From Prochlorococcus sp. AG-463-F15 (lineage in GTDB: Bacteria > Cyanobacteriota > Cyanobacteriia > PCC-6307 > Cyanobiaceae), in assembly GCA_003211755.1 (NCBI GenBank), contig QCRS01000006.1, positions 1 through 35,954 on the forward strand: a DNA stretch of 35,954 bases, written 5' to 3'. Positions 1 through 35,954 of this stretch are shown piece by piece (positions within the stretch are counted from its first letter, which is position 1; each line of letters begins with the position of its first letter). A program made the translations under genes and the position numbers. The notes under the pieces were generated by a model. It was not told where the DNA came from and did not search any database. It worked only from the letters and a program-made list of their open reading frames with translations.

Positions 1-33
1 GAAGTTATTACGTCAACAAGGAAGTCAGTGACA

Positions 34-1557
34 ATGAGTTCGCCGACCACAAATCCATTAAGGGTTGGGCTTCGCCAAGAGCGAGTTATAACTCCTCAAT
101 GCCTAGTGATTTTTGGTGCGAGTGGTGATCTAACTCACAGAAAGCTGATACCAGCTCTTTTTCAACTATTTAAACAACGTAGATTACCAAGTGAATTTGC
201 AATCCTTGGATGTGCTCGACGCCCATGGAGCGATGAAGTATTTCGCAAAAAAATGGAAGGAGCTCTAAAAGAAGAAGCAAAAAAGGACCCTAATGCAACA
301 TTTCAATTCCTTCAAACACTTTTTTATGAATCTGTCGACCTTCAAAAATCCGAGGATATCGCCAAACTAAGTGAGAGGTTAGAAGAAATTGACCGAATAA
401 AAGCAACTCATGGGAATAGAACCTTCTATCTTTCCGTATCACCTAATTTCTATGGAAGTGGCTGCAAGGCACTATCAAATTCTGGTTTATTAAGTGACCC
501 CAAGCGAAGCAGATTAGTCATTGAGAAACCCTTTGGGCGTGATTATGGCAGCGCGCAAACTTTGAACCAATTAGTTCAAAATTGTTGTCAAGAGAGTCAG
601 GTTTACAGAATTGATCACTACTTGGGGAAAGAGACAGTCCAGAACATTCTTGTACTTAGATTTGCGAATACCATCTTTGAGCCAATCTGGAATCGGAATT
701 ACATTTCAAGTGTTCAAATCACAGCAGCAGAAACAGTTGGAGTTGAAGAGCGAGCTGGTTACTACGAAAGTTCTGGAGCACTTCGAGATATGGTCCAAAA
801 TCATCTGACCCAAATGCTGGCAATAACAGCGATGGAGCCTCCTGGACATTTCGACCCAGAAGCAATACGTAATGAAAAAGCAAAGGTACTGCAGGCAGCC
901 CGTCTTGCTGATGAAATAGAGCCTTGGTCCTGTTGCATTAGAGGTCAATATGAGAAAGGAGGGAGCGAGTCTGATCCAATAGCTAGTTACAGAGAAGAGC
1001 CTGGAGTTAACCCAAACAGCACCACAGAGACATATGTGGCGATGAAATTGTTCATCGACAATTGGCGCTGGCAGGGAGTACCTTTCTACCTTCGGACTGG
1101 AAAGAGACTCGCCAAGAGATTAAGTGAAGTTGTTCTTACATTTCGAGAGGCCCCGGTTCATTTATTCGATGCTGCAGGAGGTAGTCCAACCTCAAATCAA
1201 CTAATTCTAAGAATTCAACCTGACGAAGGTGCAGAGTTTCGTTTTGAAGTTAAATCCCCAGGATCAGGGATGCGAAGTCGGCCAGTTGAAATGGAGTTCT
1301 CATATGAAGAGTCGTTTGGGGAACCTTCTGATGAAGGCTATGTAAGACTTTTGGCTGATGCAATGCTAGGCGACCCAACACTTTTCACCCGTAGTGATGA
1401 AGTTGAAGCAGCTTGGAGACTATATACACCACTTTTAGAGCTAATTGAAGACAGCCCTTGGCAGTTACCTATATACCCTTATGAATCAAGAACTTGGGGA
1501 CCGGCCGAGTCAGATGCTCTCCTCAGCAAAGATGAACTTCTATGGCGACGTCCATAA
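34..1557 (+). CDS. zwf: glucose-6-phosphate 1-dehydrogenase
   Basis: Oxidises glucose-6-phosphate to 6-phosphogluconolactone with NADP+, the entry step of the oxidative pentose phosphate pathway and the main night-time NADPH source in cyanobacteria. The protein is 507 aa, normal for the family. It shows the nucleotide-binding GASGDL motif at residues 28-33 and the substrate site RIDHYLGKE at 192-200; both are seen directly. I chose ATG 34 over the in-frame GTG at 28 because it gives the usual MSS-type N-terminus and leaves an AAGGAAG ribosome-binding site about 8-14 bases upstream. opcA follows after 36 bases on the same strand, the standard cyanobacterial pairing with its activator. The first 33 bases of the window hold only this leader. 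Confidence 0.97.
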   Translation: MSSPTTNPLRVGLRQERVITPQCLVIFGASGDLTHRKLIPALFQLFKQRRLPSEFAILGCARRPWSDEVFRKKMEGALKEEAKKDPNATFQFLQTLFYESVDLQKSEDIAKLSERLEEIDRIKATHGNRTFYLSVSPNFYGSGCKALSNSGLLSDPKRSRLVIEKPFGRDYGSAQTLNQLVQNCCQESQVYRIDHYLGKETVQNILVLRFANTIFEPIWNRNYISSVQITAAETVGVEERAGYYESSGALRDMVQNHLTQMLAITAMEPPGHFDPEAIRNEKAKVLQAARLADEIEPWSCCIRGQYEKGGSESDPIASYREEPGVNPNSTTETYVAMKLFIDNWRWQGVPFYLRTGKRLAKRLSEVVLTFREAPVHLFDAAGGSPTSNQLILRIQPDEGAEFRFEVKSPGSGMRSRPVEMEFSYEESFGEPSDEGYVRLLADAMLGDPTLFTRSDEVEAAWRLYTPLLELIEDSPWQLPIYPYESRTWGPAESDALLSKDELLWRRP

Positions 1558-1593
1558 CCACTGTTTACCAAATGTTTGAACTGCAGCAGCCAA

Positions 1594-2922
1594 ATGACTC
1601 CTCAACTCACACTTCATACCCCGCTTCAACTACCACCTTCAGAAATTCCAAGTTATTTGGAACAACTCTGGTCTAAACATCAACTAGGAAGCCCAGGTGC
1701 AAATACCTTTTGTTTGCTCATATGGCAACCAGCGTGGATTGAACAAGAACTTGTACGCACAGGCAAAATCAAAGGTCCAATAATCGGCAACCAACGCAGA
1801 GAGATAGTAGAAGCAGCACGCAAGGTGGTTTTAGAAAATGATTTTCCCCACTGCACTCCGCCTTTAGATGAATGCGTTTCAGCTTCTCTTGCTAAATGTG
1901 CTGGACAAGAAGAAGAAGAAGACCTCAGAGGGCAGCATGTTGATGTTTCTATTAGCGCGCTAAATCCAAGACGGCTGATAACACTAGCTCCAACACTTCA
2001 AAAAGAACATCCACTTGAGACATTAGTAGCTGCATATTGCCCTCTTCCAGAAGATGGGGATGGGAGTTCTGCCTGCGGGGATGTAGTCGTATTAAGAGGT
2101 GACCAAGATTCACTTACTGGCGGACTTGAAATACTAAAGGACCTATTACTAAACGAACTACCATCATGGCTTTGGTGGAATGGCAATCTTGATGAGGCTC
2201 CTGAATTACTCCATCAATTAGGGATACCCAAGCGTAGATTAATTATTGATACTGCCCTTGGAAATCCATTGCAGTGTCTTGAGTTGTTAAGAGTGAGAAT
2301 TTCTTCTGGCCAAGCAGTAAATGATCTCAACTGGTTGCGTCTTAGAAACTGGAGAGAAACGTTGGCAATGGTCTTTGATCCTCCTCAAAGAAGGGATGCA
2401 CTTCGCCATGTCTCAAGGCTTGATATAGACATAGAAGGGAATCATCCTGTCCAAGGACTGTTACTTGCTGCATGGATTGCCGACAGACTGGATTGGAAGT
2501 TAACGGTCGCAAATGCAAAAGAAGGAGAGAATATTGCAGCAGAATTCGAACGCCCTGATGGTGGCATTGTTCAGTTCTGCCTTATACCTTTACCAGTTGG
2601 CAACCCAAGTATTCATCCTGGTCAAATTGTAGGGATACGATTGATTTCCAAGCCAATAAGTCGCCTCCAAAAATCAATGTGCGTGATCCTTGCTTCAGAG
2701 TCTGGTGAATGTATGAGGCTCGAGGCCGGCGGAATGGCCAGCATGGAACTTTTGGAGGAAGTTGTGCCTATCCAAAACAATTCTGTAGAGATGGATGTCG
2801 CACGTCTTCTGAGTAGTAGTCGTGGTAGCACTAGCCCTCTCCTATCTGCTGCTGCCCCAATAGCAGCCAAACTACTGAATTTAGTCCAGGCTGACAGAGA
2901 AGACTCTCCTAACCAAAGTTAA
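1594..2922 (+). CDS. opcA: glucose-6-phosphate dehydrogenase assembly/activator protein OpcA
   Basis: OpcA is the cyanobacterial protein needed for full activity and redox control of glucose-6-phosphate dehydrogenase; in known systems thioredoxin modulates it. The product from ATG 1594 is 442 aa and begins MTPQLTLHTPLQLPP, the expected N-terminus. A TTG six codons upstream (1576) is possible but less likely. The assignment rests on overall resemblance and on position directly downstream of zwf, with which it probably forms an operon. Several cysteines are scattered through the first half; which of them are redox-active cannot be told here. cobB begins only 7 bases after the stop. Confidence 0.93.
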   Translation: MTPQLTLHTPLQLPPSEIPSYLEQLWSKHQLGSPGANTFCLLIWQPAWIEQELVRTGKIKGPIIGNQRREIVEAARKVVLENDFPHCTPPLDECVSASLAKCAGQEEEEDLRGQHVDVSISALNPRRLITLAPTLQKEHPLETLVAAYCPLPEDGDGSSACGDVVVLRGDQDSLTGGLEILKDLLLNELPSWLWWNGNLDEAPELLHQLGIPKRRLIIDTALGNPLQCLELLRVRISSGQAVNDLNWLRLRNWRETLAMVFDPPQRRDALRHVSRLDIDIEGNHPVQGLLLAAWIADRLDWKLTVANAKEGENIAAEFERPDGGIVQFCLIPLPVGNPSIHPGQIVGIRLISKPISRLQKSMCVILASESGECMRLEAGGMASMELLEEVVPIQNNSVEMDVARLLSSSRGSTSPLLSAAAPIAAKLLNLVQADREDSPNQS

Positions 2923-2929
2923 AGGCGTC

Positions 2930-4351
2930 ATGGCATGTGTGATTGCAGCTCCGACAAGTGGCAGCGGTAAAACCTTATTAAGTCTTGTTCTTACATCCTG
3001 GGCTACACAGAGAAATCTGAAAATACAAACCTTCAAAATTGGGCCTGATTATCTAGACCCTCAGCAACTTACGGCCGTATCTAGAAGGCCATGTCGCAAT
3101 TTGGACTTAATCCTCTGTGGCTTTAATTGGGTCAAAGAAACCTTCTATGAATTTGGCGGATCTGCTGATCTAACCCTCGTAGAAGGTGTAATGGGTTTAT
3201 TTGATGGCATAGGGAGCTCAGACAAGGGGAGCACAGCCGCCGTAGCAAGATTCTTGCAATTACCAATAGTGCTTGTAGTTGATGCAAGAGGACAAGCAGC
3301 ATCACTTGCTGCACTAGTTCGAGGTTTTCGAGATCAAGATCCTCAACTTGAAATAGCAGGTGTAGTGCTTAATCACATAAATACATTGCGCCATAAGGCT
3401 TTATTAGAAGATGTACTCACAGGTATTGGGGTAAAAGTGCTTGGATACCTACCTAATAATTCTCAACTTGATTTACCTAGCAGGCATCTTGGTCTTGCAC
3501 CCGCTCATGAAATTCAAAATCTCGACAAAAGGATTGAATCTTGGGCTGCAATTGCAGAGTCCTATCTCGATCTAACAACCTTCAAGACAATTCTTCAATC
3601 TCCTAAAAGAAGTTCCAATAGTCCAATTGTCCAACATATAACAACAGAGAATAGAAGCTTCCACATACCCCCCCCTCCCATTGCAATTGCAGAAGACAAA
3701 GCTTTTCACTTTCACTATCCAGAAACAAAAGAACAATTAGAGAAGTTAGGAATACCTTGCATTAGCTGGAGACCTATTGAAGATGAGCCGATTCCTAAAC
3801 AAGCAAAAGGACTGATAATTCCTGGAGGTTTTCCAGAACAATATGCTGAGCAATTAAGTCATTGTTCTAGAAGCATTGAGCAGCTTAAAAACTTCTTTGG
3901 TCAATATCCAATCTATGCCGAATGTGGTGGGATGTTAATGCTTGGTCAAACACTTACAGATCTAAGCGGAAAAATCTATCCAATGGCGGGGTTACTCCCT
4001 TTCCATGCAAGGCAAGGTTCTCTTAAAGTTGGCTATCGGAACATGAGCTGCACAAGGAATAGCCTTGTTTCCGGTATAGGTGACCAACTAGTAGGCCATG
4101 AATTTCATCGTTGGGAATTAAGAATAAATCAAAGTGAATTAACACACATAAACATAACGGAGAAAGATTCTCAAAGAACTTCACTCAAGCCTCTTTGGGA
4201 TGTTAAGGGTTGGGGAGTGAAACAAACACAAGAGGGATGGGGCAACAAGATTTTTCATGCAAGTTGGATACATCTACATTGGGCGAGTTCCTCAAAGATT
4301 TCGAAGAGATGGCTCGCGGCAATGACACCAGAAGCATCTCAAAAGAAATGA
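2930..4351 (+). CDS. cobB: cobyrinic acid a,c-diamide synthase
   Basis: Amidates the a and c side chains of cobyrinic acid with ATP and glutamine, a step in cobalamin (or pseudocobalamin) synthesis. The 473-aa protein has the expected two parts. An N-terminal DTBS-like ATPase carries the P-loop APTSGSGKT at residues 7-15 and a GVMGLFDG segment. A C-terminal class I glutamine amidotransferase domain has nucleophile Cys332 in YAECGGML and a late histidine in the SWIHLHW segment. An AAAGG ribosome-binding site precedes ATG 2930, and the 7-base gap to opcA suggests co-transcription. A run of eight C residues (3668-3675) lies in the linker between the two domains. Its 3' end faces the convergent helicase gene with a 69-bp gap. 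Confidence 0.95.
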   Translation: MACVIAAPTSGSGKTLLSLVLTSWATQRNLKIQTFKIGPDYLDPQQLTAVSRRPCRNLDLILCGFNWVKETFYEFGGSADLTLVEGVMGLFDGIGSSDKGSTAAVARFLQLPIVLVVDARGQAASLAALVRGFRDQDPQLEIAGVVLNHINTLRHKALLEDVLTGIGVKVLGYLPNNSQLDLPSRHLGLAPAHEIQNLDKRIESWAAIAESYLDLTTFKTILQSPKRSSNSPIVQHITTENRSFHIPPPPIAIAEDKAFHFHYPETKEQLEKLGIPCISWRPIEDEPIPKQAKGLIIPGGFPEQYAEQLSHCSRSIEQLKNFFGQYPIYAECGGMLMLGQTLTDLSGKIYPMAGLLPFHARQGSLKVGYRNMSCTRNSLVSGIGDQLVGHEFHRWELRINQSELTHINITEKDSQRTSLKPLWDVKGWGVKQTQEGWGNKIFHASWIHLHWASSSKISKRWLAAMTPEASQKK

Positions 4352-4420
4352 ATATTTGGAAATAATAGAAAATGGCTAAAAGCAATTATAAGAAGTTTCA
4401 AATAATGGCTGAATTAATAA

Positions 4421-5899
4421 TCAATTAACTATATTTTCCATTTTCAACTGATCTGCCCAAACATTCTGCATTGCTTTTTTCTCTTCTTTACCCACGATCC
4501 AAACACCATTCATAGCTCTACTCACCGCCACATAAACTAGTTGTCTGCGCAAAATCAAATCCTTAGGCCAGAAGACATCTGAAGCTACGAAAACATCTCG
4601 AAATGTACTCCCTTGGCTGCGGTGAACAGTTAACACTGCTGCCGGTCCAAGAGAAGCAAAAGCATCTCTTACAAGGAAGAATCTACGCCAAAGCAAACGA
4701 CCATCTTTTTTGTCTGCCGATTTCGCTTGACGGCTTAAAGTTTGCAAGGTTTGATCAAGTATCTTCCTAGGATTTGACCCAACAGGAGGGGCAAGTCGCA
4801 AAGAAAGTTCTAATTCATCAGCACGAACATTAACCATTAATGTATCAATTTTTGGAGCATCAAAATCTCCAAGTTCAGCCAATCCAAAACTTGCTAGATC
4901 ACAACTTTCTGGTGTGACATCTTTAACAAAAAGTTCTCGATTAGAACCAATAACCATATCTGGTTCTTCTCCAGATTCAGCTCCATCAAGAGATGCAGGT
5001 GCCATAACCGCAGTTCTACTAATTAAAACTTCTCCAGGTAGGACTGGGTATTGATCAGCCATTTCCCCATGGATAGCTCTACGCACATGCGGGACTAGTC
5101 TCTCAAGAGTGCGATTTGTATAACAAAGGATTCGAGCTCCATCAGGATCGTCCTGCTCTGCTGCTGTTTTCAAAGCTGACTTTGCCTTATCCAACCAACT
5201 CTTCGCATCCAAAAATGCAGTCAACCCCTGTTCTGTTTTAATCAGAGGCAAGCAGGGTGGCGGGACACAAGGTAGACGACCATCTCGAAGTCGACTTGCC
5301 AATTGTAAGACAGGTCCTTGATGCCTTACTACCTCATTCAATTGAGCCTCACATGCTCGCTTCATCGAAAAGACTGGACTTATAGATTCTCCTATTGGTG
5401 GTAATTGGGCAGGATCACCTACAAAAACTAGACGAGTTTGAAAAGGATGAGCACATTGAAGAACTATTCCTAAAAGGTTGCTATCAATCATTGAAGACTC
5501 ATCAATCAGTACTAAACCAAGCTCCTCTAATGCTTTTGTTGTTTGATCTGTTCTCTCGCAGAGCTCAATATCTCCCCTACGTTTCAGCTTCAAACGAAGC
5601 AATCTGTGAATCGTGGAAGGATACCAAGTAGGTCTTAGTCCTTCAGTCTGCAAAGAATGACGCAATACTCCAACAGCCTTATGCGTTGGAGCTGCAACAG
5701 TCCAACACAAACCATTCATCTCAGCTTTTCTCAAAAGCTTCATAGAGAGGAAGGTCTTTCCACTCCCTGCATATCCGCTTAAAACAAATGGATTATCAAA
5801 GTGGTCATCATCTAACCATAAACAAAAAGCTTTAAAAGCTTTTTGTTGGTCAAAAGTTAGCTTCTTAACAGATTCGCCAAGAATATTGTTTTTTGTCAC
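4421..5899 (-). CDS. RecD/Dda-like SF1B DNA helicase (ATPase)
   Basis: A 492-aa superfamily 1 helicase. Visible motifs are Walker A GYAGSGKT at residues 42-49, Walker B LIDESSM near 131-138, motif III GDPAQLPPIGE near 165, and C-terminal motifs VHRSQGSTF at 425-433 and LVYVAVSRA near 455. This order and spacing match the RecD/TraA/Dda group (UvrD_C_2 C-terminus). It is the size of a stand-alone helicase, without the N-terminal region of RecD2. There are no recB or recC genes nearby, so it need not be an exonuclease V subunit. The start is GTG at 5899, overlapping the TGA stop of the upstream DUF212 gene by 4 bp, which suggests translational coupling. The role in repair or replication restart is inference. 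Confidence 0.85.
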   Translation of the reverse strand: MTKNNILGESVKKLTFDQQKAFKAFCLWLDDDHFDNPFVLSGYAGSGKTFLSMKLLRKAEMNGLCWTVAAPTHKAVGVLRHSLQTEGLRPTWYPSTIHRLLRLKLKRRGDIELCERTDQTTKALEELGLVLIDESSMIDSNLLGIVLQCAHPFQTRLVFVGDPAQLPPIGESISPVFSMKRACEAQLNEVVRHQGPVLQLASRLRDGRLPCVPPPCLPLIKTEQGLTAFLDAKSWLDKAKSALKTAAEQDDPDGARILCYTNRTLERLVPHVRRAIHGEMADQYPVLPGEVLISRTAVMAPASLDGAESGEEPDMVIGSNRELFVKDVTPESCDLASFGLAELGDFDAPKIDTLMVNVRADELELSLRLAPPVGSNPRKILDQTLQTLSRQAKSADKKDGRLLWRRFFLVRDAFASLGPAAVLTVHRSQGSTFRDVFVASDVFWPKDLILRRQLVYVAVSRAMNGVWIVGKEEKKAMQNVWADQLKMENIVN

Positions 5900-6408
5900 C
5901 CAACCATCAAGCCAATTGTTTTGAAAAAATGTAATGGAGAGCCTAGAAAAACAATCCCTGGCAAAGCTACTGCTGGGCCTATAAAGCTCCCAACTAAAAC
6001 TTCAATTCGAGTATGTCCCAAACTCTCTTTAAGGGGACCTAAAGAAGGTAAAGGCCAATTTTCAGTAGGCAATTCATTCAGCCTTGCGGCAGTTAAGCCA
6101 GCAGCTCTTCGAATGCCACTTGCGTCATACATAACAACAAAAGCAACCGTTGCAGCAATAGCAAATCCTGGGTGATCAAAGCCAAGCTCCAACCCTACTC
6201 CTGATGCTGTACCAGTAACAAAAGCAGAATGACTGGAGGGCATTCCTCCAGTCTCAAGAAGAACTGAAGGGCGCCACTTTCTGTTCTGAACAACTTCAAA
6301 TATCAGCTTAGACAATTGAGCAAAGCCACAAGCAAGAAGAGCCCAAGCGAGAACAGCGTTATCGAAAATCTCTATAAGAGAAGAAAAAAAAGAATGAGGA
6401 AAGTTCAT
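5896..6408 (-). CDS. divergent PAP2 family (DUF212) membrane protein
   Basis: A 170-aa integral membrane protein of the DUF212 / divergent PAP2 family found in cyanobacteria and plastids. The family mark [15 protein letters not shown] is visible near residues 52-66, resembling the SxxH part of PAP2 phosphatases. Four to five hydrophobic segments are seen. The exact substrate is unknown; a phosphatase acting on a lipid phosphate or polyprenyl phosphate is a family-based guess, made a little more interesting because the gene sits directly behind crtE. It overlaps crtE by 4 bp at its start and the helicase gene by 4 bp at its end. Confidence 0.88.
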
Positions 6409-7307
6409 CTATCTCTGTTTGTTATGTAATCAGCCAATGCCAAAAGGGGCGCGGAATTTTTCTTCCATGGCTCAAGTGCAGCCTTAGCTTCGCGAACCAG
6501 ATCATTCGCTCGTCTTCGAGACTCATCCAATCCAAGTAACTTGGGGTAAGTAGTTTTATCTGCGACCAAATCTTTTCCAGCAGTTTTTCCAAGTACATCA
6601 CTACTAGCAGTTACATCAAGAACATCATCAATTATCTGAAAAGCCAAGCCAATTCCCCTTGCATATGTACAAAGAGCCGCAAGGACTTCTTCAGAAGCAC
6701 CGCCAATCAATGCCCCAGATATGACACAGGCTTTGAGAAGAGCACCTGTTTTGTGAAGATGAATGAATTCCAAAGTTTCTAGATCAACCTCTTTGCCTTC
6801 ACACTCAAGGTCTACTACTTGTCCACCAACTAGTCCTGGAGCTCCTGCCAATAAAGAAAGCTCTCCAACAACCTTCAATAACCTTTCAACTGGTACACCA
6901 GGACTTCGTAAGGCCACCATTTCAAAAGCACGCGTAAGCAAAGCATCTCCTGCAAGTATCGCCACAGCTTCTCCATAAACCTTGTGATTAGTAGGACGGC
7001 CACGGCGTAAATCATCGTCATCCATGGCAGGTAAATCGTCATGAATTAAAGACATCGTATGAATCATCTCTAGTGCTACAGCCGTAGGGAGAGCAAGATT
7101 TGGGTCACCCTCCACAAACTCACAGGCCGCAAGACAAAGTATTGGGCGTAGCCTTTTTCCCCCAGCGAGGAGCGAGTACCTCATAGCCTCTCGTAATTGC
7201 TCAGGTCGCTCTGGACCAAGTGAAGCATCTAAGGCCTCCTCAACACTTTTTCTGTGCTTATTCAGATAACTGGAAAAATCGAAAGATGAAATGTCCACTC
7301 CCACCAT
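6405..7307 (-). CDS. crtE: geranylgeranyl diphosphate synthase
   Basis: Condenses isopentenyl diphosphate with allylic diphosphates to make GGPP, the C20 precursor of carotenoids and of the phytyl tails of chlorophyll and tocopherol. The 300-aa protein has both aspartate-rich motifs of the polyprenyl synthase family: a first one within [20 protein letters not shown], and a second, [11 protein letters not shown], later in the chain. GGKRLRP also matches the family. The ATG at 7307 has no obvious Shine-Dalgarno sequence. It sits 41 bp after folD and overlaps the DUF212 gene by 4 bp. A farnesyl-type synthase is the alternative, but cyanobacteria usually carry this single CrtE/IspA-like enzyme. 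Confidence 0.93.
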
Positions 7308-7348
7308 AAAAAAAATCTACTTGGTCGGATTCTCTCAGGCTTATGAGT

Positions 7349-8257
7349 TTATGGAAGCAAATCACCAAGGTTGCAGGACAAACCGCAATGCTCTTGCCAC
7401 CGGTTGACAGTGTTCACTAACAACATTGCCACTGTCATAGGACCGACACCACCGGGCACAGGAGTAATCGCGCTGACAATTGAGGAGACCTCATCAGAAC
7501 GGACATCTCCACAAAGCCTTGTTCTTGATTTATTGCCGATAGAAGGTCCAGAGGGAAGCCTATGAATACCAACATCAATAACTACAGAATTAGGACGAAC
7601 ATGATCGGCACCAATCAGTTGAGCTTGTCCAGCTGCAACCACTAACACTTCAGCCTGTCTAGTAATGCTTTCAAGGTCTTTAGTAACCGAATGAGTAACA
7701 GTCACAGTTGCATTGGCAGCTTGGAGCATTAGAGCCATCGGTTTCCCGACGAGGATGCTGCGACCAATCACTACTGCTCTTTTCCCTTCTAAAGGGATCT
7801 CATTGCGAGCCAGCAACGCCATTATTCCTGCAGGGGTACAAGATCGAGGACCTGACTCACCTTTTAACAATTTCCCAAGATTCAAGGGATGCAATCCATC
7901 CGCATCCTTATCTGGAGCAATAGTCATCAATAAAGGAGCCTCATCAATCCCTTTAGGTAAAGGCAATTGAAGGAGAATGCCATCGACATTTTCGTTGGAA
8001 TTTAAAGCTTTAATTGTATTGATTACATCTTCTAAGGAAGTTGTTCCTGGTAAATGCGTTCCAAAGCTTGCTACTCCAATGCGAGCACAAGCTTTTTCTT
8101 TATTAGAAACATAAACTCCACTGGCAGGGTCATCCCCTACACGAATCACTGCTAAACCTGGAGGGCGGCCCGCCTTGGCAATCCCAGCTTTTATTTCAAA
8201 CTGAAGTCGTTTCTCCAGTTCTTCAGCCAGCCTTCTCCCATCAAGCCTTAAAGACAT
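7349..8257 (-). CDS. folD: bifunctional methylenetetrahydrofolate dehydrogenase / methenyltetrahydrofolate cyclohydrolase
   Basis: Interconverts 5,10-methylene-THF and 10-formyl-THF, supplying one-carbon units for purines and formyl-methionine. The 302-aa protein shows family motifs: [10 protein letters not shown] with the catalytic lysine near the N-terminus, [26 protein letters not shown] for the NADP-binding domain, and [15 protein letters not shown] near the C-terminus. It is probably the first gene of the leftward operon folD-crtE-DUF212-helicase. Its start faces the 7TM-HD gene across only about 70 bp, which must hold both promoters. The 5-formyl-THF cyclo-ligase gene at 27398 belongs to the same pathway. 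Confidence 0.97.
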
Positions 8258-8327
8258 TCCATGAAACTATGCTTACTAAAGCATGCAATGAATTGATAGC
8301 TAACGTTATCGTCACGTACTAAATGTT

Positions 8328-10403
8328 GTGGCCAGAATTCTAAGTTTGAACAACCTTTGGCGCAGCTGGTTGCGCAATGAGTCCCCAAGGCGCTCATTAA
8401 CTCCTTGGTCTGGGACAGAAAAAGCTGGACTGATAGTAGTTTGTTTTTCTGTAGCTCTAATTTCAAGCGTTCATTTTTTACAAGTTCCAGACCTCAAACC
8501 TGGAATGAATGCACCAGTTGATGAAATTGCTCCTCAAGATACAGAAGTTGCCTACAGCGAAACTCAACAGCAAAAAGGTGCTGAAAGAATTCAAGACACA
8601 ATATTTGTACAGATAATTGATAAGTCAAAATCTGCAATTATCAAAGATTTACTGGAAACAAAACTGGCCAAAATAGAACTATTAGCAAGCAGTAGTGATG
8701 CAGACAGAGTCGCACCAGTAAATCTAAACAAGAGTGAAGAGGAATGGCTACTGAAGAGCTCTAAATTAAGTAGAAAAAGATGGAGAGAAGAAGTAGAATT
8801 AGCAGCGAATCGAATGCTGAAACAAGGTCTGGTCAATACAATTAGGTTTGAAGAGCTTAGAGAAGCAGCCTCCTTTCAATTAGCAAGTTTAGGTGAAAAA
8901 GAAAATCCATCTCGAAGTCTAGGTAGCAAATTGCTTGCCAGGACATTCCATCGAAATACTAATCTCCGTCAAGATCGTTCCCTTCAAGGTCTTCTAGAAG
9001 ACACCATCACCAAACAGAGTCCTCCTATCAAAGTGAAGGCAGGTGATTACATCATAAGGAAGGGAGAAGAAATAAGCCCTCAGGATTACTTTGTACTAAA
9101 CCACTTCAATTTGGTTCCTAAAAGCCCAAGAATGATTCCATTTTTGGGGACTTTGATAGAAGCACTTGCAAGTTGTGGTGTGTTGCTTCTCATTATGCGA
9201 AGAGAAAAGCCACGCCTTCAGGCAAGACATGGAATACTCGCCTTGGGTTTAATGCTTACAGCTCAAGCCAGCAAAGTCTTTCTAGGAAATGCAATAAGTC
9301 CTCTAGCAGTACTTGTCCCTCCAACACTTTTACTCTCTCAAGGTCTTGGCTCGACAAGTGCCCTTACCTGGTTAGCTGTATGCAGTCTTCTATGGCAAAT
9401 TCCGCCAGAGGGAACGGACGCAAGCAGATTAATGGTTGCTTGTGCTGTTTCTGCAGTAGTTGCTTTTCAAGGAGGCCGCATGCGAAGTAGGGCTCAACTA
9501 CTTCAAATGGCCTTTTTATTGCCATTTGGAGCTTTGCTAGGGGAATGGTTTTTCCTCCGTGGCAGAGGAGTTCCCAATTCTTCAGACGAACTGGTTTATG
9601 AAGCGCTTGTGCTAGGTGGATTATTGATGTTGTCAATTTTGCTGATTCCTATTCTTGAAACCACCTTTGGTCTTATTACTAAAGCGAGATTAATGGAACT
9701 AGCTGATCAAGAACGTCCCCTATTACGCAGACTTTCTTCTGAAGCACCTGGTACCTTTGAACACACATTGATGATATGTGGATTAGCAGAAGAAGGTGCT
9801 CGAAGCATTGGGGCAGATGTTGACTTAATTCGAACTGGTTCTCTTTACCATGACGTTGGGAAGCTCCATGCTCCTGAATGGTTCATAGAGAATCAAACAG
9901 ATGAACACAATCCACATGATCAGCTCAATGATCCATATGCCAGTGCAGACATTTTGCAAGCTCATGTTGATGAGGGACTCAAACTAGCTCGACGCCATGG
10001 ATTACCGCGACCAATAGCGGACTTCATACCAGAACATCAAGGAACTTTAAAAATGGGATATTTTCTTTATCAAGCAAGAGAAAGAGACCCATCCGTACCA
10101 GAAAGTCGATTCCGCTATCAAGGGCCTATTCCTAGCTGCCGGGAGACCGCAATCCTTATGCTTGCAGATGGATGCGAAGCTGCTCTTAGATCTCTTGACC
10201 CTAAAACTACAGATTCACAAGCATGCTTAACAGTCAGAAGAATTGTTGAGTCTAGACAACTTGATGGTCAACTCAAAGAAAGTAGTCTCACACGCGCCGA
10301 AGTCGAAATCGTGATTCGTGCTTTTGTAAATGTCTGGAGAAGAATGCGACATAGAAGAATTCCCTATCCAATTCCAAACACAAGAAGATCATTTACAGCC
10401 TAG
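8328..10403 (+). CDS. 7TM-HD (PgpH-like) membrane phosphohydrolase, probable cyclic-di-AMP phosphodiesterase
   Basis: A 691-aa protein with the architecture of the 7TMR-HD family. It has one membrane helix near residues 32-52, a long extracytoplasmic region to about 265, a block of hydrophobic helices from about 270 to 450, then an HD domain. The HD metal site is seen as FEHTLMICGLAE, followed by LYHDVGKLHAPEW (about residues 505-517), with further histidines in PEHQGT. Family members such as PgpH hydrolyse cyclic-di-AMP; applying that here is inference. The start is GTG 8328; the nearby ATG at 8323 is out of frame. Just after the stop a short AT-rich hairpin (10406-10428) separates it from the convergent small membrane protein gene. 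Confidence 0.88.
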   Translation: MARILSLNNLWRSWLRNESPRRSLTPWSGTEKAGLIVVCFSVALISSVHFLQVPDLKPGMNAPVDEIAPQDTEVAYSETQQQKGAERIQDTIFVQIIDKSKSAIIKDLLETKLAKIELLASSSDADRVAPVNLNKSEEEWLLKSSKLSRKRWREEVELAANRMLKQGLVNTIRFEELREAASFQLASLGEKENPSRSLGSKLLARTFHRNTNLRQDRSLQGLLEDTITKQSPPIKVKAGDYIIRKGEEISPQDYFVLNHFNLVPKSPRMIPFLGTLIEALASCGVLLLIMRREKPRLQARHGILALGLMLTAQASKVFLGNAISPLAVLVPPTLLLSQGLGSTSALTWLAVCSLLWQIPPEGTDASRLMVACAVSAVVAFQGGRMRSRAQLLQMAFLLPFGALLGEWFFLRGRGVPNSSDELVYEALVLGGLLMLSILLIPILETTFGLITKARLMELADQERPLLRRLSSEAPGTFEHTLMICGLAEEGARSIGADVDLIRTGSLYHDVGKLHAPEWFIENQTDEHNPHDQLNDPYASADILQAHVDEGLKLARRHGLPRPIADFIPEHQGTLKMGYFLYQARERDPSVPESRFRYQGPIPSCRETAILMLADGCEAALRSLDPKTTDSQACLTVRRIVESRQLDGQLKESSLTRAEVEIVIRAFVNVWRRMRHRRIPYPIPNTRRSFTA

Positions 10404-10518
10404 AAAGTAAATAGACTGATTATTTACTAAAAAAAGATATCTCAGAAATAAATATTATTAATTTAAACTAGTAAAATCAACACCAAGGGGAATCATTTCA
10501 AAAGATCTTCCTAAGTTT

Positions 10519-10911
10519 TTAAAGTCTTACTCCCCTTCTATGGGAAGGCCTACACCAATAAATCAAAGCAAGAAGATTCAAAACGGATATGAAAAATAAT
10601 AATCCACTTAAGCCAAAAATATCACCCTCTCTAACTAGCCTGACAATTCCATAAGGCAATGTCCCCGAGAGAGTCATTGACAAAGCAACCATTGCCAAGA
10701 CAACGCCCCATTTTCTCTCAGCGAGTAGTCCTGCAGAGGCAACGATTCCCACTATTGCAGCAGGCCAAGCAAGGCTTATCGCTAAAATAAAATTAACTAA
10801 AGGCAAGTCTGGGTTATTAAAAGCAACCAAGCCAATACAAGGAAGAACGCCAATATTTGCCAACAAACCTAACCATGTAAGCATCCAATAACCAGGCACT
10901 ACTTTTCTCAT
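10519..10911 (-). CDS. small integral membrane protein, unknown function
   Basis: A 130-aa protein with four clear hydrophobic segments (starting WMLTWLGLLANIGVLP, then FILAISLAWPAAIVGIVA, further ones in the second half) and a basic tail rich in Arg and His. I do not recognise the family beyond a conserved-hypothetical picocyanobacterial membrane protein. The start chosen is ATG 10911, which has a strong TTAGGAGGAG ribosome-binding site about 14-23 bases upstream. The longer frame beginning at a TTG (10944) would place that site inside the coding region. It follows the MTH1187-family gene on the same strand after about 100 bp. Confidence 0.75.
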   Translation of the reverse strand: MRKVVPGYWMLTWLGLLANIGVLPCIGLVAFNNPDLPLVNFILAISLAWPAAIVGIVASAGLLAERKWGVVLAMVALSMTLSGTLPYGIVRLVREGDIFGLSGLLFFISVLNLLALIYWCRPSHRRGVRL

Positions 10912-11011
10912 TAGTGTATTTTCCACTCCTCCTAAGTTAAGCAAACCTTTTAAAAAGAGAAAAGGAGTTAAGCACTTTTTCTAGGAACTGCAATTGACTC
11001 ACAATCATGTC

Positions 11012-11320
11012 TCAAGTTTCCGAGGAAAGAAACGCTTTAACACTTGGAACTTTCTCTCGAAATGACTGTTTACGGTCTATTCGAGTATTTACTTTCAAGG
11101 TTGTGTAAATGCGAGTGGTTCCTTTCGCGTGAACAACTTCATGACAAGCTCTTACACAAGCAAAAACCTGATCCCACTCCCCTTCTATAGCTGTTCCATT
11201 AGGTCCAATTTCGTAATCCAGACCAGTTTGTTCAATAACCTTTTGACACGCAGCCAGATAAGAGGAAAGAGATACACCTACTCCCAAAGGGACTAAACAA
11301 AGATCAATACTTACCCACAT
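11012..11320 (-). CDS. MTH1187 family thiamine-binding protein (DUF77)
   Basis: A 102-aa protein matching the MTH1187/YkoF-like family: a short ferredoxin-like fold beginning VSIDLCLVPLGVGVSLS, with YEIGPNGTAIEGEWDQVF in the middle and TTLKVNTRIDR near the end. Family members bind thiamine or related pyrimidines, and some sit beside thiamine transport genes; no such genes are seen here, so the ligand is not established from context. ATG 11320 starts the frame, 23 bp after the 80-aa gene on the same strand, suggesting co-transcription. Confidence 0.85.
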   Translation of the reverse strand: MWVSIDLCLVPLGVGVSLSSYLAACQKVIEQTGLDYEIGPNGTAIEGEWDQVFACVRACHEVVHAKGTTRIYTTLKVNTRIDRKQSFREKVPSVKAFLSSET

Positions 11321-11343
11321 TGGATTAACTCAATAGTAATTTT

Positions 11344-11586
11344 TTAACATGTCAAACCTGGCCGCAAACAATTAATCGGGTATCCAATAGTTCTCCAGGA
11401 GCCACTGCGAGTCATCACTTCTACTCCAATAGCCCTCTTACCGATAGAGCAATTCAGTCCTTGGCCATTGCACCAATCTTGGGCCGCCCTTGTCGCAGCT
11501 TCGATTGATTCATAAGGGGCATCTAAAACAGGGTGAGGACTCCCATCCAAACCAGCCAACCGATAAAGCCTTCGAGGAATAGCCAT
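11344..11586 (-). CDS. conserved hypothetical protein, 80 aa
   Basis: I do not recognise a named family. The 80-aa product starts MAIPRRLYRLAGLDGSPHP, has an amphipathic stretch YESIEAATRAAQDWCNGQG, and a basic second half with KRAIGVEVMTRSGSWRTIGYP; it has three cysteines and no membrane helix or signal peptide. Codon use resembles its neighbours. It lies about 100 bp downstream of leuA and 23 bp upstream of the MTH1187-family gene, so it is probably read with one or both. The layout suggests a small soluble cytoplasmic protein of the picocyanobacterial core set. Confidence 0.7.
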   Translation of the reverse strand: MAIPRRLYRLAGLDGSPHPVLDAPYESIEAATRAAQDWCNGQGLNCSIGKRAIGVEVMTRSGSWRTIGYPINCLRPGLTC

Positions 11587-11685
11587 AAATGTATGTTCGC
11601 TTGCTCAACCGTCACTCATATTCTCATGCCCACATGATGCCTGACAAGACAAAAACTACTCATAAATTTCCCTAAAGCAAATCTT

Positions 11686-13308
11686 TTAAAGACTCGGCAA
11701 GGGATCTTCCTTGACAACATCTCGTTGAGGGTGAAGTGAGCAACTGCCTTCTGAGGAGACAAGTCTATTTAAAGCATTTACGTAGGCCTGCGCAGCAGCA
11801 ACAACGACATCTGTATCAGCTGAATGACCTGAATAAAGCTTGCCGTTACTTCTAAGCCGAATAGTGACTTCACCCATTGCATCTATGCCTTCAGTAACTG
11901 ATTTAACTGAAAATTCAATCAATTCATTTGGTTCACCAGCGAGTGAATCCAATGCGCTGCATACCGCATCTACAGGCCCAGTGCCAACGGCTGAAGTGGT
12001 TTCTTCTTGTCCATCCTTATTCGCAAGTGTAATTGTTGCAGTTGGCCTAAGGGTGCTGCCACAACTAACTTGAACTAATCGCAACTGAAAACTTGATTCT
12101 GGTTGCTGAACTTGTTCGCTAACAATCGCCTCAAGATCTCTATCGGTAATATCTCTTTTACGATCAGCTAAATCCTTAAATCGTGCAAAGGCTTCATTAA
12201 GGTCCTCCCTATTAAGATCATATCCAAGGTCTTCTAATCTTGCCCTTACAGCACTTCTTCCGCTGAGTTTCCCTAGAGAGATTCTGTTGTCTGTTAAACC
12301 CACTGTACGAGCATTAATAATTTCATAAGTAAGGCGATTTTTCAGAACACCATCTTGATGGATCCCTGACTCGTGAGCGAAAGCATTTGTACCAACAATT
12401 GCCTTATTGGGCTGTACAACCATCCCAGTAAGATTTGATACCAATCTAGAAGTTTTAGTTATTTCTTCTGTTCGAACAGCAGTAAGTGGTGTTGGACTCT
12501 CAGAATCCCTACCGAAGAACGGATTAAAATATCTCCGCCTGACATGTAATGCCATAACTAATTCTTCTAAAGCAGCATTTCCAGCTCTTTCACCTATGCC
12601 ATTGATAGTGCATTCAAGTTGCCTCGCACCGTTTTTTACAGCCTCAAGAAAATTAGCAACGGCCAAACCTAAGTCGTTATGACCATGAACAGACAAAATG
12701 GCCTCATTAATATTAGGCACATTTGTATTTATTCCAGCAATTAATTCTCCAAACTCAGAAGGTGTTGTATATCCAACAGTGTCAGGGATATTGATTGTTC
12801 CTGCACCAGAAGCTATTGCCAGCTTTATGACCTCGTAGAGGAATTCAGGGTCACTTCTAGCAGCATCCTCACAAGAGAATTCAACATCATCTACTAAAGA
12901 ACGAGCATATGTAACCATTTCAGGAACAATTTCCAAGACCTCACTACGCGACTTGCGAAGCTTGTGCTCAAGGTGAATATCGCTAGTAGCGATGAAGGTA
13001 TGAATACGTCTTCTAGGGGCTGGAGATACAGCATCAAAGCAGGCCTTTATATCAGCCCTCGAAGCCCTGGCAAGCCCACAAATAATCGGCCCCTCTTCAC
13101 CTCCTACTTGCTCTGCGATCCTTTGAACCGCAGCAAAGTCTCCTGGACTAGCGAAAGGAAATCCTGCTTCAATTACATCTACACCCAGCCTTGCTAGCTG
13201 TTGGGCTATTGCGAGCTTCTCTTCCAAGTTAAGACTTGCACCTGGAGACTGCTCCCCATCCCTTAGAGTCGTATCGAAAATCAAAACTCGGCCTGGATCC
13301 TTGGCCAT
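11686..13308 (-). CDS. leuA: 2-isopropylmalate synthase
   Basis: Catalyses the first committed step of leucine synthesis, joining acetyl-CoA and 2-oxoisovalerate. The 540-aa protein is the long form with a C-terminal regulatory (LeuA dimer/allosteric) domain, so leucine feedback inhibition is expected from family knowledge. Motifs seen are [16 protein letters not shown] near the N-terminus, the metal-binding [17 protein letters not shown], and [17 protein letters not shown] 13308 has an AAGGAAG ribosome-binding site at good spacing. Its 5' leader carries a 15-bp perfect inverted repeat (13344-13385), which may affect expression. Confidence 0.97.
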
Positions 13309-13658
13309 AACTACTTCCTTAGAGCAATTGGTCTCAACGACTTTTTATTAATATAGTCAATTTTCAATTAGACTATATTAATAAATTGTAGAGTCTAAGA
13401 TAAAGCAATTTATTGATGCTTTTTGGTAATAATTAATAATCTATTTTGCACCTTTAATGGTTATCAATACTTGCCAGGGAATAAATCATTTAAGTCCAAG
13501 TCCAATCAAAGCTCTTTCATGGCCAGTGTCAGATCAACATACAAAGAATATGATTGATGCAAAATCCTTCAATTTTTTGTTCCCAACCAGTTCAAATTGA
13601 AGTAGAAGCGCTGTTAGGGAACAAAACATTCTAAATTTGATTAACTGGTGATCTGAAT
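13309..13658. other. 350-bp divergent intergenic region between leuA and the GH57 gene
   Basis: This AT-rich spacer must hold promoters for both flanking genes. Seen directly: a 15-bp perfect inverted repeat next to leuA (13344-13385); a 9-bp stem 13567-13575/13594-13602 whose loop can pair with 13617-13625; and a possible 47-codon plus-strand frame at 13457-13600 (ATG to TGA) without a clear ribosome-binding site. No tRNA-like structure is seen. The small frame is listed here rather than as a gene because nothing but its length and ATG supports it. Confidence 0.6.
13344..13385. repeat. 15-bp perfect inverted repeat in the leuA leader
   Basis: The arms TTTATTAATATAGTC (13344-13358) and GACTATATTAATAAA (13371-13385) are exactly complementary and separated by 12 bases that contain two AATT motifs. 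It starts about 36 bases upstream of the leuA ATG. It contains TATATT-like sequences that could serve as a -10 element. It could be a dyad operator or an RNA hairpin in the leader; I cannot distinguish these. Confidence 0.75.
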
Positions 13659-15227
13659 TTGGCCAAAGGCGAACTAGCCCTGGTTCTGCACGCTCACCTT
13701 CCTTACGTGAGGTCAAAGAATCCAGGTTCATTGGAAGAAGACTGGTTTTTCCAAGCACTCATGGAGTGTTATCTACCTTTACTACAAACCCTTGAAGTCG
13801 CATCATCTACAAAAGGGCAACGACCAAAAATAACTATTGGGTTGTCTCCCACACTCTTATCTCTTCTGCAAGACAAGGATCTAAAAAAGCGCTTCCCAGG
13901 CTGGCTATCAGTCAGGGTGGATTTATTAAACGATATTCCCAGAAATCAACAGAATGCTGCAAAACATCTGGAAAAAAAAATAAAAAGTCAATTAACTCAA
14001 TGGAATAATTGCAATGGTGATCTAATAAGTCGTTTCGCAGCTCTCCAAAATTCAGAGACTGTCGATCTCCTGACATGTGCGGCCACTCATGGCTACCTAC
14101 CACTACTTCGTGACAAACCTGAGGCTGTAATTGGTCAATTAAAAACAGCAGTAAAAGAACACCATCGATTATTTGGTGTTGATCCATTAGGGATATGGCT
14201 ACCTGAATGTGCCTACTACGAAGGACTTGACAAATTAATGGTCAATGCAGGACTTCGCTATGCAGTCTTAGATGGACATGGTCTACTTCATGCCAGTCCA
14301 AGGCCTAGGTATGGCCTATATGCTCCAATATGCAGCAAAGGTGGAGTAGCATTTTTCGGAAGAGATAGTGAAGCCACACTCCCCGTCTGGTCAGCAAGAG
14401 ATGGGTACCCAGGAAATGCAGATTATCGTGAATTCCATAGAGATATTGGTTGGGACCTACCATCTGAGAAGCTTCTCAGCATTGGGTTAAAAGAACCCAG
14501 ACCCTTGGGACTGAAGCTACATAAAGTCACTGGTAAAAACACAGCTCTAGATAAAAAGGCAATTTATGAGCCAAAGTTGGCCACTAAACGCATAAAAGAA
14601 CATGCGAAAGATTATCTAAGAGGGCGCAAAATCCAATTAGAAAAACTTGAAGCAGAAATGGGAGTAAAGCCTTTACTCGTAGCTCCATTTGATGCAGAGC
14701 TTTTTGGACATTGGTGGTATGAAGGACCTTCTTTTTTAGCCGAGGTGTTCCTACAAGCAAGCACCGAAGAAATAAATTTTACGAGGCTAAAAGATGTTCT
14801 TAATACAACCTCACGGATACAACTTTGCGACCCATGTCCTTCTAGTTGGGGAAAAGGGGGATACCACGACTACTGGCTAAATGAGAGCAATGCATGGATA
14901 GTGCCCGAATGGAGCAAAGCTGCAAATGCCATGATTAAATATTGCAGCAACATGGAAATTAAAAGCCACAACACAAAATTACTTTCACAAGCAGCAAGAG
15001 AGCTTCTTTTATCACAATCATCAGACTGGAGCTTTATCCTTCGAGCGGGAACAACAACAGAACTTGCTAAAGAAAGAATTCATCGTCATCTGAATCGCTT
15101 CTGGACATTGATAGATTTTCTTGATAAGGAAGAAGACATTACGAAAGAAACTCTGAATAATCTTGAGAATGAAGATTGCCTTTTCCCATTAATCGACATC
15201 AAAGATTGGTCTAGGTTTGATCCTTAG
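13659..15227 (+). CDS. GH57 family 1,4-alpha-glucan branching enzyme (DUF1957 type)
   Basis: A 522-aa glycoside hydrolase family 57 protein, the length of the bacterial GH57 branching enzymes. Seen motifs are LHAHLPYVR at residues 10-18, GIWLPECAYY with the likely nucleophile Glu183, and FDAELFGHWWYEGP with the likely acid/base Asp345. It probably introduces alpha-1,6 branches into glycogen, which also links it to zwf as a user of stored carbon; that role is family inference, and an amylase or glucanotransferase is the alternative. The start is TTG 13659, giving MAKGELALVLHAH; no better start exists without losing the HAHLPY motif. Its last 17 bp overlap the convergent lycopene cyclase gene. 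Confidence 0.87.
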   Translation: MAKGELALVLHAHLPYVRSKNPGSLEEDWFFQALMECYLPLLQTLEVASSTKGQRPKITIGLSPTLLSLLQDKDLKKRFPGWLSVRVDLLNDIPRNQQNAAKHLEKKIKSQLTQWNNCNGDLISRFAALQNSETVDLLTCAATHGYLPLLRDKPEAVIGQLKTAVKEHHRLFGVDPLGIWLPECAYYEGLDKLMVNAGLRYAVLDGHGLLHASPRPRYGLYAPICSKGGVAFFGRDSEATLPVWSARDGYPGNADYREFHRDIGWDLPSEKLLSIGLKEPRPLGLKLHKVTGKNTALDKKAIYEPKLATKRIKEHAKDYLRGRKIQLEKLEAEMGVKPLLVAPFDAELFGHWWYEGPSFLAEVFLQASTEEINFTRLKDVLNTTSRIQLCDPCPSSWGKGGYHDYWLNESNAWIVPEWSKAANAMIKYCSNMEIKSHNTKLLSQAARELLLSQSSDWSFILRAGTTTELAKERIHRHLNRFWTLIDFLDKEEDITKETLNNLENEDCLFPLIDIKDWSRFDP

Positions 15228-16449
15228 ATTTAGAGGCGCCAAGAACCATCCCAATCCTTACTTTCCAATTAGACATTGCAAAAAGCCGCAACATAACAAG
15301 CACTAGTCGAGACAAGGGAAGTGTATTTGCTAAAAAGCCTGACCAATCTTCCCTAGGCAATCTAAAAAAAGTAGCGAAGAAATTGCGTAAGCGAGATTCA
15401 TCAAAACTCATTAATCGCTCCAAACCAAATTGATATAAGCGATGACGTTGAACTAACTCAGGAGTCCAAAGAACCTGCCAACCTTTCTTAGCTAAAGCTT
15501 CTGAATCTAAAGCAGGCTCAATAGCTATTGCCTTTGCTAACTGCTTAGCCAAAGTTGGTGCCCTACGTAGCAAAGCCCCGACCATATAACCTGACGCTGG
15601 GTGCACCATACTTGCAGATCCTCCAAAGGCTAATAAGGACTGATTACGATCTGGCAAGGGCAAATTCATAGGGAATAAACAATGTTCTTCATGCAGAACT
15701 TCTTTAACTTGAATTCCTCGATTAGACAAACGGGCATATAAACGTCTCCTAAGGTTGTTCCAAGAAAGTGGAGGGGCGCATGCAAGGGAAGTTTCCTCAA
15801 CAAAAAACACCCCTTTCCCGAAATCCATCGCATATAAGAAAGAGGGAGGCTCTTCTAATTCAGAATCGGAAAGGTGATCAGGACGAAAATCCATCAATAC
15901 AAACTGACCATTTTCAACCGGAGGAGAGGTAAACCGTCCAACTACTCCATATGCAGCCTGCTGAGCTACTGGGCCATGATTGGGCCTACGTATAAAAGTG
16001 CTTTTATGACCAATAGCATCAATAACAACCCTTGCCCGGTAAACATTCCCAGAGGTGCAAACAACTTCAGTCTTTGAGCCCAAAAACCGTATTTTTTTTG
16101 CAGTCTCAATTAACCAACTAACATCTCCACATCTCAAAAGCAATGCCCCTTGTAATGCTTCCTGGTCAAAAAGTCCATAATCGAATTGATGTTGAACTGG
16201 AGCTAAACCTTCTATATCAACTCCATTGCCGAAATAACTAACCGTATTCGACCAACGATGTCCCAATAATGAGGCCATTCCTAAAGACTCGACCTCCTCT
16301 GCCCAAATCCCATAAGTGTTAGGCCAGGGCTGATTTGGAGCATGTGCAGCTAGAGCTTTAACTGTCAACCCTTGCTCAACCAACTCAGCAACAATACAAA
16401 GAGCAGCCGGGCCGGCTCCCATAACAAGGACATCGGCACAGTTGGTCAA
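15211..16449 (-). CDS. crtL: lycopene cyclase (beta type likely)
   Basis: A 412-aa FAD-dependent lycopene cyclase of the plant-like CrtL family, which closes the ionone rings to make carotenes. The N-terminal dinucleotide-binding motif VLVMGAGPAALC is at residues 7-18, followed by NTYGIWAEEVESLG, a CrtL family mark. Prochlorococcus carries two homologues, beta (CrtL-b) and a second that also forms epsilon rings. I favour CrtL-b because of its position next to gyrA, but the subtype is not proven by the sequence alone. The start is TTG 16449, two bases after the gyrA stop, so the two are probably co-transcribed. The 3' end overlaps the GH57 gene by 17 bp. Confidence 0.88.
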   Translation of the reverse strand: MTNCADVLVMGAGPAALCIVAELVEQGLTVKALAAHAPNQPWPNTYGIWAEEVESLGMASLLGHRWSNTVSYFGNGVDIEGLAPVQHQFDYGLFDQEALQGALLLRCGDVSWLIETAKKIRFLGSKTEVVCTSGNVYRARVVIDAIGHKSTFIRRPNHGPVAQQAAYGVVGRFTSPPVENGQFVLMDFRPDHLSDSELEEPPSFLYAMDFGKGVFFVEETSLACAPPLSWNNLRRRLYARLSNRGIQVKEVLHEEHCLFPMNLPLPDRNQSLLAFGGSASMVHPASGYMVGALLRRAPTLAKQLAKAIAIEPALDSEALAKKGWQVLWTPELVQRHRLYQFGLERLMSFDESRLRNFFATFFRLPREDWSGFLANTLPLSRLVLVMLRLFAMSNWKVRIGMVLGASKSKDQT

Positions 16450-16451
16450 TT

Positions 16452-19079
16452 TTAAAGAGGAGAGACTTCATTAACTCCAGAAGTATCACTGGAGCTTTCA
16501 TTGTTAACTTGATTTTCTTGCTCATCATTTTCCGGTGGCACCAAAACCACTTTTGAAAGGTGATCTCCTGAATCAAGTCGCTGAAGCCTAACCCCTGTAG
16601 CAGCACGGGACTGTTGAGGGATTTTGTCCGCACTTGTTCGCACAATTACTCCCCGCTCAGTAACAAGCAAAAGTTCTTCTCCATGTCCCAATACCCTCAA
16701 TCCAACCAACTCATCCCCATCCCGCCTGAACTTCATCGCACGCAAACCCATACCTGCCCGCTTTTGTAAGCGGAACTGAGTAACAGGAACCCTCTTACCC
16801 AAGCCAGTTGCAGAAGCCACTAAAACCCAAGGACCTTCAGTTGTAGTGGAAGTATCTGAGCCATCTTCTACGTCTTCTTCAGAGCTAGTTGCGACCTGGT
16901 CAGCCAACTCTTTAGGCAACACATCCATGCTTACTAATGAATCGCCATTACGCAAATTCATTGATCGAACTCCTCTAGCCGTTCTCCCTAAGGGTCTCAA
17001 TTCGTTGTCATTTATACGGAAGTGAATTGTCATGCCAGTCTTTGAAGCAATCAAAACACTGTCACCAGAAACAGCCAACCTCACCCAAGTAAGAGCATCT
17101 CCTTCTTCTAAGCCAATAGCAATTAATCCATTAGAGCGGATTTTGCTAAAAGCCGATACTGAAGTGCGTTTGATAAAGCCACCCTTAGTAAGCATCAACA
17201 AATGTGATTCATCATCAAAAGAAGAAACAGATAGCAATGATGTAATTGCTTCTTCACGCGGAATTGGCAGTAGTTGTACAACAGGTGTTCCTTTTGCTGC
17301 ACGGCTACATTGAGGAACACGATAAGTAGGTAATGCGTAAGCAACTCCTCTATCACTAAAAAGAAGGAGAGTGTCATGGTCATTGCAACTAATGAAAAGC
17401 TTTACCTCTTCTTCCCCTTGACTTCTAGTGCCTGCCTTACCTCGAGTACCGCGACTAGTTGAATCAAACTCACTAACAGGCATTCTCTTTAGATAACCAG
17501 TTGCAGTAAGCAATACAACTGATCTTTCATTAGCAATTAGATCTATGTCTTCAAGACCACCCCCCAAATCAAGGATTTTGGTGCGTCTAGGAGTCGCATA
17601 TCTTTCTCTCAATTTTGACAACTCATTAGTAATAATTTCAAGAACTCTGTCTCGACGTCCTAGAATATCTTTAAAGTCTGCAATTTTAGAAATAAGATCT
17701 TCATGTTCAAGTCTAATTTTATCTGCTTCTAATGCTGTCAGACGCCTTAATTGCATCTGTAAAATTGCATCTGCCTGAACACTAGTTAGACCATGTAGTT
17801 CTTGTAATTGCTTCTTTGCAGTTGCAGAGTCAGAAGCAGCACGAATTAAGGCAATAATTGGATCTAGTTGATCTAATGCTAATAACAATCCCAAAAGGAT
17901 ATGGTCACGTTCTTCTGCTTTCCTCAACAAGTAACGCGTACGTTTTTCAATAGTTTCAATCCTAAAGTCTAAAAAGACTTGCAAGGTTCTCCGCAAAGTA
18001 AGAAGAACAGGCTCGCCTTTTACAAGGGCAAGCATGTTGGCACTAAAGTTACTTTGTAATGGAGTAAGTTTAAAAAGATTATTCAAAACAACTTGAGGGT
18101 AAGCATCACGTCTTAATTCAACAACTACACGCATTCCATCACGATCACTTTCATCTCTAATATCTGAAATTCCTTCCAACTTCTTATCATTTACCATATC
18201 AGCAATGCGTTCAATGAGTGCTGCTTTATTTGTTTGATAAGGCAATTGAGTAATTACTACAGCATCTCTATCAGGGCGCCCTGGGGACTCAATGTTCTCG
18301 ATTTCCGCCACGCCTCGCATGGTGACAGAACCTCTCCCTGAAAGGTATGTCTCACGAATGCCATTGCGTCCCAGTATTTGCCCACCTGTTGGGAAGTCCG
18401 GACCAGTAATTATGTTCATTAAATCTTGATCACTTAAATCTGAATTAGTAATCAACGCTTTAAGCCCATCTATTAACTCCCCCAAATTGTGCGGAGGAAT
18501 ATTGGTAGCCATTCCAACAGCAATCCCTGAGGAACCATTCAGTAACAACTGTGGAATACGAGCTGGCAATACCGTGGGTTCTTGTTGAGACCCGTCAAAA
18601 TTGTCGGAGAAATCAACTGTCTCTGCCTCAATATCCTCAAGCAAACTGTCTTGAGTAAGGGACTGAAGCCTCGATTCGGTATATCTCATAGCGGCCGGAG
18701 GATCATTATCTACCGAGCCAAAATTTCCATGGCCATCAATTAATGGCATTCGCATTGAAAAGTCCTGGGCCATTCGAACCAGGGCGTCATAAACAGCTGT
18801 GTCACCATGTGGGTGATATTTACCAAGAACTTCACCTACAACACGAGCGCACTTTCTATAAGGCCTATCACTGGTTAAGCCCAATTCATACATTGCATAG
18901 AGAATCCGCCTATGAACTGGCTTAAGACCATCTCTTGCATCTGGCAAAGCACGACCAACAATCACACTCATTGCGTACTCCAAGTAGGAGCGCGACATTT
19001 CATTGCGAAGGTCTGTCTGAATGATCCGATCGTCGGACTCGCCGGGAGCGCCGCTTCCAGGTCCCACAGGATCAGCCAT
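16452..19079 (-). CDS. gyrA: DNA gyrase subunit A
   Basis: Breakage-reunion subunit of DNA gyrase, which introduces negative supercoils. The 875-aa protein has the catalytic tyrosine Tyr133 in AMRYTESRL and the quinolone-region loop [11 protein letters not shown] (Thr94, Asp98). The C-terminal DNA-wrapping domain follows from about residue 540. The GyrA box near 540-550 reads SRGTRGKAG rather than the canonical QRRGGKG, so a ParC-like topoisomerase IV subunit must be considered; I favour GyrA from the full-length C-terminal domain. An acidic Ser/Thr/Glu-rich insertion ([13 protein letters not shown]) interrupts that domain, and the tail is also acidic. ATG 19079 starts the frame. Confidence 0.93.
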
Positions 19080-19482
19080 ATAAGAGCTACTTACCAGTCA
19101 TTAGGTTATCTCGGTATCAGTTGAGTTGTTGAAAGAAACAAAGAAAACATTGCCTTAGTTTCCCAATGGGGGAGCCATTTGAAAACCTTAAAAGCCTCTT
19201 GAAATTAAGGAATAGGATTTACTGGGTGCTTAAGTCCTATCCAGAGATCAATGCAGAATGAGCTCTATAAGCTTCGATCACAGAAACCAAAGCTTGTGAA
19301 ACCAACGGGAATAGGCTCCCTAAGCAATCAAAGGCTCCTAAAATTTCCGACAGCTCGAAGCAAAAACCGACCAATCAGAACTTCCTGGAGGTTTAGAGCC
19401 TTCGAGAGAGATCTCATCAAACTTTTAATTCTCAAAATCACCTAAGTCTTCAATTTCTGACAAACCAGACCCAATAGGCCCT
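19080..19482. other. 403-bp region between gyrA and the CAAD gene
   Basis: Divergent spacer with promoters for both neighbours expected. A 9-bp hairpin is seen at 19212-19220/19232-19240 (one G-U pair, 11-base loop), and a shorter pairing CCTTAA/TTAAGG lies just upstream. No U-run follows, so it is not a typical terminator. A 64-codon frame (19251-19445) is listed separately with low confidence. The structure could belong to a leader or a small RNA. I see no tRNA or known RNA motif. Confidence 0.5.
19251..19445 (+). CDS. possible small basic protein, 64 aa
   Basis: An ATG frame of 64 codons, starting MQNELYKLRSQKPKLVKP and very rich in Lys and Arg, ending with a hydrophobic stretch DLIKLLILKIT. 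I recognise no family. A weak AGAG lies upstream, and a 29-base hairpin ends 10 bases before the ATG. It may be chance: the region is open by composition, and the frame has no further support. It ends 37 bases before the CAAD gene. Confidence 0.22.
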   Translation: MQNELYKLRSQKPKLVKPTGIGSLSNQRLLKFPTARSKNRPIRTSWRFRAFERDLIKLLILKIT

Positions 19483-19881
19483 ATGGAGAACCCCCCTTTA
19501 AACGTTCAGAGATCAAATATCTCTGAAAAAGTCAATTCAAGCCTCAAAGTCGAAAGTGACTGGAAGACGTTCCTAAACAAAATCAGAGGGTGGATAGGTT
19601 TAGAAAATGTTTATTCAGGTAAATTCAATCATTTTGTAAATCCTTCACTACTGATTATTGGCATAGCTTCTCTTCTGATTTTGCTTAAGGCTTATACAAA
19701 TATTCTGAATACTATTGAGGAAATCCCTTTTGCTCCAAGTCTGTTCGAAGTTATCGGGACACTGTGGTTGATAAGGTTCTCAACAACTCGTTTACTACGA
19801 AAACAAGACCGGCAACAATTCAGAGCCGAGATGACAAACCGTTGGAGAATTTTCTTAGGTCAAGAAGAAACCACTTACTAG
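19483..19881 (+). CDS. CAAD / CURT1-like thylakoid membrane protein
   Basis: A 132-aa protein with a polar N-terminal third, two adjacent hydrophobic helices (LLIIGIASLLILLKAY and PSLFEVIGTLWLIRFSTTRLL) and an amphipathic basic C-terminus. The IPFAPSLFEVIGTLW signature is typical of the CAAD domain (cyanobacterial aminoacyl-tRNA synthetase appended domain), related to the plant thylakoid protein CURT1. Family members sit in thylakoid membranes; the stand-alone form may shape or organise them. ATG 19483 starts the frame. guaB3 follows after 77 bp on the same strand. Confidence 0.83.
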   Translation: MENPPLNVQRSNISEKVNSSLKVESDWKTFLNKIRGWIGLENVYSGKFNHFVNPSLLIIGIASLLILLKAYTNILNTIEEIPFAPSLFEVIGTLWLIRFSTTRLLRKQDRQQFRAEMTNRWRIFLGQEETTY

Positions 19882-19958
19882 TTTCATCCTCTAATCACAA
19901 CAAAAGTGGCTTTTAGCGTTCTAGTTGGTAGCTTGGCCAAACTTTCTTAAGGTCTACG

Positions 19959-21122
19959 GTGAATGTTCAGCTAGGACGAAACAAAGTTGTTCGTCGGGCC
20001 TATGGCATCGACGAAATCGCCCTTGTTCCAGGGGGGCGCACTGTGGACCCAGAAATCACTGACACCAGCTTGAATATTGGAGGAATTGATTTAGAGATAC
20101 CAATAATTGCAAGTGCAATGGATGGTGTCGTAGATGTTGAAATTGCTGTAGCACTCTCAAAACTTGGTTCTCTGGGCGTGTTGAATCTGGAAGGGGTCCA
20201 AACCCGCTATGAAGATCCATTACCTTTACTAAGAAAAATCGCTTCAACCGATAAAGACGAATTCGTACCTTTAATGCAGGAGATTTATAGCCAGCCAATT
20301 AAAGAAGAACTGATAACAAGACGAATAGAAGAAATTAAGTCTCGTGGAGGAATTGCAGCTGTTAGTGGGACCCCTATAGCAGCAATTAATTTCAGAGAGG
20401 CAATAGCAAAAGCTGGGGCAGATATTTTCTTCGTCCAAGCAACGGTTGTATCAACCGAACACATTGGCCCCTCAAGCAGGGTGAAGCTTGATTTGAATGA
20501 ACTTTGCGAAGAGATGGAGATCCCAGTTGTAATTGGCAATTGTGTGACGTATGAAGTAGCCCTCCAATTAATGCGTGCAGGTGCCGCAGGAATCATGGTT
20601 GGCATAGGCCCAGGGGCAGCATGTACTTCTAGAGGGGTATTAGGTGTTGGGGTCCCTCAAGCAACTGCAGTAGCCGACTGTGCAGCGGCTCGTGATGATT
20701 TCGAAAAAGAAACGGGAGCATATGTCCCAATAATTGCGGATGGAGGGATTGTGACCGGGGGAGATATTTGCAAATGCATAGCTTGTGGTGCTGACGCAGT
20801 AATGATTGGATCACCAATAGCAAGAGCAAAAGAAGCACCTGGCAGAGGATTTCACTGGGGTATGGCCACACCAAGTCCAATACTGCCTAGAGGTACAAGG
20901 ATCAAAGTAGGTTCTACTGGAAGCCTTGAAAGAATTCTCAGAGGTCCTGCTTTATTGGACGATGGAACACACAATCTTCTAGGGGCAATCAAAACCTCAA
21001 TGGGGACGCTTGGCGCACGTACTATCAAAGAAATGCAGCAAGTTGAGGTAGTTGTAGCTCCATCTCTTCTTACCGAAGGCAAGGTTTATCAAAAGGCGCA
21101 ACAACTAGGTATGGGTAAATAG
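19959..21122 (+). CDS. guaB3: GuaB3 family IMP dehydrogenase-related protein
   Basis: A 387-aa member of the IMP dehydrogenase/GMP reductase barrel family. The catalytic loop reads GPGAACTSR with Cys222, and GVGVPQATAV follows. Canonical GuaB is about 490 aa with a pair of CBS domains inserted after the first 90-100 residues; here those are missing and the barrel is continuous. The preceding region matches the GuaB3 class (MNVQLGRNKVVRRAYGIDE). It probably acts in guanine nucleotide metabolism; whether it makes XMP from IMP is not settled by the sequence. GTG 19959 has an AAGG ribosome-binding site 7 bases upstream. Yfr1 and trxA lie just downstream. Confidence 0.87.
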   Translation: MNVQLGRNKVVRRAYGIDEIALVPGGRTVDPEITDTSLNIGGIDLEIPIIASAMDGVVDVEIAVALSKLGSLGVLNLEGVQTRYEDPLPLLRKIASTDKDEFVPLMQEIYSQPIKEELITRRIEEIKSRGGIAAVSGTPIAAINFREAIAKAGADIFFVQATVVSTEHIGPSSRVKLDLNELCEEMEIPVVIGNCVTYEVALQLMRAGAAGIMVGIGPGAACTSRGVLGVGVPQATAVADCAAARDDFEKETGAYVPIIADGGIVTGGDICKCIACGADAVMIGSPIARAKEAPGRGFHWGMATPSPILPRGTRIKVGSTGSLERILRGPALLDDGTHNLLGAIKTSMGTLGARTIKEMQQVEVVVAPSLLTEGKVYQKAQQLGMGK

Positions 21123-21148
21123 TTTTTTGGCTAAGTAGTCCAAGGGAA

Positions 21149-21178
21149 CTGACTTGCAGAAGTTACAAGCAGTATTAT
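21149..21178 (+). promoter_or_regulatory. putative promoter of yfr1
   Basis: A -35-like CTGACT (21149-21154) and a -10-like TATTAT (21173-21178, 5 of 6 with TATAAT) are separated by 18 bp. This places the start of transcription near 21184-21185, exactly at the first base of the 5' hairpin of Yfr1. Confidence 0.6.
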
Positions 21179-21183
21179 CAAGA

Positions 21184-21243
21184 TGTGGGGGCTTAGGCCC
21201 ACACACTCCTCACACCACCTGCCCGAAGCACTCGGGCTTTTTG
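21184..21243 (+). ncRNA. yfr1: Yfr1 small regulatory RNA
   Basis: Yfr1 is a short trans-acting RNA found in nearly all cyanobacteria. In Prochlorococcus it base-pairs with mRNAs of outer-membrane porins and affects growth under stress. Seen here are a 6-bp 5' stem TGTGGG/CCCACA (21184-21203), then an unpaired centre holding the family signature ACTCCTCACACCAC (21203-21216), then a 3' terminator hairpin. The sequence lies between guaB3 and trxA, the location known for this RNA. Length is about 55-60 nt, as expected. The exact 5' end is inferred from the promoter. Confidence 0.93.
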
Positions 21244-21247
21244 TCTT
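21221..21247 (+). terminator. Rho-independent terminator of Yfr1
   Basis: A 6-bp stem GCCCGA (21221-21226) / TCGGGC (21232-21237) with a 5-base loop, followed by TTTTTGTCTT. It forms the 3' end of Yfr1 and may also stop read-through from guaB3. Confidence 0.9.
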
Positions 21248-21350
21248 CTTTCTTACGCGACCGTCACAGTTCACACAACATAAGGGCACTAAAGCCTTTA
21301 CTCATCAAGGACTGTTGCTAAATTCCCAGGATATAGAGGTCTGTAAAGGA

Positions 21351-21674
21351 ATGTCCAGCGCAGCTGCAGTAACTGATTCATCTTTTGAACAGGAAGTCCT
21401 ACATAGTGACGTCCCTGTACTAGTTGACTTCTGGGCTCCTTGGTGCGGACCATGCAGGATGGTTGCTCCAATTGTCGAAGAGATTTCGAAAGAATTTGAG
21501 GGAAAGATCAAGGTCTTTAAACTCAATACCGATGAGAATCCAAATGTCGCTAGCCAATACGGCATTCGGAGCATCCCTACCTTGATGGTTTTTAAAGGGG
21601 GACAAAAGGTAGATACTGTAGTTGGTGCAGTTCCAAAAGCCACCCTTTCAGGAACCATATCCAAGTATCTCTAA
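21351..21674 (+). CDS. trxA: thioredoxin
   Basis: A 107-aa thioredoxin with the active site WCGPC (Cys32, Cys35) and the cis-proline in RSIPTLMVF. It reduces disulfides in target enzymes; in cyanobacteria the redox-regulated targets include OpcA and Calvin cycle enzymes, so it links functionally to zwf-opcA in this window. I chose ATG 21351 ([12 protein letters not shown]), preceded by GAGGT 12 bases upstream, because the longer open frame beginning at 21183 would run through Yfr1 and its terminator. The RNA therefore sits in the leader region of trxA. Confidence 0.97.
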
Positions 21675-21761
21675 TCTCAATTCAAAGAAGCTCTTGGTAC
21701 ATACGAAAAGCAATTTTCGAAAGTACAAAGTTCTTACTGAACCAGATTGCGAGCTAACCAA

Positions 21762-22403
21762 GTGACATACCGTATTGGCCTTATTGATTACGGCATGGGC
21801 AACCTGTACTCGGTGCAGAAGGCTTTTGATCGACTAGGTCAATCCTTGAAAATCGTTCGCAATCCAAATGATCTTCTAGAGGTTGAAGCATTAGTACTCC
21901 CAGGCGTTGGTTCTTTTGACCCCGCAATGGAACAACTCAATCAAACAGAATTAATTCCCTACTTAAAACTATGGGGGAGTAAAAATAAACCCCTTCTAGG
22001 AATTTGCCTGGGCTTGCAATTACTTTTCGACTCAAGTGACGAGGGTTCTAAAGCGGGCCTCTGTCTCTTAAAAGGACATATTCAGAAATTACCAGTCAAC
22101 CAAGGAGAAAGGATCCCTCATATGGGCTGGTCTCTTATCGAAAAGACAAACAATTCTCCATTATTAAATACAAATGATAAAAATAATTGGATGTATTTTG
22201 TACATTCATACTGTGCAATCCCTGCAGAAAAATCAGATTTAGCTGCAACAACAAAATTTGGCGAAAGCAAAATTGCTGCAATTGTTTGGAGAGGCAGAAT
22301 TGGGGCCTGTCAATTTCACCCTGAGAAGTCGTCAAAAGCCGGACAAGCAATGCTTAAACGTTGGGTTGCCTGGCTTAAGGATGGCGCCCCATCTTTACGG
22401 TGA
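21762..22403 (+). CDS. hisH: imidazole glycerol phosphate synthase subunit HisH (glutaminase)
   Basis: Glutamine amidotransferase subunit that feeds ammonia to HisF in histidine synthesis. The protein of about 213 aa starts VTYRIGLIDYGMGNLYSVQ, carries the nucleophile Cys82 in LLGICLGLQLLF, and the His-Glu pair in CQFHPEKS near the C-terminus. I prefer the GTG at 21762; a TTG at 21747 would add five residues and cannot be excluded. hisF is not in this window. The TGA stop overlaps the GTG start of rsmD (GTGA), suggesting coupled translation. Confidence 0.94.
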   Translation: MTYRIGLIDYGMGNLYSVQKAFDRLGQSLKIVRNPNDLLEVEALVLPGVGSFDPAMEQLNQTELIPYLKLWGSKNKPLLGICLGLQLLFDSSDEGSKAGLCLLKGHIQKLPVNQGERIPHMGWSLIEKTNNSPLLNTNDKNNWMYFVHSYCAIPAEKSDLAATTKFGESKIAAIVWRGRIGACQFHPEKSSKAGQAMLKRWVAWLKDGAPSLR

Positions 22404-22981
22404 AAAGTCAGCTAAGGCTCTCTGGAGGACGCAAGATCCTTAGTCCTCAAGGTATTGGGACAAGGCCCACTTCAGGAAGAGTAAGAGAAGCTGTAATGAA
22501 CTTAATTAGCAGAAGAATTAAAGGCTCAAATTGGCTTGACCTATGTAGCGGAAGCGGAATCATGAGTTGCGAAGCTCTTCAAAGAGGTGCAAGAAGGGTC
22601 CTGGCAGTAGAGAAAAACAAGAAAACAGCTAAGTTATGTAAAGCAAATTTGATGTCAATCGCCTCAGACCTAAGTCATAAAAACTTTGTAGAGGTTATTT
22701 GTTGTGAAGTAATTAGCGCTTTAAACAAAGGATGTGAGAATTATCCAACCGGCTTAGATCAAGGCTCTCGCTTCGATTTGGTATATTTCGATCCACCTTA
22801 TGGATCAACCTTTTATTCAATAGCTTTGGAAAAGCTTATTGAAGGACGTTGGCTTAAGAAAAACTCTCTAGTGATTTGTGAGTATTCCTCTTCAACTGGA
22901 CTTGATACTCCACATCCGTGGATTGAGGAAGATCGAAGAATTTACGGGAGTAGCGCCTTATTGCTAATTAGCCCCCCATAG
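22400..22981 (+). CDS. rsmD: 16S rRNA (guanine966-N2)-methyltransferase RsmD
   Basis: A 193-aa SAM-dependent methyltransferase. The N-terminal ISGG-like RLSGGRKIL is followed by [17 protein letters not shown], both typical of RsmD. The SAM-binding motif is [16 protein letters not shown], and the catalytic motif DPPYGS is at residues 131-136. It modifies helix 31 of 16S rRNA in known systems. The GTG start overlaps the hisH stop by 4 bp. Its 3' end overlaps the oppositely oriented petG gene by 14 bp. Confidence 0.92.
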
Positions 22982-23081
22982 AATCACTCCGACGGTACTG
23001 GTTCCAAGCTGCAACAAGCAAACCAACGATAGTAATAGGGACCAATCCCAAAACTATTCCAAGAAGAAGTGGTTCAATCAT
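22968..23081 (-). CDS. petG: cytochrome b6f complex subunit V (PetG)
   Basis: A 37-aa protein, [20 protein letters not shown] at the start and YRRSDSMGG near the end, matching PetG, a single-helix subunit needed for assembly and stability of the cytochrome b6f complex in thylakoids. The membrane helix covers about residues 5-25. The frame runs from ATG 23081 to TAA 22968. It shares 14 bp with the 3' end of rsmD on the other strand. Its 5' end faces the cytochrome c gene across about 32 bp, in which a 10-bp palindrome CTAGCGCTAG (23085-23094) lies next to its start. Confidence 0.95.
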
Positions 23082-23113
23082 TTGCTAGCGCTAGGTAAAA
23101 CTATTAAGCACAA

Positions 23114-23527
23114 TTGTTTCATGAGCGAGCAGTTCCTGTGGAGGATCAGTCATCAAGTGCTGTCAGTCAAAAAGAAAATAGCACCAAGCTAGGTAGATCC
23201 ATATTGATTTTTATGGGGATAGCTTCCATAGTCGTTATGTTGTGGTTATTTGTTTCTTTTAAGAATGACCCATACATCAACGCAACACTGAACCTCCAAG
23301 GATCTTCGAAAGAAGGCGAAAGACTTTTTCGTGTGAACTGTGTAGGTTGTCATGGAATCTCCGCAAAAGGCTTGTTAGGACCTGATCTACATGAAGTTAG
23401 TTATCGCCTAAGCGAAAAGAAAATAATCAACCAAATAATGCAAGGCAGGACACCACCAATGCCAAGCTTCCAAATGGAGCCTAAGAAAATGGCTGATTTA
23501 TTGGCTTATCTCAAGTCTCTTAAATAA
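23114..23527 (+). CDS. cytM: membrane-anchored c-type cytochrome, cytochrome cM-like
   Basis: A 137-aa protein with one N-terminal membrane helix (RSILIFMGIASIVVMLWLFV, about residues 28-47) and a mono-heme domain with the CVGCH heme-binding site at 76-80. The axial methionine is probably in PPMPSFQM. The size, anchor and location next to petG fit cyanobacterial CytM, a low-potential cytochrome that affects respiratory and photosynthetic electron flow. The start is uncertain: TTG 23114 (listed) or GTG 23138, which has a GAGCGA upstream. The methyltransferase gene follows 2 bases after the stop. Confidence 0.85.
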   Translation: MFHERAVPVEDQSSSAVSQKENSTKLGRSILIFMGIASIVVMLWLFVSFKNDPYINATLNLQGSSKEGERLFRVNCVGCHGISAKGLLGPDLHEVSYRLSEKKIINQIMQGRTPPMPSFQMEPKKMADLLAYLKSLK

Positions 23528-23529
23528 AA

Positions 23530-24270
23530 GTGGAGGTCATAAGGCAGGAAACGAACGTAATACTTGTTGAACCTTCAGGTCCTTTGAATATTGGAAGTGT
23601 GGCTAGACTTTGTGAGAATTTTGGAGTTAAAGAACTTCGACTAGTAGCCCCTCGTTGCGACCCTAATGATGATGAAGCCAGAAAAATGGCTGTCAAAGGC
23701 AAAAGATTTCTCGAAAAAGCTAAAACATATTCATATCTTCTAGATGCAATAGCAGATTGTCGTCGAATAATTGCAACAGCAGGAAGAATTGAGCATGGAG
23801 AAATCCCTTTATGTGATCCTGACGAAGCTATTAATTGGTTGTTAGAAACTTCTAATCTATCTCCTATTGCTTTGGTCTTTGGGAGAGAAGACCGAGGACT
23901 TACTAATCAGGAGCTTCTTCTTGCTCACAAAGTAATCACTCTAAACAAATCAGCAGATTATCCATCTCTAAATCTTTCACATGCAGTTTCTATTGTTTTA
24001 CATGAATTGGATAAATATAAGCAACAAGGATCTCCTTCCAAGAAGAAGCAAATTGCAGAGCTTGCATCTGCGAAACAAGTTAATAGCTGTCTCAAAGATG
24101 CAGAAGCCCTTTTTCTGGAAATTGGTTTCTTATATGAACACACGGCTCAATCTCGTATGAGCAAGATCAAAGCATTACTTCAAAGGGCAGAGGTTAGACC
24201 AGAGGAAGTTTCATTAATTAGGGGTGTTTTGCGACAGATGCGATGGGCTATCGACAATCAAAACTCCTAA
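23530..24270 (+). CDS. TrmH/SpoU-family RNA 2'-O-methyltransferase, TrmJ-like
   Basis: A 246-aa SPOUT methyltransferase. Seen motifs are the N-terminal VILVEPSGPLNIGSVARLCENFG, shared by the TrmJ group (cut here to VEPSGPLNIGSVARLCENFG as the key part), the knot motif LVFGREDRGLTNQEL, and SLNLSHAVSIVLHEL. TrmJ 2'-O-methylates position 32 of tRNA; the target here is inferred. A C-terminal extension of about 80 residues agrees with the TrmJ length. The start is GTG 23530, 2 bases after the cytochrome stop. Another SpoU substrate is possible. Confidence 0.86.
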   Translation: MEVIRQETNVILVEPSGPLNIGSVARLCENFGVKELRLVAPRCDPNDDEARKMAVKGKRFLEKAKTYSYLLDAIADCRRIIATAGRIEHGEIPLCDPDEAINWLLETSNLSPIALVFGREDRGLTNQELLLAHKVITLNKSADYPSLNLSHAVSIVLHELDKYKQQGSPSKKKQIAELASAKQVNSCLKDAEALFLEIGFLYEHTAQSRMSKIKALLQRAEVRPEEVSLIRGVLRQMRWAIDNQNS

Positions 24271-24300
24271 TCTCAACCTAGAACAAGTCCTCTAAATCAC

Positions 24301-25413
24301 TTGAAAAGGAATCGCTCATCGCGTTTCAACTCAAAATTGACTCGCCCCTTAAGACTTCTCACGCATTTAGCCTTAATGGGAATAGGGTTTGGAGTCTTAG
24401 TGGGTTCATTACTGGAGACTGTTGCCCTTCAAGAAAAAAATGGCCATTTGAATCTGCCAAGTTGGCTTTCATTCAAAGGAAGACCCTTTCAATCAAATTT
24501 CAGCTCCAAATCCAATAACTTTAAGAGGAAAGAAACGATTGATTTTAATCAGAATATAATCTTCAAAGGTAAGGAAATCATCGCTTTAAGTCAACGATGG
24601 AAAGAGCTTGCCAACAAAGAAAGAGATTTAAAAGTTAGCGGCTTTCTTCTTTGTCTTGACGATAAAAGATTTGCACAATTAGAACCAAATGCAACTCTTC
24701 CTGCCGCAAGTGCCATAAAAATACCCATCCTGCTAACAACACTCAAATTAGTTGATTTAGGACAGTTGGAGTGGAATGAAGCATTGCAATTGAACAAGGA
24801 GGCAATAGGAGGTGGCGCAGGTTGGATGGCATATCAACCACTAGGTAAAAGTTTTCCTGTCCATGAAATCGCAACTGAGATGATCCGGGTTAGTGATAAC
24901 ACAGCGACAAATCTTCTAATTCAAAGAATCGGAGGAATACAAATCCTCAATGCTCATTTTAAAAGCTTTGGACTGCCATCAACTGTGATGAAAAATCTCC
25001 TACCAGATCTGAAAGGGACTAATACAACCACTGCCAAAGATTTAGCTCACACAATTGCAATTGTCGATACTGGCAAGGTTCTAAGTCCACGTACTCGAGA
25101 TTTGTTCCGGGAAGTTATGGGTACTTCAAAAACCAATCGGCTTCTGCCTGGTGGATTTTTAAGAGGCTTAGGTAGTGAGATAGAAAACATTGACGACAAT
25201 CTCCAAATCAAAGGGTATCGGATCTACAACAAAACAGGAGACATCGGGATTACATATGCAGATGCTGGGCTAATCCAAATGCCTGACAACACTAGAGCCG
25301 TAGCGGGTTTTATTGTCAAAGGTCCTTTTAATGACCCTCGCTCATCAGAACTTATTAGGAAAATGGCGGCAGCCATGGTTCCTGAACTAAAGCCAAAGAA
25401 TCTTTCCAACTGA
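24301..25413 (+). CDS. class A beta-lactamase-like serine hydrolase, membrane-anchored
   Basis: A 370-aa protein with an N-terminal membrane anchor or signal (LLTHLALMGIGFGVLVGSLL), a polar linker to about residue 90, then a serine beta-lactamase/transpeptidase fold. The three motifs are seen: SAIK (Ser137, Lys140), SDN (198-200) and KTG (311-313). By hand alignment to class A enzymes the omega-loop glutamate (Glu166) falls on a threonine in STVMKNLLPDL, with Asn170 kept. If right, it is more likely a peptidoglycan D,D-peptidase or related hydrolase than a resistance enzyme. The start is TTG 24301. A GGGATT-AATCCC hairpin (25414-25428) abuts the stop. Confidence 0.82.
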   Translation: MKRNRSSRFNSKLTRPLRLLTHLALMGIGFGVLVGSLLETVALQEKNGHLNLPSWLSFKGRPFQSNFSSKSNNFKRKETIDFNQNIIFKGKEIIALSQRWKELANKERDLKVSGFLLCLDDKRFAQLEPNATLPAASAIKIPILLTTLKLVDLGQLEWNEALQLNKEAIGGGAGWMAYQPLGKSFPVHEIATEMIRVSDNTATNLLIQRIGGIQILNAHFKSFGLPSTVMKNLLPDLKGTNTTTAKDLAHTIAIVDTGKVLSPRTRDLFREVMGTSKTNRLLPGGFLRGLGSEIENIDDNLQIKGYRIYNKTGDIGITYADAGLIQMPDNTRAVAGFIVKGPFNDPRSSELIRKMAAAMVPELKPKNLSN

Positions 25414-25787
25414 GGGATTGACAATCCCCGAAAGGATCCTCATCTGAGCTTTCCCTTAATTAACTTTCAAAGGCAGTTACTTCATTCCATTACGACAATG
25501 AAGTCATATCGGTTTATGACTGTTGTTGAATACTGTCCAAATAAAGACAAATTCACGATCTACCAGGTCCATCAACAAAAATAATAATCATTCATCAGAA
25601 ATCTGAAAACGTTTTCTATAACATCGATTGTGCTGGTTTTAGGTGATCTAATAAACCGTAGTAATGCCAAAAAAGAAATTGCGATTCAATATGCAATCTC
25701 ATAAGGTTGACAAAGTAAACAACTTTTGGGGATGGATCAAAAACCTCTTCCTATGAAACAATCCAAAACAACATCTAAATTCAGCTC
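25414..25787. other. 374-bp region upstream of chlI
   Basis: Contains a 6-bp hairpin (25414-25428) directly after the serine hydrolase stop, without a U-run; a 12-bp perfect palindrome GAAAACGTTTTC (25605-25616) that could be a regulator site; and mini reading frames at 25498-25584 (28 aa), 25664-25756 (30 aa) and 25753-25791 (12 aa). The last two overlap as ATGA, and the last overlaps the chlI GTG start as GTGA. The promoter of chlI must lie here. No known RNA is recognised. Confidence 0.5.
25605..25616. promoter_or_regulatory. 12-bp perfect palindrome upstream of chlI
   Basis: GAAAACGTTTTC is fully self-complementary and lies about 170 bp before the chlI start. Such short perfect dyads are typical of dimeric repressor sites, but the AT-rich background makes chance plausible. 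Confidence 0.3.
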
Positions 25788-26876
25788 GTGAGTTCACCCA
25801 GGAAGCGCAGGGTCTTCCCCTTCACTGCAGTGATTGGTCAGGAAGAGATGAAACTAGCTCTCCTGCTTAATGTCATTGACCCACGTATTGGGGGGGTGAT
25901 GATTATGGGAGATCGAGGCACCGGAAAATCAACAACCATACGTGCACTTGCAGATTTACTGCCAGGAATTGATGTGGTTGCTGGGGATCCATACAACAGC
26001 TCACCAAACGACCCAGATCTTCAAAGCAGTGAAGTTCGACAGCTTGTAGAAGATGGTGCAGCCCCCTCTATTGAACAACGACAAGTCCCTATGGTGGATC
26101 TACCTCTAGGTGCAACTGAAGATCGTCTTTGCGGAACTATCGACATCGAGAAAGCCTTAAGTGATGGTGTAAGAGCGTTTGAGCCTGGATTATTAGCAAA
26201 GGCAAACCGAGGTTTGTTATACGTAGACGAAGTAAACCTTTTAGATGATCATCTTGTTGATGTGCTTCTTGATTCTGCTGCTTCAGGCTGGAATACTGTT
26301 GAACGAGAAGGTATATCAGTAAGACATCCAGCAAGGTTTGTACTTATTGGTTCCGGCAACCCAGAAGAAGGGGAACTCCGACCACAATTACTAGATCGCT
26401 TTGGCATGAGTGTTGAAGTTCGCACTGTTAGAGAGGCAGAGTTAAGAGTGCAGGTCGTTGATCAACGTACTGCATTTGATAGTGACCCAGATTCATTCTC
26501 TACAGCGAAGCAAGTTGACCAGGACTCTCTTCAAAAGAAAGTAATAGATGCTCAACAACTACTGAATGAAGTAAAAATAGATGACGATCTCAGGCTTAGC
26601 ATCTCAGCAGTATGTGGTGAGCTTGATGTAGATGGTTTGCGTGGAGATATCGTTACAAATAGGGCAGCCAGAGCCCTTGCTGCCTTTGAAGGTCGTAGAG
26701 AAGTATCAGAAGAAGATGTCGCTAGAGTTGTTTCATGCTCACTAAGGCATAGGCTTCGAAAAGACCCATTAGAACAAGTTGATTCAGGAGATAGAGTAAT
26801 TAAAGCGTTTTGCAAAATCTTTGAGCGCAACGAGAGCAATGATGTCTCTGGGTTCGAACTTTCATTAGCGGAGTAA
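25788..26876 (+). CDS. chlI: magnesium chelatase ATPase subunit I
   Basis: AAA+ subunit of Mg-chelatase, which inserts Mg2+ into protoporphyrin IX at the first committed step of chlorophyll synthesis, with ChlD and ChlH. The 362-aa protein has Walker [12 protein letters not shown] at residues 40-50, Walker [18 protein letters not shown] in the middle, and the arginine-rich sensor [17 protein letters not shown]. It starts [19 protein letters not shown] from GTG 25788. ruvC follows 4 bases after the stop. An alternative ChlD/BchD is excluded by length and by the absence of a von Willebrand domain. Confidence 0.97.
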
Positions 26877-26880
26877 TTTA

Positions 26881-27345
26881 TTGCGCATACTTGGAATTGA
26901 TCCAGGCCTTGCGAGGGTTGGTTATGGAGTCATTGATGCAAGTAGCAGGCAAAGGATAATGCTGGATTGCGGAATTATCCGTACTGATTCCAATCAAAAA
27001 GAAGGGGACCGAATGGTAGAAATTGCTCGAGATTTACGTCTATTAATTAGAAAATGGAACCCTAATCTGGCTGTTGTTGAGAAATTCTTTTTCTATCGCT
27101 CTAGCACAACTATTAGTGTCGTACAAGCTCGAGGAGTATTAATAATGACTCTTGCCAGATTCCATGTCCCAATTTTAGAATTTCCCCCAATGCAAATCAA
27201 ACTTGCTATAGCTGGATCAGGGCATGCAAATAAAGATGATGTTTTAAATGGAGTTATGCGTGAACTTAATCTTGTAGATCCACCTCGTCCTGATGACGCT
27301 GCTGATGCACTAGCAATAGCACTAACTGGATGGTACCAGCAATAA
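26881..27345 (+). CDS. ruvC: crossover junction endodeoxyribonuclease RuvC
   Basis: Resolves Holliday junctions in homologous recombination together with RuvAB. The 154-aa protein has the RNase H-like fold with the acidic residues expected: Asp7 in [12 protein letters not shown], Glu67 in [13 protein letters not shown], and the DDAADA pair near the C-terminus. The start is TTG 26881, giving the standard [10 protein letters not shown]-terminus. It lies 4 bp after chlI and 52 bp before the cyclo-ligase gene. Confidence 0.96.
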
Positions 27346-27397
27346 AGTCTCTAAGTAAACTAATCTGTGCGCATCTTTTATTCTCAGACCAAGGCAA

Positions 27398-27976
27398 ATG
27401 ATTGACAATAATTCAAAAGAAACCCAACGAAGTAATTACAAGGTAATAAGGAATAAAGTACTCCCTCAAGTAGAGAATTTAATTATAGAAAAAGTTACCG
27501 AAAGAATACAAATATTTTTAACTACTCATAAACAAAAGGGTTTTTTAGGTATTTATTGGCCGTTGCATGGTGAGGTGGACCTACGAGGTCTAAAAGTAAA
27601 TTTAACGATTCCAATTGCCTTGCCAGCAAGCAGAGAGAAAGGCCTTATGACCTACCACCCATGGACAGATAGCCAATTAAGAAAAGATTTCTATGGAATA
27701 CCAGCACCACTAGATGAACCAATACTAAAGCCTCAAGATATGAGCTTATTACTTGTCCCAGCAATAGCTATTGATCAGCATGGATATCGACTTGGCTATG
27801 GAGGTGGTTTTTTTGATCGTTTAAGGGCAAAGAAAGATTGGCGTTCAATTCCTGCACTCGTTATTTTACCTAAAGCCTGCGTTTCAAAAGAACCTTTACC
27901 TAAGAATTCATGGGATATTCCTTTTGATGGCTGGATAAATGAAGAGGGAAATTTTCGGCGAATTAATACAGCTTGA
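27398..27976 (+). CDS. 5-formyltetrahydrofolate cyclo-ligase
   Basis: Converts 5-formyl-THF to 5,10-methenyl-THF with ATP, returning stored folate to the active pool used by FolD. The 192-aa protein carries the family motif LGYGGGFFDRLRA near residues 135-147, and LLVPAIAIDQHGYRLG before it. The N-terminus has a basic helix with KEKV-like lysines and FLGIYWPLHGEVDLR. ATG 27398 has AAGG just upstream. It is in the same direction as ruvC and sufE but spaced, so co-transcription is uncertain. Confidence 0.9.
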   Translation: MIDNNSKETQRSNYKVIRNKVLPQVENLIIEKVTERIQIFLTTHKQKGFLGIYWPLHGEVDLRGLKVNLTIPIALPASREKGLMTYHPWTDSQLRKDFYGIPAPLDEPILKPQDMSLLLVPAIAIDQHGYRLGYGGGFFDRLRAKKDWRSIPALVILPKACVSKEPLPKNSWDIPFDGWINEEGNFRRINTA

Positions 27977-28074
27977 TTGAGTTCTTAGTCCTGAGATCAA
28001 ATCCAACAAAAAACTGGAAGGTTTGCATTACTAGTTAGGCTGCACTGGGAGAGTTTTCAGAGTCTTAATTTTTC

Positions 28075-28527
28075 ATGGATGAGTCCTCTGCTGTCAGTTG
28101 CATTCAAGACCACGGCAGTGAGGCTCTAAATGAAATGATCAAAAAGTTAAAGGCCACTTCTGACTCAAGGAGGCGATATGAATACGTGCTTTGGCTTGCG
28201 AAAAAGTTACCTCATCTCCCAGAGGAAATGAGAACAGAGTCTCTCAAAGTCAAAGGATGCGTGTCTCAAGTCTTTGTCCTTGGTGAACTTCTTGAAGGAC
28301 GACTGCAATGGCAGGGATACTCTGATGCACTAATTACAAAAGGCTTGCTTGCTTTCTTGATTAATGGGCTAAATAATCTCACTCCAGCAGAGGTTGTTGC
28401 TATCAGTCCAAACTTTATTGCCGAGACAGGACTTCAAGGAAGCCTTACCCCATCAAGAGCAAATGGTTTCCTTAATATCTTCCTAAATATGCAAGCACAG
28501 GCGAAAGTTCATACCATCAATAACTAG
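28075..28527 (+). CDS. sufE: SufE-family cysteine desulfuration protein
   Basis: Accepts sulfur from the cysteine desulfurase SufS and passes it to the SufBCD scaffold for iron-sulfur cluster assembly. The 150-aa protein has the active cysteine Cys62 in VKGCVSQVFV and the supporting RRYEYVLWLAKKLPHLP upstream; a C-terminal segment ends in SRANGFLNIFLNM. Length and motif order match the family. ATG 28075 starts the frame, 98 bp after the cyclo-ligase. The suf operon itself is not in this window. hom follows after 60 bp. Confidence 0.93.
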   Translation: MDESSAVSCIQDHGSEALNEMIKKLKATSDSRRRYEYVLWLAKKLPHLPEEMRTESLKVKGCVSQVFVLGELLEGRLQWQGYSDALITKGLLAFLINGLNNLTPAEVVAISPNFIAETGLQGSLTPSRANGFLNIFLNMQAQAKVHTINN

Positions 28528-28587
28528 AAAGTTCTCCACCACTTCATAGAGTCAGTTAAGAAACAAACGCGAACGGACAGATTAAAA

Positions 28588-29904
28588 ATGAGGAAGAGTA
28601 TTGGAGTAGGTCTCCTAGGACTCGGAACAGTGGGCACAGGAGTTGCAAATATCATCCAGACCCCTGAAGGGCGGAATCCTTTGGTAGGTGGAATTAAATT
28701 GGTTCGAGTAGCAGTTAGGGATCTAAAACGTCCCAGAGGCGCCTCAATATCGCCAGACTTATTAACAAATGACCCCAACAAAGTTGTTGATGACCCTTCT
28801 GTAGATGTTGTTGTTGAAGTCATGGGCGGAATTGAACCAGCCTTGTCATTGATCTTGCGTGCCATTGCAAAAGGAAAGTCGGTCGTTACTGCAAACAAAG
28901 CCGTCATTGCAAGACATGGAGAAGAAATCGCAGCAGCAGCCAAAACTTCAGGGGTTTATGTCTTAATTGAAGCAGCAGTGGGTGGTGGAATTCCAATTAT
29001 TGAACCCTTAAAGCAATCTCTTGGAAGCAACAGAATTCAAAAAGTCAGTGGCATCATCAATGGCACTACCAATTACATCCTTAGCCGTATTGCCAAGGAG
29101 GGGGCTGCTTATAAGGATGTTTTAAAAGAAGCACAAGAGCTTGGCTATGCAGAGTCTGATCCAGAGGCTGATGTTGAAGGACTTGATGCTGCTGACAAGA
29201 TTGCGATTTTGAGTGGATTGGCTTTTGGTGGCCCAATTAATCGTGAATCCATTCCCACTCAAGGGATCACAAGCCTGAACAATCGTGATGTGGATTACGC
29301 CAATAAACTTGGCTATGGAGTAAAACTTCTTGCAGTTGCAGAAAGACTTGATAAAGAGAATTCAATTGACCCATATCTTCCTTTAGCGGTATGGGTTCAA
29401 CCAACGCTGGTACCAAAAGAACATCCTCTAGCAGGAGTAAATGGAGTGAATAATGCAATTCTTGTGGAGGGAGATCCCATTGGAGAAGTAATGTTTTTTG
29501 GTCCTGGTGCTGGCTCCGGTCCTACTGCCTCAGCAGTTGTAGCGGATATCCTCAACATCGCAGGGATTCGTACAATTGGGAGCAAAAACAATTGTCTTGA
29601 TCCATTGCTTGAAGCCAGTAGCTGGAGAAAGTGCAAGCTAGTTGAACCACAAAAAATCATTCAAAAACACTATCTCCGCTTAAAAACTGAAGATAGTCCT
29701 GGTGTAATTGGTCAAATAGGTAGTGTCTTTGGAGAATATGGTGTTTCAATTCAATCAATTGTCCAATTCGATGCCACTGAAGCTGGCGCCGAAATAGTGG
29801 TCATAACTCATGAAGTCGAGCAAGGGAAAATAATTACTTCCTTGAAGTCCATAAAAACTCTCGAAGAAGTAAAAGGGCTCTCATCACACATGGTTTGTCT
29901 CTAA
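28588..29904 (+). CDS. hom: homoserine dehydrogenase
   Basis: Reduces aspartate semialdehyde to homoserine, the branch to threonine and methionine. The 438-aa monofunctional enzyme has the NAD(P) motif GLLGLGTVGTGV at 8-19, the segment VTANKAVIARHG, the homoserine dehydrogenase mark GYAESDPEADVEGLDAADK (centre), and a C-terminal ACT domain beginning YLRLKTEDSPGVIGQIGSVF, which usually gives threonine feedback control. No aspartokinase is fused. The ATG at 28588 is standard. A C8 tract (29928-29935) lies 24 bp past the stop. Confidence 0.97.
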   Translation: MRKSIGVGLLGLGTVGTGVANIIQTPEGRNPLVGGIKLVRVAVRDLKRPRGASISPDLLTNDPNKVVDDPSVDVVVEVMGGIEPALSLILRAIAKGKSVVTANKAVIARHGEEIAAAAKTSGVYVLIEAAVGGGIPIIEPLKQSLGSNRIQKVSGIINGTTNYILSRIAKEGAAYKDVLKEAQELGYAESDPEADVEGLDAADKIAILSGLAFGGPINRESIPTQGITSLNNRDVDYANKLGYGVKLLAVAERLDKENSIDPYLPLAVWVQPTLVPKEHPLAGVNGVNNAILVEGDPIGEVMFFGPGAGSGPTASAVVADILNIAGIRTIGSKNNCLDPLLEASSWRKCKLVEPQKIIQKHYLRLKTEDSPGVIGQIGSVFGEYGVSIQSIVQFDATEAGAEIVVITHEVEQGKIITSLKSIKTLEEVKGLSSHMVCL

Positions 29905-30058
29905 GAACCAACCAGCAACTAATGAATCCCCCCCCAAATCAAATTTGTATGAAGGTTCAAAAGATCTATAGACCCTGACTTGAGCTTCTTTTAATGCACT
30001 TTTAACGCTTTTATATATTGGTAAGAAAGCCTTCCCTCCCCCAAGGCGTCCAAAAATC

Positions 30059-30238
30059 ATGGCTCTACATCAGGGTGATTGTGTTCAATTGATCAGTGAT
30101 GAAGGAATGTTCCAAGTAATAGGAATAGATGATGAACACAAAAAGTGCTGGCTAAGACGCTGGCCAATGCTCCCAAAAGGCTCTCCAGTTTTTGAAATAT
30201 CCATACAGCAGATTGATCGTTGCAACGAAGGTACTTAA
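30059..30238 (+). CDS. small hypothetical protein, 59 aa
   Basis: An ATG frame of 59 codons, MALHQGDCVQLISDEGMFQV at the start, with CWLRRWPMLPKGSPVFE in the middle and a short polar end. It reads like a compact beta-rich domain (alternating hydrophobic and charged residues, SH3-like spacing), but I recognise no family. A weak AAGGC lies 9-13 bases upstream, and a TATATATT element 40-50 bases upstream could be a -10 box. It lies between hom and the ABC binding-protein gene, 48 bp before the latter. Confidence 0.7.
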   Translation: MALHQGDCVQLISDEGMFQVIGIDDEHKKCWLRRWPMLPKGSPVFEISIQQIDRCNEGT

Positions 30239-30286
30239 AAAACTATTTTTGGATCTTATATAGAAGTCTCTTTAAAGATTTTAATT

Positions 30287-31876
30287 TTGCCTAGGTCAGG
30301 TCTTCGAAATCGCATCAACCTTGCCACCTCAATAGCAGCACTATGTCTTTTTATTAGTCAAGCTTCTTGCAAGCCAAATCGGAACGACAACCGTATAGTT
30401 GTTGCAAGTGCAGGCAAAATCACCTCATTAGATCCTGCACAAGCAAATACTTTCCATACACTCCAACTTATAAGTGCTTTAGGAGATACTCTCTACAAAA
30501 TTGATGTTAATGGTGAATTAAAGCCAAACCTAGCAAAAGATATTCCTAAAATCAGTGAGAATGGTTTAACCATATCTATTCCTCTTAGAGAAGATGTCCT
30601 TTTTCATGATGGGACACGTTTTAATTCTCTAGCAATGGCCTTTAGTCTCAAACGCTTCATGAGAATAGGCACACTGAGCTATATAATAGGTGGTCGAATC
30701 TCCTCTATTGAAACACCAGAGCCATATTTAATTCGTCTTAAACTTTCAAGGCCATCAAGCTCAATAATTGGACTATTAACATCAATAAATTTAACACCAA
30801 TATCCCCAAAAGCATATGAAAGGCATACAGATAAATTCCTAAATAGAAAATTCATTGGTACAGGCCCCTATCAACTAACGACTTTTAGATCACAGCATCA
30901 ACGTCTTACACCATTTCCATTGTATTGGAATAAATCACCAAGAAATTCAGGAATAGATTTTATTAGTTTAAGTAATTCAACCTCATTATTTGGAGCATTG
31001 CAGAGCGGAGAGATTGATGTTCTTTTATCTAACTCAATTGATGAAGATCAACGTAGATCACTAAATAAAATGGCAAATGAGGGACTAATCCGAGAAGGTG
31101 CGGGGGCGGCGATGGAAATTGGATATATCACCTTAAGAAGTAATATCTACCCCCTCAATCAAAAAATTGTTAGGGAAGCCCTATTACATTCTCTCGACCG
31201 AGAACAAATTAGTGAAAGAGTTAGTTATGGCCTAAGAGAGCCGCTAAGAGCAATTGTGCCTCCAAGCCTAAGCCATAAGAGCAACTCTCCCTGGCCAACA
31301 TATGACCCACAGACGGCTAAGAAGCTAATGCAAGAAGCAGGTTACTGCGAAACAAAAAAACTTACCTTACCTTTAACTTATCGCTCAAATGTGCCAGCCG
31401 ATAAATTACTAGCACTGACATGGAAAGCTCAGATTAAACGTGACCTCTCAGATTGCCTAAACTTAAAATTAGACGGTGTTGAATCAACTACCATTTATCG
31501 TCAACTAGGAGAAGGGGCATTCCAAGCGGTAATTCTTGATTGGCGTGGTGCTTATCCTGATCCAGAAGCATATCTCTCCCCTCTTCTAAGTTGCAACAAA
31601 AGCAAAGAAATGGTTTGCGAAGAGGGCGAAGCTGCAATAAGCGGAAGTTTTTGGACAACACCTTTTATGGAAAGAGAAATAAGACTGAGTGATGAACTAC
31701 GTGGCCCTAATAGAAAAAAGAAATTGAACGAAATCGAACAATCAGCAGCCAAAGGTGCAGCTTATTTACCTGTTTGGCTAGTAAAGCCAAGAGCCTGGGC
31801 TCAAAATCATCTAGCAAAGCCTGAATTCAATGGCAGTGGACAACTTTTGCTAGAGAGTCTTAGACAAATAAAATAA
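30287..31876 (+). CDS. ABC transporter substrate-binding protein (peptide/nickel type, SBP family 5)
   Basis: A 529-aa solute-binding protein. The N-terminus has a basic stretch, a hydrophobic core (TSIAALCLFISQ) and a cysteine in SQASCKP, so it is probably a lipoprotein, although the lipobox is imperfect. The family 5 features are seen: VVASAGKITSLDPAQA, FHDGTRFNSLAMAFSLKRF, FIGTGPYQLTTF and VREALLHSLDREQI. Ligands in this family are di/oligopeptides, nickel or glutathione; which applies is unknown. The start is TTG 30287. The stop overlaps the permease ATG by one base (TAATG), showing a two-gene unit. Confidence 0.88.
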   Translation: MPRSGLRNRINLATSIAALCLFISQASCKPNRNDNRIVVASAGKITSLDPAQANTFHTLQLISALGDTLYKIDVNGELKPNLAKDIPKISENGLTISIPLREDVLFHDGTRFNSLAMAFSLKRFMRIGTLSYIIGGRISSIETPEPYLIRLKLSRPSSSIIGLLTSINLTPISPKAYERHTDKFLNRKFIGTGPYQLTTFRSQHQRLTPFPLYWNKSPRNSGIDFISLSNSTSLFGALQSGEIDVLLSNSIDEDQRRSLNKMANEGLIREGAGAAMEIGYITLRSNIYPLNQKIVREALLHSLDREQISERVSYGLREPLRAIVPPSLSHKSNSPWPTYDPQTAKKLMQEAGYCETKKLTLPLTYRSNVPADKLLALTWKAQIKRDLSDCLNLKLDGVESTTIYRQLGEGAFQAVILDWRGAYPDPEAYLSPLLSCNKSKEMVCEEGEAAISGSFWTTPFMEREIRLSDELRGPNRKKKLNEIEQSAAKGAAYLPVWLVKPRAWAQNHLAKPEFNGSGQLLLESLRQIK

Positions 31877-32895
31877 TGGGTAGAGGAAGGGCATTACTTC
31901 AATATTGCGCCACCAGATTGGCTTTGGCACCAATTATGCTCTGGCTAATCGCAAGTATGGTTTTCCTCTTACTGCGAATAGCACCAGGAGATCCAGTAGA
32001 TGCAGTACTTGGTACCCGTGCAAATGAATTAGCCCGATCTGCGCTAAGGGCAAAGCTTGGTTTGAATCAACCACTAATAAAGCAATACCTTGACTTCATA
32101 AAAGATCTAAGCCATGGAGATCTAGGAGAAGCTTTGGTAAATCAGGAGCCAGTGAGAAATATCATTCAAAAAGCACTGCCAGCAAGTCTTGAGCTAGGAA
32201 TCACTGCACTAATTGTGGCTGCTTTAATAGGAATTGCTGTTGGGTTTAGTGGAGTCTCTAGAGCAGGCAGCAAGACCGACCTAGCCGGAAGACTTTATGG
32301 GATAAGTACTTACGCATTGCCCCCTTTTTGGGCTGCAATGCTTGTACAACTTCTTTTTGCCGTCATTTTAGGTTGGCTACCTGTCGGAGGACGTTTTCCT
32401 CCAAGCTTGCTTCAGCCAAATGGAACTGGCTTCCTACTCCTAGATAGTCTTGTAAGTGGAAACTGGTCAGCACTTCAAGGAACAATTAGACATCTTTTTC
32501 TTCCATCTATCACATTAGGGATACTTTTAAGTGGCATCTTTAGCCGTGCCTTAAGAATGAATTTGTCGCGAATACTTGAAGCAGATTACATTGAAGCCTC
32601 ACGAAGTAGAGGAATCAAAGAGTCTCAAATACTTTTAAAGCATGCACTTCCAAATGCACTACTTCCAGTTCTTACAATTGCAGGCATAACAATTGCATCC
32701 TTAATAGGAGGAGCTCTACTTATCGAAGTTACTTTTTCATGGCCAGGTATCGCAATGCGACTTCAGGAAGCAATCGCGCAAAGAGATTATCCAGTTGTTC
32801 AGGGAATTGTTGTTGTAGTTGCGAGCCTAGTAGTAGTTGTAAGTGTAATTGTAGATATATTAGTCGCTACAATTGATCCAAGAATACGCTACTAA
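31876..32895 (+). CDS. ABC transporter permease, DppB/NikB type
   Basis: A 339-aa integral membrane permease with about six helices. The N-terminal helix APIMLWLIASMVFLLLRIAP with the following GDPVDAVLG is typical of DppB-type permeases. The EAA loop, which contacts the ATPase, is seen as EASRSRGIKESQILLKHALP. It is read with the upstream binding protein. Neither a second permease (DppC type) nor ATPase genes follow: the next gene is on the opposite strand. Partner subunits must be encoded elsewhere. Its 3' end overlaps the hydrolase gene by 4 bp. Confidence 0.92.
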   Translation: MGRGRALLQYCATRLALAPIMLWLIASMVFLLLRIAPGDPVDAVLGTRANELARSALRAKLGLNQPLIKQYLDFIKDLSHGDLGEALVNQEPVRNIIQKALPASLELGITALIVAALIGIAVGFSGVSRAGSKTDLAGRLYGISTYALPPFWAAMLVQLLFAVILGWLPVGGRFPPSLLQPNGTGFLLLDSLVSGNWSALQGTIRHLFLPSITLGILLSGIFSRALRMNLSRILEADYIEASRSRGIKESQILLKHALPNALLPVLTIAGITIASLIGGALLIEVTFSWPGIAMRLQEAIAQRDYPVVQGIVVVVASLVVVVSVIVDILVATIDPRIRY

Positions 32896-34535
32896 TTTTT
32901 CAAAAGCTTCTCTACACTAGGACGGTCTAAAAGATAGAAATACAAGCTATTCCTCTTTTCTTTGACCAGTATGTTAGTAGGTTTACCCAATTCAAGATTC
33001 TGTAAATATCTAATAATTTCATCACCTAATAAAGCTTGTACAGCAAGAGGCTGTTCCCCTACAAAAGCTTCTCCAAGCTGAAACAAGTCTTCTCCACTAG
33101 CCTTCTCGACTTGACCTTGAACCCTAATCGGAGAGAAATGACTTGCACCTTCTATAAGCAAAAGACGACTTAATGAATTAGGGGAAGTTGCAAGTAATAA
33201 GCCTAGTTGTTCACTTAAGGCAGGCGTAATCAAATCATAAGTTCCACCTGCCAAGAGAACTGGAATAGAAATCTTTGCACCACTAATGCTTGGCCAAAGT
33301 AATCCACCAAAGCTATTAATTGCAACAATCGCTTTTAATTGAGGGATATTTTGTTGCGCTGGTAATTTCACATCAACCATCTGACATTGCAAAAGCTGGG
33401 AAAGATTAGTTAAAGAAAGTGCATCAAGAGCTTTCTCACAACGTCTATCTAAACCTTCCTCAGGGATTGCTCCAGAGGCTAGGAATGCTGTTAATGCCCC
33501 TAAAGAATGGCCCATCAAAATAAGCTTTTCACCAGGCAATTCCAAATCCCCTTGTTCTTTAGCCTTAAGAACCGATTGAAGATCCCTTAATCGATCAGGA
33601 AGAACTTCTGCACCTGGCGCAGGACTTCTTCCTTCTAGAAGTTCCTGAACAGCCTTTGCATCACTTCCTGGATGTTCAAGTAAAACTACTGGCCATCCAT
33701 TGGCACTAAGCCTATGGGCCAACCAGCGGAAATGGTCAGGAGTCCCTCCCCACCCAGGCATAAAGACAATCCAACTTGATCGGGAAGGTGATGCAGTAGA
33801 AGGTCGCCAAGTTTCTATGGTTAAAGGGTCTGAACGATGGTCAACAACCAAAGTCTTTGATTTTGTCAAAGGTTTTTGAATGTTGGCAAGAACTTCCTCA
33901 GCTTCTGAAGAGCCTTTTGATGGAACAGGCAACCTTCCAAGGTCTAAAACAAGTTGTTGTTGATTTTTAAGCTCAGTTCGCCAGCGATTAGCAAGTTCCA
34001 AAAATGCATCTAAATCAAGATGCAGACTTTCTCCAGGCAATGCCAAGAGAAGGTCCATTGTTGTTACCTGAGGCTGGTTCTCTAGAAGAACTTCAAGAGT
34101 ATTAAAAACTTTGTTTCCACTCTTATCGTCATCCAATCGAATAAGGTCACTCACTTCATCAAGGAGTTGGCGACCTACCCAACTCCTTAAGATCTGACGC
34201 GACATACTGCGATTTTTAATCAAAGGAGCTTTAAGAATCTTTGCGAGTCCAGCCCTACTTTCTAAATCCAGAAGATTTAACCAAGATGAAAGATCCGAGT
34301 CTCTACCTCCATCTAGAGCCCATTCTGACAATTCACGAATTGAATTTGGAATTGACATTCCATCAACCCAATCGACTAAGTCTTTAACGGGAATAGGGAT
34401 CGACATATCTTCAAACTGGAGTTCAAGTCTTTCTGCAGCCTTAAGTGGAGCAACTTGAAAACAGCTGCATATCAGACTGGTCAGCAGTCCAATAAAAATT
34501 CTTTCTCCTGTTGAGCGTCCGGAATCCAACGCCAA
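32892..34535 (-). CDS. alpha/beta hydrolase with DUF1400 domain, exported
   Basis: A 547-aa protein with an N-terminal signal sequence (IFIGLLTSLICSCFQVAPLKA), then a DUF1400 region (LELQFEDMSIPIPVKDLVDW) of about 100 residues, then an alpha/beta hydrolase fold. Visible are the oxyanion segment MPGWGGTPDHFRWLAHRL, nucleophile elbow MGHSLGAL with Ser344, LLAGGTYDLITP with the likely catalytic Asp, and GASHFSP with the likely His. This architecture is common in cyanobacteria; the substrate (lipase/esterase?) is unknown. The start is a TTG at 34535 or 34529. Its 5' end overlaps the divergent MFS gene start. Confidence 0.85.
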   Translation of the reverse strand: MALDSGRSTGERIFIGLLTSLICSCFQVAPLKAAERLELQFEDMSIPIPVKDLVDWVDGMSIPNSIRELSEWALDGGRDSDLSSWLNLLDLESRAGLAKILKAPLIKNRSMSRQILRSWVGRQLLDEVSDLIRLDDDKSGNKVFNTLEVLLENQPQVTTMDLLLALPGESLHLDLDAFLELANRWRTELKNQQQLVLDLGRLPVPSKGSSEAEEVLANIQKPLTKSKTLVVDHRSDPLTIETWRPSTASPSRSSWIVFMPGWGGTPDHFRWLAHRLSANGWPVVLLEHPGSDAKAVQELLEGRSPAPGAEVLPDRLRDLQSVLKAKEQGDLELPGEKLILMGHSLGALTAFLASGAIPEEGLDRRCEKALDALSLTNLSQLLQCQMVDVKLPAQQNIPQLKAIVAINSFGGLLWPSISGAKISIPVLLAGGTYDLITPALSEQLGLLLATSPNSLSRLLLIEGASHFSPIRVQGQVEKASGEDLFQLGEAFVGEQPLAVQALLGDEIIRYLQNLELGKPTNILVKEKRNSLYFYLLDRPSVEKLLKN

Positions 34536-35773
34536 ATCTCACGTACTGGTGGAACCAGTTTCCACCAGGACTGCGCCTTATTTCAAAAATTCGCTTATTA
34601 GCTTCGGCAGGTGCTGGGGGTGTGATCTATCTAACTCCATTGGTTTTCAACCAAATAGAGCTATCTGCAACTGAAATTGGAACAGGACTTGCTAGTGCTG
34701 CATTTGCAGGAACAATTTCTCGCCTTTTTGCAGGAGGGTTACTCGACAAAGGAACAAGTAGCTCATTGGTTGTTAAATGGGCAGCATATTTGGCGATTGT
34801 GGCTGACTTCTGCCTTTTCAATGCGCAAAATTTCGACTCTTTTGTAATTGGGCAAGCTTTACTTGGTGCAGCAGCAGGTCTCTACTGGCCAGCAGTAGAA
34901 CTCGCTGTCCCTTCTAGCTGTGACAGCTTCCCCTCTGGCAAAGGCTTTGCTCTTGTTCGCAGTGCTGATGCATTAGGGACCAGCTTTGGGGCAATACTGG
35001 GCTCTTATATGGCTTTTATAGAGTCGATACGAATGATTTATGTAATAGATGCAATATGTTTGATTCTCCTTCTTTTTTTATTACCTCAAAAAGCTATAAA
35101 AAAGGGAAGTTCCCAACTCTTTAAAAAACTTACAAATAAAAATTTCAACAAAGCAAAAGCAACAATAAGAATGAAAGTGAAATGGTTACCTCAACTTTTT
35201 CCAATACTTGGGCTAAGTCTTCTTGCAACTGGTATCTTCTCGCTCTTACAAAGTGCCTTGCCTCTTGATCTGGTCCGCGGAGGAATCTACCGCCCTCCAC
35301 TTGAAGAAGGTTGGAGCGGTGCCATTCTTGCTCTTCAACTTAGTTTGCTGGTGATATTGCAATGGCCAATAGGGAGATGGTTATCAATGCGCAATCAGAA
35401 ATTTGGACTTGGAATAAGCATTGCAAACTTTTGCATTGGATGCCTACTCCTTGGAATATCAGCCATATGGGAAAGAGGAATTATCTTGGTTTTAATCGCC
35501 CAATTGCCTTTAGCAATTGCTTTAGCTGCATTTCTACCCACTGCAACTGAAGCCATAATTCAAATTTCCCCTAAAGAACACAGGGGAATTGCAATGGCTT
35601 TATTCTCACAATGTTTTGCAATTAGTGCATTAATTGCTCCGATTGCAGCAGGAAGAGTTATTGATCTTCAAGGCAATGGGATGACGATTTGGTTAGTAAT
35701 GAGCCTAAGTTGTCTATTAATGCTTCCATTAACAAGATCTCAAAAACTAATTCAGCGCGAATATTCAAGATAG
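34511..35773 (+). CDS. MFS family transporter
   Basis: A 420-aa membrane protein with about 12 hydrophobic segments in two halves separated by a basic loop (KKLTNKNFNKAKATIRMKVK). The motif A-like RLFAGGLLDKG follows the second helix, and GQALLGAAAGLYWPAVE lies later in the N-half. It belongs to the major facilitator superfamily, with the closest resemblance to sugar/drug efflux-type carriers; substrate unknown. The start is TTG 34511, 25 bp inside the divergent hydrolase gene start, so one or both starts might be further in. No ATG is near. Confidence 0.85.
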   Translation: MSVRNPTPNLTYWWNQFPPGLRLISKIRLLASAGAGGVIYLTPLVFNQIELSATEIGTGLASAAFAGTISRLFAGGLLDKGTSSSLVVKWAAYLAIVADFCLFNAQNFDSFVIGQALLGAAAGLYWPAVELAVPSSCDSFPSGKGFALVRSADALGTSFGAILGSYMAFIESIRMIYVIDAICLILLLFLLPQKAIKKGSSQLFKKLTNKNFNKAKATIRMKVKWLPQLFPILGLSLLATGIFSLLQSALPLDLVRGGIYRPPLEEGWSGAILALQLSLLVILQWPIGRWLSMRNQKFGLGISIANFCIGCLLLGISAIWERGIILVLIAQLPLAIALAAFLPTATEAIIQISPKEHRGIAMALFSQCFAISALIAPIAAGRVIDLQGNGMTIWLVMSLSCLLMLPLTRSQKLIQREYSR

Positions 35774-35792
35774 AAGAAGAGTTTATAAGCAA

Positions 35793-35815
35793 ATTAAAAT
35801 TCTCCAAAAGGAGAA
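35793..35815 (-). terminator. possible terminator of the minus-strand gene at the right edge
   Basis: Read on the minus strand, TTCTCC and GGAGAA pair around a TTTT loop (35800-35815) and are followed by TTTTAATTT. A second hairpin (35836-35852, AATTGC/GCAATT) overlaps the stop codon of the same gene. Stem lengths are only 6 bp. Confidence 0.45.
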
Positions 35816-35850
35816 GGTTGATAAATCAATCAATAAATTGCCTGTTGCAA

Positions 35851-35954
35851 TTAAGTAATATCAATCAAAACTCCTTCTCTCTCCAGTTCTATTAAACGTC
35901 TTTCTCTTAAAAAAAGGAATAATGGCGCCGAAAAGGCAAAAGCAATAGTAAATG
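35851..35954 (-). CDS. partial C-terminus of an unidentified, probably membrane protein
   Basis: An open frame enters from the right edge and ends at TAA 35851-35853. The visible 33 residues run FTIAFAFSAPLFLFLRERR and then an acidic LIELEREGVLIDIT. A hydrophobic helix followed by a charged tail suggests the end of a membrane protein. The 5' part is outside the window, so no family can be assigned. The stop is followed by two hairpins on this strand, which supports a real gene end. Confidence 0.45.
   Translation of the reverse strand, partial: FTIAFAFSAPLFLFLRERRLIELEREGVLIDIT

Follow-up and report, generated by a model that had tools for sequence, protein, structure and literature searches.

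The locus between guaB3 and trxA in Prochlorococcus sp. AG-463-F15 raised the question of whether it carried a small RNA gene of its own and, if so, what the RNA would act upon. We analyzed the whole 35,954-nucleotide stretch of DNA around it (hereafter, the window). Yfr1 is a regulatory RNA of about 56 nucleotides present in nearly all cyanobacteria. The initial annotation had placed a complete copy at this locus, and a covariance search confirmed that identity: the Rfam model RF01116 (Yfr1) matched the forward strand at its full length (positions 1-59 of 59) with 62.1 bits, whereas the gathering score of the family was 38. The E-value computed over the whole window was 3.8e-10, so that the match was far beyond chance. 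Yfr1 was the only Rfam family matched anywhere in the window, and a search for RNA families around the locus up to E = 5 found no others. The proposed position held as well, since TIGR01304 and TIGR01068 matched on either side of the gene; according to these NCBIfam assignments, the order was guaB, yfr1, trxA, and the gap of 228 bases between guaB3 and trxA contained yfr1. The fold of the RNA had a predicted energy of -22.8 kcal/mol with a z-score of -2.2 (RNAfold). The gene was an ordinary, intact copy at its canonical place, and its features are collected in Table 1.

Table 1. Positions of the yfr1 gene, its elements, its neighbors and its predicted porin target (window coordinates unless a contig is named)
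Feature	Position	Strand	Basis
guaB3, upstream neighbor of yfr1	19959-21122	+	TIGR01304, 513 bits
TATTAT, -10 element for yfr1	21173-21178	+	6 nt before the Rfam match begins
yfr1, whole gene	21185-21240	+	RF01116, full model length
5' hairpin, GUGGGGGC-UUAG-GCCCACAC, one G-A mismatch	21185-21204	+	Rfam alignment, RNAfold, pairing in relatives
Core ACTCCTCACACCAC, single-stranded ACUCCUCACAC(CAC), predicted pairing seed	21205-21218	+	Family conservation, folding
Intrinsic terminator, 6-bp stem GCCCGA/UCGGGC and U tail	21221-21244	+	Terminator analysis, RNAfold
Conserved block CGACCGTCACAGTTCACAC upstream of trxA, outside Yfr1	21258-21276	+	Alignment
GTTGCTAAATT, probable -10 region of the trxA promoter	21314-21324	+	Conserved; agrees with RACE start (PMC1242208)
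trxA, downstream neighbor	21351-21674	+	TIGR01068; 21351 is the probable true start, conserved in aligned relatives
Porin gene, protein start MKLFQQLLVAPA, ribosome-binding site GTGTGAGGAAT	L172/L118, contig C41:8213-8247	-	9 bp perfectly complementary to the Yfr1 core

Our main reading, to which we gave a probability of about 95%, was that this is an orthologous picocyanobacterial yfr1 whose RNA, transcribed from its own promoter, would pair through its core with the ribosome-binding sites of porin mRNAs and block their translation. The gene would belong to a marine Prochlorococcus/Synechococcus-family picocyanobacterium; its RNA would start near 21184-21185 and end near 21240 at the intrinsic terminator. 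The short transcript that had been expected, with a predicted length of about 56 nt, was supported by the length of the RF01116 match and by RACE in relatives. For yfr1 at this locus, published Northern and RACE evidence exists in MED4, MIT 9313 and WH 8102 (PMC1242208). The gene, its structure, its locus and its mode of action are already known and in print since 2005; the family, the structure and the guaB-yfr1-trxA order were described in 2005 and 2007 (PMC1242208, PMC2190773). We found above-threshold Yfr1 in 124 of the 149 searched genomes, the source genome included, and in one of them (G077) it lay at 1220973-1221029, exactly the published MIT 9313 coordinates (PMC1242208). The source genome had one copy in an assembly of 1.08 Mb that was 55% complete, so that its copy and target counts were partial.

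All the elements described by the initial annotation, with a core between a 5' stem and a terminator, were present in the sequence. The 11-nt ACUCCUCACAC at 21205-21215 was unpaired in both the minimum free energy structure and the ensemble (unpaired probability of 0.73-0.98 for the core), and the two hairpins would keep it single-stranded. ACTCCTCACA was found in 68 of 68 tabulated Yfr1-family loci and was absent from one further weak family match outside this table (L084). The terminator described downstream of the core was present: its stem-loop at 21221-21237 was followed by TTTTT and formed the GC-rich 3' hairpin that characterizes RF01116.

In the family fold, the stem of the 5' hairpin had eight positions (seven pairs and one mismatch) under a UUAG tetraloop, which lies within the 5' stem-loop of 6-10 bp, with one mismatch or bulge allowed, that defines the family. 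A 6-bp stem with an 8-nt loop had been proposed earlier. On this sequence the two registers were isoenergetic (-9.2 each), so the 6-bp stem did equally well on energy, but it fitted the relatives more poorly: over a set of 33 distinct, equally long hairpins it formed 78% of the pairs versus 86% for the family register, a comparison that leans towards the latter because the hairpins were chosen by a pattern fixing its outer bases. Because of the family register of the stem, we took the loop to be UUAG rather than GGCTTAGG. Moreover, GGCTTAGG had been considered specific to the present sequence, a claim refuted by four other genomes with the same loop in their 5' hairpins (L003, L012, L016 and L060).

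The promoter suggested directly upstream of Yfr1 was retained in part. Its -10-like TATTAT stood, and the block GCGTTAnnaT around it was conserved in the relatives (53 compared). The -35 proposed with it (CTGACT, 21149) showed no conservation among 53 relatives, and a canonical yfr1 -35 at this position was rejected for lack of a conserved counterpart.

A rival reading is that Yfr1 is a segment of the trxA leader, produced when transcription from guaB3 or from the yfr1 promoter reads through, and that it controls trxA in cis, as a leader or an attenuator. The arrangement invites this idea, as Yfr1 lies upstream of trxA on the same strand with an intrinsic terminator between them, and the association is old, yfr1 being associated with trxA in 27 of 31 genomes (PMC2190773). 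However, RACE in relatives mapped separate starts for the two genes, with trxA starting roughly 100 bp beyond the 3' end of yfr1 (PMC1242208), and trxA has a conserved box that is probably its own -10 element: most of the 68 relatives carried GTTGCTARATT, as a rule some 25-35 nt ahead of the trxA start codon. Its counterpart here, GTTGCTAAATT, is probably the -10 region of trxA, consistent with the start mapped in relatives. Additionally, several cyanobacteria have yfr1 without trxA in the published table (PMC2190773), and guaB-trxA was kept in genomes that had lost Yfr1. We therefore considered a cis-acting leader very unlikely, and Yfr1, which the initial annotation had put inside the trxA leader, probably does not belong to it.

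Another conserved block in the spacer, CGACCGTCACAGTTCACAC, was shared by close relatives and by G077, whose yfr1 has the MIT 9313 coordinates, and was absent from many others. Its GTCACA was present in 29 of 68 relatives, and the block is possibly a regulator site for trxA.

The proposed action of the RNA was approached through its predicted target. One OprB-type porin gene was found in the source genome. In its leader, ttttGTGTGAGGAATctcaATG, the nine bases GTGTGAGGA perfectly complemented the core UCCUCACAC and covered the Shine-Dalgarno sequence. The predicted Yfr1-porin duplex (-16.0 kcal/mol) beat 25 of 25 ORF starts of the window used as background. Across 17 genomes with Yfr1 we compared 37 porin starts, and 33 of them had TGTGAGG at the same place, a site overlapping the Shine-Dalgarno, which has conservation reasons of its own. 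Since the 11-nt core is intact and, in the same genome, nine bases across the ribosome-binding site of the porin complement it perfectly, we infer that Yfr1 most likely silences outer-membrane porin messages: UCCUCACAC would base-pair with GUGUGAGGA in the ribosome-binding sites of MKLFQQLLVAPA-type porin mRNAs, and with other targets, and the pairing at the porin site would block translation. For expression, transcript ends and repression, this reading draws on work on relatives. In Prochlorococcus and Nostoc, published experiments with reporters and mutated cores demonstrated repression through the core motif, and in Prochlorococcus MED4 and Nostoc the core paired with mRNAs, in many cases around the ribosome-binding region, mostly repressing translation. 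We rejected ppa as a target in the source genome, where its starts had no strong complement. The complementary 11-mer, with one mismatch, showed no whole-genome enrichment, being no commoner than the reversed control.

The same target speaks to the idea that yfr1 has decayed or fallen silent here, its sequence remaining while its expression or the need for it has gone. Decay does happen in the family: between guaB and trxA of one genome (G032), we found a remnant (L036, ~2700-2790; G032:C1:1079230-1079286) that scored 17.9 bits, with an intact 11-nt core, which was the only exact copy of the 11-mer in that genome, and with both hairpins broken. Yfr1 was also wholly absent from some lineages. 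In the present copy, however, all the elements were intact, the score was well above the threshold and the porin target site was intact in the source genome, so that a silent relic seemed highly improbable. That a longer trxA coding sequence begins with the conserved stretch had a negligible probability: as noted earlier, a frame open from 21183 to 21674 can indeed be drawn through Yfr1 into trxA, but we took it for a chance extension because only around 11 of the 68 relatives kept the trxA frame open across Yfr1 (counted by reading the locus table). The 56 added residues contributed nothing to the thioredoxin match, which began at residue 64, and the downstream ATG and protein start were conserved. 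It is possible that a gene caller would over-extend trxA here, and the correct annotation is now supplied for a locus that automatic gene calling can miss.

Genomes that lost an intact yfr1 offered a further view of the porin site. In four of them (G017, G046, G071 and G040), guaB adjoined trxA, there was no Yfr1 and the spacers were without the core. Three of these (G017, G046 and G071) carried genes that contain the core, have a terminator downstream and resemble Yfr10, and G040 had one core copy without a clear terminator. Their porin starts, which within one genome are paralogs, carried TGTGAGG in seven of eight cases, and the eighth kept GTGAGG. In contrast, the complementary site was found in none of the three porin starts examined in G032, again paralogs. 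This pattern of retention versus loss would fit a porin site under selection from RNAs that bear the core. We tentatively suggest, with the balance somewhat against it, that the complementarity of the porin ribosome-binding site to the core is maintained by selection for small RNA control and not only for ribosome binding. G032 might be a natural knock-out, where yfr1 decayed with co-loss of the porin target sites, a case represented by a single lineage and one genome of 95% completeness, in which a contig carrying a further core-bearing RNA may be missing. The co-loss may be the only part of these observations that is new. If true, it would provide an evolutionary test of which targets matter where genetics is hard.

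Two related genomes (G015 and G069; L040 and L041) also had no Yfr1, and their guaB-trxA gap of only about 50 bp was too short for it. No OprB match was found in either genome, and both carried core-bearing loci elsewhere.

The source genome itself had a second copy of ACTCCTCACAC (L089, ~1490-1560; G000 contig C10:5995-6065), followed by a GC-rich terminator hairpin. This locus matched no Rfam family, and a similar copy was present in G003 (L090). It appears to be a Yfr10-like small RNA gene, and its RNA could act on the same porin as Yfr1.

Among known systems, the Yfr10 family of Prochlorococcus and Synechococcus has the ACUCCUCACAC core in common with Yfr1, but places it in a loop atop a stem, at a locus that is not conserved (PMC6778093). 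We rejected a Yfr10 identity for 21185-21240, where the core lies between two hairpins and not inside the loop of a stem. The proposed action is analogous to that of MicF-type small RNAs. These enterobacterial RNAs repress porins by pairing at the ribosome-binding region of the mRNA; their sequence is unrelated, and we claim no homology. The closest counterpart is Yfr1 as described by RF01116, which the present gene resembled in its core, two hairpins, terminator, length, guaB-yfr1-trxA order and promoter position, and from which it differed by ordinary variation only, in the 5' stem, the loop and the linker. It adds another intact copy to those known of this well-studied small RNA.
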